This document shows positions 1-64,000 of a stretch of DNA of 64,000 nt, in pieces (within the stretch, counting starts at the first letter, position 1; each line of letters starts with the position of its first letter). This DNA comes from Maribacter luteus. Lineage in GTDB: Bacteria > Bacteroidota > Bacteroidia > Flavobacteriales > Flavobacteriaceae. A program made the translations under genes and the position numbers. A model generated the notes under the pieces. The model had not been told where the DNA came from. It saw nothing but the letters and a program-made list of their open reading frames with translations, and did no database searches. Location: positions 434,001 to 498,000 of the forward strand of contig NZ_WKJH01000002.1 in the NCBI RefSeq assembly GCF_009674825.1. Direction: 5' to 3'.

Positions 1-1
1 A

Positions 2-214
2 TTCGTATTGCACGGAGCGGTAATCGATGATTTCATGGAAACTATAGATAAGCATGAAACCAAGCTTGCCAATCGAAGTAAAATGAATTCGGAATCTTTG
101 AACGTAACACTTGTAAAAACACATATGCAACTTAGGGAGAAAATGGAAAAACAGAGACAGAAATATGCCGACCTGAAGAAAGAATTCTTCCGGTTCCTTT
201 CTGAATACATGTAG
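2..214 (+). CDS. Partial hypothetical protein (3' end), helical
   Basis: The reading frame is open to the left edge of the window, so this is probably the C-terminal part of a longer gene. An internal ATG at 35 could also begin a short protein of about 60 residues. The visible protein is highly charged and almost certainly alpha-helical, with a Lys/Glu-rich stretch near the end (REKMEKQRQKYADLKKEF). I do not recognise the family. It ends three bases before the UbiB-like kinase start, so the two are probably cotranscribed. The translation start is unknown. Confidence 0.55.
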   Translation, partial: FVLHGAVIDDFMETIDKHETKLANRSKMNSESLNVTLVKTHMQLREKMEKQRQKYADLKKEFFRFLSEYM

Positions 215-217
215 AAA

Positions 218-1903
218 ATGCAAGACTTGAAACTTTCAAAGAACCGTAAATTAAAAAGATATAACAGACTTTTTAATGTATTGGCCAAATATGGCTTTGA
301 TCAAGTATTGGCCAATAGCGGAATTAGACGAATGTTTCCAGAAGCATATTTCAAAAAAAGAAACGAAAAAACCATCAAAACCGAATCCCTTTCCGCATAT
401 GAGCGTATACGCATGGTTTTGGAGGAACTGGGACCTACCTATGTTAAACTTGGACAGATTTTCAGCAATAGGGAAGATATGTTGCCGCCCGCACTTATCA
501 AAGAGCTCGAAAAACTACAAGATCATGTACCTAAACTTAAGGATTTTGACGTCTACGAAGCCATAGAAAATGGCCTTAAGATCAAAGGCATGGACCATTT
601 CATATTCATAGAGGCCGAACCCATAGCAGCAGCTTCATTGGCACAGGTACATAAAGCACAGTTGCTGAACGGGAAACTGGTCGCACTTAAAATACAACGG
701 CCCAATATCCTGGAAACCATAAATGCGGACATTGCGGTAATGAAACAGGTAGCCAAAAGCTTGGAAAAATACAGTGCCCAAGCAAAGGCCTTTCAACCAA
801 TGCGTATCATCACCACATTTGAAAAGAGTATTCACCAAGAGCTCCATTTCTTGCGCGAGATAGACAATATGGAACGCTTTGCCAAGAATTTCGAAAACAA
901 TGGAATTATGTATGTTCCCAAGGTGTACCGTGAATACTCGACCGACAGTATCATCTGTATGGAATTCATCAGTGGCATAAAAATATCCGAAACAGACACG
1001 TTAAAAAAATGGAATATAGACTGCAAATCGGTTGGCCAAGTAGGAGTTGACCTTTATTTGCAACAGGTATTGGAACACGGATTCTTTCATGCAGACCCAC
1101 ATCCCGGTAATATTTTCGTACTACCGGAACAAGGCCGCATCTGCTTTATCGATTATGGGATGATGGGCTATCTATTGCCCAAAGACAAGGAGGCCCTGGA
1201 AGAACTATTACTCTATTTTACACAAAAGGACATAAAAAAACTGATACCTGTTCTGGAAAAAATAGCGGTCAAAACCGAGATTCCGGACTACACTAAATTG
1301 GAAGATGACCTTTACGACCTGGTACAAAGTATAAGTGATACCTCCATTAGAAATATAAAATTGGGTGAGACCCTTTCACAATTCAAAAGTGTTTTATTTC
1401 GAAATAACATTATTCTCTCCCATAACCTTTACTTACTAATCAGGGCATTGATTATTATTGAGGGAGTCGGACTGAAACTGGATCCTGAATTCAATATTAC
1501 GGAAAACCTTAAACCTTACGTATCCCAATTGGCCCGAAAAAAATATAGTCTAAAACGGTTGGTCAAAAAAAATATGCTACGTTTTAAGGACTATAACACG
1601 CTTATAGACAATCTTCCCGAGGACCTCAATGCCATCCTAAAAAAAATCAAAGAAGGGAAACTTGTGGTCATACATGAACACAAGGGTCTAAAGGAATTTC
1701 AGGTAGCATCGAACAAAGCTATCAATAGATTGGTATTCGCAGTTATCATCGCCGCCTTATCAATTGGTAGTTCCATTTTAGTCTTGGCCCAAATGCCCCC
1801 TTTGATCAATGGTGTTCCACTTTTGGGTGCCATTGGGTTTGTTATATCGGCCCTTTTAGGATTCTATGTGGTCATATCCATATTTAGAAACAAACAATTT
1901 TGA
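218..1903 (+). CDS. UbiB/AarF (ABC1/ADCK) atypical kinase
   Basis: A 561-aa member of the UbiB protein-kinase-like family, whose members support ubiquinone/menaquinone lipid metabolism or stress tolerance at the membrane. Visible hallmarks are the KxGQ motif (KLGQ, residues 77-80), an Ala-rich nucleotide loop (AAASLAQVHKA), the VALK lysine, the catalytic-loop equivalent HADPHPGN (291-298) and the metal-binding Asp312 in FIDYG. The last ~60 residues form two hydrophobic helices, as in bacterial UbiB. Length is normal. It starts 3 nt after the preceding small gene. Whether it serves quinone synthesis is not shown: no ubi or men genes are nearby, and its neighbours are stress genes. Confidence 0.9.
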   Translation: MQDLKLSKNRKLKRYNRLFNVLAKYGFDQVLANSGIRRMFPEAYFKKRNEKTIKTESLSAYERIRMVLEELGPTYVKLGQIFSNREDMLPPALIKELEKLQDHVPKLKDFDVYEAIENGLKIKGMDHFIFIEAEPIAAASLAQVHKAQLLNGKLVALKIQRPNILETINADIAVMKQVAKSLEKYSAQAKAFQPMRIITTFEKSIHQELHFLREIDNMERFAKNFENNGIMYVPKVYREYSTDSIICMEFISGIKISETDTLKKWNIDCKSVGQVGVDLYLQQVLEHGFFHADPHPGNIFVLPEQGRICFIDYGMMGYLLPKDKEALEELLLYFTQKDIKKLIPVLEKIAVKTEIPDYTKLEDDLYDLVQSISDTSIRNIKLGETLSQFKSVLFRNNIILSHNLYLLIRALIIIEGVGLKLDPEFNITENLKPYVSQLARKKYSLKRLVKKNMLRFKDYNTLIDNLPEDLNAILKKIKEGKLVVIHEHKGLKEFQVASNKAINRLVFAVIIAALSIGSSILVLAQMPPLINGVPLLGAIGFVISALLGFYVVISIFRNKQF

Positions 1904-1984
1904 TGCTGCTCTTTGTGTATTGAATCAGTGCCGAATGCAATTCGTAAATTGTTGCAACTTTTAATTTCTTATTCAAAAACGCCT

Positions 1985-4495
1985 ATGTCCATAGACCATT
2001 TCGACATAAAGGGATTGACTTCGGAGGAAGTAAATAAAGCCAGGTCCGCATATGGAAAAAACACCTTGGAAGAAAAAAAGGACATCGGTATTCTTAAAGC
2101 CCTTAAGAGTTTGGTACAAGAACCCATGGTCCTTTTACTACTGGTTGCATCGATCATCTATTTCGTTTCAGGAAATTATGGGGATGGTATCTTCCTCGCT
2201 GCGGCAATCATACTGGTCGCCGCTATTTCCCTTTACCAAGATGGGCGTAGTCGCAATGCCATTGAAAAACTACGTTCTTTTACACAACCCAAATGCAACG
2301 TTATCAGAAATGGGGTTGTCGTAGAAATAAATAGTGAGGATGTTGTATTGGGCGATAGTTTAATGGTCGAGGAAGGTACTACCATTGCGGCTGACGGTAC
2401 AATTGTTCACTCCAATGATTTTTCTGTGGACGAATCCCTGCTGACCGGGGAATCGTTATCCGTCTATAAAGACCCGCAAAACAAAGACAACACTGTTTAT
2501 AAAGGCACTACCGTTGCTAGCGGCCTTGCCATCGCAACTGTTACGGCGATCGGCAACAAAACCCAATTGGGGAAAATAGGTAAAAGCTTAGAAAGTATTC
2601 AAGAGGAGAAAACCCCTCTTGAACGGCAAATAAACAATTTCGTTAAGAAGATGGTCATTGTCGGTGCCATCGTTTTCATCATTGTATGGGGAATTAATTT
2701 TTATAACTCCCGTGATATTTTGGACAGCCTTCTAAAGGCATTGACCTTAGCCATGTCTATTCTTCCAGAAGAAATTCCCGTGGCCTTCACCACTTTTATG
2801 GCCTTGGGCTCGTATCGATTAATGAAACTGGGAATTATCGTTAAACAGATGAAAACCGTTGAAACCCTAGGTAGTGCCACCGTAATCTGCTCGGACAAAA
2901 CAGGTACCATTACCGAAAACAAAATGACCTTGGCCAAGATCTTTGCTTTATCTTCAAAAAAAGTAACCGATGCAAAAGGCCTTTTGGATCCTTTTGAGAA
3001 AGAACTTATAGAAACAGCTATGTGGGCCAGTGAGCCCATACCCTTCGACGCTATGGAAATAGCCCTACACGCATCTTACCGGGAAAATTTTTCCTTTGAT
3101 GCTCGACCCACATATAAAATGGTTCACGAATATCCGTTGGGGGGAAAACCACCCATGATGACCCATATTTTCGAGAATAGTAAAGGTAATCGAATCATTG
3201 CCGCGAAAGGGGCAGCTGAAGCTTTGATTGCTGTTTCCTCTATTTCAGAAACGGATATACAACGTATAAATTCCGCTATCACCGCACTGGCCAATAAAGG
3301 GTATCGCATCTTGGGTGTGGGGAAATCTGATTTTCACGGCACCTCCTATCCTAAAAAACAACAGGAATTCAATTTTGAATTTATGGGGCTTGTGGCTTTT
3401 TATGACCCTCCGAAAAAGAATATCCAAGCGGTTTTACATGGTTTTGATTCTGCTGGTATAAAAGTAAAGATCGTTACAGGCGACAATGCATTGACCACTG
3501 CTGCCATTGCCAAGGAAATCGGTTTTAAGGGTTACCAAAAAAGTATTTCAGGTTCGGACCTAATGACTTTGAACGAGTCACAACTTAGCACGGCCGTAAG
3601 TTCAAAACGTGTATTCACCCGAATGTTCCCTGACGCCAAGTTAAAAATCATCAATGCGCTTAAATCAAATGGGGAAATTGTGGCCATGACCGGTGATGGT
3701 GTAAATGATGCACCGGCACTTAAGGCAGCAAATATTGGTGTTGCCATGGGAAAAAAGGGAACGGAAACCGCTAAAGAAGCCGCTTCGGTCATATTACTCG
3801 AAGATGACCTATCCCGAATGTTGGATGCCATAGCCATGGGCCGGCGAATCTACACTAACTTGAAAAAAGCCATCCAGTACATCATCTCGATCCATATCCC
3901 CATAATTTTAACCGTATTTTTCCCTTTGGTCTTAGGCTGGGTGTACCCCAATATCTTTACTCCAGTGCATATTATCTTTTTAGAATTGATCATGGGCCCC
4001 ACCTGCAGTATCATCTATGAAAACGAACCTATGGAAAAAAACACCATGATCATGAAGCCACGACCACTGACATCCACTTTTTTTAATTGGTCAGAATTGG
4101 CCACAAGTGTCATTCAAGGTTTAATGATCACAGTGGGTACTTTGGCCACCTATCAGATTTCGGTTCATTCCGGTTTTAACGAGGCTACGACCCGGACCAT
4201 GGTTTTCGTAACATTGATTTCTGCTAATATTATATTGACCCTTGTAAACCGGTCTTTCTACTTTTCCGTCTTTACCACCTTAAAGTACACGAATAAACTG
4301 GTTCCTTTGATTATCACGATTACGATTATAGTAACCTCACTTCTATTATTAATTCCTCCCCTTACCCGGTTTTTCGATTTTTCAACGTTGACACTGAACC
4401 AGGTTTTCATAAGTTCCGGAATTGGTTTTTTAGCAGTGATCTGGTATGAATTCGTTAAAGTGTATAAGCGAAGAATTGGTCCCCGAGATATATAA
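1985..4495 (+). CDS. P-type (P2-like) cation-transporting ATPase
   Basis: An 836-aa membrane pump counted from the ATG at 1985. The frame stays open upstream to a TTG at 1913, but the N-terminal cytosolic domain (LTSEEVNKARSAYGKNTL) fits the ATG. It carries TGES in the actuator domain, the phosphorylation motif DKTGT (Asp304), KGA in the nucleotide domain, TGDGVNDAPALK in the hinge, and paired hydrophobic helices around residues 45-95, 230-280 and at the C-terminus. Transmembrane segment 4 reads PEEIP where Ca2+ pumps usually have PEGLP. This makes it a P2-like pump of the Ca2+/H+ type, but the ion cannot be assigned. It lies in the stress block and is often seen beside Crp-type regulators; that association is inference. 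Confidence 0.88.
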   Translation: MSIDHFDIKGLTSEEVNKARSAYGKNTLEEKKDIGILKALKSLVQEPMVLLLLVASIIYFVSGNYGDGIFLAAAIILVAAISLYQDGRSRNAIEKLRSFTQPKCNVIRNGVVVEINSEDVVLGDSLMVEEGTTIAADGTIVHSNDFSVDESLLTGESLSVYKDPQNKDNTVYKGTTVASGLAIATVTAIGNKTQLGKIGKSLESIQEEKTPLERQINNFVKKMVIVGAIVFIIVWGINFYNSRDILDSLLKALTLAMSILPEEIPVAFTTFMALGSYRLMKLGIIVKQMKTVETLGSATVICSDKTGTITENKMTLAKIFALSSKKVTDAKGLLDPFEKELIETAMWASEPIPFDAMEIALHASYRENFSFDARPTYKMVHEYPLGGKPPMMTHIFENSKGNRIIAAKGAAEALIAVSSISETDIQRINSAITALANKGYRILGVGKSDFHGTSYPKKQQEFNFEFMGLVAFYDPPKKNIQAVLHGFDSAGIKVKIVTGDNALTTAAIAKEIGFKGYQKSISGSDLMTLNESQLSTAVSSKRVFTRMFPDAKLKIINALKSNGEIVAMTGDGVNDAPALKAANIGVAMGKKGTETAKEAASVILLEDDLSRMLDAIAMGRRIYTNLKKAIQYIISIHIPIILTVFFPLVLGWVYPNIFTPVHIIFLELIMGPTCSIIYENEPMEKNTMIMKPRPLTSTFFNWSELATSVIQGLMITVGTLATYQISVHSGFNEATTRTMVFVTLISANIILTLVNRSFYFSVFTTLKYTNKLVPLIITITIIVTSLLLLIPPLTRFFDFSTLTLNQVFISSGIGFLAVIWYEFVKVYKRRIGPRDI

Positions 4496-4507
4496 ATCTT
4501 ATATTTG
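4476..4507 (+). promoter_or_regulatory. Promoter of exodeoxyribonuclease III gene
   Basis: TTG at 4476-4478, 21 nt, then TATATTTG at 4500-4507, a full match to the Bacteroidota -7 box TAnnTTTG. It overlaps the end of the ATPase gene and lies 20 nt before the exonuclease ATG. Confidence 0.5.
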
Positions 4508-4526
4508 AATCAATAAAACCCAGACA

Positions 4527-5291
4527 ATGAACATTATCTCTTGGAACGTGAACGGCATACGGGCCGTGGTCAAAAAAGATTTTTTTGAATCTATCGAAAA
4601 AATGAATCCGGATATTCTCTGTATTCAAGAAACCAAAGCGCAAGATAATGAGGTAAAGAAAGCATTATCTCCGATGGAAGGGTACAATAAAGCCTATAAT
4701 TCCGCAGAGAAAAAAGGATATTCGGGTACGGCTATCATAAGCAAGACCGAACCAAAAAGCTTTGCCTTGAATATGGGAATCCCGGAACACGATACCGAAG
4801 GCAGGATCGAATGTGCGGAATTTGAAGCATTTTATTTAGTGAACGTATATGTTCCCAACTCAGGCCAAAAATTAGACCGGTTGGATTATCGCAAACAATG
4901 GGATGCCGATTTTCTGGCCTATCTTAAGAATCTAGAAAAGAAAAAACCGGTGATCGCCTGTGGGGATTTCAATGTGGCGCATAGGGCGATAGATTTAAAG
5001 AACGACAAATCCAACTACAATAAAACCGCAGGATACACCCAAACGGAAATCGATGGCATGGATAATTTCATCAATTCAGGGTTCGTAGATGCCTATAGGC
5101 ATTTATACCCGGAAGAGGTTGCTTATACCTATTGGAGTTACCGTTTTAAATCAAGGGAACGGAATACCGGTTGGCGTATCGATTATTTTCTGGTAAGTGA
5201 TTCGTTGGTGGACAAAATTAAGGATGTACGGATTTATTCCGATATATTCGGTTCCGATCACTGTCCGGTCGGGTTGGAGATTGAGGTATAA
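4527..5291 (+). CDS. xth: Exodeoxyribonuclease III (AP endonuclease)
   Basis: A 254-aa Mg2+-dependent enzyme of the endonuclease/exonuclease/phosphatase fold that cuts abasic sites and degrades 3' ends in base excision repair. The protein begins MNIISWNVNGIRA and has the metal-binding Glu in CIQETKAQ, GDFNVAH in the centre and the catalytic SDHCPVGLEI close to the C-terminus. All fit bacterial ExoA/Xth of ~250-260 aa. It has its own promoter overlapping the ATPase gene. The product is cytosolic. A DNA-repair role fits the LigD-type polymerase gene nearby. Confidence 0.93.
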   Translation: MNIISWNVNGIRAVVKKDFFESIEKMNPDILCIQETKAQDNEVKKALSPMEGYNKAYNSAEKKGYSGTAIISKTEPKSFALNMGIPEHDTEGRIECAEFEAFYLVNVYVPNSGQKLDRLDYRKQWDADFLAYLKNLEKKKPVIACGDFNVAHRAIDLKNDKSNYNKTAGYTQTEIDGMDNFINSGFVDAYRHLYPEEVAYTYWSYRFKSRERNTGWRIDYFLVSDSLVDKIKDVRIYSDIFGSDHCPVGLEIEV

Positions 5292-5313
5292 AACGGTAAT
5301 GTACCTCACTACT

Positions 5314-5712
5314 TCATAGTTTCTTTACATACCCGAAGACCATCTTTTTGAATTCTTTGATGTCATTTTCGAAAAGAACCATACTGTCATGCAATCTTCT
5401 GTGCTCTTCCCTATATTCCCCATCGGAAATTCCCTTTTCCCCTCTCTCTAAACGAGCCAATAGATTTTCATGTCTTTTTATATCTTCGGTCAGGTAATCG
5501 AATAGGTTTTCGTGCACTTTATCCAGATGGTTCAACATTCGTCCATATTCCGACTTTTTAACTTCCCGCTTATCGAGGATTGTGGCAAAAAACTTGACTT
5601 CATCCCTCCAAAAATCAACAGTATCCAACCATTCTCGACTTTCTTGATGTAATACAGTAAGACTTGCACCCAACAATAATTCTGTTTTGGGATTTGATAT
5701 AATCGTATTCAT
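5314..5712 (-). CDS. Hypothetical helical protein (132 aa)
   Basis: Start chosen at the ATG giving MNTIISNPKTE. The longer frame upstream to 5832 would run through the -7 and palindrome region and is unlikely. The protein is predicted almost wholly alpha-helical and highly charged, with many Glu/Lys/His residues (YLTEDIKRHENLLARLERGEK), and may form a helical bundle. No catalytic motif or named family is recognised. A perfect TAnnTTTG box for this strand lies at 5814-5821 (CAAACGTA on the plus strand). Neighbours in the stress block suggest a stress-related protein, but that is inference only. Confidence 0.7.
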   Translation of the reverse strand: MNTIISNPKTELLLGASLTVLHQESREWLDTVDFWRDEVKFFATILDKREVKKSEYGRMLNHLDKVHENLFDYLTEDIKRHENLLARLERGEKGISDGEYREEHRRLHDSMVLFENDIKEFKKMVFGYVKKL

Positions 5713-5832
5713 GGTAATTAATTTTAATATCGCAATCAGTGTTTTTTCGCTACCACAAAAATGCGAACTTACACTTGGTCGCAAAATGATCTGCATCAGG
5801 CTGTGGGTCTTTACAAACGTAATTAACATCAA

Positions 5833-5875
5833 TGATACATATCATTGTCGAAACAATCACAACAGGGTATTTTTA
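5833..5875 (+). promoter_or_regulatory. Crp/FNR-like site plus -7 box before the LigD-type polymerase
   Basis: Palindrome TGATACATATCA (5833-5844, arms extend to AATGAT/ATCATT) followed by TATTTTTA at 5868-5875, 7 of 8 matches to TAnnTTTG. The centre-to-centre distance is 33 bp, which places the site near -41, the position of a class II Crp/FNR activator. The same geometry recurs at three other genes in this block. Confidence 0.55.
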
Positions 5876-5973
5876 CCTACTTTTTTTGCTCTCTTTAGAA
5901 CATAAGCAGATTTTACTTAACGTCGATAATTGAGGATAAAAATCAAAATATACGGTCCCAAACTATTAAAAGC

Positions 5974-6867
5974 ATGGTATTTTCAGAAACAGGCTATAAG
6001 GACAAAGTTTTCTTTCCGAAATCCGGCATTACGAAAAGAGAGCTGATCCAATACTACGAACGTATAGCTCCCTTTATGCTCCCTTACCTAATAGATCGGC
6101 CATTGACCTTGCATCGTTTCCCTGATGGCATAGCACAAAAAGGGTTCTTTCAAAAACATGCCTCGGATTATTTTCCCGATTGGATAAAAACCGTGAAGAT
6201 CAAAAAGAAAGATGGTTGGGTAAACCATGTTCTTTGTAATGACCAAGACACCCTGACGTATTTGGCCTACCAAGGCACTATAAGTTTTCATATTACCTTA
6301 AGTAGATTGGGCAAGCTTGACTACCCGGACAGATTGATTTTTGACCTTGACCCTTCGGGAAATGATTTTGAACAAGTAATGAATGGTGCACAGGTTCTTA
6401 GAAAATTGTTGGGCGAAACCCTAAACCTCCCAACCTATTTTATGCTAACGGGATCCAAAGGAGTGCATGTGGTAGTTCCTTTGATGTGTGTTGAAAATTT
6501 TGATGAAGTTCGTGCCTTTACAAAACAAATAGCGTTTTATTTGGCAGAAAAGTATCCTGAAGACTTCACCATTGCCATGAGAAAAGACCAACGCCAAGGG
6601 CGATTATTTATAGATTACCTCCGAAATTCCTATGCACAAACCGCTATATGTCCTTTTTCAGTACGTGCTTTTGAAAATGCCCCTATAGCCCTCCCGGTTT
6701 CATGGGCCGAATTACAAGTAATAAAAAGCTCCCAAGCTTTTACCATCAAATCCATTTTTAAAAGAATTATGAAAGTCGAAGACCCTTGGAAAGACTTTCA
6801 ACAAAATGCAGTGATCTTGAGCAGTCCCAAAAAGAAAATGCAGAATCTGATTGGGACCGAGGATTAA
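5974..6867 (+). CDS. LigD-type DNA polymerase/primase domain protein (stand-alone PolDom)
   Basis: A 297-aa archaeo-eukaryotic-primase-like polymerase of the kind found as the polymerase part of LigD in bacterial non-homologous end joining. Visible signatures are the N-terminal ITKRELIQYYERIAPFMLPYL, the RPLTLHRFPDG loop, FFQKH, the catalytic metal pair in FDLDPS (Asp124/Asp126), TGSKGVHVVVPL, and FIDYLRNSYAQTAICPFSVRA. No ATP-dependent ligase or 3'-phosphoesterase domain is fused, and no Ku or ligase gene lies in this window. It may act with partners encoded elsewhere, or as a separate repair primase. Its promoter carries a Crp/FNR-like site, which suggests induction under stress or stationary phase. 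Confidence 0.88.
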   Translation: MVFSETGYKDKVFFPKSGITKRELIQYYERIAPFMLPYLIDRPLTLHRFPDGIAQKGFFQKHASDYFPDWIKTVKIKKKDGWVNHVLCNDQDTLTYLAYQGTISFHITLSRLGKLDYPDRLIFDLDPSGNDFEQVMNGAQVLRKLLGETLNLPTYFMLTGSKGVHVVVPLMCVENFDEVRAFTKQIAFYLAEKYPEDFTIAMRKDQRQGRLFIDYLRNSYAQTAICPFSVRAFENAPIALPVSWAELQVIKSSQAFTIKSIFKRIMKVEDPWKDFQQNAVILSSPKKKMQNLIGTED

Positions 6868-6877
6868 AGGCTTTTTA

Positions 6878-7375
6878 CTATAAGATCCTATTTGGATTAA
6901 CATTAAAATATTTTGTGTGATCTTCTTTTGTAACCCATGTTTTACATAAAAGAAGAAACCTACCCTCGGCTAATTTAGTTATGGCCAGGGTAGTTTCATT
7001 ATCATTGAGCCCCAAGCCCCTTAGAATACCATAAATCCCCTCGGACATTGCCCCAAGTTTTTTCCCGTCAACTTCTTGTAAAAACACCGGCGAATATGGT
7101 CCGGCGACAAAAACAGTTCCGATATCTTGATTAAAGAATAATCCGAATAGAGCCTTTGGCCCCAATAAGTTCTTCCAATAATCCTTGAATCCAGGTCTCA
7201 ACACCTCTAAATCCCCTTCCCCTTGGTAATATTTCCCAAGTTTGAACATTACGGTCAATTGGGTATTCCTTGAATTTTCCTGTATGAATTCAACCCATTT
7301 TTCAACATGTGATAATTGGGCGGTTGTTTTAAAGAAAATAGAGGGTTTATCTTTTTCAATAGTCTTCGATATCAT
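6878..7375 (-). CDS. Hypothetical stress-block protein (165 aa)
   Basis: A cytosolic-looking 165-aa protein. The N-terminal half is polar; a hydrophobic Gly-rich segment follows (ALFGLFFNQDIGTVFVAGP), and the C-terminal part (ILRGLGLNDNETTLAITKLAEGRFLLLC) loosely resembles the end of general-stress proteins of the YflT/DUF1269 type, where a short helix is followed by a strand ending in LLLV. The resemblance is weak, so no family is assigned. The gene is convergent with the LigD-type polymerase gene. A Crp/FNR-like palindrome with a correctly placed -7 box lies 50-100 bp upstream on its strand. Confidence 0.7.
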   Translation of the reverse strand: MISKTIEKDKPSIFFKTTAQLSHVEKWVEFIQENSRNTQLTVMFKLGKYYQGEGDLEVLRPGFKDYWKNLLGPKALFGLFFNQDIGTVFVAGPYSPVFLQEVDGKKLGAMSEGIYGILRGLGLNDNETTLAITKLAEGRFLLLCKTWVTKEDHTKYFNVNPNRIL

Positions 7376-7430
7376 AATCCGTACATAATAATATTCTAGG
7401 TAAAAAGAGACAATCTACCTTGTCCGGGCA

Positions 7431-7473
7431 TGAATGTAGCCCTAAACACAAATTGTTGAAATGATATACATCA
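7431..7473 (-). promoter_or_regulatory. Crp/FNR-like site plus -7 box before the 165-aa stress-block gene
   Basis: TGATATACATCA at 7462-7473 and, reading the minus strand, TACATTCA (7431-7438), 6 of 8 matches to TAnnTTTG. The centre-to-centre spacing is 33 bp, the same as at the other three sites of this block. The site lies between the 165-aa gene and the divergent kinase gene, so it could also act on the latter. Confidence 0.45.
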
Positions 7474-7620
7474 ATCCGGAATGATAATATCAAAATTTAT
7501 ACGACTATTTCTCAAGCCTCCCGTTTTATCAAGCCTAAATTCGATATGATAAATGTCATTTGAAAAAACATGTTGGTGATTTATATTTAAATTTAGTCGA
7601 CCAAGCATCAATGATCCATA

Positions 7621-10600
7621 ATGAAAAACACCTTGAAAGACCTTACCCTTTTTGAACGAATATTCGATATTTCCCTCGAAGGCATTCTCGTAGTTGACCA
7701 AAACGAAAAAATCATTAAAGTAAACTCAGCCTGTGAAGAGATGTTCGGCTATGACCATAATGAACTACTGGGTAAAAAAATCGAGGTCTTACTCCCACAG
7801 AAATTCAGAAAAGCCCACAAAACACACTTTTTAGAATTTACAAAAAAGCCCATAAAACGACCTATTGATCATGAAATGGACCTATGGGGTATAAAGAAAG
7901 ATGCAACTGAATTCCCATTGAAAATTAGTCTGAATCCTGTATCATTCAATGATGAACAAGTAACCATCGCCTTTATTAGGGATACTATAAACAAAAAAAA
8001 AACAGAACATAAACTAAAAGCCAAAGAAGCCAAGAACAAAGCCCTTTTAAATGCCTTACCAGATATTACGGTTATACAGGATTACGAAGGAAACATCGTT
8101 GATTTCTTCGCTCCCGAAGAGACTGTGGTAAAAGTTGATAAATCGGAAATCATAGGTAAGAACATAAAGGAAATAGTTCCTCCGGAAATATCGGAAAAGA
8201 TACTGAAAACCCATAACGAGGCTATTAGAACCAAGAAAATCCAAATAAGGGAATATTCCTTGAAACTAGATGGCAAGATGGTTGATTTTGAGTCTAGGAC
8301 CGTTCTGCTAAATGGAAATAAGCTATTGACAATCGTACGCGATATTACCTCCAAGAAAAGAGCCGAAGAAGAATTGAAAAACAGTGAGGCCAAAAACAGG
8401 TCGATTTTGGAAGCACTGCCCGATCTTATTTTCGTACATGATAAAATGGGCAACATTCTTCAGGTGAACGCTTCTGATTTTTCCCCCATAGTTGGGCCTA
8501 TAGAGAGTCTTATAGGCAAGAATTTCAAAGACATTTTACCCCCAAAGACCAGCGTCTTGATTTTAAATGCCCTTACAGAGGTGCAGGAAACCAAAAACAC
8601 GGTTTTAAAGATCATTACCTTACCTATTGATGATGTCCCTACCGATTTTGAAATACGCTTCGTACCTCTTGATAACGAGACCTTCCTATGCGTTTTACGT
8701 GATATTACCAAGACCAAGGCCATACAAGATGTATTGAATATCCGCAACAGTGCTTTGGAAGCTGCCCGTAACAGTATCATCATCGTAAATGCCCAACTAC
8801 CGGACCTCCCCGTTATTTATTGCAATGATGCATTCTGTTCCCTTACAGGATATGACCGTAGCGAGGTTTTAGGTAAAAATTGTCGGTTTTTACAAAAAGA
8901 TGATCGGGAGCAAGAAGGGGTCAAAATCATAAGAAAGGCCATTGAAGCCCAAGAAACGGCCCAGACCGTACTACGCAATTACAAAAAGGACGGCACACTT
9001 TTTTACAACGAACTTACTATTACGCCCGTTCGAAACCAAAATGGCCAATTGACGCATTTTATAGGCGTCCAGAACAATGTGACCGAACGTATCAGGGAAG
9101 TGCAGATAAAAGATCAGATACGCCAGGTACTCGAGAGGATCGCCAAACAAGATTCCATAGAAGAAATAAGCAAAACGATCGTTGGGGTACTTGAGAGTAA
9201 TTTACCTTGCTGTGTTGCCACGATCTATGCATTGGATCCCAAAAAGAAAACACTACATAAAATGGCGGCACCCAACCTTCCCAAAGGCTTTTGCGACATC
9301 ATCGAAGATGTTCCCATAGGACCGGATATGGGTTCTTGCGGGATTGCGGCCTATTTAAAAAAGGAAGTGATCATTACCGATCTAACCACCAACCCTCTTT
9401 GGAAAGAGTACAACGCCGCAGCACTTGAACACGGACTGAATTCATGTTGGGCCTATCCCATATTTTCATCTGACCAAAAAGTATTGGGCATATTCGGTGT
9501 GTACTGTAAAAAACCAAAAAAACCGAATAAAGCCGATAGGGATATTATTACTGATTTAACCCAACTGATCAGCATTGCATTTGAAGAACACCAAACCCGT
9601 CAACAATTGGCAAAAAGCCATTGGTTATTGGAAGATTATGCCAAAGAGCTCGAGCAAACCGTTAATGAACGTACCAATGAGTTGAAGGCAACTGTTCAAA
9701 AAATGGTGGAAGCCAACCTTAACCTTGAAGACCAGATCAAGGAAACCAAAGCTGCGGAGAACAGGGCACTGGAGAGTCAGGCCATGTTTACGGCCATAGC
9801 AAAAAATTTTCCCAAAGGGGTCATAATCGTTTTTAACAGTGCTTTTGAAATCGTTTATATAGATGGAGGGGAAATGCATAGGATGGGAATGGACAAAAAT
9901 AGATTTGAAGGAAAATGCATTGATGATATCGATATTTTCTCCAAACAACGCCTACACCGTGTCAAAGAAGATATAAAAAGGACTATAGGAGGTGAGTTCC
10001 TTTCTTTTGAAACCCGGTTCAGGAATAAGTATTTTACCGTAAATACCTCTCCTCTGATGGATGGAAACGATGAAGCTAAATGGACCCTTTTTGTTTACAA
10101 CGATATTACCAAACTTAAGCAAGCAGAAACCGAAATGCGCAAGGCACTCGTACGAGAGCAAGAGCTCAACGAGTTGAAATCGCGCTTTATATCAATGGCT
10201 TCACACGAATTCAGGACCCCACTAAGTGCCATTCACTCTTCGGCCATACTTATTGAAAAACAGAATATGCCGGGCAAAGAGGCCAAGCGGGAAAAATATG
10301 TAAAACAGATCAAACAAAATGTAAAGGCCTTAGTAGTGATCCTAAACGATTTTCTCTCTTTGGGCAAATTAGAGGAAGGCCGGGTACGACCCAATCCCGA
10401 AATCATGGACTTGGTTTCTTTCACTAAAAATATCGTAACGGAATTTGAACCCAACCGAAAAAGAGGGCAACATATCAAGGTTCATACAAATGAAAAACCC
10501 ATAGAGGCTTATCTCGACCCTAAACTCATGCACCATATACTGACCAATCTATTAAGTAATGCCATTAAATACTCGACAGAAGGACAAGAAATATTGGTGA

Positions 10601-10863
10601 CCCTGACCAAAGAAAAAGAAAAGGTGACCATACAAGTTTTGGATCATGGTATTGGTATTCCCAAAGAGGAACAGGACCAGCTCTTCCAAAGGTTCTTCAG
10701 AGCGCAGAACAGTACAAACATTCAAGGAACGGGGCTCGGTCTTAACATCGTAAAACAATACACCGAATTAATGGGCGGAACGATCGGGTTGGACAGCGAG
10801 CAAGACAAAGGCGCCACATTCTGGGTTACTTTTAAAACAAAAAAACATCGAGAACTCCTGTAA
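7621..10863 (+). CDS. LOV/multi-PAS-GAF sensor histidine kinase
   Basis: A 1080-aa protein with no transmembrane segment, so a cytosolic kinase. Domains in order: PAS (~12-125), PAS (~138-250), PAS (~255-370), LOV-type PAS (~378-492), GAF (~500-665), coiled coil, PAS (~725-840), HisKA with the phospho-acceptor His862 in MASHEFRTP, and HATPase (NLLSNAIKYS, DHGIGIP, GTGLGLNIV). The fourth PAS contains GKNCRFLQ with Cys421, the flavin-adduct cysteine of LOV photoreceptors, plus NYKKDGTLFYNELTI and THFIGVQNNVT, which match the rest of a LOV domain. It probably senses blue light together with redox or ligand signals and passes phosphate to the Crp-type response regulator encoded next. No receiver domain is fused. 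Confidence 0.92.
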   Translation: MKNTLKDLTLFERIFDISLEGILVVDQNEKIIKVNSACEEMFGYDHNELLGKKIEVLLPQKFRKAHKTHFLEFTKKPIKRPIDHEMDLWGIKKDATEFPLKISLNPVSFNDEQVTIAFIRDTINKKKTEHKLKAKEAKNKALLNALPDITVIQDYEGNIVDFFAPEETVVKVDKSEIIGKNIKEIVPPEISEKILKTHNEAIRTKKIQIREYSLKLDGKMVDFESRTVLLNGNKLLTIVRDITSKKRAEEELKNSEAKNRSILEALPDLIFVHDKMGNILQVNASDFSPIVGPIESLIGKNFKDILPPKTSVLILNALTEVQETKNTVLKIITLPIDDVPTDFEIRFVPLDNETFLCVLRDITKTKAIQDVLNIRNSALEAARNSIIIVNAQLPDLPVIYCNDAFCSLTGYDRSEVLGKNCRFLQKDDREQEGVKIIRKAIEAQETAQTVLRNYKKDGTLFYNELTITPVRNQNGQLTHFIGVQNNVTERIREVQIKDQIRQVLERIAKQDSIEEISKTIVGVLESNLPCCVATIYALDPKKKTLHKMAAPNLPKGFCDIIEDVPIGPDMGSCGIAAYLKKEVIITDLTTNPLWKEYNAAALEHGLNSCWAYPIFSSDQKVLGIFGVYCKKPKKPNKADRDIITDLTQLISIAFEEHQTRQQLAKSHWLLEDYAKELEQTVNERTNELKATVQKMVEANLNLEDQIKETKAAENRALESQAMFTAIAKNFPKGVIIVFNSAFEIVYIDGGEMHRMGMDKNRFEGKCIDDIDIFSKQRLHRVKEDIKRTIGGEFLSFETRFRNKYFTVNTSPLMDGNDEAKWTLFVYNDITKLKQAETEMRKALVREQELNELKSRFISMASHEFRTPLSAIHSSAILIEKQNMPGKEAKREKYVKQIKQNVKALVVILNDFLSLGKLEEGRVRPNPEIMDLVSFTKNIVTEFEPNRKRGQHIKVHTNEKPIEAYLDPKLMHHILTNLLSNAIKYSTEGQEILVTLTKEKEKVTIQVLDHGIGIPKEEQDQLFQRFFRAQNSTNIQGTGLGLNIVKQYTELMGGTIGLDSEQDKGATFWVTFKTKKHRELL

Positions 10864-11036
10864 ATAATTAAGTCAACATAACACGAATAGCAATGATATA
10901 AGAAAAAACCAAGATACATAGGCCTTAAACATCAATAACAAGAATGCGAAGGCCCATAAAATGAACTGAACAAGGTCTATCCTACTTTAGGCTTTTACCG
11001 TAAGATTGTACACTAACAATGTAACCCTGAAAAGCC

Positions 11037-12107
11037 ATGAAAAAAATACTATTGATCGAAGACAACAAAGATGTTCGCGAGAACACGGCGGATATTCTTG
11101 AACTTCATAACTTTGAAGTACTTACCGCAGAAAATGGTCTTACAGGTATAGAAATGGCCAAAAAGCACCTACCCGATCTTATCCTCTGTGATATTATGAT
11201 GCCCTTAAAAGATGGATATGATGTGCTGGAAGACCTTGGCAATACAACGAAAACAAAAGGGATACCTTTTATCTTCCTAACGGCAAAATCCGATCGCACC
11301 GATTTTAGAAAAGGAATGAATCTTGGTGCTGACGATTACCTTACCAAACCCTTCGAAGAACACGAACTGATCGAGGCCATTAAAACGCGTGTCAGGAAAA
11401 ATGATTTTCTAAGAAAAGAATTTTCCAAGAACATTGAGGGTATCAACGAATTTTTCCAAGAAGCCTACAATTATTTGAACTTGGAACATATCGAAAAAGA
11501 ATATCGCCCCAAACTGTTTGACAAAAAAGATTTCATTTTTAGGGAAGGGGATGGTGCCCATACCCTGTTTTTCATTGAAAAGGGCAGTGTAAAGACCTAT
11601 AAATCGACCGAATCCGGTAAGGAATTCGTTACGGGCATACATAAAGTCGGCGATTTCGTAGGGCAGTTATCCTTATTGAACCCTGAGGGAACCTACTTGG
11701 AAACAGCCGTAGCAATTGATAATACCGAGGCCTATGCGATTCCTAAATCGGATTTTATCCATCTGATCAATGACAACAAGGACGTTTCCCATAAATTCAT
11801 GGATATCATTTCGACCAACCTGATCGAGGTTCAGGACCAACTGGTTAATATGGCCTATTCTACCGTACGACAACGTGTGGCTAAAGCACTTTTAAGCCTA
11901 CACAAGAAAGGGGTTATAAAAGACTCGTATTATGAAGGATTGGATATACCTAGGGAAGACTTTGCCGGTATGATCGGTACGGCCACGGAAACCGCCATAC
12001 GAACATTGTCAGATTTTAGGGAAGAAGGACTAATTACCATGGGGCATGCCAGAAGAATAATGCTTTTGGACAAAGAGCGTTTACAAAATATCGCTGACAA
12101 TTTTTAA
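11037..12107 (+). CDS. Response regulator fused to cNMP-binding and Crp-type HTH domains
   Basis: A 356-aa transcription factor with three parts: a CheY-like receiver (residues 1-125; phospho-acceptor Asp52 in ILCDIMMP, conserved TKPFEE), a cyclic-nucleotide-binding-like beta barrel (~145-275; LFFIEKGSVKTYK, KVGDFVGQLSLL), and a Crp-type winged helix (~285-350; IPREDFAGMIGTATETAIRTLSDF). It lies 173 nt after the LOV kinase gene on the same strand, so the two are a likely sensor-regulator pair. The Crp HTH predicts binding to TGAnn-type palindromes, and four such sites sit before neighbouring genes at a fixed distance from the -7 box. Whether the barrel binds a nucleotide is unknown; I see no clear full cAMP phosphate-binding cassette. 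Confidence 0.9.
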   Translation: MKKILLIEDNKDVRENTADILELHNFEVLTAENGLTGIEMAKKHLPDLILCDIMMPLKDGYDVLEDLGNTTKTKGIPFIFLTAKSDRTDFRKGMNLGADDYLTKPFEEHELIEAIKTRVRKNDFLRKEFSKNIEGINEFFQEAYNYLNLEHIEKEYRPKLFDKKDFIFREGDGAHTLFFIEKGSVKTYKSTESGKEFVTGIHKVGDFVGQLSLLNPEGTYLETAVAIDNTEAYAIPKSDFIHLINDNKDVSHKFMDIISTNLIEVQDQLVNMAYSTVRQRVAKALLSLHKKGVIKDSYYEGLDIPREDFAGMIGTATETAIRTLSDFREEGLITMGHARRIMLLDKERLQNIADNF

Positions 12108-12212
12108 AAAACAGGGGAGGCAATTTCGAGGACCAAGACCCCAATAGTATCCCCATAAAGAATTCCCAATTGGATAATTCACACTATGTTTTTATGAAGT
12201 TCTTTAAACGAA

Positions 12213-12282
12213 AAAGCCCTAAGGCCAAACCTAATCACATGGACGTATTTTCGGTTAAGGCGAAAGGGCTTTGCGTTTTTCG
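12213..12282. terminator. Probable bidirectional terminator between the Crp-type regulator and hsp20
   Basis: AAAGCCCT (12214-12221) pairs with AGGGCTTT (12266-12273), with A/T tracts on both outer sides and additional pairing inside. It lies between two convergent genes and can serve both. Confidence 0.5.
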
Positions 12283-12289
12283 ATGGTCT

Positions 12290-12754
12290 TTAGGCTATCT
12301 CTACCACTTTTGGTGGTTTTTTCTTAGCCTCTTCCTTTTTCATTAGATCAAAACTTAGTATACCATCATTATACCTGGCTTTGATTGCTTCTTCTTTTAC
12401 ACTTTTGGGTAATTGCAATGAACGCTCAAAAGCATTATAGCTGAATTCACGACGGGAATAGTTTTCTTCTTTTTCTTCTTCTGATTTCGTTTTTTCAGCA
12501 GAAATGTTCAAGCAACCATCTTCTATGGTTATTTCAAAATCTTTCTTGGCGAAACCGGGTGCAGCAAGCTCAATTTCAAACTTATCCTCGGTCTCTTTAA
12601 TGTTTAACGCAGGTTCGGTGGTTTTGCCATTCCAGAAGGTGTCGGGCAACATATCCCTGACCCAAGAACGATTATCGAAAAAATCATCCATGTCAAAGAA
12701 ATCATGTCCTACAAGATTTCCGAAAGGCCTTCTTTTAAATTTTACAAGTGACAT
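12290..12754 (-). CDS. Small heat-shock protein, Hsp20/alpha-crystallin family
   Basis: A 154-aa ATP-independent holdase that binds unfolding proteins in the cytosol. The N-terminal region ends in the FDMDDFFDNRSWVRDM segment, the alpha-crystallin domain spans about residues 45-140 (PALNIKETEDKFEIELAAPGF, SYNAFERSLQLPKSV, IKARYNDGILSFDLMKKE), and the C-terminus is short and basic. Length and motifs are typical for the family. It is convergent with the Crp-type regulator gene and divergent from the MacA-like gene. The promoter carries the palindrome TGACCTAGGTCA placed as an activator site, which suggests control by the local Crp-type regulator. Confidence 0.95.
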   Translation of the reverse strand: MSLVKFKRRPFGNLVGHDFFDMDDFFDNRSWVRDMLPDTFWNGKTTEPALNIKETEDKFEIELAAPGFAKKDFEITIEDGCLNISAEKTKSEEEKEENYSRREFSYNAFERSLQLPKSVKEEAIKARYNDGILSFDLMKKEEAKKKPPKVVEIA

Positions 12755-12798
12755 AACAATGTGTAATTAGGTTAAACAATCCTTTTTTTTATTCGGGG

Positions 12799-12841
12799 CT
12801 AAATTAAGTAGGCCTTCGCCCTTTCTAAATGACCTAGGTCA
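12799..12841 (-). promoter_or_regulatory. Crp/FNR-like palindrome plus -7 box before hsp20
   Basis: Perfect palindrome ATGACCTAGGTCAT (12829-12842; core TGAC-N4-GTCA) and, on the minus strand, TAATTTAG (12799-12806), 7 of 8 matches to TAnnTTTG. Core-centre to box-centre distance is 33 bp. The arms are TGAC/GTCA rather than the TGAT/ATCA seen at the sister sites. Confidence 0.55.
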
Positions 12842-12888
12842 TGACTTCGTTATTTTTTGACCCCTTATCGGCCAACCTATTTCCCTAC

Positions 12889-12931
12889 TGATATAAATCA
12901 TTAGGATTATGGGTATTACACCCTAATTTTA
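12889..12931 (+). promoter_or_regulatory. Crp/FNR-like site plus -7 box before the MacA-like gene
   Basis: TGATATAAATCA (12889-12900) and TAATTTTA (12924-12931; 7 of 8 to TAnnTTTG) with centres 33 bp apart. The adaptor gene starts 33 nt after the box. Confidence 0.55.
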
Positions 12932-12964
12932 AAGCAATGGATCTGTCTTTAAAATACAATACCG

Positions 12965-14182
12965 ATGAAAAAATACAAATGGGTGGTTATCGTGATTTTG
13001 GCTATCGCCGTTATAGGCTATCTGTTTTTAAGGCCTAAACTCAGCACAAAAAAACTGGATTTCAACTATACACTTTTGGAAAAAGGTAATATTGAGGCCG
13101 ATGTATCAAGCACTGGTACTGTGGAAGCCATAAATACGGTAGAAATAGGCACCCAAATCTCGGGAACCATAAAAAAGATATATGTGGATTATAATGATAA
13201 GGTCAAAGCCGGACAGATATTGGCGGAGATGGACCTAAAACTGTTAAGTACCAGCCTTACCAGTGCAAAAGCCAATTTAGGGGTTAGCGAGGCCCAATTA
13301 TACCAAGCCAAGGATGAGTTCGACCGTAACAAGTCACTCTATGAAAAAAACGTCATTTCCACCAAAGAATTCAACGATTCCAAATATTCCTACAACCAAG
13401 CATTGAGTTCACAAAAAGCCGCCAAAGCTGCGGTGGAAAATATTGAAGTGAGCATTGGATATGCCCACATTACCTCCCCAATAGATGGTACCGTAATTGA
13501 ACGTAGCGTGGAGGAAGGGCAAACCGTAGCCGCTTCATTCGCCACACCGACCATGTTCATTATTGCCGAAGACCTATCGAAAATGCAGATCCTGGCAGAT
13601 ATGGATGAAAGTGACATCGGATACATCAAAAACCAGATGCAAGTGCGCTTTACCGTACAGACCTATCCCGATAAACAATTTTATGGCTCGGTAAGTCAGA
13701 TAAGACTACAACCCATAGAGATAAACAATGTGGTCAACTACCAAGTAGTGGTCGATGTAGACAATGAAAAAGGGTTGTTGTTACCAGGTATGACCGCTAA
13801 TCTGGAGTTCATCATAAATGCCGCCAAGGATGTGATCTTGATCAACAATTCAGCATTACGCTTCCGACCAAACGAAACCATGTTGAAAGAAATAAAACCT
13901 ATTTTGGAAAACAAGGCCCAAACCGTGCTTCCCGATTCCATAAAAAACAAGTTCATCAATACCATCAATCACGAAGAACTTTATACTCCGGCCAATTTCA
14001 AGAAAACTTTGCCTTCGCACATAGATGGTTATTTCTTTAAGGATAACCAGGGTAAGTTAGATTTCCGATTTATTGAAATAGGAATCAAATCTGGCATCTA
14101 TTCAGAGATCAAACGCCATTTAGATGGTTCCCCTGTAACGGAAAACACAAGGGTCATCAACGGAATAAAAACAAAAAAATAA
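12965..14182 (+). CDS. macA: MacA-like periplasmic adaptor (HlyD/MFP family)
   Basis: A 405-aa membrane-fusion protein with one N-terminal anchor (residues 5-22, VVIVILAIAVIGYLFL). The lipoyl halves lie around 60-90 (GTVEAINTVEIGTQISGTI, YNDKVKAGQILAEMD) and 165-200 (ITSPIDGTVIERSVEEGQTV), separated by the alpha hairpin; a beta-barrel follows. It links an inner-membrane MacB-type ABC transporter to an outer-membrane channel. The C-terminal part (about 310-390) has an insertion not usual in E. coli MacA. It is first of a three-gene operon with the ATPase and permease, 5 nt from the next gene. No TolC-like gene is present here. Confidence 0.87.
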   Translation: MKKYKWVVIVILAIAVIGYLFLRPKLSTKKLDFNYTLLEKGNIEADVSSTGTVEAINTVEIGTQISGTIKKIYVDYNDKVKAGQILAEMDLKLLSTSLTSAKANLGVSEAQLYQAKDEFDRNKSLYEKNVISTKEFNDSKYSYNQALSSQKAAKAAVENIEVSIGYAHITSPIDGTVIERSVEEGQTVAASFATPTMFIIAEDLSKMQILADMDESDIGYIKNQMQVRFTVQTYPDKQFYGSVSQIRLQPIEINNVVNYQVVVDVDNEKGLLLPGMTANLEFIINAAKDVILINNSALRFRPNETMLKEIKPILENKAQTVLPDSIKNKFINTINHEELYTPANFKKTLPSHIDGYFFKDNQGKLDFRFIEIGIKSGIYSEIKRHLDGSPVTENTRVINGIKTKK

Positions 14183-14187
14183 AAGAT

Positions 14188-14937
14188 ATGCCCCTTAAAA
14201 AAGTCATAGAGACTAAACAACTTGGCCGCATATTCAAAAACGGCGAAATAGAAGTGCGTGCGCTCACCGATATAGATTTGGTCATTGAAGAAGGTGAGTT
14301 CGTGGCCATAATGGGTGCATCGGGATCGGGCAAATCAACCTTACTCCATATTATCGGTTGTTTGGATAGGCCTACCTCAGGTGAGTACTATTTGGACGGT
14401 GTCGACGTCAATGGATTGAATAAAAACCAATTGGCCGATATACGAAATCAAAAAATCGGATTCATATTCCAAAGTTATAACCTGTTATCGCGTACCACGG
14501 CCTTGGAAAATGTAGAACTTCCCCTCATTTATAACAGGACCGGACAATTTACAAATTCGAAAGAGCTTGCCCAAAAAGCATTGGAACAAGTGGGATTGGC
14601 CGATCGTATTTACCATAGAACAAATGAGCTTTCGGGAGGTCAACAACAACGGGTGGCCATAGCACGGGCTTTGGTAAACAATCCTGCACTTATACTTGCG
14701 GATGAGCCTACCGGAAATTTGGATAGTACCACCAGTATTGAAATAGCTGACCTTTTTGTACAATTGAACAATGAAGGCAAGACCATACTCATGATCACCC
14801 ATGAGCCGGATATTGCCCAGTTCGCGAAACGAATGGTCTATTTAAGGGATGGCCGCGTACTTACCGATTCCTTAATCGAAGACAGGAGTACAAAAGAATC
14901 GGCCATTAAGGCATTGGAAAATCCGGTAACTACCTAA
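14188..14937 (+). CDS. ABC transporter ATP-binding protein, MacB/LolD type
   Basis: A 249-aa ATPase with Walker A GASGSGKST, Q-loop FIFQSYNLL, signature LSGGQQQRVAIARAL, Walker B LILADEPTGNLD and the switch His in MITHEPD. The sequence is closest to the MacB/LolD group, which drives mechanotransmission rather than direct transport across the inner membrane. In this operon the ATPase is a separate protein from the permease, while in E. coli MacB they are fused. It starts 5 nt after the adaptor gene, and the permease gene follows directly. Confidence 0.93.
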   Translation: MPLKKVIETKQLGRIFKNGEIEVRALTDIDLVIEEGEFVAIMGASGSGKSTLLHIIGCLDRPTSGEYYLDGVDVNGLNKNQLADIRNQKIGFIFQSYNLLSRTTALENVELPLIYNRTGQFTNSKELAQKALEQVGLADRIYHRTNELSGGQQQRVAIARALVNNPALILADEPTGNLDSTTSIEIADLFVQLNNEGKTILMITHEPDIAQFAKRMVYLRDGRVLTDSLIEDRSTKESAIKALENPVTT

Positions 14938-14946
14938 TTGGGCATT

Positions 14947-16161
14947 ATGAGAAGATTCCTAAAAATATTCAAGGTCGCTTTCCATTCCATTTATAAAAAT
15001 AGGACACGTAGCCTACTGACCATGCTGGGCATCATCATTGGGGTAGGTGCGGTCATCATGACCATTTCAGCAGGTGAAGGGGCCACTATGGCGGTAGAGA
15101 ACCAAATTTCGGGATTAGGCACAAATTTATTGATGATCCAAACGAAATCGGAGCATAAAGCCGGAATCAACGTTCGCATGGGCAGACCCATGGACAAGAA
15201 AGATTTTGATGTACTGCAGAAAAACTCCGTGTACATGCCCAATCTCTCCCCCCTCTTGGCCATTGGGGCACAAGCCATTGGTCCCAGCGGATATAAATCT
15301 ACAATGGTATATGGTGTTTCCTATGACTATTTTTATATAACCAGTCGAGAGCTACAGGCAGGTAATTTCTTTACCGAGGAAGACGTACGTACCGCAAAAA
15401 AATATTGCGTTATCGGAGAGACCATTCGAGAAGAACTTTTTCCAGGGCAAGATCCCATAGGTAGACAAATTCGCATAGATAAGGTCCCTTTTACCGTTAT
15501 GGGACTTTTGACCGAAGAAGGTACCGGTGGCATGCAGGATATGGACGATATTATCCTGGCACCATACACGACCATACAAAATAGACTCTATGGTCACCAT
15601 AGAGGTTATACCATGATCATGGCCAGCGCCTTGAGTGAAGACCATATAACCAATGCCAAGGTTGAGGCTACCGAACTATTGCGCGAATCACATCGGATCA
15701 AAGATGGGGAAGAAGATGATTTCGAGATCATGACCCAAATTGAACTTCAGGAAATCACAGGAAATATCACGGGTATCTTAACCATTCTATTGGGCGCCAT
15801 TGCCAGTATCTCCTTGATCGTCGGCGGTATCGGAATTATGAACATCATGTTGGTCTCGGTAACCGAGCGTACACGGGAAATTGGAACCCGACTGGCCATT
15901 GGGGCAAGGGAAAGTGATATTCTTACCCAGTTTTTGATTGAAGCTATAGTATTGAGTTTAGTAGGTGGATTGCTGGGAATCGTTTTTGGTGTCATCGGAA
16001 ACCAGATAATCTATAAAGTGACCGATTTCTTCATTCCAACGGCCTTTTACTCTATCGCCATTGGTTTTGGATTCGCAGCCTTGGTAGGTGTGGCATTTGG
16101 ATACTTCCCAGCAAAAAAAGCAGCGAAACTAAACCCAATCGATGCTTTGCGATATGAATAA
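14947..16161 (+). CDS. MacB-type ABC permease (FtsX fold)
   Basis: A 404-aa permease counted from the ATG at 14947; the frame opens at a TTG at 14938 directly after the ATPase stop. An N-terminal membrane helix (SLLTMLGIIIGVGAVIMTISAG) is followed by a large periplasmic domain, then three helices in the C-terminal FtsX domain with the typical GGIGIMNIMLVSVTERTREIGTRLAIGA motif and the ending AAKLNPIDALRYE. With the adaptor and ATPase it makes a MacAB-like tripartite exporter for macrolides, peptides or envelope components. The substrate cannot be inferred. The promoter of the operon carries a Crp/FNR-like site. Confidence 0.93.
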   Translation: MRRFLKIFKVAFHSIYKNRTRSLLTMLGIIIGVGAVIMTISAGEGATMAVENQISGLGTNLLMIQTKSEHKAGINVRMGRPMDKKDFDVLQKNSVYMPNLSPLLAIGAQAIGPSGYKSTMVYGVSYDYFYITSRELQAGNFFTEEDVRTAKKYCVIGETIREELFPGQDPIGRQIRIDKVPFTVMGLLTEEGTGGMQDMDDIILAPYTTIQNRLYGHHRGYTMIMASALSEDHITNAKVEATELLRESHRIKDGEEDDFEIMTQIELQEITGNITGILTILLGAIASISLIVGGIGIMNIMLVSVTERTREIGTRLAIGARESDILTQFLIEAIVLSLVGGLLGIVFGVIGNQIIYKVTDFFIPTAFYSIAIGFGFAALVGVAFGYFPAKKAAKLNPIDALRYE

Positions 16162-16419
16162 TCGCTTAGTTGGTCTGTAATACGATTCATCAAGGGAAAT
16201 TTCGAAGTAAAACCTTAAAATCCATACTTAGAAAATTCAACCATAAACACCTAATCAGAACAGTCAATAGGGTAAAAAAAGTTATGCTTTGGTTAAAATC
16301 AACTTAGATAAATCATTTTCAATATCACTACCTTTATAGTTCCAATTTGGAGGCCTTTCGTTTGTCATCAAAAGTAAAATGAAAACGACTGGAAATCATC
16401 GCATAAACACCGAAAAGGC

Positions 16420-17553
16420 ATGCAATTTTTAAATTATTTCAAACCTGAACTTACGATTGAATCACCAGGTAGGATTAACATCATCGGTGAACATACCGAT
16501 TATAATATGGGATTCGTACTCCCCACGGCCATAGAAAAGAAAATCACCTTTAAATTTCAAAAAAACGGATCGGACAAAATCTGTCATGTGCACAGTAAAG
16601 GATATGATACCGGATTTGAACTATCGTTGGATAACATTGCGATAAGTAATGTAGAATGGGAAAATTACATCTTAGGTGTATTGAATGAAATTTCCAAACG
16701 AACCGATAAACTTAGGGGGTTCGATTGTGTCTTGGAAAGCCACGTACCCATTGGTTCGGGAGTTAGTTCCTCCGCTGCACTGGAATGTGGTTTGGCATTC
16801 GGTCTCAACGAAATGTTCGGGCTTGGGCTCAGCCGTATGGATATCGTGGAGCTATCACAAGCCGCTGAGCATACCTATGCGGGCACCAAATGTGGTATTA
16901 TGGATCAATTTGCCTCGGTAATGAGTAAGGAAGGACATGTGATCCTATTGGATTGCGAGTCTTTGGAGTATTCCTATATTCCCATTCAAATACAACCTTA
17001 CAAGATTCTACTCCTGAACACCAATGTATCCCACAACCTCGCTTCTGGGGAATACAACAAAAGAAGGGCCCAATGCGAGACGGGGGTTTCCGCCCTAAAA
17101 AAGAACCATCCAGGGGTAAAATCGTTGCGAGATGCCACTATGGATATGTTGAATGACATCAAGGACACCCTCGATAGCACTGTCTACAATAGATGTGCCT
17201 ATGTCATTCAAGAAAAAGATAGGGTTTTAGAAGCCGTTGAAGCCCTAAAGGCCAACAATCTGAAAAGGGTGGGCGAACTACTCTATGAAACCCATGAAGG
17301 GTTGAGCACCATGTATGAGGTAAGTTGCCCGGAACTCGACTTCCTGGTAGAGTTCACAAAAAACCACGAAGCTGTCTTGGGAGCCCGAATGATGGGTGGT
17401 GGTTTTGGCGGGTGTACCATTAATTTAATACACGAAGATGCTATTGACGATTTTGTTGCAGCAGCATCAAAAGCCTATAAAAAAGCCTGTAATTTAGAAT
17501 TAACCTGGTTCGAGGCCAGTCCAAGTAAAGGAACGTCTATCCTAAACGAATAA
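16420..17553 (+). CDS. galK: Galactokinase
   Basis: A 377-aa GHMP kinase that phosphorylates alpha-D-galactose at C1 in the Leloir pathway. The sugar-binding signature SPGRINIIGEHTDYN lies at the N-terminus, the ATP-binding GHMP motif PIGSGVSSSAALECG at ~110, the catalytic region GTKCGIMDQFASVMS follows, and MMGGGFGGCTINLI is near the C-terminus. Length is typical. It is followed after one base by galT, so the two are cotranscribed. Galactose could come from the GH2 enzyme encoded 25 kb downstream. No mutarotase or epimerase gene lies beside it. Confidence 0.95.
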   Translation: MQFLNYFKPELTIESPGRINIIGEHTDYNMGFVLPTAIEKKITFKFQKNGSDKICHVHSKGYDTGFELSLDNIAISNVEWENYILGVLNEISKRTDKLRGFDCVLESHVPIGSGVSSSAALECGLAFGLNEMFGLGLSRMDIVELSQAAEHTYAGTKCGIMDQFASVMSKEGHVILLDCESLEYSYIPIQIQPYKILLLNTNVSHNLASGEYNKRRAQCETGVSALKKNHPGVKSLRDATMDMLNDIKDTLDSTVYNRCAYVIQEKDRVLEAVEALKANNLKRVGELLYETHEGLSTMYEVSCPELDFLVEFTKNHEAVLGARMMGGGFGGCTINLIHEDAIDDFVAAASKAYKKACNLELTWFEASPSKGTSILNE

Positions 17554-17554
17554 A

Positions 17555-18595
17555 ATGAATACCGAATTCAACGAAAATCCACATAGAAGGTTCAATATTT
17601 TAACAGGGGAATGGATATTGGTTTCTCCGCATAGAACCAAAAGACCTTGGCAGGGAAAGACCGAAAAACAATCCTTGGATACCAAACCAAAGTACGACCC
17701 TAATTGTTATTTGTGTCCGACCAACGGGAGAATGGGTGGAGCGGTAAATCCGGATTATAAAAAACCATTTTCTTTCGTGAACGATTTTTCGGCCCTATTG
17801 AAAGATGTTAAGGAGGAAACCTATACAAACGGACTTTTACATGCGCAATCCGAGTCGGGCATATGTAAGGTCGTATGCTTTTCCCCGGACCACTCCCTCA
17901 CCCTACCTTTAATGTCAAAGGAAGAAATAACCGATGTCATTTCACTATGGCAACAGGAGTATAATGAACTTGGGGCTATGGATGGGATAAACCATGTTCA
18001 GATTTTTGAGAACAAAGGTGACATCATGGGGTGCAGCAATCCGCATCCGCATGGACAAATATGGGCGCAGCGGAGTATACCCCAAGAGGTACAGAAAAAA
18101 TCGGATAGGTTATTGGATTATTGGAACAAACACCAAAAAAGTATCCTAGAGGATTATATTAAACAAGAGCTGGCATTGGATGAACGCATTATTATCGAAA
18201 ATGAACATTTTGTTTCCTTAGTACCTTATTGGGCTGTATGGCCTTATGAAACCATAATCGCTCCCAAAAGAAAGATTGCCCATATCGGGAAACTTTCAAC
18301 CGAAGAGAAAAAGGCATTTGCAGAAATATTACGAAAAACCACTATACGTCTAGACAATATTTTTGAAACTTCATTCCCATATTCCGCGGGAATACACCAA
18401 GCACCAACAGACGGTAAGGAACATCCTGAATGGCATTTTCATATGTCCTTTTACCCGCCATTACTTCGTTACGCAACGGTGAAAAAGTTCATGGTCGGGT
18501 ATGAGATGTTCGCCAATCCACAAAGGGATATTACCGCCGAACAAGCTGCAAATACCATCAAGGCTCTTTCAGACGTTCATTATTCCAAGCAGTAG
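17555..18595 (+). CDS. galT: UDP-glucose--hexose-1-phosphate uridylyltransferase
   Basis: A 346-aa cytosolic enzyme exchanging UMP between UDP-glucose and galactose-1-phosphate. The zinc-site cysteines lie in CYLCPTN, the active-site histidine triad in NPHPHGQIWAQ, and a further conserved segment in HPEWHFHMSFYPP near the C-terminus. Length matches GalT. Its ATG lies one base after the galK stop, indicating a galKT operon. A 749-nt region without genes follows. Confidence 0.95.
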   Translation: MNTEFNENPHRRFNILTGEWILVSPHRTKRPWQGKTEKQSLDTKPKYDPNCYLCPTNGRMGGAVNPDYKKPFSFVNDFSALLKDVKEETYTNGLLHAQSESGICKVVCFSPDHSLTLPLMSKEEITDVISLWQQEYNELGAMDGINHVQIFENKGDIMGCSNPHPHGQIWAQRSIPQEVQKKSDRLLDYWNKHQKSILEDYIKQELALDERIIIENEHFVSLVPYWAVWPYETIIAPKRKIAHIGKLSTEEKKAFAEILRKTTIRLDNIFETSFPYSAGIHQAPTDGKEHPEWHFHMSFYPPLLRYATVKKFMVGYEMFANPQRDITAEQAANTIKALSDVHYSKQ

Positions 18596-18897
18596 CAAGG
18601 GGTATACGTCACTACTGCCCATATGAAAATATAGGGCTCCTCAACGGTTAGGGTATTACCTTTAACCTTCATTATTCCCTAATTAAATATAAAACCACTG
18701 CCCGACCATTTAGGGACTTTTGGAGTTCTTGAGCGTATCATTCAATCACCAAACTATTTCCGGAAAAATAGGATTTGCACAATTAAGGAATCAAGGGTAA
18801 TTGAAGCCCAGAACATTCATTGATCAAATAAGCTAATCCCCATATTCATTGGTGCCGACTTTTATCAACCCTAACCACATTTAAAAATTTTTTAAAA

Positions 18898-18907
18898 CAA
18901 CCGTTTG
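18898..18907 (+). promoter_or_regulatory. LacI-type operator, distal site before susC
   Basis: CAACCGTTTG follows the LacI-family form CAAnCGnTTG. It lies about 310 bp upstream of the promoter-proximal site, a distance compatible with looping. It is one base away from the three identical sites at 19207, 35744 and 42848. Confidence 0.4.
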
Positions 18908-19206
18908 TGAACAAAACAAACCACTAAAACTATTTAAAAACAATAATAGCCCCATTAATCAGCAAACATAAATCGAAAATGCAATTTTCATCATAGAACC
19001 CCAATTATCAAAAATACACTACAACACACCTACATACTACACTATTTACCACATATTTAAAACACACTATTCTTAAATCTCTATACACATTAAAGGGACA
19101 ACACTGCCGCAAACACATATGATCAAAGAAGAAAAAAGCCTATCCACACCTTAATACAAAAAACGCATTGTAAACATATTTTATTGATTTTAGTAAATTA
19201 TTAACA

Positions 19207-19244
19207 CAATCGGTTGTTTTGTACAATTGTATTTTATACTTTTG
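19207..19244 (+). promoter_or_regulatory. susC promoter overlapped by a LacI-type operator
   Basis: CAATCGGTTG (19207-19216) ends in the -33 TTG (19214-19216). After 20 nt comes TACTTTTG (19237-19244), a full match to TAnnTTTG. A repressor on this site would cover the -33 element. The same 10-mer occurs at 35744-35753 and, inverted, at 42848-42857. Confidence 0.62.
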
Positions 19245-19344
19245 ATAAAATAACACACTTTATAGACAATATAGAACAGAACTCAAATCAAGTAAGTAAT
19301 CAAACACTCATTTATAACTCACATTATTTCTAACCTTAATCAAT

Positions 19345-22300
19345 ATGATGAATTTTTTATTTTTCAAAAGCAAATATTACAAAACGAAGTGGGCTACGGT
19401 CATGCTTCTTTTGTTCTTTGCAGGGGCAAGTGCCCAAGTAACCGTATCTGGAAATGTATCAGATACCAATGGCCCGATTCCTGGTGCCAATGTTGTCCTC
19501 AAAGGAACCCAGAATGGAGCGGCCACTGATTTTGATGGCAATTTTGTTCTCAGTAATGTACCATCCGATGGTATATTGGTTTTTAGCTATATAGGCTACA
19601 AAACCTTGGAAGTTTCGGTAAATAGTCAAACCACCATCAATGTAATAATGCAAACCGATGAAAATGCATTGGAAGAGGTTGTGGTTATCGGTTATGGTAC
19701 CCAAAGTAAAGAATCGGTGACAGGATCGGTTGTTTCCATTAAGGCCGATGATTTACAGGAAGTACAAGCAAGTAACTTCCAACAGGCCCTTCAAGGACGG
19801 GCAGCCGGTGTCAACATTTCAACGACAAGCACCAGGCCTGGAGCCGCCCCAACCATTCGTATTCGTGGCACACGTTCCCTTTCGGGAAGTAATGACCCTC
19901 TAATCGTACTTAACGGTATTCCTTTTTCTGGTGGTCTAAGTGATATCAATCAAAATGATATAGAAAGCCTAGACATATTAAAAGATGCATCCGCTACCGC
20001 AATTTACGGCTCCAGAGGTGCAAATGGTGTAATCATCATTACGACCAAGAGTGGTAAAAAAGGTCAAAAGGCCAAATTCACCTATAATTCGTACTACGCG
20101 ACCAAGGAAGTCTTTTCCAAGTTTCCTATGATGAATGCGGCCCAACTTACCCAATTACGTGCCGATGTTGCCGCCAATAATGGTGGCACACCTCTTTACG
20201 CCATAGGTGGTGATGAAGATTTGGCCAATGACACGGATTGGCAAGACCTACTTTTTGGTACAGGTCTCCAGACCTCCCATGATGTGAGTGTTCAAGGGGG
20301 TACTGAAAAAGGAACCTACAATATCGGAATGGGATACTTTAAGGAAACTTCCGTTATACCTGGAGATTCCTTTCAGAGATATTCAATTAGAGCCCAAGTT
20401 GATCAAGAAGTGGGCGAATTGTTCCGATTTGGAATTAATTCAGTAACAAACTTCAACAAAACCTCTAGTATTGTCGGTATTTATGATGCCTTGGCCGCAT
20501 CACCTCTTTTGAGTCCATATGATGATGCCGGAAATTTCCTTGAGTCCGTTCGTCTTCAAACTATAGCTGACGACAGTTGGATTCCTACTAGAAATGAGAT
20601 TAGCCGAATCGGGGACCGTAAAAAAAATGAGGAACTGGATTTTGGTACTTATAATAACATCTACGGTGAAGTTAAAATTCCATGGGTCGAAGGGCTAAAA
20701 TACCGACTTAATGTTGGTCTGAACTTTCGTTCAAGTAGAGATGGGAATTTTACAGGTGAAGGCGTATTCAGCTATAACGAAAGTAATCCGTCTTCCGCCA
20801 GTTACGGTACTTCAATAACAAGGGATTATATTATTGAAAACCAATTGATCTTTGATCGAACATTTGCCGATAAGCACCGAGTTAATTTTGTGGGCTTGTT
20901 CTCATCCCAAGAAACCAATTATGACAGCTCTTATTTACAGGTTCGAAATGTTCCGGATGAAAACTCCTTATGGTACAATCTGGACTCTGCCCTTTCGGAA
21001 GACATTACTGGTTACAACACCGGTTATTCCGCTACTGGGTTACTATCATACATGGGGAGGGTCATGTATCAATATGATGACCGCTATTTAATAACAGGTA
21101 CAATACGTTCTGATGGTTCGTCTAGATTGGCCGAGGGCCATAAATGGGTAACATACCCTGCTGTTTCCGTTGGATGGAATATTGCCAATGAATCGTTTAT
21201 GGAGACGCAAGAGTTCATCAACCAATTAAAACTACGTGTAGGTTATGGTGAAACTTCAAATCAGGCGATTGACCCTTATTCGACACAAGGAAGGTTATCC
21301 ACAGTAAACTACAACTACGGCAGCACCTTTGCCACAGGTTATTATGTGAGCGAATTGCCGAATCCGGAATTGGGATGGGAGTTTTCACAAACCTTTAACT
21401 ATGGTCTTGATTTTGGGTTGTTCAACAATCGTTTGTCTGGTACTGTAGAATACTATGTTACCAAAACCAACGATATATTATACGACCTTAGTCTTCCAGC
21501 ATCTTCAGGGGTTAGCAGTGTAACCAGTAACATTGGCGAAACAGAGAACAAAGGTATAGAAGTGGCCTTAAATGCTACTATTTTAGACAATCCAGATGGT
21601 CTAACATGGGACGCTGGAATCAACCTTTACTCCAACAAGAACAAAATCGTTTCTTTAGCGACCGGAGAGGATGAAAATGTTGGACAACTATGGTTCGTAG
21701 GCTCACCGATCAATGTTATCTATGATTACGAAAGAATCGGGCTTTGGAATGAATCCGATCCGGATTACCAATATCTACAAGATTATGAGCCAGGAGGCAA
21801 TGTGGGTATGATTAAGGTAAAGTACACCGGAGACTACAATGCTGATGGATCACCAACAAGATCCATAAATTCAGATGATAGGGTTATACAGGATCCCACC
21901 CCTGATTTCCAAGGTGGTTTCAACACTCGTTTAGCTTATAGGGATTTAGATTTAAGCATGGTTGGTACTTTCCAAAGTGGTGGTACGATAGTAAGCACCT
22001 TACATTCTTCCAATGGGTATGTTAATCTACTGACCGGTAGAAGAAACAATGTGGACGTGGATTATTGGACACCGGATAATACAGATGCCAGATATCCCGC
22101 ACCAGGAGGAATACAAAGTGGTGACAATCCAAAATACGGAAGTACTTTGGGTTATTTTGACGGCTCATACCTTAAGATACGTGCCATAACATTAGGATAT
22201 AACTTTAATCAAAAAATCATTGAGGATCTTGGGGTTGAAAGACTTCGAATCTATGCAACTGCACAGAACCCATTCGTAATGTTTTCATCATTTCATAGGG

Positions 22301-22461
22301 AATCCGGTTTAGATCCAGAAACCAACTCTGGAGTCGATTCCAATGGAAATCGTCAAAACGTTGCCGTAAATACCACCAATATCTCCGACGGAATTCCAAC
22401 AGTCGGGGCTAATGCTCCTACAACAAGGAATTATATGATAGGACTAAACATAACATTTTAA
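19345..22461 (+). CDS. susC: SusC-type TonB-dependent outer-membrane transporter
   Basis: A 1038-aa outer-membrane receptor. It has a signal peptide (LLLFFAGASAQ), a carboxypeptidase-regulatory-like domain (~30-105, VSGNVSDTNGPIPGANVVLKG), a TonB-box-like region (ALEEVVVIGYGTQ), the plug (ADDLQEVQASNFQQALQGRAAGV, TIRIRGTRSL, ILKDASATAIYGSRGANGVIIITTK) and a C-terminal barrel ending in an aromatic residue (NYMIGLNITF). It imports oligosaccharides captured by the adjacent SusD. The context of GH67, GH115 and GH3 suggests glucurono-xylooligosaccharides as substrate, which is inference. The promoter carries a LacI operator. The susD gene follows after 9 nt. Confidence 0.95.
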   Translation: MMNFLFFKSKYYKTKWATVMLLLFFAGASAQVTVSGNVSDTNGPIPGANVVLKGTQNGAATDFDGNFVLSNVPSDGILVFSYIGYKTLEVSVNSQTTINVIMQTDENALEEVVVIGYGTQSKESVTGSVVSIKADDLQEVQASNFQQALQGRAAGVNISTTSTRPGAAPTIRIRGTRSLSGSNDPLIVLNGIPFSGGLSDINQNDIESLDILKDASATAIYGSRGANGVIIITTKSGKKGQKAKFTYNSYYATKEVFSKFPMMNAAQLTQLRADVAANNGGTPLYAIGGDEDLANDTDWQDLLFGTGLQTSHDVSVQGGTEKGTYNIGMGYFKETSVIPGDSFQRYSIRAQVDQEVGELFRFGINSVTNFNKTSSIVGIYDALAASPLLSPYDDAGNFLESVRLQTIADDSWIPTRNEISRIGDRKKNEELDFGTYNNIYGEVKIPWVEGLKYRLNVGLNFRSSRDGNFTGEGVFSYNESNPSSASYGTSITRDYIIENQLIFDRTFADKHRVNFVGLFSSQETNYDSSYLQVRNVPDENSLWYNLDSALSEDITGYNTGYSATGLLSYMGRVMYQYDDRYLITGTIRSDGSSRLAEGHKWVTYPAVSVGWNIANESFMETQEFINQLKLRVGYGETSNQAIDPYSTQGRLSTVNYNYGSTFATGYYVSELPNPELGWEFSQTFNYGLDFGLFNNRLSGTVEYYVTKTNDILYDLSLPASSGVSSVTSNIGETENKGIEVALNATILDNPDGLTWDAGINLYSNKNKIVSLATGEDENVGQLWFVGSPINVIYDYERIGLWNESDPDYQYLQDYEPGGNVGMIKVKYTGDYNADGSPTRSINSDDRVIQDPTPDFQGGFNTRLAYRDLDLSMVGTFQSGGTIVSTLHSSNGYVNLLTGRRNNVDVDYWTPDNTDARYPAPGGIQSGDNPKYGSTLGYFDGSYLKIRAITLGYNFNQKIIEDLGVERLRIYATAQNPFVMFSSFHRESGLDPETNSGVDSNGNRQNVAVNTTNISDGIPTVGANAPTTRNYMIGLNITF

Positions 22462-22470
22462 AAGATCATA

Positions 22471-24393
22471 ATGAGAAAAATTAAAATAAAATCTATATCA
22501 ATAGCAATTCTCTCTATTGCATTGTTAATAGGCTCTTGTACAGAAGATATACTGGAAGAGGAAACAAGGGGTGTATTCACGCCAGATTTCTTTCAAACCG
22601 AACTTGGTGTTGAAGGAGGTTTAACCTATTTGTATGAACATTTAAGATACTTATATGGACAAGCATATTATTACAACTCCCTAGAAACAGGGACAGATGA
22701 ATATGCCTTTGCCCAAAGTGCAGATAATAACTTTAAGGATGCCGATTTATCTGGTGAAGGTCAAATAATACCGGACACCTATACCACAAGTATTGCATGG
22801 AATACCTGCTTCCCTGCCATCAACACCGCTAGTGGCATTATTGAAAATGCCGCCGCTGTAGGCTTGGACGATTCCGTAATTGCCGAGGCCAGGTTTTTTA
22901 GGGCATTTTACTACTTCCTGTTAGTTCAAACCTATGGTGGAGTACCATTGGATCTAGGTTCAGGGGAATTAGCATTCAATAATTCCGCTGTAAGGGCCTC
23001 AGTACGTAATACAGTACCAGAGGTTTATACAAAAGCCATATTTCCTGATTTGATTGATGCCGTTAATAACCTACCCGATTCCCCCCGTTTAACAGGTTCC
23101 GCAACCAAGAATGTAGCTCGTTTACATTTAGCTAAAGCTTATTTGACGTATGCGTGGTGGTTAGAGAACCCCAACAATATCCCAACGTATCCAGACACCA
23201 ACAGAACAGACCCTGATGGCAATGGGGCTAGCTATTACTATCAGCAAGCTTACAATTTAGCTGTAGAGGGTATTGATAATCCAGGACCCTATAAGTTACT
23301 TGATTATTTTTATGATGTTCATGAAGGCTCCAACGACCGACATAGCGAAATGATGTTGTATGCCGATCGTACCGAGGAAAGTGAAATTTACAATGAAGCC
23401 AGTTTAGGATGGAGCAGTACGGATAATAGTGCCAATACTGCTGCATGGATGGTAACATCAAATTATACAAGTATTAGTGTAGACGGTACTTCAGCCGTAT
23501 TGCGTGAGGCAGCCCAAAGTTATGGCCGTCCTTGGACACGTATGGCTCCCACCATCAATGTTTTTGAAGAAACGTTTGCCGAAAAAGAATTGGATTCCCG
23601 TTATGATGGTACTTTCGTAACCAGTTATAGGGGCAACTGGAACAAGGGTGGAAATACCACACCGACTTTGACCGCGGCAAATGGTATGCAAATAGCGCCC
23701 GGTGATGCTGTTATCACATTCTTGGATGAATACGATTCAAGCGTTGATTATAGTGTGAATGGCGGTAATCTTGGCGGCGGTGAAGTAGCAGGAAGATCTG
23801 ACTATGTTATAAACCTAAATGAAATAAACAGAAGATTCTACCCAGGATTATGGAAAATAGGAACCTACCGTACCGATCATGATGTAGAAACCGAATTGGG
23901 ATCGCCAAATGGAGCTATTACACGTCCTTTTCCAATAGCTAAATTTTCCGAATTCTACTTAGTTGCAGCTGAAGCGGCCGTGAAAGGTGCATCAGGTAGT
24001 TATACTGCCCGTGATTTAATCAATGTTATCCGTGCACGTGCAGGTAAATGGCGCTTTGATAATGGCGAACAGGTAGAACGAATTGAGGACAACAGTGCCG
24101 CATTGGTAGCTGCTACCCCAAGTGTTATTGACATAGACTATGTATTGGCAGAGCGATCCAGAGAGTACTTTGGTGAAGGCATTAGATGGTTTGATTTGGT
24201 TCGTACCCAAAAATGGGCTGAATACGCAGCTTCATATGAAATTGCGGGTAATGACGCTTCTGACCATAGTCCAGTAACAACAACCAGGACCATTCAAGCC
24301 TACCATTATTTAAGACCGATACCTCAATCTCAAATAGACGGATTGGATATGACCGAAGCTGAAAAAACAGCCTATCAAAATCCCGGATATTAA
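22471..24393 (+). CDS. susD: SusD/RagB-type surface glycan-binding lipoprotein
   Basis: A 640-aa outer-membrane lipoprotein with a signal peptide and lipobox LLIGSC (Cys23). The helical TPR-like scaffold of the family is visible in EARFFRAFYYFLLVQTYGGVPL, KNVARLHLAKAYLTYAWW and, near the end, YVLAERSREYFGEGIRWFDLVRTQKW with the RPIPQSQIDGL ending. It forms the lid of the SusC barrel and binds oligosaccharide at the cell surface. It is somewhat longer than the usual 500-600 aa. It is last in the susCD operon, followed by a strong terminator at 24471-24505. Confidence 0.95.
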   Translation: MRKIKIKSISIAILSIALLIGSCTEDILEEETRGVFTPDFFQTELGVEGGLTYLYEHLRYLYGQAYYYNSLETGTDEYAFAQSADNNFKDADLSGEGQIIPDTYTTSIAWNTCFPAINTASGIIENAAAVGLDDSVIAEARFFRAFYYFLLVQTYGGVPLDLGSGELAFNNSAVRASVRNTVPEVYTKAIFPDLIDAVNNLPDSPRLTGSATKNVARLHLAKAYLTYAWWLENPNNIPTYPDTNRTDPDGNGASYYYQQAYNLAVEGIDNPGPYKLLDYFYDVHEGSNDRHSEMMLYADRTEESEIYNEASLGWSSTDNSANTAAWMVTSNYTSISVDGTSAVLREAAQSYGRPWTRMAPTINVFEETFAEKELDSRYDGTFVTSYRGNWNKGGNTTPTLTAANGMQIAPGDAVITFLDEYDSSVDYSVNGGNLGGGEVAGRSDYVINLNEINRRFYPGLWKIGTYRTDHDVETELGSPNGAITRPFPIAKFSEFYLVAAEAAVKGASGSYTARDLINVIRARAGKWRFDNGEQVERIEDNSAALVAATPSVIDIDYVLAERSREYFGEGIRWFDLVRTQKWAEYAASYEIAGNDASDHSPVTTTRTIQAYHYLRPIPQSQIDGLDMTEAEKTAYQNPGY

Positions 24394-24470
24394 TAGATCA
24401 AAACATTTAACATAATACTTATTGCAGACAATCGGCATTATGTGAAAAGTTGAGTTAGTTTAGTTTATTT

Positions 24471-24505
24471 AAAAAGGTTGTCTTGAAACATTAGACAACC
24501 TTTTT
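24471..24505 (+). terminator. Rho-independent terminator after susD
   Basis: GGTTGTCT (24476-24483) pairs with AGACAACC (24493-24500) around a 9-nt loop, with an A-run before and TTTTT after. It separates susCD from the carbamoyltransferase gene. Confidence 0.85.
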
Positions 24506-24545
24506 ATTTATAAATTCAACCTTGATAAAGAATACCCTAACCCAA

Positions 24546-26348
24546 ATGAAAGTACTTGGTATTTCCGCATATTATCACGATTCGGCCGCCGCAATTATTT
24601 TAGACGGAAAAGTCATGTACGCCGCTCAGGAAGAACGTTTTACCAGAATAAAAAATGATGCTTCCTTTCCTGAAGAAGCCATAAAATACTGTCTGCGGGA
24701 ATCTGGATTCAATCTTGAGGATATCGACACAATTGCATTTTATGACAAGCCTTTCCTGAAATTTGAAAGACTTTTGGAAACTTATTATGCCTTTGCCCCA
24801 AAAGGGTTTAAATCATTCGCCAAGGCCATGCCTGTTTGGCTTAAGGAAAAACTATTCACAAAGCAGATCATAAGGAAAAGATTGAAAGAACTAAATGAAG
24901 ATAGAAAACTGTCGAAAGTCCCTATTGTCTTCCCAGAGCATCACTTATCCCATGTTGCCAGCGCCTTCTACACTTCGCCATTTAAAAAAAGTGCTTTTTT
25001 AACGGTTGATGGTGTCGGGGAATGGACCACCACCTCGTATGGTACCGCTTGTGGCGAAAAAGGAATAAAAGTGTTGGGGGAATTACATTTTCCTGATTCA
25101 TTAGGTTTGTTTTATTCTTCATTCACTTATTTCTTGGGATTTGAAGTGAATAAAGGGGAATACAAAATGATGGGCCTTGCACCATACGGCACTATGCAAT
25201 CGGAACAAGTAACCCAATTCATACAAACGATCAAAGAAAGATTACTGGATATAAGGGAAGATGGTTCCATTAAGCTAAACAAGGACTATTTTGAATATGC
25301 CGTAGGCTTACGAATGGTAAATCCAAGAAAATGGCAAAAACTATTTGGTTTTGAAAAAAGAGATCCTGCCGAAAAATTGACACAGCTGCATGCCGATCTG
25401 GCTTTGGCCGCCCAAAAAGTCTCAGAAGAAATTTTGGTGAGGATGATTACGCATGTAAAGCAGGTCACCCATGCAGATTATTTATGTTTGGCAGGTGGCG
25501 TAGCCCTAAATTGTGTGGCGAATTCGGTGTTATACAATCAGAACATCTTTAAGGATATTTACATTCAACCTGCTGCAGGTGATGCTGGTGGCGCCATAGG
25601 AGCCGCACTGATTACCGATTATCTAGAGTCAGATCTATCCTTTTCCGGCTTAAAACAACCTTTTAATAATTTTTTGGGACCTAATTTTTCAAATCTTGAA
25701 ATTGAAAGGACACTGCGAAAAAATAAATGTAGTTTCCGATATATTGAATCCACGGAAGAATTGTTGAAAATCACAGCCAATTATATTGCCAATAAAAAGG
25801 TGGTTGGCTGGTTTAATGGAAGAACAGAGTTTGGCCCAAGGGCATTGGGGAATAGAAGTATCCTAGCAGATGCCACTGATACGGATATGCAGTCCCAACT
25901 AAATTTAAAGATCAAGTTCAGGGAAAGTTTTAGGCCTTTTGCCCCTGCCGTATGTGAAGAAGATTATGACACTTATTTTGAGCTAGGAAAACATTCCCAT
26001 TATATGTTGTTTACCAACCAAGTAAAACAATCCTTAAGACATGAATTGCCAAGCAATTTCAATGAACTCAGTCTTGAAGAAAAACGGAATATTCCCAAAT
26101 CGGAATTACCGGCTGTTACACACATCGACTATTCCGCAAGGGTTCAGGTGGTAAAAAAGGAAATGAACCCTAGGTTCTGGAACCTAATACAAACCTATAA
26201 GAAGCTTACAGGAATCGGTGTGCTTATCAATACAAGTTTCAATGTTAAGGATGAACCTATTGTCAATACGCCTGAAAATGCCTACCGTTGTTTTATAAAC
26301 TCAGGAATTGATATATTGGTTTTGGAAAATTATTTAATTGTAAAGTAG
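24546..26348 (+). CDS. NodU/TobZ-type carbamoyltransferase
   Basis: A 600-aa enzyme from the ATG at 24546 (an in-frame TTG at 24522 is less likely). The N-terminal Kae1-like part has MKVLGISAYYHDSAAAII, EHHLSHVASAFYTSPF, LTVDGVGEWTT, KGEYKMMGLAPYG and LAGGVALNCVANS; the C-terminal YrdC-like part has GWFNGRTEFGPRALGNRSILADA and SFNVKDEPIV. Such enzymes move a carbamoyl group from carbamoyl phosphate through carbamoyl-adenylate to a hydroxyl of a sugar, antibiotic or nodulation factor. The next two genes (DUF5989 and SxtJ-like) form the conserved trio with it. The acceptor is unknown; a cell-surface glycan is plausible from the membrane partners. Confidence 0.9.
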   Translation: MKVLGISAYYHDSAAAIILDGKVMYAAQEERFTRIKNDASFPEEAIKYCLRESGFNLEDIDTIAFYDKPFLKFERLLETYYAFAPKGFKSFAKAMPVWLKEKLFTKQIIRKRLKELNEDRKLSKVPIVFPEHHLSHVASAFYTSPFKKSAFLTVDGVGEWTTTSYGTACGEKGIKVLGELHFPDSLGLFYSSFTYFLGFEVNKGEYKMMGLAPYGTMQSEQVTQFIQTIKERLLDIREDGSIKLNKDYFEYAVGLRMVNPRKWQKLFGFEKRDPAEKLTQLHADLALAAQKVSEEILVRMITHVKQVTHADYLCLAGGVALNCVANSVLYNQNIFKDIYIQPAAGDAGGAIGAALITDYLESDLSFSGLKQPFNNFLGPNFSNLEIERTLRKNKCSFRYIESTEELLKITANYIANKKVVGWFNGRTEFGPRALGNRSILADATDTDMQSQLNLKIKFRESFRPFAPAVCEEDYDTYFELGKHSHYMLFTNQVKQSLRHELPSNFNELSLEEKRNIPKSELPAVTHIDYSARVQVVKKEMNPRFWNLIQTYKKLTGIGVLINTSFNVKDEPIVNTPENAYRCFINSGIDILVLENYLIVK

Positions 26349-26498
26349 ATGGAATTTATTAGAGAGTTTTTCCTTTTTTTGAAGGAACGTAAAAAATGGT
26401 GGTTAATCCCATTGATTATAATTTTCGTGATTTTAGGTGGTTTGATATTCTTAACCAATGGCTCTGCCTTGGCGCCATTTATTTACAGTTTGTTCTAA
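26349..26498 (+). CDS. DUF5989-type one-helix membrane protein (49 aa)
   Basis: A 49-aa protein beginning MEFIREFFLFLKERKKWW, then a hydrophobic helix (LIPLIIIFVILGGLIFL) and the ending TNGSALAPFIYSLF. This pattern is that of the small DUF5989 family, regularly found between a NodU-type carbamoyltransferase and an SxtJ-like membrane protein. The ATG directly follows the carbamoyltransferase stop, and the stop overlaps the next start by one base (TAATG), showing translational coupling. The function is unknown; an anchor or partner for the enzyme at the inner membrane is a guess. Confidence 0.85.
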   Translation: MEFIREFFLFLKERKKWWLIPLIIIFVILGGLIFLTNGSALAPFIYSLF

Positions 26499-26857
26499 TG
26501 AGAAAAGAAAAAGTCTTAGAGACCCTTGTCGTTTTAGCGTTGGCACCACTGGTTTTATATGTTTTATTCCATACCGAGTGGCTTATTTACCTTTCTATGG
26601 TGTTCTTGATCGTTCCGTTGATCTCGATGAAAATTGCTTTAGCCATAGCTAAAATTTGGCACACCTTCTCCAATTATCTTGGATTGGTAATGAACCATGC
26701 CTTACTGTTCATTTGTTTTTTTCTTTTCTTGGTTCCCTTATCTTTTTTTCAACGATTGTTCGGTGCAAATCAAATCCTCAAAAAGGAAAAATCAAATTCC
26801 TATTTTCAAAAAAGAGACCACGTTTTCACCAAAGAGGATATCAAAAACCCTTGGTAG
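26498..26857 (+). CDS. SxtJ-like membrane protein (119 aa)
   Basis: The start is taken at the ATG overlapping the preceding stop (TAATG), giving MRKEKVLETLVVLALAPLVLYVLF. Three hydrophobic segments are visible (about residues 10-24, 28-47 and 63-85), and the polar C-terminus ends FTKEDIKNPW. Size, context and ending fit the SxtJ family, named from the saxitoxin cluster and typically downstream of carbamoyltransferase-DUF5989. The biochemical role of SxtJ is not established. It is convergent with the SGNH gene, whose stop is only 6 nt away. Confidence 0.8.
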   Translation: MRKEKVLETLVVLALAPLVLYVLFHTEWLIYLSMVFLIVPLISMKIALAIAKIWHTFSNYLGLVMNHALLFICFFLFLVPLSFFQRLFGANQILKKEKSNSYFQKRDHVFTKEDIKNPW

Positions 26858-26863
26858 CTATTT

Positions 26864-28510
26864 TCAATTAAGTTGTTTCCCTTTTTCAAAATAATAATCC
26901 GCATAAGCAACCCTATTCATTTTCAAGCAAATATTCCCCGCCATTTCATATACTTTTGGTTGCTCGGGAAATTCAGAAATTAAAGATTGCGCCACTTTAA
27001 GGGCATTCTCAAAATCACCATCACGTTCGTAGGTATGGTAAGCTTCCCGCATAACATCCTGCCATTTTTCCCTGCCCGCATAGAGGTCAATCGCCTTCCT
27101 CTCTTCGTAGGTCGGACTTTTGATTGAATTATACAGTGCAACCGGATTGGTTCCGGACATTTTTAAATTGTATGGCCATGATTGTTTTAAATCATCTATG
27201 ATCAACTTCCCTTTAATGGAATCTATACGTGTTATGGGAATATCATTGATTGCTTCCTCATAAGCAATGAAATTATCCCAATCATCCAATAATTGCAGTT
27301 CTTTGATTTTGTTATAAAGAGCATCGGCTAAAATAAAATTACCTTTTACATTTGGATGTACATGCTCGGTCAGCAATCCACTATCGATAAAACCACTGTT
27401 GGAATGTGCACGCAATGCTTTCTTGGCATCTACCAGATGAACACCTTCCCTTTGTGATGATTCAATAATTACATCATTGATTTTCTCCGGAGCCCGAAAC
27501 CTAAGAAAATCCAATTCCTTTGCAATATGAAAGTACTTGCATGCTGAATCTTGTTGGTGGTCCCTATAAAATTGTCCCAATTTATAAGCCGCAAGGGCAT
27601 TTTCATTTGCAATTTTATAAACTTCTGTTCTATTGTTTTTCAATGCGTCTTCAAATCCATCTTCATTCAAATCAGCACTTATGAAGGGTTTGATATCCCT
27701 TTCGTTTGACACAACAGTGGAAATAATCACGGGAATGCCTTTGTCTTGATATCTTTTCAGGATTTTATCAAGATTGTCTTTAAATTGATCAATCCCGGCA
27801 TTATATACCTCGGAGTCCATAGGGATTTGCTGTTCCTTGGCCATTACCTCCATTAAGGTTGTTTCCTCAACGGTATAGTTTGTTTTTGCCTTTGATTTAA
27901 AAACCATGGAATACCCATTTTCCAATAATTGAAAAAAGCGTGAATCCTTCAACTTTAAATAAGTCCTTACCAAGGATGGATAATTACCGATAGAAACCGT
28001 GGACCCTACACCCAATGCCCCATAATATTCATTGTGTCCTGCATAGATAATGACAAGATCGGGCTCCTGTTCTATTATTTTTTCGGATAAATCCCACAGG
28101 GTATATGAATTAACAGCCGTAATTCCCGTGTTTACTATTTCAATATTCTTATCCGGAAAGGTTAAGGCCAGTCTATGTTTTAGCATTCGAGGAAAAGAAC
28201 CGTTTTTGTAAAAAGGAAAACCAACTACCGTTGACGCACCTTGGACAAAAACCCTAAAAGTATTGTCGGTTTTTTTCTTTAGAAACAAGTCCGATTGATT
28301 ATCGGAATGGAAGCCTGTATGCTTAAAGTATTTTTTGGAAATACTGGAATTCATGACCAGATACTCCGTATTGTTTTCTGAAGTAACTTTATTGAAAAGC
28401 CGGTAAGTATCACCGTATCCAAAAAACCTCAGCATCAATTCTACAATTAGAATCAGAAACAAGGGAAGTAAAATAGCAATGATTTTAAATACTGTTTTCT
28501 TATTCAACAT
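26864..28510 (-). CDS. Membrane-anchored SGNH-like hydrolase with C-terminal TPR-like helices
   Basis: A 548-aa protein with one N-terminal membrane helix (IIAILLPLFLILIVELMLRFF) and a large exported domain. SGNH blocks are visible: VQGASTVVGFPF in place of GDSxxxG, a conserved Asn in NTGITAVNSYT, AGHNEYYG, and the His of TEHVHPNVKGNFILADAL. The last ~80 residues resemble TPR helices (HTYERDGDFENALKVAQ). Proteins of this type accompany carbamoyltransferase-DUF5989-SxtJ trios, and here it faces that trio tail to tail. It follows GH115 by 65 nt, so it may be the last gene of the glucuronidase operon. It may transfer or remove acyl groups on an exported glycan; that is inference. Confidence 0.8.
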   Translation of the reverse strand: MLNKKTVFKIIAILLPLFLILIVELMLRFFGYGDTYRLFNKVTSENNTEYLVMNSSISKKYFKHTGFHSDNQSDLFLKKKTDNTFRVFVQGASTVVGFPFYKNGSFPRMLKHRLALTFPDKNIEIVNTGITAVNSYTLWDLSEKIIEQEPDLVIIYAGHNEYYGALGVGSTVSIGNYPSLVRTYLKLKDSRFFQLLENGYSMVFKSKAKTNYTVEETTLMEVMAKEQQIPMDSEVYNAGIDQFKDNLDKILKRYQDKGIPVIISTVVSNERDIKPFISADLNEDGFEDALKNNRTEVYKIANENALAAYKLGQFYRDHQQDSACKYFHIAKELDFLRFRAPEKINDVIIESSQREGVHLVDAKKALRAHSNSGFIDSGLLTEHVHPNVKGNFILADALYNKIKELQLLDDWDNFIAYEEAINDIPITRIDSIKGKLIIDDLKQSWPYNLKMSGTNPVALYNSIKSPTYEERKAIDLYAGREKWQDVMREAYHTYERDGDFENALKVAQSLISEFPEQPKVYEMAGNICLKMNRVAYADYYFEKGKQLN

Positions 28511-28575
28511 AAGTGGCTTTTACAGTGCTGTTTATATTCCTGTGTGTTTTTATAGGCTCCCAACCTATAATAGCT

Positions 28576-31473
28576 TTATTGAGCCCTGAAACTTTCAGGT
28601 GGACCTAAATAAGTCTCTTTCAATTGACTGTTCTCTGTTTCTATAATAATCCTTTGAAGTACCAAGCCTTCGTCAACCCTAAAGTAATTCAAAGTATGGT
28701 TACCCGCATCATTGATTTCAAATTCCGTGGTAATCACTTTAATATTATCAGCGACATTCGCATGCCAATTGCTGGGGACCTTCCCGTTATAATTAAAAAT
28801 ATTAGGATCTGAGTCGTAATTGATACGCACGGGATCTTCCCCATCGAATGACAGGCCATAATACATACCTTCCCGTGTGGCATAATTGATGGTCGGTGAA
28901 AACAGCACATGCACCTTCACTTTTCCCTTCGTCCTAAAGTGCACGTCATAAGACACCCTAGGGGAGGTTTCACTTAAAACAACCCTTCCTTTTTTAATGG
29001 GCAACGAAATTATAGACGACCCGGTCTTACCTAAATTATCGACCACTTTCCACGAGAAAGGTTCAGGCTCATAGGTAGTTGAAAAATGATCCGCATCGAT
29101 AGCTATAAAACCATTACCCTCGATAAAACCTTTTGCTCCATCGATATCCACATTATTTGTTTGCACATAAACCGGGATGGATTTTTTATTCGCCTTTATC
29201 GTAAAGAATGTTTTGTTGGTTCCCTTTGGTGCTTTTTCCCAATCTATGTTTACTTCTATCCTTTGCTGTTTATCAACACTACCCTTTGTTTGGGAAAAGA
29301 CAATCCAATCCGATTTGGACTTGATTTTATAATTGAAAGGCTCAGTTCCCCGATTAAAGACATCGACATAAAAAGTGTTGTTTTCAAAGGAAGTAAAAGT
29401 GGGCAGAATCGCTTCATCGGATGCATTTGGCCACCATTCTTTAGAACCTTCCACAGCCACACCCATATCCGATGTTTTGGGTATGTCAATCGTCTTGGTC
29501 TCCGGAATCGCATTGGTTTTCGGTTCTTGCCAAATTTTATAACCGATATGGGTTTGTGACATCATGTGGTTCCATTTACCATCCGCCATTTCATTATGGT
29601 AATAGTCGGTCAGTTCCATATCCTTATCAAACAACGCTTTTACCTTATTCGCATACTCATTTGTCAATGCCCTACCCTGTTCGGCATACCAATTGTTCTT
29701 GGCAGCTGCTACGTAAAGTTCGTTAAGATTGGCACTTGCCAAAACCTGAAAAAGCACTAACTGGTAATAGGCGTCCTTATATTCCTCGGGAAGTTGATCG
29801 TATATGCCTTGTGCTTTCCTTCCAAGTGTCTTATAATTTTCAACAATGGCATCGGCCTCTCGATAATCGATTAAACTATAGGTCGAGGGATCGATCAACT
29901 CATGCTTTCGTCTAGCATTGTATTTGGTGTATTTTTTCATGATATCGGCAATAGCATCGGTCTCAATTCCCCCGAATACATCATTTGCCCAAATACGGTA
30001 ATAATCCTGTAGGTTATCGGCATTCCATCGATCAGGGTCCCAAGCATAGTCAAAGAAGAATTGTATTGGAAATTCCATGGGCTTGATATCCCCCACATTT
30101 ACGATCCAGACCTTATCCACCCCATGTTCATAAGCTAGGTGCATCTGCTCCCAGGTGCGTTCAATTTGGTTGGTGTTCAACCATTTATAATTTCTGGGAC
30201 CCCCCACATAATCGAAATGATAATAAATACCATAACCCCCTTTACGCGGTGCATCATCCAACCCCGGAAGTTTTCTGAGATTTCCCCAGTTATCATCACA
30301 AAGTAGCAATGTTACATCGTCTGGCACCCGCATCCCCTTATCATAATAATCCTGGACCTCTTTATATAGCGCCCATATCTGGGGTGTTTCCTCTGCGGGT
30401 TTCCCGGTAACCTCAGCAATGATCTTACGCTGGTCTTTGACGATCGTTTCCAGTAGATCTGTTGCCGTTTCCTCACTTAAAGCCTCATCACCATCACCGC
30501 GCATTCCAATGGTCACAAGGGTCTCCTTATCCCCCATACGTTCCATACCGCCTTTCCAGAATTCCTGTAATCCTTTGGCATTGGAAGCATAGTCCCATTT
30601 CCCTAAAGATGTATTCCATTCAGCATGGGCACGTGTTAAAGGTTCGTGGTGGGATGTTCCCATAACAATGCCGTATTCATCCGCTAAAATGGCATTTTGG
30701 GGATCATCCACATTAAACTTTCTTGGGGGCCACATGGCCGGCCACAAATAATTCCCTTTCATCCTAAGAATAAGTTCAAAAACCTTTTCATAGAATTTGG
30801 CATTAAAGTCCCCATAGCGTTCATAGACCCACCCTGTCAATGCAGGTGCCTCGTCATTGATAAAGAACCCCCTATACTTGACTTTAGGCTCCCCTAAGGT
30901 GTGCACACCGGGAAGCACGTGTAATTCCGATTGCTTTCGAACAGGAACGTCCGCCCAAAAATACCAGGGTGAGACCCCAATTTGGGAAGAAAGATCATAT
31001 ATGCCATAAATGGTTCCCCGTTTGTCCGAACCGGCAATAACCAAGGCTTTTTGCACACCGGCCATAGGATTGTCAACAATTTGGGTGGTGAATTTTTCCC
31101 GTTTTCCCTGAAGTCGGGCGGCATCTATTTTACCTTCTTTTGCCCATTGATCGATGATAGCACTTTTTCCCAGTGTCCCGATAATGACCAAATAATCTTC
31201 GGTTTGTGCCATACCGTTAAAGACCGTAGGTAAAATACCTGTGACTTTTTGAAGGTCATTCTGAAGATGACCGGCAACACGTACTACCCCTGGGAAATCA
31301 TCTTGATCGACCACTATTGATGCTACGTTTTCGTTGGACGCCAATGGAAAACGTTCCGAGGAAGCTGTGTTGACAACATATTTTTGGGAATCAATGGTTT
31401 GGGCATTACCTAGTGTTACAACAAGTAGTAAGAATGCCGAGACGGAAATCCATGTATTTTTTAAAGCCATCAT
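28576..31473 (-). CDS. GH115 xylan alpha-1,2-glucuronidase
   Basis: A 965-aa exported enzyme with a signal peptide ending VTLGNAQ. GH115 features are the N-terminal alpha/beta domain (DYLVIIGTLGKSAIIDQWAKEG, IYGIYDLSSQIGVSPWYFWADVPV), the barrel beginning KYRGFFINDEAPALTGW, then KGNYLWPAMWPPRKFN, MGTSHHEPLTRAH, VTIGMRGDGDEALSE, LLCDDNWGNLRKLP and WIVNVGDIKPMEFPIQFF, and a C-terminal beta-sandwich. GH115 enzymes remove GlcA or 4-O-methyl-GlcA from internal and terminal xylose of polymeric xylan, complementing the GH67 in the same operon, which acts on terminal residues. It follows uxuA by 14 nt. Confidence 0.94.
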   Translation of the reverse strand: MMALKNTWISVSAFLLLVVTLGNAQTIDSQKYVVNTASSERFPLASNENVASIVVDQDDFPGVVRVAGHLQNDLQKVTGILPTVFNGMAQTEDYLVIIGTLGKSAIIDQWAKEGKIDAARLQGKREKFTTQIVDNPMAGVQKALVIAGSDKRGTIYGIYDLSSQIGVSPWYFWADVPVRKQSELHVLPGVHTLGEPKVKYRGFFINDEAPALTGWVYERYGDFNAKFYEKVFELILRMKGNYLWPAMWPPRKFNVDDPQNAILADEYGIVMGTSHHEPLTRAHAEWNTSLGKWDYASNAKGLQEFWKGGMERMGDKETLVTIGMRGDGDEALSEETATDLLETIVKDQRKIIAEVTGKPAEETPQIWALYKEVQDYYDKGMRVPDDVTLLLCDDNWGNLRKLPGLDDAPRKGGYGIYYHFDYVGGPRNYKWLNTNQIERTWEQMHLAYEHGVDKVWIVNVGDIKPMEFPIQFFFDYAWDPDRWNADNLQDYYRIWANDVFGGIETDAIADIMKKYTKYNARRKHELIDPSTYSLIDYREADAIVENYKTLGRKAQGIYDQLPEEYKDAYYQLVLFQVLASANLNELYVAAAKNNWYAEQGRALTNEYANKVKALFDKDMELTDYYHNEMADGKWNHMMSQTHIGYKIWQEPKTNAIPETKTIDIPKTSDMGVAVEGSKEWWPNASDEAILPTFTSFENNTFYVDVFNRGTEPFNYKIKSKSDWIVFSQTKGSVDKQQRIEVNIDWEKAPKGTNKTFFTIKANKKSIPVYVQTNNVDIDGAKGFIEGNGFIAIDADHFSTTYEPEPFSWKVVDNLGKTGSSIISLPIKKGRVVLSETSPRVSYDVHFRTKGKVKVHVLFSPTINYATREGMYYGLSFDGEDPVRINYDSDPNIFNYNGKVPSNWHANVADNIKVITTEFEINDAGNHTLNYFRVDEGLVLQRIIIETENSQLKETYLGPPESFRAQ

Positions 31474-31487
31474 TTGTAGTTTTCAAT

Positions 31488-32669
31488 CTAATTTTGCGTG
31501 TGTTTCAATCTATATTGAATCCCCATTTCCAAACCTCTCAATTCAGCAAGTCCTTTAAGTCTTCCCACTAGTGAGTAGCCGGGGTATTGTTCTTTTCCTT
31601 CCTCTATGGTATGCAGAAATCCATGATCGGGGCGAAGTGGCAAGGCAACATTCCTTTTTTGCATCAGTAGCACCAATTTTTCCATGATGCTTTCAATCGG
31701 ATTATCCCCATTGAGATGTTCGGCCTCCCTAAAAATATCCTTGGAATCCCTTTTTACGTTTCTCAGATGCAAGAAATGAATTCGGTCTCCATGGTCATCA
31801 ATGATCTTCTCCAAATCATTATGGGGTTCCGCACCCAAAGAACCTGTACAATAACATAGTCCGTTCGCATTCAAGGGAACAGCATTAAAAATACGATTTA
31901 AGTCCTCCTGGGTACTAACGACCCTAGGTAGTCCCATAACCGAAAATGGTGGGTCGTCTGGGTGAATGGCCAGTTTTATACCCAACACCTCGGCAACTGG
32001 GGCAACTTCGGACAAAAAATGGATTAAGTTGGTCCTTAGCGCATGGTTGTCAATATCCTTGTAATTTTCGAGCAATTCCAAAATTTGATCCCTAGTAAAA
32101 TTCACTTTACTGCCTGGCAACCCAAGAAGTACATTTTTAAACAACAAATCCTTGTCATCTTGTGAAAGGGTATTTCCGTAGTCAAGGGCCATTTGTTTTT
32201 CCTCATCGGAATAATCGTTTTCAACCCCGGGCCTTTTTAACAAAAAGAGATCAAAGTAGTTAAAAGCAACTTGATCATAGCGCAACGCTTTACTGCCATC
32301 GGGATTCTTAAACGCATGATCGGTACGCACCCAATCCAAAATGGGCATAAAGTTGTAGGTCACCACCTTAATGCCACAAGCGGCCAGGTTGTTTAAGCTG
32401 ATTTTATAATTTTCGATATACCTTAAACTTGCCCCATTTGCTTTTTTAATGTCTTCGTGCACCGGCAGGCTCTCGACTACCGTCCATTCCATACCTGCAT
32501 TCCTTATGGTCTGCTGGCGTTCTTGAATCGCATCTACCGTCCAAATATCCCCAACAGGGATTTCATGTAAGGCCGTTACGATTCCTGAAACACCACATTG
32601 CCGAATATCCGTTAGGGATATAGCGTCATTAGGACCAAACCAGCGCATTGTTTGTTGCATGTGTTTCAT
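31488..32669 (-). CDS. uxuA: Mannonate dehydratase
   Basis: A 393-aa cytosolic enzyme converting D-mannonate to 2-keto-3-deoxygluconate. The N-terminus reads MQQTMRWFGPNDAISLTDIRQCG, closely matching UxuA; other family segments are VVESLPVHEDIK, YNFMPILDWVRTD, IHPDDPPFSVMGLPRVVS, CYCTGSLGAEPHNDL, FLHLRNVKRD, HLNGDNP, LRPDHG and GYSLVGRLKGLAELRG. An alternative start lies at 32660. It sits between the SDR and GH115 genes, 11 and 14 nt away. Together with the SDR it completes the glucuronate branch from fructuronate to KDG. UxaC, KDG kinase and aldolase genes are not in the window. Confidence 0.96.
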   Translation of the reverse strand: MKHMQQTMRWFGPNDAISLTDIRQCGVSGIVTALHEIPVGDIWTVDAIQERQQTIRNAGMEWTVVESLPVHEDIKKANGASLRYIENYKISLNNLAACGIKVVTYNFMPILDWVRTDHAFKNPDGSKALRYDQVAFNYFDLFLLKRPGVENDYSDEEKQMALDYGNTLSQDDKDLLFKNVLLGLPGSKVNFTRDQILELLENYKDIDNHALRTNLIHFLSEVAPVAEVLGIKLAIHPDDPPFSVMGLPRVVSTQEDLNRIFNAVPLNANGLCYCTGSLGAEPHNDLEKIIDDHGDRIHFLHLRNVKRDSKDIFREAEHLNGDNPIESIMEKLVLLMQKRNVALPLRPDHGFLHTIEEGKEQYPGYSLVGRLKGLAELRGLEMGIQYRLKHTQN

Positions 32670-32680
32670 TTTTCCGCTAT

Positions 32681-33415
32681 TTAGAATCCGATACTATTTC
32701 CCCCATCTACAGGAAGAATGGTACCGGTAACGAATTTTGATTCATTATTGGCATAAAAATAGACGGCATCCGCAATATCGCATGGGGTCCCTAAAATGCC
32801 CATCGGTGTCCTATCCAATACTTTATCCCTCCTTTGGGGTTCATCACTGAATGCCTTCTCTGACATTTTGGTTTTTATAAATCCAGGTGCCACACAATTC
32901 ACCCGTACACCATATTTTGCCAAATCAACGGCCATGGCCCTGGTCATTGCCTCAATGGCGCCCTTACTTGCGGTATAGGCGATTACTTTTGGAATGCCGT
33001 ACTGTGAGGCCATAGAGCTAATATTAACGATACACCCGCCACTATGTTCTTTCATCACCTTGACAACCTCCCTACTTACGGCAAAAATGCTCAAGACATT
33101 CAATTGGATGATTTTAAAAAACTCCTCATCGGTTACATCAATGAATTCTTTTTTCATATTAATACCCGCATTGTTCACCAATATATCTATGGCACCATCC
33201 GTGGCTATTTCCTGGATCATCGCAGGAATACCTTCCAGATTCGTTAAATCGAAAATTACAGGAACGGCGTTCTTACCAAGTTCAAGACAAGCTTCCTTGG
33301 TTTGTTCCTCATTCATACCAACGATATACGTCTTAATACCATTCTTGCAAAATTTTGTTGCAGTTGCAAAACCTAAACCAGAACCTCCTCCGGTGACTAT
33401 TGCTGTTTTACCCAT
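32681..33415 (-). CDS. SDR oxidoreductase, probable fructuronate reductase (mannonate oxidoreductase)
   Basis: A 244-aa classical short-chain dehydrogenase: cofactor motif TGGGSGLGFA, NNAG, the catalytic Ser in NISSM, the YTASK active-site Tyr/Lys, and a C-terminal GTILPVDGGNS. The enzyme family alone does not give the substrate. Placement directly before uxuA and among alpha-glucuronidases strongly suggests NAD(P)H-dependent reduction of D-fructuronate to D-mannonate, the step done by UxuB in E. coli. Many Bacteroidota use an SDR for this. A gluconate or other polyol dehydrogenase role is possible. Confidence 0.88.
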   Translation of the reverse strand: MGKTAIVTGGGSGLGFATATKFCKNGIKTYIVGMNEEQTKEACLELGKNAVPVIFDLTNLEGIPAMIQEIATDGAIDILVNNAGINMKKEFIDVTDEEFFKIIQLNVLSIFAVSREVVKVMKEHSGGCIVNISSMASQYGIPKVIAYTASKGAIEAMTRAMAVDLAKYGVRVNCVAPGFIKTKMSEKAFSDEPQRRDKVLDRTPMGILGTPCDIADAVYFYANNESKFVTGTILPVDGGNSIGF

Positions 33416-33452
33416 CTATTCTATAAATTATTCTATTGTAAACTTTATTTTT

Positions 33453-35624
33453 TTAGTGATGTCCTGGTGCAAAAGGAAACTCCAGGGATTGAAAATATTC
33501 CAATGTCCGGGTTGGTTTTTCGACCCCTTCGGGCAATTCCATTTTGGAAAATCGCTGAAAATACAACAAGCAGGAATCCCGCCACCATTTTGCCTCTTTA
33601 TATTGAATGTCCAATAACATATTCATTTCGTTAAAACGTTGGGAATCCACATAACCCTCTAGGCTACTCCATGTTTTGACCATAGCCGCCACCGTATCAA
33701 CACCCTCTTGGTATTTTAATGCCATCCCATTCCAGAGCGATTGCCCGTTCTTTAATCTATAATTCCAAGGTACATGGTGGAACCACAATAAATATTCTTC
33801 CGGACAGGTATTGATATCATTGAACATACGGGCCACTTCAGGGGCATATTGGCCTACGGCATTACTTCCTGTAGTACTTCTATCAAATCCAACACCCAAA
33901 GTGTCGGCCTTATGAAAATAAACCGAATTCCATTCCGCCCTCTCGAAAATATCGACCCATGGTCCCGGGCCATAATGGTGCCCTGCCGCCATAATATGGT
34001 GTAAGCCCAATGGCGTCATATAATTTACCGTGGCTTCCCTTGATTGCAGCATAAAGGCTTTTACGGGCTGCACAAAGGCTTTGTCATTAGAAAAAGTAGC
34101 TCTTATCCATTCATCCGCTATGTCGGCGGATTTCATATATGGGTTCCATGCCAAACGGCCAAAGCTATACCAATTGGCCTGTAAAAACACATTCCCGGTC
34201 CAGTTTCTATCCGTACCGATATTGCTCACTCCGGCCATTCCCGTTAATTTCTTATTAGAAAGTGACCCATCAATAACCTTGGCTACCGTAGAACCTTTAC
34301 ATTTTCTGTCCGTATCCGATGCTAACACCTCCTCAAACAGGGTGGAAAGAAACACGGAATGTGTACTACAACCTAAATACTCCTGTGTGATTTGAAACTC
34401 GATCATTAAAGGCGTTTTGGGCATGGCCCCGAACATGGGGTGAAAAGGCTCCCGAGGTTGGAAATCGATGGGACCATTTTTTACTTGCACAAGAACATTA
34501 TCCTTAAACTGACCATCATACGGGACAAATTCGGAATAAGCTTCCTTGGCCCTATCATCCGATGAATTTTCGGCATATACAAAGGCCCTCCACATAATAA
34601 TCCCTCCAAAGGGGGCTACGGCATCGGCCAACATATTGGCCCCATCAACGTGATTTCTCCCATAATTTTGGGGTCCTGGTTGTCCTTCTGAATTTGCCTT
34701 TACCAAAAATCCACCAAAGTCGGGAATTTCAGCATAAATACGCGCTGCTTTACCCTTCCACCAGGAAATAACCTCGGCATCCAAGGGGTCCGCCGTTTTC
34801 AGCCCACCAATCTCGATAGGGGCCGAAAACCGGGCCGTAAGGTACACCTTGATACCGTAGGGCCGAAACACATCGGCCAAGACCTTTACTTTTTCTATAT
34901 ACTGGGGCGTTAAAATGAGTGCATTGGCGTTCACATTCGTTAAAACGGTTCCATTGATACCTATTGATGCATTGGCCCGTGCATAATCGATATAACGCTG
35001 GTCGATAAAATCGGGTAAGCGATGCCAATCCCAAATGGAGCCACCGGAATACCCCCTTTCTACGGTTCTATCCAGATTATCCCAATGATTCAGTACCCTG
35101 ACCTTAAGTTTTGGGGAATCCACGATGTTTAGTTTTCCAATAGCCTGATTTGTCTGTAACAACCTTAAAAAATGATGCACCCCATATAATACGCCCACAT
35201 CGGTTTTCCCTGTAATCACTAGCTGTTTCTTCCCTTTTACAGTAATGGATCTAATGATAAAACCTTCCTGGTTTATTTGATGGTACCCCTTATCAAAGAA
35301 ACCGATGATCGTTTGGGGTAGATTTTCCTTTCGTCCGAATACCAGACTGTTTTTTATAGATTCCCTTTCGACGGACAAATACTCCTGCCCCAACATACCC
35401 TTTAATCCCACCTGCAATTCATTCAAAGCGATTTCTATGGTTTTGGAATCCCCTAACGGAACCAATTCCTGAATATTGGATCGATACGATTCTCTCAAGC
35501 CCTCGCCCTCTATCAAACGATACTGCAACCACAATTTATAACCATCATTGGCATAGGTATTTAAAACAGATAAAAGCAAGAATAATGAAACGAAACAATA
35601 CTTTATAAAATCCAATTTCTTCAT
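33453..35624 (-). CDS. GH67 alpha-glucuronidase
   Basis: A 723-aa enzyme counted from the ATG giving MKKLDFIKYCFVSLFLLL, with a signal peptide ending NTYA; the longer upstream frame is probably not used. The order is an N-terminal GH67 domain (DGYKLWLQYRLI, VTGKTDVGVLYGVHHFLRLLQT), a central (beta/alpha)8 barrel (RVLNHWDNLDRTVERGYSGGSIWDW, RPYGIKVYLTARFSAP, DFGGFLVKANSEGQPGPQNYGRNHVDGANMLAD), and a C-terminal region (NYMTPLGLHHIMAAGHHYGPGPW, WFHHVPWNYRLKNG). It removes (methyl)glucuronic acid from the terminal non-reducing xylose of xylooligosaccharides. First gene of the minus-strand operon, divergent from GH3 with a LacI operator between. A periplasmic location is likely. Confidence 0.95.
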   Translation of the reverse strand: MKKLDFIKYCFVSLFLLLSVLNTYANDGYKLWLQYRLIEGEGLRESYRSNIQELVPLGDSKTIEIALNELQVGLKGMLGQEYLSVERESIKNSLVFGRKENLPQTIIGFFDKGYHQINQEGFIIRSITVKGKKQLVITGKTDVGVLYGVHHFLRLLQTNQAIGKLNIVDSPKLKVRVLNHWDNLDRTVERGYSGGSIWDWHRLPDFIDQRYIDYARANASIGINGTVLTNVNANALILTPQYIEKVKVLADVFRPYGIKVYLTARFSAPIEIGGLKTADPLDAEVISWWKGKAARIYAEIPDFGGFLVKANSEGQPGPQNYGRNHVDGANMLADAVAPFGGIIMWRAFVYAENSSDDRAKEAYSEFVPYDGQFKDNVLVQVKNGPIDFQPREPFHPMFGAMPKTPLMIEFQITQEYLGCSTHSVFLSTLFEEVLASDTDRKCKGSTVAKVIDGSLSNKKLTGMAGVSNIGTDRNWTGNVFLQANWYSFGRLAWNPYMKSADIADEWIRATFSNDKAFVQPVKAFMLQSREATVNYMTPLGLHHIMAAGHHYGPGPWVDIFERAEWNSVYFHKADTLGVGFDRSTTGSNAVGQYAPEVARMFNDINTCPEEYLLWFHHVPWNYRLKNGQSLWNGMALKYQEGVDTVAAMVKTWSSLEGYVDSQRFNEMNMLLDIQYKEAKWWRDSCLLYFQRFSKMELPEGVEKPTRTLEYFQSLEFPFAPGHH

Positions 35625-35743
35625 AACAACCAATTCAGCTAATTTTATACCTATTACCAATTTTAAACAAATTCTGACCATAAATGATTATTTCATAATA
35701 TTTTCCATAATAATTGTGGAAATAAGAAATAATACATAATTTG

Positions 35744-35753
35744 CAATCGGTTG
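35744..35753 (+). promoter_or_regulatory. LacI-type operator between GH67 and GH3
   Basis: CAATCGGTTG, with flanking G and C making GCAATCGGTTGC. It is identical to the site over the susC promoter. It lies 120 bp upstream of GH67 and 95 bp upstream of GH3, so it can control both directions. I did not find a convincing TAnnTTTG box at the right distance on either strand. Confidence 0.55.
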
Positions 35754-35847
35754 CGTAAAACTATAACAATCCATTTAAAATTAAAAATATTTGAGTGAAT
35801 TAACTTTATAAATCAAGATCACATCGTAACCAAAACAACCAACAATC

Positions 35848-38118
35848 ATGAAAAAACAAATCGCAACAACCATATTTTATGCCCTACTCATTTTAGGTAT
35901 GGGCGCTTGTGGGAATAAAAAGAACAATCCCTCGGCAACAACCCCAGACGCAGATGTTTTACAAAGTGACACCCTTGCCTTTCGCAATACTTCGCTTTCC
36001 TTGGATGAACGGGTACAGGATTTACTGTCAAGATTAACGCTTGAAGAAAAGATCGGCCAAATGATGAATGGTACACCTGAAATAAAGCGCTTGGGTATTC
36101 CGGCATATGACTATTGGAATGAAGCCCTCCATGGTGTCGGCCGCTCTACGGCTGCAACGGTTTTTCCGCAAGCCATTGGCCTAGGGGCCACTTTTGATAC
36201 CGATTTAGCCTTTAGGGTGTCTTCGGCCATTTCTGATGAAGCGAGGGCCATATACAATGCCACGAACGAAAAAGGATACAACATACAATATAATGGATTA
36301 ACCTTTTGGACCCCCAACATCAATATTTTTAGGGATCCTAGATGGGGGCGCGGCCAAGAAACGTACGGGGAAGACCCCTATTTGACGGCAATATTAGGAC
36401 AAGCCTTTGTAAAAGGGCTACAGGGTGACAACCCGAATTATTTAAAAACCGCTGCCTGTGCCAAACATTTTGCCGTACACAGTGGTCCGGAAAAAATGAG
36501 GCATCAATTCAATGCGGAAGTGGGTCCGAGAGATTTATGGGAAACGTATCTACCGGCCTTTAAGGCATTGGTCGATGTTGATGTTGAAGCAGTTATGTGC
36601 GCGTATAACAGTACAAACGGTGAACCTTGCTGTTCAAACAACTATCTCATTACCGATGTTTTACGGAATGAATGGAATTTTAAAGGACATGTGCTCACTG
36701 ATTGTGGTGCTTTGGTCGATTTATACAAACAACCCAACGAAGGGGGGCATGGCCGGGTTAAAACACCCGCCGAAGCCGCCGCCTTGGCCATAAAAAGCGG
36801 TATTAGCCTTAACTGTGGAAGTACCTATTCCTCTTTGGGTGATGCCGTTAAGGAAGGATTGATAACCGAAGCGGACATTGATGCGCAATTGGCCATCGTT
36901 TTAAAAACAAGGTTTAAACTGGGCTTGTTCGATCCCAAAGGAAGCAATCCTTATGATAACATCCCATTTGATGTGGTCAATAGTGAAGCCCATAGGGCCT
37001 TGTCCAAGGAAGTTGCCCAAAAAAGCATGGTGCTTTTAAAAAATAATGGTGTGCTGCCTTTACGAAACGACCTATCAAAATATTTCGTAACAGGTCCCAA
37101 TGCCGCAAGTGTGGAAATACTTTTAGGTAATTATTATGGTGTCAACCCCAATATGGTTACCATTTTAGAGGGAATTAGCGCCGCGATACGTCCCACCAGT
37201 CAATTGCAGTATCGCCTGGGGGCCATGCTCAATAAACCATCGATAAACCCCATTAACTACGCTACCGGACATGCAGGGAACAGTGATGTGACCATAGTGG
37301 TCTTGGGAGTTTCCAGTCAAATCGAGGGTGAAGAAGGGGATTCCTTGGATTCCAACACCGCCGGAGATAGATTGGATTATGACCTCCCGGAGAACCAGAT
37401 TGCGTATTTAAGGGAATTAAGGGAAAGAGCAGACCAAAATCCTGAGGACAAAAAGCCGATCGTAACGGTAATAACAAGCGGAAGTCCCATAAACCTTCAA
37501 GAAGTGGAGGCTTTATCCGATGCTGTCCTATTTGCCTGGTACCCCGGTGAAGAGGGAGGTACGGCGGTTGCGGATATTCTTTTCGGAAAGATATCCCCTT
37601 CAGGAAGACTCCCTATTACATTCCCTAAATCCTTGGACCAGATACCTGCTTTTGATGATTATTCCATGAAGGGAAGAACGTATAAATATATGGATGAGGA
37701 TCCCATGTACCCGTTCGGATTTGGCTTAAGCTATACAACATTCACCTATGATGGCATAAAAGCGTCGTCCCCTTCAATCGTCAAAACGGAAAACCTTACT
37801 GTCGAGGTCAAGGTTACCAATTCAGGCAACATAGCATCCGATGAAGTGGTTCAGGTATATATATCGGATTTGGAAGCAACGGTCGCCGTTCCCAATTTTC
37901 AACTTATACATACCAAGCGAATCAAATTGGAACCCGGCATATCTACCAACCTGACATTTGAATTGACCCCGGAAGATTTCATGATCGTTCATAATGATGG
38001 CTCACGCAGTATAGAATCGGGTGAGTTCAACATATTCATCGGGGGTTCAAGTCCGATGGAACGAAGTTCTGAATTGGGTGCCCCAACAATGGCCAAAACA
38101 ACAATTACCATAAACTAA
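35848..38118 (+). CDS. GH3 glycosidase lipoprotein, probable beta-xylosidase
   Basis: A 756-aa enzyme with a lipoprotein signal (LILGMGAC). The N-terminal GH3 barrel contains RLTLEEKIGQMMN, IPAYDYWNEALHGVGR, TFWTPNINIFRDPRWGRGQETYGEDPY, CAKHFAVHSGPE and GHVLTDCGALVDLY, with the nucleophile Asp in LTDCG. The C-terminal alpha/beta sandwich has KSMVLLKNNGVLPL and AWYPGEEGGTAVADILFG, and a fibronectin-III-like domain ends the protein. The WNEALHGVGR and TDCGA patterns resemble the xylosidase/arabinosidase branch more than beta-glucosidases. It would trim xylose from the non-reducing end. First in an operon with the esterase and DUF1593 genes. Confidence 0.9.
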   Translation: MKKQIATTIFYALLILGMGACGNKKNNPSATTPDADVLQSDTLAFRNTSLSLDERVQDLLSRLTLEEKIGQMMNGTPEIKRLGIPAYDYWNEALHGVGRSTAATVFPQAIGLGATFDTDLAFRVSSAISDEARAIYNATNEKGYNIQYNGLTFWTPNINIFRDPRWGRGQETYGEDPYLTAILGQAFVKGLQGDNPNYLKTAACAKHFAVHSGPEKMRHQFNAEVGPRDLWETYLPAFKALVDVDVEAVMCAYNSTNGEPCCSNNYLITDVLRNEWNFKGHVLTDCGALVDLYKQPNEGGHGRVKTPAEAAALAIKSGISLNCGSTYSSLGDAVKEGLITEADIDAQLAIVLKTRFKLGLFDPKGSNPYDNIPFDVVNSEAHRALSKEVAQKSMVLLKNNGVLPLRNDLSKYFVTGPNAASVEILLGNYYGVNPNMVTILEGISAAIRPTSQLQYRLGAMLNKPSINPINYATGHAGNSDVTIVVLGVSSQIEGEEGDSLDSNTAGDRLDYDLPENQIAYLRELRERADQNPEDKKPIVTVITSGSPINLQEVEALSDAVLFAWYPGEEGGTAVADILFGKISPSGRLPITFPKSLDQIPAFDDYSMKGRTYKYMDEDPMYPFGFGLSYTTFTYDGIKASSPSIVKTENLTVEVKVTNSGNIASDEVVQVYISDLEATVAVPNFQLIHTKRIKLEPGISTNLTFELTPEDFMIVHNDGSRSIESGEFNIFIGGSSPMERSSELGAPTMAKTTITIN

Positions 38119-38128
38119 TTATAGTATA

Positions 38129-40090
38129 ATGAACAGATTACAGGTTTTTATTGTCGCATTGACATTCTTACTATCCCATACGCTAATTGCCCAGATCAAA
38201 CTCCCTAAATTAATAAGTGATGGCGTGGTATTACAAAGGGATACAAAAATCCCGGTATGGGGTTGGGCCAGTCCCAATGAAAAAGTAACCGTTCATTTCA
38301 ACAACAGGCAATATAAGACCAAGACTACGAATGATGGCACATGGAATTTGAAATTGCCCAAAATGAAAGCTGGCGGACCATATACCATGATCGTTTCCGG
38401 TAAGAACCGTATAGAAATCAAGGATATCCTGATCGGGGATGTTTGGTTGTGCTCTGGGCAATCGAACATGGTACATCAATTGAATATCCATGATGTGCGA
38501 TATGCCGATGAAATAAAGACGGCCAATTATCCAGAAATACGGCATTACGCAGTACCTAGGGCAACCAGTTTATCGGGGGTTCAGGATGATCTGGAAGGCG
38601 GTAATTGGCAAAAGGCCTTTGGAAAGGAAGTACGGCCTTTCTCGGCAGTTGCCTACTTTTTTGCCAAAAAAATATATGAAAAATACCATATTCCGATTGG
38701 GTTGATCAACGCCAGTGTAGGGGGCACACCTATTGAAGCCTGGATCGCTGAAGAGGGATTCAAGACCTACCCCGATATCCAGAAAATAATTGCGGAAAAT
38801 AAGGATACGGCCTTTGTTAATCGTCAAAAAATAGCATTCCCTAAACAGGACAAGGAATCATCCCCAATACCATTGGACAAGGGTTTAAGCGGGGAGAAAA
38901 CCTGGTACGATGTTACTTTTACACCCAAAAACTGGCGAAAGATCAATATTCCCGGTTATTGGGAAGACCAAGGTATCAAAGACCTGAATGGCGTGGTCTG
39001 GTATCGCAGGGAAATCGAGATTCCCCCATCCATGGTAGGGAAAAAAGCACGTGTATTTCTAGGTCGGATCGTTGATGCGGATGAGCTGTACATTAATGGC
39101 ACAATGGTCGGAAAAACGACCTATCAATATCCGCAAAGACGCTATACCGTTCCTGAAAACCTTCTGAAAGCCGGTAAAAATACGTTTGTGATCCGAGTAA
39201 CCAACTATAATCATAAAGGCGGTTTTGTTACCGTTAAACCTTACTGTATTTTCACTGACAAGGATACGGTAGACCTAAAAGGGTATTGGGATTATAAAGT
39301 TGGGGAGGTATTCAAACCCCAAGAATCTACCTTTCCAAAAAATACAGAGGACCCTACGATTAGAAAAATAAACCCACAGAACGAACCTACTGCCCTATTC
39401 AATGCCATGGTGGCGCCCTTTACTCAATCCCCCCTAAAAGGTGTTCTTTGGTATCAGGGAGAAAGTAATGCCGGACAACCCGAAAGATACGAAGGTTATA
39501 TGCGCGCTTTGATAGGAAGTTGGCGACAGGTCTTCGATTCCCCTGACCTACCCTTTATCTATGCACAGCTTCCAAATTTCATGGAGGTATCCTACTTGCC
39601 TTGTGAAAGCGATTGGGCCGAGCTGAGGGAATCACAATTCAAGGCGCTTTCGGTTCCCAACACGGCCATGACGGTCAATATCGATTTAGGGGAATGGAAC
39701 GATATCCACCCGGACAATAAAAAGGATGTCGGGGAGCGCATGGCATTAGCCGGATTAAAATTGGCCTACAACGAAGACCTTGTATACTCGGGTCCTCTGT
39801 ACAAGGAACATGAAATTAAAGAAAATAAAGTAATCATTACATTCGATCATACCGGCAGTGGGTTAACCACGAATGACAACAAAGCCTTGAGTGAATTCGC
39901 CATAGCCGGAGAAGACGGGCAATTTATTTGGGCAAAGGCCAAAATAGAAGGCGATAAGGTCGTAGTGTGGAATGATGACATTCCCACACCGAAGTACGTT
40001 CGCTATGCTTGGGCAGACAATCCGGACAATCCTAATTTATATAACAAGGAAGGCTTACCGGCATCACCATTTTGCATTAAGGAACAATAA
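38129..40090 (+). CDS. Sialate-O-acetylesterase-type SGNH esterase (probable acetylxylan esterase)
   Basis: A 653-aa exported protein (signal peptide ending TLIAQ). The SGNH catalytic parts are the nucleophile Ser in CSGQSNMVHQ, the VLWYQGESNAG block and the His of DIHPDNKKDVGERMA. Between blocks I and III (about residues 255-400) lies an inserted jelly-roll module (GYWEDQGIKDLNGVVWYRREIEIP, FLGRIVDADELYINGTMVG) like the sugar-binding domain of GH2 enzymes. In this xylan locus it most likely removes acetyl groups from xylose, which would open the chain to GH67/GH115 and GH3. It starts 10 nt after GH3. Confidence 0.87.
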   Translation: MNRLQVFIVALTFLLSHTLIAQIKLPKLISDGVVLQRDTKIPVWGWASPNEKVTVHFNNRQYKTKTTNDGTWNLKLPKMKAGGPYTMIVSGKNRIEIKDILIGDVWLCSGQSNMVHQLNIHDVRYADEIKTANYPEIRHYAVPRATSLSGVQDDLEGGNWQKAFGKEVRPFSAVAYFFAKKIYEKYHIPIGLINASVGGTPIEAWIAEEGFKTYPDIQKIIAENKDTAFVNRQKIAFPKQDKESSPIPLDKGLSGEKTWYDVTFTPKNWRKINIPGYWEDQGIKDLNGVVWYRREIEIPPSMVGKKARVFLGRIVDADELYINGTMVGKTTYQYPQRRYTVPENLLKAGKNTFVIRVTNYNHKGGFVTVKPYCIFTDKDTVDLKGYWDYKVGEVFKPQESTFPKNTEDPTIRKINPQNEPTALFNAMVAPFTQSPLKGVLWYQGESNAGQPERYEGYMRALIGSWRQVFDSPDLPFIYAQLPNFMEVSYLPCESDWAELRESQFKALSVPNTAMTVNIDLGEWNDIHPDNKKDVGERMALAGLKLAYNEDLVYSGPLYKEHEIKENKVIITFDHTGSGLTTNDNKALSEFAIAGEDGQFIWAKAKIEGDKVVVWNDDIPTPKYVRYAWADNPDNPNLYNKEGLPASPFCIKEQ

Positions 40091-40117
40091 GGAAATAATA
40101 AAACAAATACCATATTC

Positions 40118-41551
40118 ATGAGAATTCTTTTCGTTTTTACCGCAATCATTGGATTGTCTTTCGTACAATCCCTTACGGCCCAGACCCCTCAGAAAAATAG
40201 GGTCATTATTCTATCGGATATCGAAGCTGACCCCGATGATACCCAATCTTTTGTTCGCTTATTATTGTATTCGAACCAAATAGATATCAAAGGGATGGTC
40301 GCCACAACATCCTGCTGGCATAAAACAAGTGTTGACCCAAAATTTATTGAAAAGGTCATACACGCTTACGGAAAAGTGCACCCCAACCTTGAAAAACACG
40401 AAAAGGGATTTCCGTCGGAGAAAGAACTCCTATCCCTAGTAAAAAGTGGCCTGCCCAAATATGGAATGCTCGGCGTTGGCAAAGACCAAGATTCCGAAGG
40501 GTCGGATTGGATCATTAAAGTCTTAGAGGAAGATGATGATCGACCCCTATGGATATCAGCGTGGGGCGGTGCGAACACCCTAGCACAATCGCTTTACAAG
40601 ATCCAAAAGACAAAGTCTAAAAAGCAAGCTGCCAAACTGATCTCAAAACTGAGGGTTTACACAATTTCCGACCAGGACGACAGTGGTATTTGGATCCGCG
40701 ACAATTTTCCCGATCTCTTCTTTGTTGTAAGTCCGGGCGATCATTATGCCAGTGCCACATGGACGGGCATCAATAGCTTCTTCAAGGGTTTGAACAATGA
40801 GGTGATTACCAACACTTGGATAGCCGATAACATACAACAGGGTCATGGCCCCCTAGGTACTGAATATCCAGATGTATCTTGGGGTGTTGAAGGTGACACA
40901 CCTTCATTCCTATCGTTGATACCGAACGGACTCAACAGTCCGGAACATCCGGAATGGGGGGCTTGGGGAGGACGATACGAATTGTATAAACCCGATTTCT
41001 CAAAAACGAAAAAAGGGGGCTCCATTGTCCCAATTGCACCGGAGACAAGGGAGATATATACGAATGCCAACGACCATTACACCCCATATATACCCAGCGC
41101 ATATGGTAGGGCGGTAAAAAAGGATACCGTTACATTCGACGATTTTAAAATAACCCTTGCCCGCTGGCGTGAGGACTTCCAGAATGATTTTGCCGCACGT
41201 ATGGATTGGTGCTTAAGTTCTTACAACGAAGCCAACCATGCACCGGTACCTGTACTAAGCCATCCCGATCGCATAACGGTAAAATCCGGCGAAGGTTTTG
41301 GTTTGGATGCCAGTCAGTCAACCGATCCCGATGGGGACAATCTCAGTTTCCTGTGGTTCAACTATCCAGAGGCTGGATCTTACAAGAAAGAGATTAAGAT
41401 CAATGGGGCAGAAAATGCACATGGAGCATATATCACGGCCCCTGTAGTGGACAAGAAAGAGACAGCACATTTTATCCTTAAGTTGACCGATAAGGGAACT
41501 CCGGCCCTAACACGGTACAAAAGGATCATTGTGACCATTGTGCCCAAATAA
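40118..41551 (+). CDS. Exported DUF1593 protein (nucleoside-hydrolase-like, Sde182 type)
   Basis: A 477-aa protein with a signal peptide (SFVQSLTAQ). The N-terminal domain has nucleoside-hydrolase-like elements: VIILSDIEADPDDTQSFVRLLLYSN resembles the Asp-rich Ca2+ site of that fold, followed by DIKGMVATTSC and ISAWGGANTLAQSL. A long middle part (GPLGTEYPDVSWGVEGDTPSFLSL) and a C-terminal Ig-like beta-sandwich (LDASQSTDPDGDNLSFLWF) are typical of the Sde182/DUF1593 family, found in many polysaccharide utilisation loci. Nucleosidase activity has not been shown for the family here; a sugar ester or glycoside may be the substrate. Last gene of the plus-strand operon, 27 nt after the esterase. 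Confidence 0.85.
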   Translation: MRILFVFTAIIGLSFVQSLTAQTPQKNRVIILSDIEADPDDTQSFVRLLLYSNQIDIKGMVATTSCWHKTSVDPKFIEKVIHAYGKVHPNLEKHEKGFPSEKELLSLVKSGLPKYGMLGVGKDQDSEGSDWIIKVLEEDDDRPLWISAWGGANTLAQSLYKIQKTKSKKQAAKLISKLRVYTISDQDDSGIWIRDNFPDLFFVVSPGDHYASATWTGINSFFKGLNNEVITNTWIADNIQQGHGPLGTEYPDVSWGVEGDTPSFLSLIPNGLNSPEHPEWGAWGGRYELYKPDFSKTKKGGSIVPIAPETREIYTNANDHYTPYIPSAYGRAVKKDTVTFDDFKITLARWREDFQNDFAARMDWCLSSYNEANHAPVPVLSHPDRITVKSGEGFGLDASQSTDPDGDNLSFLWFNYPEAGSYKKEIKINGAENAHGAYITAPVVDKKETAHFILKLTDKGTPALTRYKRIIVTIVPK

Positions 41552-41579
41552 CAGAGATCATTTAAATATATAGGGGGGG

Positions 41580-42620
41580 TTATTTGCGCTTTGAGGATTC
41601 CCGTATGATCAATTTGGTATTCAATACCGTGAACTCCTTCAAATCACTCTTCACCTTGGTTTGTAGCTGATTTAGGATTTTCTCTGCCGCTGTTTCCCCC
41701 ATTTTAAATGCAGGGTGGTCAATCGTTGATAAGGCGGGATCAACGATTTTCGAAATAGGATCGTTGTTGAAGCCGATGACTGCCAGATCTTGAGGTATTT
41801 TCACGTTTTTTTTCTTAGCCACTTGAATCGCAGCCACTGCCGTTGTATCATTGGATGCGAAAATTCCGTCTGGCGGATTTTTGGAATCAAGCAAGTCACT
41901 GGTTATCGTTTCGGCTTCCTCGTAACTCAAGGTTTTAAAGGGTATTATCAAATCGGCATCGACCTTCAAACCATGATCCTTTAAGGCATCTATATATCCC
42001 CTTTCCCGTTCGCTGTACACCATTCTGAATTTAGATCCCGAAAAATGGGCGATGCGTTTGCACCCTTGTTCAATTAAGTGTTCGGTAGCCTCGTACCCCG
42101 CCGCATAATTATCAATGGTGATATGGGTACAAGCAATATCCTTAGGTGTCCTATCCACAAAAATTATCGGAACCCCATTTTCCAAAAATTGTTGAAAATG
42201 GTCATTCTCTTGGGTCTCCATGGCTACGGAACAAATAACTCCGCTCACCCTATTGTTATAGAGGACTTTCATCATCTCTACCTCATTTTCATAAGAATCG
42301 TTGGATTGGATGATGATCACATTATAACCCTGTTTCTGTAAGGCCCCTTCGATGCCACTAACCAATGATGCCATAAACGGTCTATTGATCCTAGGAATCA
42401 GAACGCCGATGGTCCTTGTTTTTTTGTTACGCAAACTAGCGGCCATTATATTGGGACGAAAACCCATTTCCTCCGCAGTTCTTTTTACTTTCTCAGTAGT
42501 TTTCTTACCGATACTATGATGGTCTTTCAACGCCCTGGAAATTGTTGATGTGGCTAGACCCAATTTTTCGGCAATATCATATATGGTAACTTCCTTCTTT
42601 GGCTTTTTCATCGTATTCAA
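41580..42620 (-). CDS. LacI-family transcriptional regulator of the xylan locus
   Basis: A 346-aa regulator with an N-terminal HTH (VTIYDIAEKLGLATSTISRALKDHHSIGKKTTEKVKRTAEEMGF, hinge helix IMAASLRNKKT) and a periplasmic-binding-protein-like sensor domain (TIGVLIPRINRPFMASLVSGIE, GVPIIFVDRTP, DGIFASNDTTAVAAIQVAKK). A second start lies at 42611. It ends 28 nt from the DUF1593 stop, convergent. Identical CAATCGGTTG operators of the LacI kind lie before susC, between GH67 and GH3, and before GH2, so it is the obvious candidate to control all four units. The effector is unknown; a (glucurono)xylooligosaccharide is plausible. Confidence 0.93.
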   Translation of the reverse strand: MNTMKKPKKEVTIYDIAEKLGLATSTISRALKDHHSIGKKTTEKVKRTAEEMGFRPNIMAASLRNKKTRTIGVLIPRINRPFMASLVSGIEGALQKQGYNVIIIQSNDSYENEVEMMKVLYNNRVSGVICSVAMETQENDHFQQFLENGVPIIFVDRTPKDIACTHITIDNYAAGYEATEHLIEQGCKRIAHFSGSKFRMVYSERERGYIDALKDHGLKVDADLIIPFKTLSYEEAETITSDLLDSKNPPDGIFASNDTTAVAAIQVAKKKNVKIPQDLAVIGFNNDPISKIVDPALSTIDHPAFKMGETAAEKILNQLQTKVKSDLKEFTVLNTKLIIRESSKRK

Positions 42621-42951
42621 TAATTCAATTTAGGCAATGCAGTATTTTTTTTGGAAAGTCATTCTTTTTCGAATCAAAACCAAGCCATAAATGATTAAAG
42701 TAAAATCCAAATATACAGCTTTAAAACAAATTATAATTTAACTTTAAACGTCCTATCCACTACAAAAGTCAGGGCTGCGCTTAGGTTACATTCAATATTA
42801 TATGACGGGGTTCCATTTCTTAATATAAAAAAATTTAATTCTTTAAGCAACCGATTGTTACAAATGGTCGGGAAACAATATCTTAGTGGAACTTGATTTC
42901 TAAATATTCTTCATAGAAAAGGAAAAAAGAATACATAAGCATAAAAGAAAG
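42621..42951. other. Divergent intergenic region between lacI-type gene and GH2
   Basis: 331 nt, AT-rich, no gene seen. It contains the LacI-type operator and probable GH2 promoter (42848-42886). The promoter of the regulator gene was not identified. Confidence 0.5.
42848..42886 (+). promoter_or_regulatory. GH2 promoter overlapped by a LacI-type operator
   Basis: CAACCGATTG (42848-42857), the reverse complement of the susC operator, supplies the -33 TTG (42855-42857). After 21 nt comes TATCTTAG (42879-42886), 7 of 8 matches to TAnnTTTG. The layout equals that at susC, where the operator also covers the -33 element. Confidence 0.58.
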
Positions 42952-45699
42952 ATGAAAAACCGATATAAACCTAACAGAAAACCCTTAGTCCTATTATTCC
43001 TCATAGGTTTTTTGTTCATGAGCTGTAAAGACTCTACCGAATCGTTCAATCGTGAGCGCATTTCTATAAATGAAGGTTGGAAATTCATGAAGTATGACTC
43101 ACCGGAAATTGCGGATAGCCTATTTTATGATTTGCGCCCTGAAGTTCTCACTGTGAATGACAGCAAAGCAGCGGATACCCCTGCCACGGAAGCCGAGAAA
43201 CTTCAAGCCTCTAAAAAAGCCTTAAAACCTTACATCTTACCCACGGCCAACGCTTTTATAAAAGACCCATCAAAACATCATACACGCCCCGAAGGACATC
43301 CCGGTACCGATTTCCCCTTGCTGCAATCCAATTTTGATGACAATGGATGGGAAAACGTAACCCTACCCCACGATTGGGCCATTGCAGGTCCGTTTCAAGA
43401 GGGCCCTAACACCGAGGTCGGTGGTGGCATGGGGCGTTTGCCCAGTAACGGCATTGCTTGGTATAGACGACAAATAGACATTTACAAGACAGATAAGGAC
43501 AAAATTATTTACTTAGACATCGACGGAGCCATGTCCTATGCCATGGTCTGGTTAAACGGACATTTAGTGGGCGGCTGGCCCTATGGTTATAATTCCTTTC
43601 GATTAGACCTAACACCCCATATCAATTTCGAAGGCATCAATCAATTGGCCATACGATTGGACAATCCCAACCACTCCGCCCGTTGGTATCCTGGCGGTGG
43701 CCTATATCGCAATGTATGGCTGACCAAAACGAGCAAAGTGCATGTTGCCCACTGGGGAACTACGGTAACCACTTCAAAGGTTTCCAAGGCATCAGCAAGA
43801 ATAGGGTTAAAGGTTCAAGTAGAGAATCGTTCGGGTTTCGATACCGAAATCGAGACCATAACCAAAATATACACCATTAACCACGGAACCGTTGGGAAGC
43901 AAATGGCTGTCATGGAAAAGGTAACGACCAAGATCCAGGCAGGAAACACTGCGACGATAAACACTACTACCACCTTGGAAAACCCAAAACTTTGGGGGCC
44001 TTTACCTACACAGACACCCCATCTTTACAGGGCCATTACCCATATCTCCCATAATGGGGTCGACATTGACACCTATACAACCGATTTCGGCATAAGGGAC
44101 ATAAAATTTGACCCCAATCAAGGGATTATGGTCAATAACGAATTAATCAAGCTTCAAGGGGTCAATGAGCATCACGACCTAGGTGCCCTCGGTGCCGCCT
44201 TCAATGTCAGTGCCGCAGCACGTAAACTCCGTATTTTAAAGGATATGGGGGTCAATGCCATCAGAATGGCCCACAATCCTCCAGCGCCAGAGCTGTTGGA
44301 ATTAACCGATAAAATGGGGTTTTTGGTGATTGATGAAGTGTTCGACTCCTGGAAGAGAAAAAAGACACCCCACGATTTCCATTTGATTTTCCCCGATTGG
44401 TACGAAGCAGATGCCCGGGCCATGGTACGCAGGGATAAAAACCACCCTTCCATTGTAATTTGGAGTTACGGCAATGAAGTGGGAGAGCAATATACCGATG
44501 TTGAAGGTGCTACAATTGGAAAAACCTTGTCAGCTATCATCAAGGACGAGGACCCCACCCGGCCAACGACCAGTGCCATGAATTGGGCAAAATCAGATAT
44601 GCCGTTCGCCTCGGCGATGCATGTCATCAGTCTCAATTACCAAGGGGAGGGCATTCGGCAAGACCCTATTTTTGACACCGTAACCGATCGGATAAAGACC
44701 AAACCCCAATACGGACCATTTCACGAAAAATTCCCCAACAAAGTCATTCTAAGTAGCGAAACAGCTTCTGCCGCGAGTAGTCGTGGGGTATACTTGTTTC
44801 CCGTGTCGGACATGACCAGTTCCCCGATCCGCGATGGTATGGGAGGTGACTCCAACATCAAACAGGTCAGTGCCTACGAACTTTATGCCGTTGATTTCGG
44901 TTCAAGTGCCGACAAAGTCTTTGCCTCCCTGGACAAGCACCCCTACTCTGCGGGTGAATTTGTATGGACCGGTTTTGACTACCTCGGCGAACCTACCCCC
45001 TATTATGAATCCAGGAATTCGTATAATGGGATCATTGATTTGGCAGGCTTTCCCAAAGACCGCTATTACCTATACCAATCTAGATGGCGTCCCGATCTGC
45101 CCATGGTGCATATATTACCCCATTGGAATTGGCCTGATCGTATCGGTAAGACCACCCCTGTACATGTTTTTACCTCAGGGGATGAAGTTGAGCTGTTCCT
45201 GAATGGAATATCGTTGGGACGTAAGAAAAAAGAAGCTTTTACCTATCGCTTACGATGGGACGATGTCATCTACCAGCCGGGGGAATTAAAAGCAGTTGCC
45301 TATAAAAAAGGGAGTTTTTGGTCCCAGACAACCGTAAAAACCACAGGGGAACCTGCCCAAATAGCCGCTCTTGCCGATAGGAATGAAATCTATGCCGATG
45401 GAAAAGACCTCTCCTTTATCACCATACAACTAACCGATACCGATGGCTTAATCGTACCGACAGCCGATAATACCATAGTATTTGAGGTGGAAGGACCAGG
45501 AGAGATCATTGCCACTGATAATGGAGATCCAACCGATATGACCGAATTCCCTTCAACCCAACGCAAGGCCTTTAATGGTTTGGCCTTGGTTGTCGTACGT
45601 TCCATTGCCGGGAAAACCGGGAAAATCACAGTGACGATGGAATCCGATGGATTAAAAGCATCCCAAATAGAATTGACTGCTATTCAAAAAAAGCCGTAG
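42952..45699 (+). CDS. GH2 glycoside hydrolase lipoprotein (beta-galactosidase type)
   Basis: A 915-aa enzyme with a lipoprotein signal (GFLFMSCKDS). The GH2 sugar-binding jelly roll comes first (WENVTLPHDWAIAGPF, AMVWLNGHLVGGWPYGYNSF), then the Ig-like domain, then the barrel (GVNEHHDLGALGAAF, MGVNAIRMAHNPPAPELLEL, DKMGFLVIDEVFDSW). The acid/base Glu is in WSYGNEVGE and the probable nucleophile Glu in LSSETASAASSRGVY. A DUF4982-like and an Ig-like domain end the protein. The pattern fits Bacteroidota beta-galactosidases, and galK-galT at the other end of the locus would use galactose. Other exo-beta activities are possible in the GH2 family. Confidence 0.9.
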   Translation: MKNRYKPNRKPLVLLFLIGFLFMSCKDSTESFNRERISINEGWKFMKYDSPEIADSLFYDLRPEVLTVNDSKAADTPATEAEKLQASKKALKPYILPTANAFIKDPSKHHTRPEGHPGTDFPLLQSNFDDNGWENVTLPHDWAIAGPFQEGPNTEVGGGMGRLPSNGIAWYRRQIDIYKTDKDKIIYLDIDGAMSYAMVWLNGHLVGGWPYGYNSFRLDLTPHINFEGINQLAIRLDNPNHSARWYPGGGLYRNVWLTKTSKVHVAHWGTTVTTSKVSKASARIGLKVQVENRSGFDTEIETITKIYTINHGTVGKQMAVMEKVTTKIQAGNTATINTTTTLENPKLWGPLPTQTPHLYRAITHISHNGVDIDTYTTDFGIRDIKFDPNQGIMVNNELIKLQGVNEHHDLGALGAAFNVSAAARKLRILKDMGVNAIRMAHNPPAPELLELTDKMGFLVIDEVFDSWKRKKTPHDFHLIFPDWYEADARAMVRRDKNHPSIVIWSYGNEVGEQYTDVEGATIGKTLSAIIKDEDPTRPTTSAMNWAKSDMPFASAMHVISLNYQGEGIRQDPIFDTVTDRIKTKPQYGPFHEKFPNKVILSSETASAASSRGVYLFPVSDMTSSPIRDGMGGDSNIKQVSAYELYAVDFGSSADKVFASLDKHPYSAGEFVWTGFDYLGEPTPYYESRNSYNGIIDLAGFPKDRYYLYQSRWRPDLPMVHILPHWNWPDRIGKTTPVHVFTSGDEVELFLNGISLGRKKKEAFTYRLRWDDVIYQPGELKAVAYKKGSFWSQTTVKTTGEPAQIAALADRNEIYADGKDLSFITIQLTDTDGLIVPTADNTIVFEVEGPGEIIATDNGDPTDMTEFPSTQRKAFNGLALVVVRSIAGKTGKITVTMESDGLKASQIELTAIQKKP

Positions 45700-45787
45700 A
45701 CACCAAAAAAATATGCCCCAGAGGTGGCCTCGCCATTCACAGGCCAAAATCTTGTGCCTAATAGCGTTACCCATCTAGTGATGCATC

Positions 45788-46507
45788 TTACTTTAAAAAA
45801 GAATCCTCATGATTCGTATGCATGGGCACATATTTCTGGATAATATAAGGTGTAATCTCATCGAGCGTTTTCCCGGTTACAGGATGAAGTCCGGGAGCCG
45901 TAAAATATTCTATTTCGCCTTCTTTGGTTTTATGGTACCAGATTAGGGGCCGTTGGTTTACTTCGGAAAAAAATGGGGTTGACATGGTTACCTCAACCTT
46001 TTTCAAATTCACGAATTTTGATTTGTCATAAGGTACTACGGCCATTCCGTTTAGGGAGGAGGGTTCCGCACTGCATGATACTTCCTTATAATGGGTTTGG
46101 TCCCATACCATACACTTCGGTTCTTGGTTCATCCGCACTAAGGATGTTATTGAGAATACCCCGATGGTCATACCGATCAAGTACAGTATCCATTTCATTT
46201 GAACGCCACCCTTATCAGATACCCCTCTGTCCTCTTCCTTGGTCGGTAAAGCATTCTTGCTCACATATTCGGCATAGTTTTCATAGTCTAGGTACCGGCA
46301 TAAAAGATCAACACTGTCCGCATTTGGACTACCCTGTTCCAAATCCCCGTTTATATAGCGATCATAGGCCCTTTCCAAGGTTTTGGAACTGAGTCCGGTT
46401 GCATCGCTTACATACTTTGACAACGCATATCGGGAATGCGAAACACATCCGAATTTCGCCTTATCGAATACCCTACGAACAATTTCCTCTATCCTTATCT
46501 CATCCAT
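45788..46507 (-). CDS. Hypothetical one-helix membrane protein with HTH-like N-terminus
   Basis: A 239-aa protein. The N-terminal ~85 residues are helical (EEIVRRVFDKAKFG, SKYVSDATGLSSKTLERAYDRYING, DSVDLLCRYLDYENYAEYV) and look like a DNA-binding or replication-associated helical domain, without a firm family match. A single membrane helix follows (WILYLIGMTIGVFSITSLV), then a ~110-aa outer segment with two cysteines. A membrane-tethered regulator would fit, but that is inference. A possible hairpin, TGGCCT...AGGCCA at about 45725-45746, lies between its stop and that of GH2. Confidence 0.72.
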   Translation of the reverse strand: MDEIRIEEIVRRVFDKAKFGCVSHSRYALSKYVSDATGLSSKTLERAYDRYINGDLEQGSPNADSVDLLCRYLDYENYAEYVSKNALPTKEEDRGVSDKGGVQMKWILYLIGMTIGVFSITSLVRMNQEPKCMVWDQTHYKEVSCSAEPSSLNGMAVVPYDKSKFVNLKKVEVTMSTPFFSEVNQRPLIWYHKTKEGEIEYFTAPGLHPVTGKTLDEITPYIIQKYVPMHTNHEDSFLK

Positions 46508-46892
46508 CGCCTTAAAAGTACAAATTTCCTGTCGACAAATTACCGGGATAAGAGCTCTGAACCGTTGATTTTATGGGTGTCGAAAAACTGTCTAACACAA
46601 GTCGGCCCTTTGTCTATAATCAAAAGCCGCCCTTCTATTTACTTTGTTCAACGAATGGTTACAGCGATGCTTTGCTAACATCGTAATTCTAGAAAACCAT
46701 TCTTATGGAAATCGACAATGTGGACAGGGTTCGACCCGACCGGGAAGTAGGTTGAAACCTGCCGCATCTAGATTTCCCCTTCCTGGACAGAAGGGATATC
46801 CCCTTTAAAATCAAGAGCGACCGATCATCGCAAAATTCACTGAAACAATAATTCGGACAGCCATTGGTATGCCCGATTTTAAAACAATAATC
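46508..46892. other. Intergenic region before the micro-lipoprotein gene
   Basis: 385 nt between divergent genes with no convincing ORF. Its first half is plain AT-rich sequence. The second half holds a GC-richer, foldable stretch (46707-46795), described separately. No clear TAnnTTTG box was located for the micro-lipoprotein gene. Confidence 0.5.
46707..46795 (+). other. Possible structured RNA element (multi-branched fold)
   Basis: GGAAATC (46707-46713) pairs with GATTTCC (46771-46777). Between them lie two hairpins, GGGT-TCG-ACCC (46727-46737) and AGGTT-GA-AACCT (46749-46760). A third hairpin, CCCTTC/GAAGGG (46777-46782 with 46790-46795), follows. The stretch is GC-richer than its surroundings and ends about 100 nt before the micro-lipoprotein gene. 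It could be a small RNA or a leader element. It matches no riboswitch or tRNA layout known to me. Confidence 0.35.
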
Positions 46893-47051
46893 ATGAAAAA
46901 AATCTTAATAGCCGTACTGGTCATCGTAATGAATACCGTCTTGTTTTCCTGTAACCCTGATTCCGTTGCCGAATCGGATGCCCTTTACAATCTACAGGCA
47001 GTCGAAGGTGATGATGGTAATGTTCCACCACCGCCACCAGAAGACGAGTAG
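46893..47051 (+). CDS. Micro-lipoprotein with Pro/acidic tail (52 aa)
   Basis: A 52-aa product from the ATG at 46893 (MKKILIAVLVIVMN). The signal peptide has a lipobox (VLFSC, Cys20), leaving a mature peptide of about 33 residues that is acidic and ends GDDGNVPPPPPEDE. No family is recognised. A UUCG-loop terminator follows it immediately, so it is transcribed on its own or as an abundant short RNA. The next genes are a sensor kinase with an exported-looking TPR domain and its regulator. A role as their ligand, accessory lipoprotein or signal is a testable idea only. Confidence 0.7.
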   Translation: MKKILIAVLVIVMNTVLFSCNPDSVAESDALYNLQAVEGDDGNVPPPPPEDE

Positions 47052-47070
47052 AAAGATTCAATTTTTATTT

Positions 47071-47100
47071 GGGCCATACCTTCGGGTATAGCCCATTTTT
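47071..47100 (+). terminator. UUCG-loop terminator after the micro-lipoprotein gene
   Basis: GGGC and ATACC (47071-47080) pair with GGTAT and GCCC (47085-47094) around the stable loop TTCG, with one C/A mismatch, followed by ATTTTT. It lies before the likely start of the sensor kinase gene. Confidence 0.8.
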
Positions 47101-47128
47101 GAATACTTTTATCGCAAAAGTATTTCTT

Positions 47129-49069
47129 TTGAATAGGGTATTGATTTTAGCTTGTATCTCACTTTTTATTTCCTGTACTACCGATCACGGGAAAAACACT
47201 TCGAATACAGAAGTGGCCAACGATAGCGCCCTTTTTTACTATATCTCAGCAAAGGCTAAGAACAATCCTTTGAAGAAGCGATATACGGCCATAAACAAAT
47301 CTTTGGGGTTCCAAAAAGAGCGCGAAAAAGACACGTTATACACCTTGACCCTATATCAAAAAAACCTGATTCACCTTTCATTGAAAGAATTTGATAGCCT
47401 CCAGGTATACAGCGATCTACTTATCGACCATGCCTTAAAAACCAATGACGATGCCATCCTAAGCAGGCAATACTATTTAATGGGCTATTATTATGATTAT
47501 ATCGCCCAAAAGCCACAAAAGGCATTTTACGAATACAATAACGCCAAAAACTATAAGAAACGGATCAACGATAGCAGTTGGGTAGGTAAAAACCTGTATA
47601 ATATGGCCATCATCCAAAAGACCCACAACGACTTTTTTGGGAGTAAGGAAACCATTACCGAGGCACTTCAATATTTAAATGAAAATAAGGACACCAAATA
47701 TATTTCTTCATCCTATGATGTGCTTGCCACTGATCACCGGAAGTTATTGAACCATGAGGAAGCGATAAAATATCATTTAAAGGCCATTTCCAGCACGCAA
47801 TCGGACAAGGACAGATTGATCTATCAAAACAATTTGGCCGCTACTTATATCGATTTCAACAAACCCAAGGAGGCCATTGGTTTACTGAACGAAATTTTGA
47901 ACGTCCCCGAATTGCAAAAGAACAAAACCGAATATGCCCGGGTACTCGACAATCTTGCCTATGCCCGTTGGTTGGCCAAGGAAGAGGTAACGGCGGAGGC
48001 ATTCACTCATCCGTTGGGTATACGCAAGAAAAACAAGGACCATAGGGGACAATTGGCCAGTTACACCCATTTAGGGGAATATTATCTCCCGATTGACCGT
48101 CAAAAAGCAAGCCTGTATTTTGATTCCCTTATTCAATTGTCGAAGACCATGAACATTCCCAGGGCGGAACAGGATGCCTTAAAACATTTAATACAGCTAC
48201 AACCCGATAACGTAAACTTTCGGGACCGCTATGTTTTTCTACAGGACAGTCTTTATGAACAGGAACTTAAGGTAAAAACCCAATTTGCCAAATACAAGTA
48301 CGATGATACCTTAAAACAGGAATCCATCTTACGTCTGGAAAAGGAAAATGCGGAACGTGCCTTGGAGGTTGCCGAAGAACGGAACAAAAAGATCATGTCC
48401 TATGCGGGGTTGATATTCGTTCTACTATCCTCAACGTTTATAGGTTATTTTTTAATACAACGGGGCAGACGTATACAACAGAAAAACAAAATCGCCGTTT
48501 TACAGGCCACTTATGAAACCGAAGCTGCACTCTCCAGAAAATTACATGACGATTTTGGGGGTAAACTCAACCACGCCATGCTTTTGCTCCAAAATGGGTC
48601 CGACCCCGATAAAGTCCTCGATATCGTAGAGGTTTTATACAACCAAAGTCGAAATTTCTCTAGAAAGATCAATGATGTGGATACCGGACCACTTTTTAAG
48701 GAATCTTTATTCGGAATGTTGGGCACCTATTGTAAAAATGCCCAATTGATCGTTACGGGCAGCAAGGAAATCAACTGGGACCAAATTTCGGCACTGACCA
48801 AGAAAACCCTGTACAAGGTACTTCAGGAGTTAATGACCAATATGCAAAAACATAGTTCGGCCACCATGGTCTCTATAGATTTTGAACAGACCAAGAAGAT
48901 ATTCCGGGTCGAATATATGGATAATGGCGTCGGTGCATCAAAAGAGGCCATACAAAATAAAAATGGACTTTGGAATACAGAAAAGCGTATTGATGCCATA
49001 AATGGAAGTATTAATTTTGAATCGGAGAAGGGTGATGGTTTTAAGGCCCTAATCGAAATTCCGAATTAA
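47129..49069 (+). CDS. TPR-containing sensor histidine kinase
   Basis: About 646 aa from a proposed TTG start at 47129 (LNRVLILACISLFISC, a lipoprotein-like signal). The frame is open to 47069 but that part overlaps the terminator, and no ATG precedes the signal. TPR-like helices fill residues ~60-340 (LSRQYYLMGYYYDYIAQKPQKAFYEY, YQNNLAATYIDFNKPKEAIGLL), then a coiled coil, one membrane helix (MSYAGLIFVLLSSTFIGYFL), a dimerisation helix with the probable acceptor His (LSRKLHDDFGGKLNHAM), and an HATPase domain (LQELMTNMQKHS, DNGVGASKEA, KGDGFKALIEI). It is an HPK7-like kinase of the NarL-partner class. Its regulator follows after 12 nt. Confidence 0.87.
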   Translation: MNRVLILACISLFISCTTDHGKNTSNTEVANDSALFYYISAKAKNNPLKKRYTAINKSLGFQKEREKDTLYTLTLYQKNLIHLSLKEFDSLQVYSDLLIDHALKTNDDAILSRQYYLMGYYYDYIAQKPQKAFYEYNNAKNYKKRINDSSWVGKNLYNMAIIQKTHNDFFGSKETITEALQYLNENKDTKYISSSYDVLATDHRKLLNHEEAIKYHLKAISSTQSDKDRLIYQNNLAATYIDFNKPKEAIGLLNEILNVPELQKNKTEYARVLDNLAYARWLAKEEVTAEAFTHPLGIRKKNKDHRGQLASYTHLGEYYLPIDRQKASLYFDSLIQLSKTMNIPRAEQDALKHLIQLQPDNVNFRDRYVFLQDSLYEQELKVKTQFAKYKYDDTLKQESILRLEKENAERALEVAEERNKKIMSYAGLIFVLLSSTFIGYFLIQRGRRIQQKNKIAVLQATYETEAALSRKLHDDFGGKLNHAMLLLQNGSDPDKVLDIVEVLYNQSRNFSRKINDVDTGPLFKESLFGMLGTYCKNAQLIVTGSKEINWDQISALTKKTLYKVLQELMTNMQKHSSATMVSIDFEQTKKIFRVEYMDNGVGASKEAIQNKNGLWNTEKRIDAINGSINFESEKGDGFKALIEIPN

Positions 49070-49081
49070 AAAGTACAGACC

Positions 49082-49747
49082 ATGTTCAAAAAAATACTGC
49101 TTGCCGAAGATTTTCAAGATACCAATAAAGGAATCGTAGATGCCCTGGAAAATAGATTCCAAATAGAGAACATTCAAGAAGAATTGTATTGCGACAAGGC
49201 TTTTAACCGTTTTAAGGTAGCCCATGCCCAAGGGGAACCGTACGATCTTCTTATTACCGACCTTTCGTTTAAGGAAAGCCATGTAGAGCGAAGGCTTACT
49301 TCTGGCAAAGAACTTATCCAGGCCGTCAGGAGTATAGACCCCGATATTAAGATCATCGTAAACTCCATGATAGACAACCCCATAGAAATAAATCCGTTGT
49401 TTACTGAATTCAAGATAAATGGTTATGTATGCAAGGGCCGTAATAGCCTTAATGAACTGATAATGGCCATGGAGGAAGTTCGGCAGAACAGAACCTTTGT
49501 TTCTCCCCAGATCAACTTGAACAGTGCCAATAATGTTATTGAGATGGACAAGTACGACATTATGATCCTTAAAGACCTTGCCGACGGACTTACCAAGAAA
49601 GAGATTTCAAAAAGATTGAAGAAGAACAAAATCTCACCCAATAGCGAAAGTACCATAGATAAAAAAATAAGTCGGTTGTTCGATGAATTCGGGGCCAAGA
49701 ACACCCACCACCTGATCGCCAAGCTCATTAAACAGGGTAGGATCTAA
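49082..49747 (+). CDS. NarL/LuxR-type response regulator
   Basis: A 221-aa regulator. The receiver domain (1-130) begins MFKKILLAEDFQDTNKG and has the probable phospho-acceptor Asp in LLITDLSF. The C-terminal part (~155-221, MDKYDIMILKDLADGLTKKEISKRL, SESTIDKKISRLFDEFGAKNTHHLIAKLIKQG) is a LuxR-type HTH. It is encoded 12 nt after the TPR kinase gene and forms a two-component pair with it. Three near-identical palindromes just downstream, each at a fixed distance from a -7 box, are the best candidates for its binding sites. The gene ends in a hairpin that includes the first of these sites. Confidence 0.9.
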   Translation: MFKKILLAEDFQDTNKGIVDALENRFQIENIQEELYCDKAFNRFKVAHAQGEPYDLLITDLSFKESHVERRLTSGKELIQAVRSIDPDIKIIVNSMIDNPIEINPLFTEFKINGYVCKGRNSLNELIMAMEEVRQNRTFVSPQINLNSANNVIEMDKYDIMILKDLADGLTKKEISKRLKKNKISPNSESTIDKKISRLFDEFGAKNTHHLIAKLIKQGRI

Positions 49748-49790
49748 AACTACACCCCTCACTATCATCCCCAACAACAAAAAATTTTAA

Positions 49791-49824
49791 ATCCCTTACG
49801 GAAATCTGTAAGGGATTCTTTTTT
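49791..49824 (+). terminator. Terminator of the two-component operon (overlaps an operator)
   Basis: ATCCCTTAC (49791-49799) pairs with GTAAGGGAT (49808-49816), followed by TCTTTTTT. The same inverted repeat contains the operator-like TTACGG-N4-CTGTAA. Confidence 0.75.
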
Positions 49825-49840
49825 AATGGTCATAAGTTTG
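49796..49840 (+). promoter_or_regulatory. Predicted NarL-type operator 1 plus -7 box
   Basis: TTACGGAAATCTGTAA (49796-49811), then 21 nt, then TAAGTTTG (49833-49840), a full TAnnTTTG match. Centres are 33 bp apart, which puts the palindrome near -41. The start point predicted near 49847 excludes the ATG at 49843 and supports the ATG at 49867 for the next gene. Confidence 0.6.
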
Positions 49841-49866
49841 GCATGGTTAATTTCAATACTAACGGA

Positions 49867-50076
49867 ATGACAAAGTACTTCGTAAACATGACCGCCCAGC
49901 CCAATGGGGACCATGAGGTTCATAAAGAAGGCTGCTATTGGCTTTCCCTTGCTTTGGATACTAAAGAATTAGGGGTGTTTACAGATTGCCATGCGGCCGT
50001 TGTAAAAGCGATGGACTATTATCCAAGTTCTGCAAATGGTTGTAGATCCTGCTCAAAAAAATGTCATTCGTCTTAA
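49867..50076 (+). CDS. Cys/His-rich micro-protein (69 aa)
   Basis: A 69-aa cytosolic-looking protein from the ATG at 49867 (MTKYFVNMTAQPNGDHEVHK). It has five cysteines and five histidines in a metal-site-like arrangement: DHEVHKEGCYWL, FTDCHAAVV and NGCRSCSKKCHSS. The pattern recalls a small conserved bacterial family of unknown function, which I cannot name. Its promoter carries the palindrome predicted to bind the adjacent NarL-type regulator. Zinc binding is plausible. The rest of the gap to 50245 shows no gene. Confidence 0.75.
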   Translation: MTKYFVNMTAQPNGDHEVHKEGCYWLSLALDTKELGVFTDCHAAVVKAMDYYPSSANGCRSCSKKCHSS

Positions 50077-50245
50077 GTGCGGATTGCATATGGATAGCGG
50101 GGGCAGAATAAATGTTCATTCAATTTGTAAAACGATAAACAACGAAAGTTATACTGGCCGGCTTACCGAAAAGGTAATAGGGGGTTTCATCAATTTGGTA
50201 AGCATGGCCTTTTTTCAAAGTACAAAAGGTATATTTAGTTCACTA

Positions 50246-51061
50246 TCACAACCCAAACCTTAAATAAACGGGTAAATGATCCGAGAGTTTCCTGGCCGTA
50301 TCCAAATCATCACAAAAACGCACAAAATCCAACACCCCACTATCGACCTTTCGAATATCTTTAGAGTAAAAGATATTGTCAATGGCGTGGTTTAAATAGC
50401 CTTCCCCATTACATGCCTTTTTCAAGGTCGTTTTTTGGTCGGTTAGGGCCGCCATGAACCCTTTATGTTTAAAACCATCAAAAACGGGATGGTTCTCATT
50501 AACATTAAAATCGCCCGCCAGAATAATGGGCGTAGTGTCATTACTAACAATATAATCGGTCAGGGCGGCAATTTCCGTCTCCGGGTCATGGTCGTGCGGT
50601 CTGGAATGGAAGTTGATCAAAGTAACTTTTTTTCCATCTATAAAGACATCCAACAAAAAAGGTTCCCGATCTATAAGGGCATCCAACTCCTGAATCAGGT
50701 AACCCCTGTTTTTTATTTTTATATGCTTGGTTTTCCAGATTAGGGCATAACGTTCGGTAACATATTTGGGACTGTTCGTGGGGTTACTGATCACATAATC
50801 CCATTTGCTCCCTTTTCGGTTAAGGATATCGCTAAGTTTGGCCACGGCCTGGGCACCACCATAACCCGCAACCACCTCTTGTATCACCAAAATATCGGCA
50901 TCCCTGACAATTTCGGCAATCTGTTCCAATTCCGCCGAATTTTTGGTTCTCCCAAAATCCTGGATATTCCATGAAATAAGTTCCAGGCCCTCTTTTTGTG
51001 AAAAGGTTGCCATTGAAAAAAACAGAAATAATAAGAGAATCGCCTTTCTATACATACCCAT
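50246..51061 (-). CDS. Exported endonuclease/exonuclease/phosphatase-family protein (DNase I fold)
   Basis: A 271-aa protein with a signal peptide (ILLLFLFFSMATFS); an alternative start lies two codons in. The fold signatures are ELISWNIQDFG, the metal-binding Glu of ILVIQEVV, NFHSRPH, ILAGDFNVNENHP, AIDNIFYS and the catalytic SDHLPVYLRF. It is not close to exonuclease III. Extracellular or periplasmic DNase activity is likely, for instance to use DNA as a phosphate source or during biofilm turnover. The promoter carries the perfect palindrome of the predicted regulator set. Confidence 0.88.
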   Translation of the reverse strand: MGMYRKAILLLFLFFSMATFSQKEGLELISWNIQDFGRTKNSAELEQIAEIVRDADILVIQEVVAGYGGAQAVAKLSDILNRKGSKWDYVISNPTNSPKYVTERYALIWKTKHIKIKNRGYLIQELDALIDREPFLLDVFIDGKKVTLINFHSRPHDHDPETEIAALTDYIVSNDTTPIILAGDFNVNENHPVFDGFKHKGFMAALTDQKTTLKKACNGEGYLNHAIDNIFYSKDIRKVDSGVLDFVRFCDDLDTARKLSDHLPVYLRFGL

Positions 51062-51076
51062 GGTTTACCAACATCG

Positions 51077-51121
51077 CAAATTTAACCAATGTCTGCCATA
51101 ACGCTTTACGGTTTTCCGTAA
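51077..51121 (-). promoter_or_regulatory. Predicted NarL-type operator 2 plus -7 box
   Basis: Perfect palindrome TTACGG-N4-CCGTAA (51106-51121). Reading the minus strand, 21 nt separate it from TAAATTTG (51077-51084), a full TAnnTTTG match. The DNase-fold gene starts 16 nt further on. Confidence 0.65.
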
Positions 51122-51219
51122 TGCGGCCCTGTATTTGCTTCCTGGCCATGGGCAAAGAACCAAAAAGACCATAAACCGATCCCCTTTTAAAAGTCCAAAA
51201 ACAAAAAAAGTTAAATCCC

Positions 51220-51264
51220 TTACGGAAATCTGTAAGGAATTCATTTTTTATGGCCATAGCTTTA
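51220..51264 (+). promoter_or_regulatory. Predicted NarL-type operator 3 plus -7 box
   Basis: TTACGGAAATCTGTAA (51220-51235), identical to operator 1, then 21 nt, then TAGCTTTA (51257-51264; 7 of 8 to TAnnTTTG). The lipoprotein gene starts 25 nt later. The flanks TAAATCCC before the site and TTTTTTATGG after it are also shared with operator 1. Confidence 0.6.
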
Positions 51265-51288
51265 TACTGGAATTTACATTGACCCCCT

Positions 51289-51594
51289 ATGAAAGCACAT
51301 ATTTTAACAAGTGCCTTTGCCGCACTGCTATTGTCCTGCACCTCCCCATTAGACCGGAAATTCAATGAAAACACCTCCCATAAGGACTTAAAAGCCATAG
51401 AAAAACATCTTGATTCCGCAGATTTTCGACTACTCGGCGGTTCTTTGGTACGATTAAAGATCGAGGAAAAGGAATTGGAAACCATGACCTATGCCGAAAT
51501 ATTGGAACTGGGCAAAAGGTGGAAGATCGAGCAACAAATAAAGCGAAACAAGGAAATGATAGATTATATAGACCACCGGGACAGTACCGATTAA
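51289..51594 (+). CDS. Hypothetical lipoprotein (101 aa)
   Basis: A 101-aa protein with a short signal peptide and lipobox (FAALLLSC, Cys17). The mature part is charged and helical (DLKAIEKHLDSADFRLL, LELGKRWKIEQQIKRNKEMIDYI). No family was recognised. It is first of a likely two-gene unit with the next exported protein, 27 nt away. Its promoter carries operator 3 of the predicted NarL-type regulon. Confidence 0.72.
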   Translation: MKAHILTSAFAALLLSCTSPLDRKFNENTSHKDLKAIEKHLDSADFRLLGGSLVRLKIEEKELETMTYAEILELGKRWKIEQQIKRNKEMIDYIDHRDSTD

Positions 51595-51621
51595 AACATA
51601 TTAAAACCAAATACCCAACCC

Positions 51622-52347
51622 ATGAAAAAACCGATTATACTACTTACGATTTTATTTCTATTGCTACCTAAACACAACCATGCCCAGGACAAAGGTGCCG
51701 TGGTCGCAGGCGCTGTTGGTGCCTTGGCGGCCATTGGTGCCGGTGTTGCGGCGATAGAACAGATGAAAGAGCGCGCTGAACTTACCGCTACCGAATGGTT
51801 ATTGGCCAACAATCCTGAAATGAACAGTTTTTCCCTAAAAACCATGGATTTTGATGGCAAAAAATTGAAAGACATGTCCTCAACCTCTGTCATTACCTTT
51901 AAAATACAGGAGTTCGTACCCGCCGACAATCCGGAATTGGATGGCAAAAAACAGGTGTTATTGGGCTTTACCAGTCATGGTTGGATCAATGAATACGGTA
52001 TCGATTTCAATAAGATCAAATGGTTCTTGATCGACAAACCCGAATGGACGAGAATGATGGTCGCCTACGTACGGGTGGCCTCCGGGGAATGGGTGAACAC
52101 ACATGTCGAGGAAACATTGACCCAAGGCAAAATAGTAAACAAAGGGGTAAAGGTAAAAAGTAAGATGGCGATACCCTTTTACAAACTCTCTGGCGATATG
52201 TACGTGGTAACCGACTATTCCGATGACATGAAGTTTATCTACAACGAACGCTCCCTTGGTATATTCTTAAAAGCCACCAAAGACCTGGTACAGATCAAAC
52301 GGGGCAGCCTTATTGAACTGCACGAGTTCTTTTTTGAGGAAGTATAA
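51622..52347 (+). CDS. Hypothetical exported protein (241 aa)
   Basis: A 241-aa protein with a signal peptide (ILLTILFLLLPKHNHAQ). A Gly/Ala-rich segment (GAVVAGAVGALAAIGAGVAAIE) directly follows the cleavage site and could insert in a membrane. The remainder is a globular alpha/beta domain of unknown type (ATEWLLANNPEMNSF, GFTSHGWINEYGIDF, GDMYVVTDYSDDMKFIYNERSLGIF). It follows the small lipoprotein gene closely and is probably cotranscribed, hence under operator 3. No function is assigned. The 297 nt after it hold no recognisable gene. Confidence 0.72.
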   Translation: MKKPIILLTILFLLLPKHNHAQDKGAVVAGAVGALAAIGAGVAAIEQMKERAELTATEWLLANNPEMNSFSLKTMDFDGKKLKDMSSTSVITFKIQEFVPADNPELDGKKQVLLGFTSHGWINEYGIDFNKIKWFLIDKPEWTRMMVAYVRVASGEWVNTHVEETLTQGKIVNKGVKVKSKMAIPFYKLSGDMYVVTDYSDDMKFIYNERSLGIFLKATKDLVQIKRGSLIELHEFFFEEV

Positions 52348-52644
52348 TGCTGGTATAATGGGATGAAAATGTAGCCATTTCTATCGAATGACCATGCTCC
52401 AAAAAACTATTCATCGTAGTCACAAAAAACTAATTGCAAAACATCAATTTAGAAACATATTGTCTAAATGTTATGGGCGAGATTAAGAACTGAAAAATGA
52501 AACAAAAGAAAAAAAACCAATGCTCCACGACACTTCTTGAAATACAATTTCAACTTACAAAAAATTAAATGTGGTACCAGTTACCACTATACCAAACACG
52601 GCAAAACAAAAAAGCCAAATAAATAAGAAAATAATACATAAAAA

Positions 52645-53007
52645 ATGAAAAAATCAATAAGCTTAATATTCTTAGCAACACTTCTTTTTACAAGTTGTGC
52701 TTCACACAACGGATTAACGACAAACAGGAACAATCATACCACGGAAGTCGTTTTATCTAAAAAGAACTACAAAATTATCGAACGTGTACAAGGAGAGGCC
52801 CAAACAAGATATATCCTAGGAATTGGAGGGTTATCGAAAAAAGCTTTAGTAGCCGAAGCTAAAGCGAAGATGCTTTCTAATGCTGATATTATTGGCAGTT
52901 CAAAAGCAATTATTAACGAGACAGTTGAAGTAAAACACTCCTTTTTTCCTTTCGTAAGACTTTATAAAGTAACGGTTTCGGGACATATTGTAGAATTCAC
53001 GGATTAA
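52645..53007 (+). CDS. DUF6567-like lipoprotein (120 aa)
   Basis: A 120-aa lipoprotein (signal LATLLFTSCAS). The mature domain, with KKNYKIIERVQGEAQTRYILGIGGLSKKALVAEAKAKML and a final VTVSGHIVEF strand, resembles the small alpha/beta lipoproteins grouped as DUF6567 in Bacteroidota. That assignment is from memory of the pattern and is moderate. The function is unknown. The gene stands alone in AT-rich DNA, at the start of the accessory region. Confidence 0.7.
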   Translation: MKKSISLIFLATLLFTSCASHNGLTTNRNNHTTEVVLSKKNYKIIERVQGEAQTRYILGIGGLSKKALVAEAKAKMLSNADIIGSSKAIINETVEVKHSFFPFVRLYKVTVSGHIVEFTD

Positions 53008-53219
53008 TACAAACAGCCCATAACATTTTATTTATATAACGGCAAACAAACCCTATTAAAAAGCCTAAAGACCATCTCTATTTAATAATTGTTTTTTAAA
53101 TTTAGGAGTATAAATACCTCTCAGCAAAAACTTTGAAAAAATCAAGAACCCATTAAATTTATACTAGTAAAAAAGGAATAAACGTACCTTGGTACGTTTA
53201 GCCGATTGTTAGCCTACAA

Positions 53220-54251
53220 ATGAAAAACTGTCAACTTTGTAAGATAAATGTAGCGGATAAAAAAGGCTCGCACATTGTTCCTCACTTCCTTTTAAAAAGA
53301 ATATTAAATGATCTTGGAGAAAAAGGAAGAGATAAAGAAGTTGCCTTTATTTTAAAAAAGGATGTTACAACTTCACATTTTGGAAGAGCGGTGCAACCAG
53401 AAAAGCTAAAAGAAATTTATGGAGAGGTTACAGAGGACTTAATAGAAAACAATACCGATGATGCAATTGTTGACAATTATTTCTGTACTAATTGTGAAAA
53501 GCGTTTCGGAACAATAGAAAGTGAATATGCAAAAACCTTAACCCAATCAACTTCTACAAAATCGAATTACATAAGTGAAAAAAGACCTTTTTTATGTTTT
53601 TTATTCTGGGCGTCAATCATTTGGCGTCTTTCTATTCAAGAAGAAAGCGGTTTTAAACTAAAACAAAAAGAAGAAAACAAACTAGGACGGATATTAAACA
53701 AATATTTAAAATTGGAGTCAGACCAAATTCAACCTGATTCGCTGGATTCAGATTTACTTAACATTGGTTACAAACTATTAAGAGCACCGAATTTCTCTCA
53801 AAAAAAAGGAACTTGGTTACATTGGTCTCCAACATATGAACGTCCATATTCACTTATTATAGATGAATATTTACTTTTCTTTTATTTCAAGAAAAATCAT
53901 CTAAAAGGTATTAGCCTAAATTTTTATAACACAGAACAATTTAAAAAAAAAGCATACTTTAATACATGTTTTAGTTCGGAAAGTATATACGGAATAGAAC
54001 CTCAAGATTACGAGAAAGTTACGGAAGAATTAATGAAGTATGCAGTCCATACCAGACTTGATACTTTATCACGTTATTTGGATGAAATTCATCAGTTATT
54101 AGGGGGAAAAGGAAAACATATGAATCCGAATTTAAAACAAACAATAATAAAACGCATAACTGATTCAGACAAACCTTTAGGTCATTCTCAAACCAGGGAG
54201 ACTTACATTGAAATCATTATACGTACAATAAAGGAATGGAAATATACGTAG
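53220..54251 (+). CDS. HNH-like zinc protein of unknown function (343 aa)
   Basis: A 343-aa protein without a signal peptide. The N-terminus has CQLC (4-7), then SHIVPHFLLKRIL, a pattern like the beta-beta-alpha-metal HNH family, and further on CTNCEKRFG, so two CxxC pairs may bind one zinc. The rest is helical and Lys-rich with no known motif. Proteins with a CxxC...SHIIP pattern occur in mobile and defence regions. The coding sequence is much more AT-rich than the PUL genes, in keeping with horizontal transfer. Nuclease activity is not proven: the canonical His-Asn-His spacing is incomplete. Confidence 0.65.
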   Translation: MKNCQLCKINVADKKGSHIVPHFLLKRILNDLGEKGRDKEVAFILKKDVTTSHFGRAVQPEKLKEIYGEVTEDLIENNTDDAIVDNYFCTNCEKRFGTIESEYAKTLTQSTSTKSNYISEKRPFLCFLFWASIIWRLSIQEESGFKLKQKEENKLGRILNKYLKLESDQIQPDSLDSDLLNIGYKLLRAPNFSQKKGTWLHWSPTYERPYSLIIDEYLLFFYFKKNHLKGISLNFYNTEQFKKKAYFNTCFSSESIYGIEPQDYEKVTEELMKYAVHTRLDTLSRYLDEIHQLLGGKGKHMNPNLKQTIIKRITDSDKPLGHSQTRETYIEIIIRTIKEWKYT

Positions 54252-54466
54252 GCTAGAAATGGTTATAGCAAATAGGGCAAAAAGTGTTATGCTTAATGGC
54301 TTGGTTGTATTTATTGAGGCGGTCAATTCTTTTGAATCTGGCTTTTAAAATGAAAAAAAATAAATACAAACAAAAAGCTTCGGCTATGTGCGAAGCCGGA
54401 AACAAAAATGTTTCCTTTATCCCGCACTAACTATAGCTGTAGCGTTGATAACAATATCAAGGAAAT

Positions 54467-54505
54467 TTGCAGTTGATTCGTTTTTGGTGTATTTTAGCAC
54501 CAAAA
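54467..54505 (+). promoter_or_regulatory. parDE promoter with autoregulatory-type inverted repeat
   Basis: TTG (54467-54469), 20 nt, TATTTTAG (54490-54497; 7 of 8 to TAnnTTTG). The box is framed by the inverted repeat TTTTGGTG (54482-54489) and CACCAAAA (54498-54505), 7 nt before the antitoxin start. This is the usual place for autorepression by an antitoxin-toxin complex. Confidence 0.6.
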
Positions 54506-54511
54506 TATATC

Positions 54512-54751
54512 ATGGCACGACAGAGCATTTCTTTCACACAACCAAATGACGAATGGTTAAAATCACAAGTGGACAATCAAGAGTACTCCAGCAAAAGTGA
54601 GCTTGTAAACGATTTAATCAGACAGGCGCGAAACCAGCAAGTTCAAATCGACTGGATCAAGGCGAAATTGGAAAAAGCCGAAAAAAGTGGATTTACAAAC
54701 GATACCAAATCTGAAATCCTAAAGCAGTCTAAAGCCACTCTTAATGGCTAA
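54512..54751 (+). CDS. parD: ParD-like antitoxin
   Basis: A 79-aa protein from the ATG at 54512 (MARQSISFTQPNDEWLKSQV). The N-terminal ribbon-helix-helix half (SISFTQPNDEWLKSQVDNQEYSSKSELVNDLIRQA) binds DNA; the C-terminal half (WIKAKLEKAEKSGFTNDTKSEIL) is the toxin-binding tail typical of ParD. Its stop overlaps the toxin start by 8 nt. It probably represses its own operon through the inverted repeat at 54482-54505. Confidence 0.9.
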   Translation: MARQSISFTQPNDEWLKSQVDNQEYSSKSELVNDLIRQARNQQVQIDWIKAKLEKAEKSGFTNDTKSEILKQSKATLNG

Positions 54752-55031
54752 ATACAGATTAAGCAATTCAGCAAAAGAAGACCTAATAAGGATTCATCAC
54801 TACGGAGTTAAAAAATTTGGGTTGGCCCAAGCGGACAAATATTTCGACTCCTTTTTCAAGTATTTTGAAATCATTGCGCAAAGACCATTTTCATTCGAGT
54901 CAGTGGATTTTATAAAAAACGGATATCGAAGATGTGTTTGCGGGTCAGACAGCATTTACTACCGAATAAATGAAGAGACCGTTGAAATTATGGCAGTCAT
55001 AGGAAGGCAAGATTTAAATAGCATAATCTAG
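54744..55031 (+). CDS. parE: ParE/RelE-family toxin
   Basis: A 95-aa RelE/ParE-superfamily toxin: YRLSNSAKEDLIRIHHYGVKKFGLAQADKYFDSFF (helical hairpin), RPFSFESVDFIKNGYRRCVCGSDSIYYRI and a final VEIMAVIGRQDLNSII. It lies 8 nt into the antitoxin gene, so the two are translationally coupled. ParE-type toxins inhibit DNA gyrase, RelE types cut mRNA; the ParD partner argues for ParE. The pair sits in an AT-rich accessory stretch, where it may stabilise the region. Confidence 0.9.
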   Translation: MAKYRLSNSAKEDLIRIHHYGVKKFGLAQADKYFDSFFKYFEIIAQRPFSFESVDFIKNGYRRCVCGSDSIYYRINEETVEIMAVIGRQDLNSII

Positions 55032-55068
55032 ACTTCCTTTTAAAAATACTGTAGTCAACAACAGTAAC

Positions 55069-55283
55069 CCCCCGCTGGCGCGAGCATCCTGCTCGTTGCA
55101 ACGCTCAACAATCTAGCATATCAACCCGCTATATACAATGTATGCAACGTTGCTTGTTTATTGAGTATTAATCGGTCGCTTTGCTCGGTGGTACAGGAGA
55201 TTTATTCCCAATATCATCGAAAACCTTCGATGATTTTTACTATATTTCCTTTAAATAATATGGACTTTACATAGCGCAACGTT
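55069..55283 (+). repeat. Direct repeat, copy 1 (215 bp)
   Basis: This intergenic element shares long near-identical blocks with 56468-56685: CCCCCGCTGGC at the start, then GCTCAACAAT, AACCCGCTATAT, GTTGCTTGTTTATT, CGGTGGTACAGGAGATTTATT and a T/A-rich tail ending TTTCCTTTAAATAAT. It contains a 9-bp inverted repeat, ATCATCGAA-aacc-TTCGATGAT (55213-55234). It has no ORF. The two copies flank the metallopeptidase gene in the same orientation. Confidence 0.85.
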
Positions 55284-55303
55284 TACAACAATTAAACAGA
55301 ACT

Positions 55304-56224
55304 ATGAAAAAATCGACTTTAACGAATCTGATTGCAATTTTACTATGTTGTTTAACAACCCATGTACAAGGTCAAGAATCTTGGATTGACACTTCTATCC
55401 ATAGTGGATTAATAGAATTGAAAACAGACTACACTTTTAAAACCTTGGTTTCTAATGATTCAATTAAAACCACAACAGAAACTCTTAAGAACCTTAATAC
55501 GGCTAAACTATATTTTGACAAAATTTTTCAGACTGATTTAGATTTTGCTGTCCTATTCATAGAAAATAGAGAGTGGTATAAACATGCTTATTTTCCACCC
55601 CCTGGTTTACCTCAAGCTGGAAAAGGAAATGTAATACTTGGACTGGATAAATCAATAGTTTCAATGGAAGTGGAAAAAATGATTTCCCAATTACCTGAAC
55701 AATATTTGGCTTCATTAAAACCTGTTTATGGGGCAAAAATAAATTTAGACTTATTTTATCGAGAGACTTTATCAATTCACGAATTAGCACATCTTTATCA
55801 TTTTAAAGAAGGAACTAAACCTCAAAGAAAGTGGTTACAAGAATTATTTGCGACAATGAGTATGTATTCTTTCATAAAAGAAAAAGCAAATCTATCTTAC
55901 CAGTTGATGAATACGTATCCCGAATTTGTAATACAATCTGGAGATAGAATGGCCGAATTTAAAACTCTCAAAGATTTTGAAGAAAAATATGTTCAGAAGC
56001 TAACACCTCAAAACTATGAATGGTTTCAAATGCAATTCTATAAAAACGCAAAGTCAATATTAGATTCAAATAAAACTGACATTTTAATAAAACTTCGAGA
56101 GTTTTTAATAAATACGGACTTAAGTAATACAAAAGCCCTTACTGACTCGGAATTATCAACTCGATTGGAAAAAGAAGTTGGAAAAGAAGTTACTCATATT
56201 TTAACCAACTGGAAATATAAATAA
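55304..56224 (+). CDS. Exported HExxH zinc metallopeptidase-like protein
   Basis: A 306-aa protein with a signal peptide (CCLTTHVQGQ). The zinc-binding motif HELAHLYHF (HExxH) is followed about 18 residues later by QELFA, whose Glu could be the third ligand, as in gluzincins (M1/M61-like spacing). The rest gives no family. The substrate is unknown. The gene is AT-rich and flanked by two copies of a 215-bp direct repeat, a cassette-like arrangement. A terminator follows at 56287. Confidence 0.78.
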   Translation: MKKSTLTNLIAILLCCLTTHVQGQESWIDTSIHSGLIELKTDYTFKTLVSNDSIKTTTETLKNLNTAKLYFDKIFQTDLDFAVLFIENREWYKHAYFPPPGLPQAGKGNVILGLDKSIVSMEVEKMISQLPEQYLASLKPVYGAKINLDLFYRETLSIHELAHLYHFKEGTKPQRKWLQELFATMSMYSFIKEKANLSYQLMNTYPEFVIQSGDRMAEFKTLKDFEEKYVQKLTPQNYEWFQMQFYKNAKSILDSNKTDILIKLREFLINTDLSNTKALTDSELSTRLEKEVGKEVTHILTNWKYK

Positions 56225-56286
56225 CAATTGCCAACAACGGTTACCGTTGCACAAGCCCTTAATTCCTAGACAAGCGGATTCATATA

Positions 56287-56309
56287 AGCCTCTTCAAGGG
56301 GCTTTTTTA
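56287..56309 (+). terminator. Probable terminator after the metallopeptidase gene
   Basis: AGCCTC pairs with GGGGCT (with one T/G pair) around a short loop, followed by TTTTTT. Confidence 0.6.
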
Positions 56310-56467
56310 TTGTGTTTCAGTATTGAAAAGTCGTTATCGAGACCGAACCAAGGCTAAAAAAAGTCGTAGAAGACAATCCCCACCAATGATGCCGAAACAA
56401 GTATTCCCGCCCAGCTTTTTGAGTGTTTTCCAATGAAATTCAGGTATTTCTTCAGGCTGTAGGCAAT

Positions 56468-56685
56468 CCCCCGCTGGCCCGTGCATCCTACTCACCGCTA
56501 CGGCTCAACAATGTAGCATATGAACCCGCTATATGCAATGTATGCGCCGTTGCTTGTTTATTTACGGGTGTTCATCGGTCGTTTTGTTCGGTGGTACAGG
56601 AGATTTATTACCATATCGCCGAAAACATTTGATGATTTTTACTATATTTCCTTTAAATAATGTGCGCTTTATAAAGTGCTGCGTT
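56468..56685 (+). repeat. Direct repeat, copy 2 (218 bp)
   Basis: The partner of the element at 55069-55283 in the same orientation, with most blocks conserved. The inverted repeat of copy 1 is degenerate here (ATCGCCGAAAACATTTGATGAT), so this copy has drifted. It ends 30 nt before the stop of mdaB. Confidence 0.85.
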
Positions 56686-56715
56686 ATACTGCATTTTCGA
56701 AAAGAAACCAGATAA

Positions 56716-57312
56716 TTACAAATTAATCACTAAATCATTTAAAAAAGTATTGTAATTATTCAACTCAAAAGGAACATCCGCATTTTTTTCCATATCGTGA
56801 AAATGATGTGTTGCCAATAATTCCATTCCTGTAAAAGCATTCATTCTGTGAAACCCGAACATAGCACCTTCATCTACACTTTTTTGATTAAAAAATTCAT
56901 TTTCTAAAGTAAATGCGGTTTTAGGAGCATTCCAACTTGTAGTAAGTATGTATTTTTTTCCGTGCATTAAACCACCAGTCCCGTAATTGATGTCTGGATT
57001 TTTTCTGCTTCTTCCATCACTTGCATAAATTCCATTTTGATGACCTTCGGTAAAAACTTCATCTATGTATTTTTTAAATCCAAAAGGTATTTGAAACCAC
57101 CAAATCGGAGTATGGTAAATCACGATATCGGCCCACTTAAATTTTTCAACTTCTTCCTTTGTATTATAATTGTCACCTACTTGTGTAGCCTTAACTTCAA
57201 ATCCTTTTAAAGATTCAAAATATGAAATCGTATTAGTAAAAAGTGTTTCGTTAAATCTTCCACCAGAATGTGCAAATGGATGACTTCCATTAATTATAAA
57301 TATATTTTTCAT
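56716..57312 (-). CDS. mdaB: MdaB-type NAD(P)H quinone oxidoreductase
   Basis: A 198-aa flavodoxin-fold reductase that passes two electrons from NADPH to quinones and protects against redox stress. Close agreement with E. coli MdaB is visible over the whole length: NIFIINGSHPFAHSGG, WADIVIYHTPIWWFQIPF, KKYIDEVFTEGH, IYASDGRSRKNPD, YGTGGLMHGKKYILTTSWNAP and FHRMNAFTGMELL. The length is typical. It is divergent from a LysR gene with 93 nt between. A -7 box (TAATTTTG on the minus strand, 57335-57342) precedes it. LysR control is likely. Confidence 0.93.
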   Translation of the reverse strand: MKNIFIINGSHPFAHSGGRFNETLFTNTISYFESLKGFEVKATQVGDNYNTKEEVEKFKWADIVIYHTPIWWFQIPFGFKKYIDEVFTEGHQNGIYASDGRSRKNPDINYGTGGLMHGKKYILTTSWNAPKTAFTLENEFFNQKSVDEGAMFGFHRMNAFTGMELLATHHFHDMEKNADVPFELNNYNTFLNDLVINL

Positions 57313-57334
57313 TTATCCCTTATTTTATTTGAGA

Positions 57335-57342
57335 CAAAATTA
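57335..57342 (-). promoter_or_regulatory. -7 box of the mdaB promoter
   Basis: TAATTTTG on the minus strand is a full TAnnTTTG match, 22 nt before the mdaB start. No -33 TTG at the usual distance was found, which would suit a promoter that needs LysR activation. Confidence 0.45.
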
Positions 57343-57357
57343 AATCGATATTTGTTA

Positions 57358-57386
57358 TTGTAAAAATAATACTAATCATACCTTTG
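57358..57386 (+). promoter_or_regulatory. Promoter of the LysR-type regulator gene
   Basis: TTG (57358-57360), 18 nt, TACCTTTG (57379-57386), a full TAnnTTTG match, 19 nt before the gene. The space between this promoter and the mdaB box includes the short inverted repeat TTATT-gtaaa-AATAA, a possible LysR site. Confidence 0.5.
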
Positions 57387-57405
57387 TATCAATATTTTAA
57401 TAGCT

Positions 57406-58308
57406 ATGGTAAATTTAGAATGGTACAGAACATTTAAGGAAATTTATGAAAACGGAACCTTAACAAAAGCTTCTATTGCTTTATATGCTTCCCAACCCGG
57501 AGTTAGTGTACACTTAAATGCTTTGGAAGCTTATGTTGGCAAAAAACTATTTGAACGTACTTCGAGAAAAATGATACCAACAGAAGATGGGAAATTTTTA
57601 TATGAATATATTATTGACTCTTTAAAAAAACTTGAAATAGCAGAACAGCATTTTAAAAAAACAACGCAAGAAAAAAATCCATCCCTGAACATTGGAATGT
57701 GTTCAGAAATGTTTCAACTCATTATTGAACCCGAAATCCCTAAACTAGACTTTGACCTAGTCGCTAGATTTGGAGCACATACAGATTTAATAAAAGACCT
57801 AAACAATGGCATTTTAGATTTAGTAATAACACCTAAAAAACAGAATGAAAAAAAATCATTGGTTGAGTATATTCCGTTTTCAAAAGAAAGAATCGTTTTA
57901 ATAGCTGGCAATAAAACAGATACAACCAAAATACAAGAACACCTAAAATCAAAAGATTTAAGTAAGTTAGAAGAAGAATTGCTTCAAAATGTTTGGTATA
58001 GTTCATCAAACGAAATGGAACATTTTAGACGTTTTTGGTTTGAGAATTTTAATAAGAAACCTGCTTTTAAACCCAACTATATTTTACCGAATATTACTTC
58101 TATTATAAGATGTTTAAACAATGGGAACGGACTTGCATTAGTTCCGGATTTTTTATGTCAAGAACAAATTTTAAGAAAGGAAATAAATTTAGTTTGGGAA
58201 GGAAAAGTTAAAACGGAAAACACCTTATATTTTGCATCAAGAACAGATTTGAAATACAAAAAAGAATTAGATACAATTAAGAATATATTTACATCAAAAA
58301 TGAAATAA
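57406..58308 (+). CDS. LysR-family transcriptional regulator
   Basis: A 300-aa regulator with an N-terminal winged HTH (WYRTFKEIYENGTLTKASIALYASQPGVSVHLNALEAYVGKKLFERTSRKMIPTEDG, shown here only as the usual LysR layout, residues 5-60), a linker helix and a two-lobed ligand domain (NIGMCSEMFQLIIEPEIP, LVITPKKQ, NGNGLALVPDFLC). It is divergent from mdaB, the usual arrangement for a LysR protein and its target. The inducer is probably an electrophile, quinone or oxidant, which is inference from the target. Its stop is 7 nt from the convergent lrgB stop. Confidence 0.93.
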   Translation: MVNLEWYRTFKEIYENGTLTKASIALYASQPGVSVHLNALEAYVGKKLFERTSRKMIPTEDGKFLYEYIIDSLKKLEIAEQHFKKTTQEKNPSLNIGMCSEMFQLIIEPEIPKLDFDLVARFGAHTDLIKDLNNGILDLVITPKKQNEKKSLVEYIPFSKERIVLIAGNKTDTTKIQEHLKSKDLSKLEEELLQNVWYSSSNEMEHFRRFWFENFNKKPAFKPNYILPNITSIIRCLNNGNGLALVPDFLCQEQILRKEINLVWEGKVKTENTLYFASRTDLKYKKELDTIKNIFTSKMK

Positions 58309-58315
58309 ACAACCG

Positions 58316-59011
58316 CTAAATAAACCCAAGAAGCGCCAAGATAATAGGCGTAAATAGGGCCGTAAACAGTCCGTTCAAAATAAGTCCCATACTGGAATAT
58401 GCACCAAACCGTTGACTTATGGCCATAGCTTGGGCAGTTCCAAGACCATGGCTTGCGGTGCCCATAGATAGACTTTTAGACATGGGGTTTTTCACTTTAA
58501 AGAGTTGCAAGATCTTAAAACCCGCTACAGACCCAAAGATCCCTACCATTACGACCATTGAGGCCGTAAGTGATGGTATACCCCCTATTGAGGTAGAAAT
58601 ATCAATAGCCAGGGGCGTTGTTACCGACTTGGGTGCTATTGAAATGATGACCGCATCGGAAGCGCCCAACCATTTCGCGATAAACACCCCCGAAATTATG
58701 CCTACCACGGCACCCACCAATTGCGAAATAACAATAGGTATCACCTGTTTCTTTATTTTATTTATTTGAAGGTATAATGGCACACCTAAGGCCACAATCG
58801 AAGGTTTTAGAAAAAACTCGATATACTTTCCCGCTTCGTGGTAGGTGTCATAAGAGATTCCGGCAGCTTTTAAAATGGCTATTACCGCGATTATGGTGAT
58901 CAATATGGGATTTAGAAAAACCGAGTTGGTTTTATTTTGGAGATACTTTGTCAACCAATAAATCCCAATTGTGATGGTCAATAGGATATAAGGTTCTGAA
59001 ATCAGTTTCAT
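58316..59011 (-). CDS. lrgB: LrgB/CidB-family membrane protein
   Basis: A 231-aa integral membrane protein with several hydrophobic helices (PYILLTITIGIYWLTKYL, IVALGVPLYLQINKIKK, VISQLVGAVVGIISGVFIAKWLGAS). The family signature is visible in IISIAPKSVTTPLAIDISTSIGGIPSLTA, where a Pro/Ser-rich motif is strongly conserved, and in SHGLGTAQAMAISQRFGAYSS. In other bacteria LrgAB affects murein hydrolase export, pyruvate uptake and cell lysis, and in plants the fusion protein PLGG1 transports glycolate/glycerate. Its start overlaps the lrgA stop by one base. Confidence 0.93.
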   Translation of the reverse strand: MKLISEPYILLTITIGIYWLTKYLQNKTNSVFLNPILITIIAVIAILKAAGISYDTYHEAGKYIEFFLKPSIVALGVPLYLQINKIKKQVIPIVISQLVGAVVGIISGVFIAKWLGASDAVIISIAPKSVTTPLAIDISTSIGGIPSLTASMVVMVGIFGSVAGFKILQLFKVKNPMSKSLSMGTASHGLGTAQAMAISQRFGAYSSMGLILNGLFTALFTPIILALLGFI

Positions 59012-59373
59012 TATTTATCGGTATTTGGTTTCTTGGATCTTGTTTTTCGCAATACCTGATGGGTAAAACTCGTGCTTATCAATACCAAGACCGTGCTTCC
59101 GATAACCGATGCCAGTATGGGTATCCATTCTTTGGAGATCAAATCCAAATAACACATAATGGCGATGCCCGGTGGAATAAAGAAGAACACCATATTATCC
59201 AAAAGGAAATCGGCAATACCTTGGATCCATTTAAGTTTGATGATTTTAAAATGAAGGCCTGCCGTCAACAACAGCATGCCTATGATACTCGAGGGAATCT
59301 TAATACCCGTAAAATAGACCACGACCTCGCCCAGGGCAAGACATACGAGTATCAAGAACAATTGTCTGATCAT
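59011..59373 (-). CDS. lrgA: LrgA/CidA-family holin-like membrane protein
   Basis: A 120-aa protein with four hydrophobic helices (LFLILVCLALGEVVVYF, IPSSIIGMLLLTAGLHF, IADFLLDNMVFFFIPPGIAIMCY, ILASVIGSTVLVLISTSF). The motif IPSSIIGMLLL is characteristic of the family. The tail is basic. It is coupled to lrgB by stop-start overlap. A full -7 box for this strand lies 19-26 nt upstream. Confidence 0.92.
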   Translation of the reverse strand: MIRQLFLILVCLALGEVVVYFTGIKIPSSIIGMLLLTAGLHFKIIKLKWIQGIADFLLDNMVFFFIPPGIAIMCYLDLISKEWIPILASVIGSTVLVLISTSFTHQVLRKTRSKKPNTDK

Positions 59374-59391
59374 AACTATTTATTTCTACTG

Positions 59392-59399
59392 CAAAAGTA
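59392..59399 (-). promoter_or_regulatory. -7 box of the lrgAB promoter
   Basis: TACTTTTG on the minus strand, a full TAnnTTTG match, 19 nt before the lrgA start. No matching -33 TTG was seen. Confidence 0.4.
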
Positions 59400-59672
59400 C
59401 TACCCTCTTAGAATTATAGCTAATAATGACCGTGTAAGAATCCTGTTCTTTCTGACCTATGTAAAAGAATAAATAACGGGCGGTATTATATTTACGGGCG
59501 TGGATCCTGCTAAAAAAGCGAACAAAAAATGCAATCAAGCCGTACAACAGTATACGATTACTTTTATCTTTAGATTACAAAACCCTTAATTACGGGCATC
59601 TAGATGCCGGTTACATTCAATGGTAATCCGTAGCCGTATCATAAGTCAAGACACTTAAATAAGAATATCGTC

Positions 59673-60314
59673 ATGAATAAATTTATGGTTATCGTCATGT
59701 TTTTAGTGGCAACTCCGCATATTTCAGGTCAAAAAGAGATCGATTTTAATAGTGATAAATCACTGAATAAAATTTTTAACCAAAAAGAAATCGAAGGTTT
59801 AAAATCGATGGTTCAATTTGTGGACAACATGGTGGAGAAAAGCACGAATGAAGACAACCCCAACAAAGCTTACCATCTGTATTTTGAAAAAATTTCAAAA
59901 ACTCCAGAATACATGGTTCCGTTTGAAGAAAATGTCAAGTATCGGTTCTTAAAAAGTTTGGATTCTACACAATTCGCCATGCTATGGAATTTCAGCCAAA
60001 ACGCTGGAGTCATTAAATATCGAGATAGTATTTATAGAAATCCTGACTTTATAACCATACTGGAATTAAAACCATTTAGTAAATACATGGATTACTTAAA
60101 GGAAATAGGGAAAGATGATCCATATTACAAATTCCTGCAGCAGGAGTTTGAAAGAGTTGGAAACCTGATGCAAGATTCATCGGAATGGTTTGTCAGAAAC
60201 CATAAGAAATTTGATTTCGATATTCCTAAAAACAGATTATGGGCGGCAATCTATCTTTTACGTAGGGAAGAATCTATAGAAATGAAACTTGATAAGTATT
60301 TCAAAAACAAATAA
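59673..60314 (+). CDS. Hypothetical exported protein (213 aa)
   Basis: A 213-aa protein with a signal peptide (MVIVMFLVATPHISGQ). The mature part is helical and charged (NQKEIEGLKSMVQFVDNMVEKS, LELKPFSKYMDYLKEIG, DSSEWFVRNHKKFDFDIPKNRLWAAIYLLRREES). No known family, no cysteine pair and no catalytic motif are visible. It stands alone in an AT-rich context. The 299 nt between it and lrgA hold the lrgAB promoter and no other recognised feature. Confidence 0.72.
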   Translation: MNKFMVIVMFLVATPHISGQKEIDFNSDKSLNKIFNQKEIEGLKSMVQFVDNMVEKSTNEDNPNKAYHLYFEKISKTPEYMVPFEENVKYRFLKSLDSTQFAMLWNFSQNAGVIKYRDSIYRNPDFITILELKPFSKYMDYLKEIGKDDPYYKFLQQEFERVGNLMQDSSEWFVRNHKKFDFDIPKNRLWAAIYLLRREESIEMKLDKYFKNK

Positions 60315-60478
60315 AAACCGCATAGCGTTATGCGCATAGCGCCCAATTACTCCAGAAAACCTTTCGTCTTGCTTTGGTTGGACTTTTTTAGTGCCACTCA
60401 TAATCAAAAAAAACAGGATTTCATGTATCTTTTTCCCTCTTTATGGGTCTACCTAATGAACCATAAAATCATACATCT

Positions 60479-60592
60479 ATGAATACATGTACATGCACCA
60501 ACTGTGATTGCACCAAATGCAATTGCGGCAATTGTTCAACAAACAACTGTCCTTGTGACAAATGCGAATGCGACAAATGTGACTGTTGTTAA
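60479..60592 (+). CDS. Metallothionein-like peptide (37 aa, 14 Cys)
   Basis: A 37-codon gene starting at the ATG at 60479 and ending with TAA at 60590-60592. The product begins MNTCTCTNCDCTKCNCGNC and ends CECDKCDCC: 14 of 37 residues are Cys, in alternating CxC and CxxC spacing, with Asn, Asp, Thr and Lys between and no hydrophobic core. This is what a metal-thiolate cluster protein looks like, but it has no His and no resemblance to the cyanobacterial SmtA fold. A strong terminator follows directly, and a SigZ-like ECF gene begins 48 nt after the stop. Function as a Zn/Cu/Cd buffer is inferred from composition. Confidence 0.8.
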   Translation: MNTCTCTNCDCTKCNCGNCSTNNCPCDKCECDKCDCC

Positions 60593-60599
60593 ACCCCAT

Positions 60600-60629
60600 A
60601 AAGGTTAGCCCCAAAAGCTAACCTTTTGT
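60600..60629 (+). terminator. Terminator after the metallothionein-like gene
   Basis: AAAGGTTAGC (60600-60609) pairs with GCTAACCTTT (60617-60626), a 10-bp stem, followed by a T-rich run. It also ends 11 nt before the sigma-factor start, so the sigma gene may be read by read-through or from an internal promoter. Confidence 0.8.
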
Positions 60630-60640
60630 TATTTTTAATC

Positions 60641-61165
60641 ATGGAAACACAAGAAATATGGGATCGTTTCAACAATGAAGTCTATTTCTTCATTCTTAAA
60701 AAGGTGAATGATAAAACCGCTACCGGCGATATTTTCCAGAACACTTTCCTAAAGGTCCATAAAAACCGGTCGCAGCTTCAAGACGAAACGAAACTAAGGG
60801 CGTGGGTCTTTCAGATTGCCCGGAACGAAATAGCGAACCATTTCAATAAAGAATCGTTATATGTGGCAAAAACCCATACCGATACCGACACACCCCTGCA
60901 AAATTACCAACATATCTGTTGTTTTGATAAGTTTATAACCGATTTGCCAAAAATCTACAGAGACGTGATCGAACTTGTTTATATCCAAGGAAAAAAACAG
61001 CATGACGCAGCCGAAATATTAGACATTAGCCATGTGAATGTAAAGGCAAGGATACGTAGGGCCAAAGACATCCTAAAGAAAAACTTCAACGAATGCTGTA
61101 AATACGAACTCGATAAAAATGGCCGCTTAACTGGGGAATCGAATTGTGCAGTTTGTCAGGATTAA
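60641..61165 (+). CDS. SigZ-like ECF sigma factor with Cys-rich tail
   Basis: A 174-aa ECF sigma factor from the ATG at 60641 (METQEIWDRFNNEVYFFILKK). Region 2 (ATGDIFQNTFLKVHKNRSQLQDETKLRAWVFQIARNEIANHF) and region 4 (DLPKIYRDVIELVYIQGKKQHDAAEILDISHVNVKARIRRAKDILKK) are complete. A short C-terminal tail, FNECCKYELDKNGRLTGESNCAVC, carries four cysteines, and a CC pair also lies in the linker (HICCFDKF). The Cys-rich tail is known in SigZ-type factors and could sense metal or thiol state. No anti-sigma gene is adjacent. It directly follows the metallothionein-like gene. Confidence 0.9.
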   Translation: METQEIWDRFNNEVYFFILKKVNDKTATGDIFQNTFLKVHKNRSQLQDETKLRAWVFQIARNEIANHFNKESLYVAKTHTDTDTPLQNYQHICCFDKFITDLPKIYRDVIELVYIQGKKQHDAAEILDISHVNVKARIRRAKDILKKNFNECCKYELDKNGRLTGESNCAVCQD

Positions 61166-61497
61166 TTGCATTCCCATGGCGTTCATGCCCTTACCGGGCC
61201 AACCGTATCTTAAAACCGTTTTTGTCCTGAAAATTCCATGGCCTCCCCTTTTTTGAACCGGACTTTTCAACATAAACCATAAAAAAAGCCCAACTTTCGT
61301 GGAGCTTTGAAAACTGTATCCCGGCCGAGCAGGGGTCACCCGTAGGTCCAAAATTTATCTTGAAACATCTAGGTCAGATTATCGGTTCTTTGATTTAAGG
61401 AAAATCCATCCGTTATTTCTATTTTATGGGGTATTCTTCGCAAGCTACATTTAACATGACACACCTCTATTTATACCGAACATTTTTGATATCTAGA
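61166..61497. other. Intergenic region after the sigma factor gene
   Basis: 332 nt between convergent genes. No gene, repeat or clear terminator was recognised; short ATG frames on either strand have no coding character. Confidence 0.5.
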
Positions 61498-63123
61498 TCA
61501 CTCCAGTTTTACGACCCAGTAATCCCACTGGCCTTTACCCGACCCACTGATATCTCCGCCAGGACCCGAAACATAGCCCGATACAATGTACCCGTCATTT
61601 GTTTGTTGAATAGCGGTCGCATAATCGTTTTCCGGACCTCCCATGCTTATTTCCCAAGACAGTACCCCCTCTGGAGTCAATTTAACGACCCAATAATCGA
61701 GAAATCCTCCGTTAACGGAACCGCTTACATCAAAATCGGTCTCTCCCGCATTTCCTGCAACAATATAGCCCCCGTCTGTTGTTTGTTGAATAGAACGCGC
61801 ACCGTCTACCGATGAACTCCCCAGATTCACTTCCCAAGTAATCTCTCCGGTCGTATTCAGTTTAACGACCCAATAATCCCTATTCCCGTAATTGTCACTA
61901 ACATCAAAATCTGAAGATTCTGAATACCCGGCCACAATATACCCTAGGTCCGAAGTTTGGTGAATGTCATAGGCGTAGTCATCCAATGAACCTCCAAGAT
62001 GGGTTTCCCATGCTAAATTTCCTGAGGCATCTAACTTTACCGCCCAATAGTCCCTTTCGCCATAATTACCTCCCACATCACCATCTGGAGACTCTGAATA
62101 TCCTGCAACAATATAGCCTCCGTCCGATGTTTGCTCTATCGATTTTGCAATGTCGAACCCGCTGCCTCCAAGGGTTGTTTCCCACACCAAGGTTCCGTTA
62201 GCGTCCAGCTTAAGTATCCAATAATCCAATCCTCCATTATTGTCTTCTACATCACCATCTGAAGAGCCTGTGAAACCTGCAACAATATATCCGCCATCTA
62301 CAGTTTGCCTAACAGCATTGGCTTCGTCACCGGATCCGCCCCCATAATTGGTTTCCCAAACCAAATTTCCAGATCCATCAAGTTTAACGATCCAAACATC
62401 GGCAGAAGAGGTGTCTCCACTAATATCCTGATCATTGGAATCGGTCATTCCTACTACGATATATCCGCCATCTGCGGTTTGTTGTATATCATTTCCGCCC
62501 TCGTCACTTGATCCACCAAGGTTGGTTTCCCACATTAAATCCCCTGAATGGTTCAATTTAATGATCCAAAAATCACCTCCTAGATATCCTTCAGCGTCAT
62601 TGTTGCCGCCTACATCGCCATCATCGGAGTCGGAAGTGCCTGCTATGATATACCCGCCATCGACCGTTAGTTGCAAGGAATTGGCCATGTCAATTTTAGA
62701 ACCCCCGAAGGATTTTTCCCAGGCTATGGAGACGCCATCGGCGGCCCCCTCTTCATCTTCTTCTTCCGTTGTAAAATCAAATGTGTTTTCAGAGGTGTTT
62801 CCATTACCGTCGGAAGCAGTTACTTTACCGTTATAATCGGTTTGGGCGGTTAGGTTTTCTAAAAGAAATTCGGTGGTCTCCAGATTTGCCTGCACTTCGT
62901 TGTCTCCCAGAAATACGGTATAGGTTACTTTGTCCTTGTCGGGGTCTACGGCTGCATTCCAGGTCAGTACTGCGCTATTAGCGGTAATTTGAGTGACTTG
63001 CACCGTGAAATTCCCGGGCTTTTCATTTTTTGGTTCTGTAGTTCTATTGTCGTCATCATTGTTACACCCAATAACGAGAATGCCAATAAGGGTTAAAGCG
63101 GATAAAAAAAGTGTCTTTTTCAT
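61498..63123 (-). CDS. Lipoprotein with FN3-like domain and seven-blade propeller-type repeats
   Basis: A 541-aa lipoprotein (signal ILVIGCNNDDDN, acidic residues after the Cys suggest surface export). Residues ~37-120 form a fibronectin-III-like domain (PGNFTVQVTQITANSAVLTWNAAVDPD). A short acidic linker (TEEEDEEGAADG) leads to seven tandem repeats of about 57 residues, each with a DGGYIVAG strand, a GDV loop, a DYWVVKLDASGNLVWE strand pair and a GGS turn. Seven repeats suggest a single seven-bladed beta-propeller. No T9SS C-terminal domain is present. It may bind a partner or polymer; the function is unknown. Confidence 0.82.
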   Translation of the reverse strand: MKKTLFLSALTLIGILVIGCNNDDDNRTTEPKNEKPGNFTVQVTQITANSAVLTWNAAVDPDKDKVTYTVFLGDNEVQANLETTEFLLENLTAQTDYNGKVTASDGNGNTSENTFDFTTEEEDEEGAADGVSIAWEKSFGGSKIDMANSLQLTVDGGYIIAGTSDSDDGDVGGNNDAEGYLGGDFWIIKLNHSGDLMWETNLGGSSDEGGNDIQQTADGGYIVVGMTDSNDQDISGDTSSADVWIVKLDGSGNLVWETNYGGGSGDEANAVRQTVDGGYIVAGFTGSSDGDVEDNNGGLDYWILKLDANGTLVWETTLGGSGFDIAKSIEQTSDGGYIVAGYSESPDGDVGGNYGERDYWAVKLDASGNLAWETHLGGSLDDYAYDIHQTSDLGYIVAGYSESSDFDVSDNYGNRDYWVVKLNTTGEITWEVNLGSSSVDGARSIQQTTDGGYIVAGNAGETDFDVSGSVNGGFLDYWVVKLTPEGVLSWEISMGGPENDYATAIQQTNDGYIVSGYVSGPGGDISGSGKGQWDYWVVKLE

Positions 63124-63318
63124 AGTCGATATTTTTTACCCGCAGGTATTTGTTCGGGGTGTTATAAAAATAGAAGTGGGGAATCGTTTTAGTGTCCCGA
63201 AAGTTTGGGTTTCAAAGAATCTGGACTTGCTTGGGCGGTTTTCTTTAGAGCTTTATTTCCGGTATGGAAGATGTCAAAATTTTGTCTTGGTGAACAATGG
63301 TCGATGCCGTGGCATAAT
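63124..63318. other. Short intergenic stretch
   Basis: 195 nt between two minus-strand lipoprotein genes. I see no gene or clear terminator; it presumably holds the promoter of the propeller lipoprotein gene. Confidence 0.4.
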
Positions 63319-64000
63319 CTATTGTTGTATGAGAACATTAAGTTCAAATGCAACAGTTAGGAATTCGGCAGGATATTGTCCTGTGAGTTTTCCTTGTTGA
63401 TCCAGGTCCGCGTCAAAGGGGTAGGTAGATTCACCATCCTCGTATTCGAACGTGCCCTCCATTTTAGTTTCCAAAAGCACATAATTGCCACTAAAATAAT
63501 TAGGTCCCAATAGGGTGCCATCGTCCAATTCTGATTGGGTATAGCCGCTTAGGGTACCATCAATATTAAAATTTATTTCCATTGTTCTATTAACTATATT
63601 GCTAAAAGTAGTACTTGGTAGATAGGTCCCCTTAAAGGTTCCTTGAAATGGGTTATTGATGGTGAGCGATGCCAAATCTTTACCAGCCTCGTTGTATGCA
63701 AATAGTATTACGGTATGTACGCCAATGGGCAATGAAGGGTCCCACGATAATTGTCCGGTTTCTGAATCAATTGAAAGTCCTTGGATCGTATTTTCCAATC
63801 CAAACTTGCCTCGGTCACCATTCCATTGTACTTCTGGTATAGGGCTTTCACCATGTTGGAAATAACTGGCAGTGAGATTTGGTGTAACACTAAGTACGGG
63901 CGCCTCAACAACGGGGGCATCATCCTTGTTACAAGATTGTAGCGAAGCTATAAGGATAAAAAAAGCATAATTGACTTTTAGTATGTGGTGGGTTTTTATC
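63319..64000 (-). CDS. Partial lipoprotein with Ig-like domain (5' end outside window)
   Basis: The frame is open from its stop at 63319 to the right edge; the start codon is just outside. The first visible codons encode IKTHHILKVNYAFFILIASLQSC, a lipoprotein signal with lipobox ASLQSC, followed by NKDDAPVVEAPVLSVTP. A putative Ig-like domain follows (GLSIDSETGQLSWDPSLPIGVHTVILFAYN, typical of the He-PIG type), and the C-terminal ~110 residues form a beta-rich domain (NPFQGTFKGTY, SGNYVLLETKMEGTFEYED). Only the last 159 codons lie downstream of the first TTG. It is about 226 residues as far as visible. Function unknown. Confidence 0.72.
   Translation of the reverse strand, partial: IKTHHILKVNYAFFILIASLQSCNKDDAPVVEAPVLSVTPNLTASYFQHGESPIPEVQWNGDRGKFGLENTIQGLSIDSETGQLSWDPSLPIGVHTVILFAYNEAGKDLASLTINNPFQGTFKGTYLPSTTFSNIVNRTMEINFNIDGTLSGYTQSELDDGTLLGPNYFSGNYVLLETKMEGTFEYEDGESTYPFDADLDQQGKLTGQYPAEFLTVAFELNVLIQQ

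Follow-up and report, generated by a model that had tools for sequence, protein, structure and literature searches.

Crp/Fnr-type palindromes with constant spacing to the -7 box in a predicted stress regulon of Maribacter luteus and related flavobacteria

Genes and palindromes at the end of a stress island

The window analyzed here, a 64,000-nucleotide stretch of the Maribacter luteus contig NZ_WKJH01000002.1, holds the end of a stress island (C15:421-447 kb) with genes for Usp, PfkB, Hsp20, an M50-CBS protease, a phosphoribosyltransferase and FtsH. Crp/Fnr palindromes also precede the cbb3 oxidase, hemN and Usp genes. The genes and sites at the locus are collected in Table 1. The 132-aa protein has no Pfam or NCBIfam match, and neither the model of its small helical family (mean pLDDT 87.8) nor that of the 165-aa protein (mean pLDDT 83.5) matches a PDB fold at E 0.001 or better.

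Table 1 Features of the locus. Positions are those of the window; -7 boxes are given with their position, match (n/6 against TAnnTTTG) and centre-to-centre distance from the palindrome.
Feature	Position	Strand	-7 box	Matrix score	Assignment
132-aa helical protein	5314-5712	-			small regulon-linked family; 15-24% identical to five further members in this genome
Palindrome TGATGCAGATCA (minus reading)	5787-5798	-	CATTTTTG, 5756-5763, 5/6, 33.0 bp	+11.3, island-like	upstream of gene 5314-5712 if start is ATG 5712 (TTG 5832 in the mechanical ORF list)
Palindrome TGATACATATCA	5833-5844	+	TATTTTTA, 5868-5875, 5/6, 33.0 bp	-1.2, ambiguous	upstream of LigD polymerase
LigD-type primase-polymerase	5974-6867	+			PF21686, E 1.8e-87
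165-aa protein	6878-7375	-			family unassigned; no Pfam match at 0.001
Palindrome TGATGTATATCA (minus reading)	7462-7473	-	TACATTCA, 7431-7438, only 4/6, 33.0 bp	+11.7	upstream of 165-aa gene
Palindrome TGATAAATGTCA	7547-7558	+	TATATTTA, 7582-7589, 5/6, 33.0 bp	-6.8, FNR-like	upstream of sensor kinase (7621)
Sensor histidine kinase	7621-10863	+			PAS, LOV, GAF, HisKA, HATPase (Pfam; LOV separately)
LOV domain of the kinase	8746-9090	+			GKNCRFLQ; PDB LOV photoreceptors 9vf7 (E 1.8e-33), 1n9l (E 6.5e-28)
Regulator A	11037-12107	+			receiver (PF00072), cNMP-binding-like domain (PF00027), Crp-type HTH (PF13545)
Hsp20	12290-12754	-			PF00011, E 2.5e-24
Palindrome TGACCTAGGTCA	12830-12841	-	TAATTTAG, 12799-12806, 5/6, 33.0 bp	+10.9	upstream of hsp20
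Palindrome TGATATAAATCA	12889-12900	+	TAATTTTA, 12924-12931, 5/6, 33.0 bp	+7.1	upstream of macA-like operon
macAB-like export operon	12965-16161	+			HlyD_D23; MacB-like match 8e-69, below NCBIfam cut-off

An earlier note on this DNA had reported four palindromes, upstream of the LigD polymerase, the 165-aa gene, hsp20 and the macA-like operon, each 33 bp from a TAnnTTTG-like box. All four are present in position and strand, at exactly 33.0 bp in 4/4, but two further sites with the same distance (5787-5798 and 7547-7558) had escaped that list. TGAYN4RTCA occurs nine times in the window; three of these occurrences are intragenic (13833, 19941 and 44109) and reach at most a 3/6 box at the 33-bp spacing.

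The earlier reading had also missed the LOV domain of the sensor kinase, which has the LOV fold and the adduct-forming cysteine of LOV photoreceptor kinases. Loci with regulator A were defined as the 45 of 64 loci at ≥51% identity (one of the loci, L120, matched only in part); 10 of the remainder were taken as loci of a second receiver-Crp protein, regulator B, and 9 were set aside. The adjacent-kinase rule returned no kinase in 7/45 A loci and 6/10 B loci. The photoactive cysteine is conserved in 34/38 kinases adjoining A, the LOV domain is absent from 4/38 (one at a contig start), and no LOV domain was found in the four kinases adjoining B. The receiver of regulator A has the Asp of two-component response regulators in 39/39 cases, and the A and B receivers together have Lys in 44/44 and Thr (38) or Ser (6) in 44. 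The LOV domain of the adjacent kinase suggests that the input may be light or redox state, which would reach regulator A through this kinase.

Spacing and conservation of the sites

In the window, a 5/6 box stands at the 33-bp spacing in 5/18 readings, other gaps giving a mean of 0.22 each (max 3), and none of 300 first-order Markov simulations attained five such boxes. Genome-wide, the full pattern TANNTTTG with the gap left free between 8 and 38 gave 45 matches versus 7 with the reversed pattern; the 23-nt gap contributes 25/45 of these and every other gap ≤3, as counted from the listing. With the gap fixed (TGAYN4RTCA-N23-TANNTT) there are 67 matches versus 5 for the reversed control, and the 45 A loci contain 334 sites at the 23-nt gap, other gaps averaging 7.7. 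The geometry extends across the Flavobacteriaceae, promoters of the two spacer types tested being present in 114/149 and 122/149 genomes.

Lack of conservation in related genomes, which the earlier note had named as grounds against its proposal, was not observed: the sites recur around regulator orthologs in 45 neighbourhoods. When genes with <150 bp upstream or <30% identity were excluded and boxes of 4/6 allowed (as also in the gene-by-gene centre-step counts below), the site was kept in 35/36 loci at hsp20, 21/24 at the 165-aa gene, 4/4 close relatives at the LigD polymerase and 2/2 loci holding macA at the macA-like operon, and was present in 23/40 loci at the sensor kinase. No site was found at the internal controls ExoIII (0/20) and ABC1 (0/9), nor at MacB and GalK.

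The twofold palindrome TGA-N6-TCA, its fixed distance from the -7 box and its conservation upstream of orthologous genes are all features of Crp/Fnr class II promoters. A distance of 33 bp between the centres of palindrome and -7 box would place the former near -41, in agreement with the class II-like placement proposed earlier, and fits a centre near -41.5 from the transcription start. The palindromes are thus predicted to serve Crp/Fnr-family dimers as class II activator sites. The genome-wide and cross-genome sites lend support to the shared regulon put forward in the earlier note, a predicted network that is large and conserved in marine flavobacteria.

Site classes and candidate regulators

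Two separable site grammars are found, the island promoters preferring a central pyrimidine-purine step (CTAG-like), whereas FNR/cbb3 promoters prefer AAAT or AATT. The step is present at Hsp20 in 35/35 sites, orf130 in 15/15, P-ATPase in 10/10, orf165 in 19/21 and orf132 in 12/14, and in the M. luteus genome itself in 15/17 island sites versus 14/50 elsewhere. It occurs in 9/41 sites of FNR neighbourhoods, 3/25 of B neighbourhoods and only 201/334 of the A loci, and is absent at MacA (0/2), M50 (0/6), PfkB (0/4) and Usp2 (0/3). Class matrices separate every left-out member (38/38 and 35/35); the FNR set comprises the best 30 loci from 60 genomes searched, one other gap in these loci also reaching 20 matches at 5/6, and its uniformity is inflated by shared ancestry because the set is mostly one divergent promoter. 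By matrix, 10/15 own-genome island sites are island-like, yet so are 12/39 elsewhere (counted from the listing). The kinase site has the pyrimidine-purine centre in 1/23 cases and is mixed by matrix across genomes (7 island-like, 9 FNR-like). With the island-type centre missing in 22/23, it is doubtful that A simply autoregulates the kinase-regulator operon, and this finds no support; given the mixed matrix scores, it may nevertheless occur.

Regulator A lacks the marks of both FNR and cAMP-CRP. It has no FNR-type N-terminal [4Fe-4S] cysteine cluster, its cysteines number only 1-3 in total and a receiver occupies its N-terminus; and in the alignment to solved CRP-family proteins the GE and RT/RS residues, which we take to be the cAMP-contacting pocket, read GQ and LE. 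An FNR-like protein adjoins the cbb3 operon, and regulator B is 46% identical to A and has its own PAS kinase. The recognition helices of both are near-identical to that of A, and therefore cross-binding is likely. Promoters near the FNR-like protein and near B share the 33-bp geometry, the B loci having 25 sites at the same gap, compared with an average of 1.2 for each of the others.

The co-occurrence of sites and regulator that the earlier note proposed to look for is borne out: CTAG-like promoters are found in 10/11 genomes with A versus 15/138 without (Fisher p 3e-8, genomes treated as unrelated), the split being set at E 1e-100, with the weakest A at 1.8e-111 and the strongest non-A at 5.0e-86. 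There are 46 CTAG-like sites in the 10 A genomes and 21 in the 15 non-A genomes, and 31/46 lie within 40 kb of A (counted from the listing). At Hsp20, the centre N-Y-A-N is found in 10/10 sites of A genomes versus 4/12 of non-A genomes with unchanged spacing; this comparison used 30 chosen of 149 genomes (10 with A and 20 without, one of the latter giving no match), taking the best locus per genome and the second locus of G129, and 9 genomes account for the 10 A sites. In one genome with A (G054) the best Hsp20 locus is without a site and CTAG-like promoters are absent, and a genome of the same genus without A (G032) still has an Hsp20 site, with a CTAC centre. The earlier choice of the receiver-cNMP-Crp protein as the natural regulator is thus plausible, as CTAG-like promoters track it, but not unique, as the FNR-like protein and B share its helix and geometry.

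Proposed regulation and related systems

At least two family regulators appear to use one promoter geometry here. The reading that we favour, with a probability of roughly 0.6, is that the kinase-A pair drives the stress island and the FNR-like protein the microaerobic genes, with a common class II geometry. The LOV/PAS/GAF kinase would probably phosphorylate the receiver of regulator A, which would then activate the Usp, Hsp20 and 165-aa protein genes and probably those of the LigD polymerase and macAB, by way of sites whose centre is a pyrimidine-purine step and whose putative best form is ATGACCTAGGTCATTT. The FNR-like protein would act on the cbb3 oxidase and hemN genes via TGACAAATATCATA-like sites. 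The kinase-regulator operon and part of the island (M50, PfkB and one Usp) may likewise be under its control, alone or shared, in a cascade. A further-reading form can be offered only tentatively: a LOV kinase responding to blue light or flavin redox state and a phosphorylatable Crp-type regulator would govern, in marine Flavobacteriaceae, a dormancy regulon resembling that of DosR, using the FNR geometry and set apart solely by palindrome centre and flanks, and FNR-type control of the regulator operon would make it a low-oxygen/light coincidence switch.

The identical geometry at cbb3, hemN and island promoters, the near-identical helices of A and FNR and the retention of the Hsp20 site in 12/19 genomes without A would also suit a single oxygen-sensing FNR-like protein controlling all sites including the island, with A acting elsewhere or as a modulator and the spacer difference reflecting promoter strength or local history; however, the classes differ in centre and flanks and CTAG-like promoters track A, which makes this unlikely. 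There is a rather small chance that the island is under B, or that A and B act on it interchangeably. B occurs widely, resembles A, has its own kinase and shows the spacing peak at its loci; its neighbourhood also contains site-bearing Usp genes, and such promoters are still found in most of the 138 genomes lacking a close A match, but its neighbourhood rarely shows the island-type centre. Coincidence of the spacing in an AT-rich genome, to which individually weak sites such as the one at 7462 might be ascribed, is rejected on the genome-wide peak, the peak in the 45 A loci, the gene-by-gene retention and the simulations.

The kinase-A pair can be compared with known systems. DosR is a NarL/LuxR-type HTH regulator, not of the Crp type, and DosS a GAF-containing kinase; a two-component system with a GAF-containing kinase is common to DosR/DosST and the present locus, whereas here the regulator is of REC-cNMP-Crp architecture, the kinase has a LOV domain and the sites are single class II palindromes. 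The likeness in logic to DosR drawn in the earlier note holds for gene content but not for the Crp-type PF13545 HTH: in a published table, the Mycobacterium tuberculosis regulon lists Usp, alpha-crystallin, PfkB, the Rip3 metalloprotease and a phosphoribosyltransferase (PMC5309233), so that Usp, Hsp20, PfkB, M50 protease and phosphoribosyltransferase are shared with the island, at the family level only. FNR/Anr-type microaerobic regulons likewise have Crp/Fnr palindromes upstream of cbb3 oxidase, hemN and Usp genes; the island sites differ in centre and flanks, and A has a receiver in place of the cysteine cluster. The Brucella LOVHK and Caulobacter LovK pathways use sigma-factor partner switching. 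LOVHK feeds the stress response via PhyR (PMC4438053) and LovK is a LOV histidine kinase of the alphaproteobacterial general stress response (PMC4844311). What is common is that a LOV kinase feeds into a stress response, but those kinases act through PhyR/LovR, whereas the kinase described here probably partners with a DNA-binding REC-Crp activator. Open-access titles and abstract openings on Bacteroidetes FNR regulons, LOV kinases paired with a Crp-type protein, REC-cNMP-Crp outputs and LOV stress control in Flavobacteriia contained, among the matches listed, no description of this system, nor did any of the six terms sought occur in a paper on CRP/FNR evolution (PMC12531629); the system may already be in print.

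The sites provide a genome-wide map, open to direct testing, of a Crp/Fnr-activated regulon in Bacteroidota, whose promoter boxes are peculiar to the phylum, and an example of paralogous regulators with common half-sites and geometry whose promoters diverge at the palindrome centre. They suggest that a DosR-type dormancy gene set is here, too, under two-component control, with a different DNA-binding family, and that a light or flavin-redox sensor may stand atop it.

Spacing of palindromes and boxes in the window and the genome

The four palindromes of the earlier note and their common spacing were confirmed, each lying 33.0 bp centre to centre (a 23-nt gap) from a TAnnTTTG-like -7 box, and two further palindromes with identical spacing were found in the same region of the window. 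In total the window, which spans C15:434001-498000, holds nine TGAYN4RTCA sites, which split cleanly: six, at 5.7-12.9 kb, are intergenic (that at 5787 only if the gene 5314-5712 begins at its ATG, the mechanical ORF list giving a TTG start) and all have the box, matched at 5/6 positions in five and at 4/6 in one, while the three intragenic sites score ≤3/6. A 5/6 box stands at the 23-nt gap in 5 of the 18 readings of window sites; other gaps average 0.22 such boxes, and 0/300 Markov simulations reached five.

Across the genome (4.65 Mb), the palindrome with the full TANNTTTG box gave 45 matches when the gap was left free from 8 to 38, versus 7 for the reversed pattern; the 23-nt gap accounts for 25 of these and every other gap for ≤3. 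Once the gap was fixed and TANNTT taken as the box, 67 matches were obtained versus 5 for the reversed control; 17 of these 67 matches fall within C15:420-450 kb, a stress-gene cluster (the island) whose right end is the window's stretch. In the stretches inspected, a predicted start codon often follows 12-50 bp past the box, with exceptions. Another site-bearing cluster, at C27:95-111 kb (L031), contains two Usp-like genes, acetate kinase, an MlaE permease and a second hsp20; at C6:333-354 kb (L019, L020), several Usp-like genes with such sites surround B, a second receiver-Crp protein, and a PAS kinase.

Sites with a box at 33.0 bp, their weight-matrix class, and members of the small helical protein family
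Feature	Location	Strand	Matrix class (score)
Palindrome	window:5787-5798	minus	island-like
Palindrome	window:5833-5844		ambiguous (-1.2)
Palindrome	window:7462-7473		island-like
Palindrome before sensor kinase	window:7547-7558	plus	FNR-like (-6.8)
Palindrome	window:12830-12841		island-like
Palindrome	window:12889-12900		island-like
Small helical protein	window:5314-5712		
Small helical protein	L017:13822-14214		
Small helical proteins	L019:6659-7102, 8147-8578, 18714-19166		
Small helical protein	L020:776-1225		

Conservation in related genomes

By regulator A, the receiver-cNMP-Crp protein of the window, the nearest named relatives are Maribacter species (84-85% protein identity). Scanning named genomes yielded 64 loci, and 45 of them were classed as orthologs of A. 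At the 23-nt gap these 45 loci contain 334 palindromes whose box matches at 5/6, whereas other gaps average 7.7 and never exceed 16. Conservation of the sites in relatives, on which the earlier note had made its regulon depend, was borne out: with boxes of 4/6 or better accepted, the site is retained before Hsp20 in 35/36 and orf165 in 21/24 cases, and likewise before orf130 (15/17), M50 (6/6), Usp3 (6/7), CMD (2/2), orf74 (2/2), orf88 (1/1) and, in few and close relatives only, LigD (4/4) and MacA (2/2). Retention was 23/40 for the kinase adjacent to A, 11/26 for orf132, 10/18 for the P-ATPase, 4/10 for PfkB and 3/7 for Usp2. Control genes in the A loci had no site upstream (ExoIII 0/20, ABC1 0/9, MacB 0/6, GalK 0/2), nor did orf96 (0/1), DLH (0/1), orf68 (0/2) or FtsH (0/1). 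Genes matching A itself have a site in 4/50 cases, all four in loci for which no kinase could be found beside A. Such loci are L095, L096, L113 and L116 (Maribacter spp.), with a site directly before the A gene. Both in A loci and in other genomes the hsp20 box often reads TANTTTAG or TANTTTCG, not TAnnTTTG, possibly a promoter variant.

Among 149 family genomes screened, A was called (E below 1e-100) in 11. The CTAG-like promoter TGAYSTANRTCAT-N22-TANNTT occurs in 10 of these 11 (46 sites) versus 15 of the 138 others (21 sites), kinship being ignored in this comparison, and the reversed pattern gave 7 hits in total; 31/46 sites of A genomes share a contig with A and lie no more than 40 kb away from it. 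Hsp20 sites have an N-Y-A-N centre in 10/10 cases in A genomes (nine genomes) and 4/12 in non-A genomes, and site and spacing are kept in 12/19 non-A genomes, a pattern that looks as if the regulator had changed while the promoter geometry stayed fixed. Two genomes are exceptions: G032, of the same genus, has no close A match and retains a CTAC centre at Hsp20, and G054 has A, with neither a site at its best Hsp20 locus nor a CTAG-like promoter.

Candidate regulators of the sites

The Crp-type HTH family has seven matches in the genome, five over the family cut-off, among them A, B (C6:346-347 kb; receiver-cNMP-Crp, 46% identical to A, with the PAS kinase) and an FNR-like protein adjoining the cbb3 operon. 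Their recognition helices are near-identical (TATETAIR, MATETLIR and TATESAIR, respectively), and half-sites therefore cannot distinguish the three. The palindrome centre can do so in part. A central pyrimidine-purine step is present in 15/17 island sites versus 14/50 elsewhere in the genome; in the A loci it is found at Hsp20 (35/35), P-ATPase (10/10), orf130 (15/15), orf165 (19/21), orf132 (12/14), LigD (4/5) and Usp3 (3/6), and is absent at M50 (0/6), PfkB (0/4), Usp2 (0/3), MacA (0/2) and the regulator gene (0/4). Over all gap-23 sites it amounts to 201/334 in A loci and 9/41 in FNR neighbourhoods. Weight matrices built from Hsp20, orf130 and P-ATPase sites (island class) and from FNR-neighbourhood sites classify all left-out members (38/38 and 35/35); 10/15 island sites and 12/39 others of the genome score island-like, those 12 including the second hsp20 (C27:111215; +20.8).

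The earlier note had named A as the natural regulator, and A remains the best candidate for the island, which we consider it to control with a probability of about three in five, with FNR and B as serious rivals or partners. The same promoter form precedes microaerobic genes: a copper-type P-ATPase, a small ORF leading into the cbb3 operon, hemN (whose NCBIfam match exceeds the cut-off), and genes for a cytochrome c and a ferredoxin. By matrix score, the sites at hemN, at the ccoNO operon and at the ferredoxin gene belong to the FNR-like class. The kinase-regulator operon itself lacks the island-type centre at its site (centre present before the kinase in 1/23). Against B as island regulator, only 3/25 B-neighbourhood sites have that centre.

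Regulon content and likely input signal

From C15:420 kb to the window, Pfam identifies three Usp proteins, TerB, an M50-CBS protease, PfkB, carboxymuconolactone decarboxylase, FtsH and a dienelactone-hydrolase-like protein adjoining a phosphoribosyltransferase, and in the window part of the island a cation P-type ATPase, ABC1, LigD polymerase, Hsp20 and a MacA-like protein. The DosR table in PMC5309233 includes the Usp Rv2623, alpha-crystallin, PfkB, the Rip3 metalloprotease and a phosphoribosyltransferase, an overlap with the island at family level. Six small helical proteins (130-150 aa), with 15-24% identity to the window member, mostly have a Crp/Fnr-type site just upstream; the members scanned gave no Pfam or NCBIfam match, and the predicted orf130 model, a three-helix bundle, had no PDB match at E 0.001. 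They are possibly a new regulon-linked family.

The kinase has a LOV domain at residues of about 378-495, which resemble LOV photoreceptors in the PDB and include the photoactive cysteine within the motif GKNCRFLQ. This cysteine is present in 34/38 kinases found adjoining A (of the four lacking it, L067 lies at a contig start and may be cut), and the receiver Asp is retained in 39/39 A proteins; the 4 kinases found beside B showed no LOV domain. Given the LOV domain with its kept cysteine and the kept receiver Asp, light or flavin redox state is a likely input to A's kinase, whose PAS and GAF domains may take in other signals. LOV kinases are described as feeding stress responses in Brucella (PMC4438053) and Caulobacter (PMC4844311), via regulators other than those here. 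The mechanism beyond the sequence is what we infer; the regulon itself is real, and it is larger and better conserved than the earlier note could tell.
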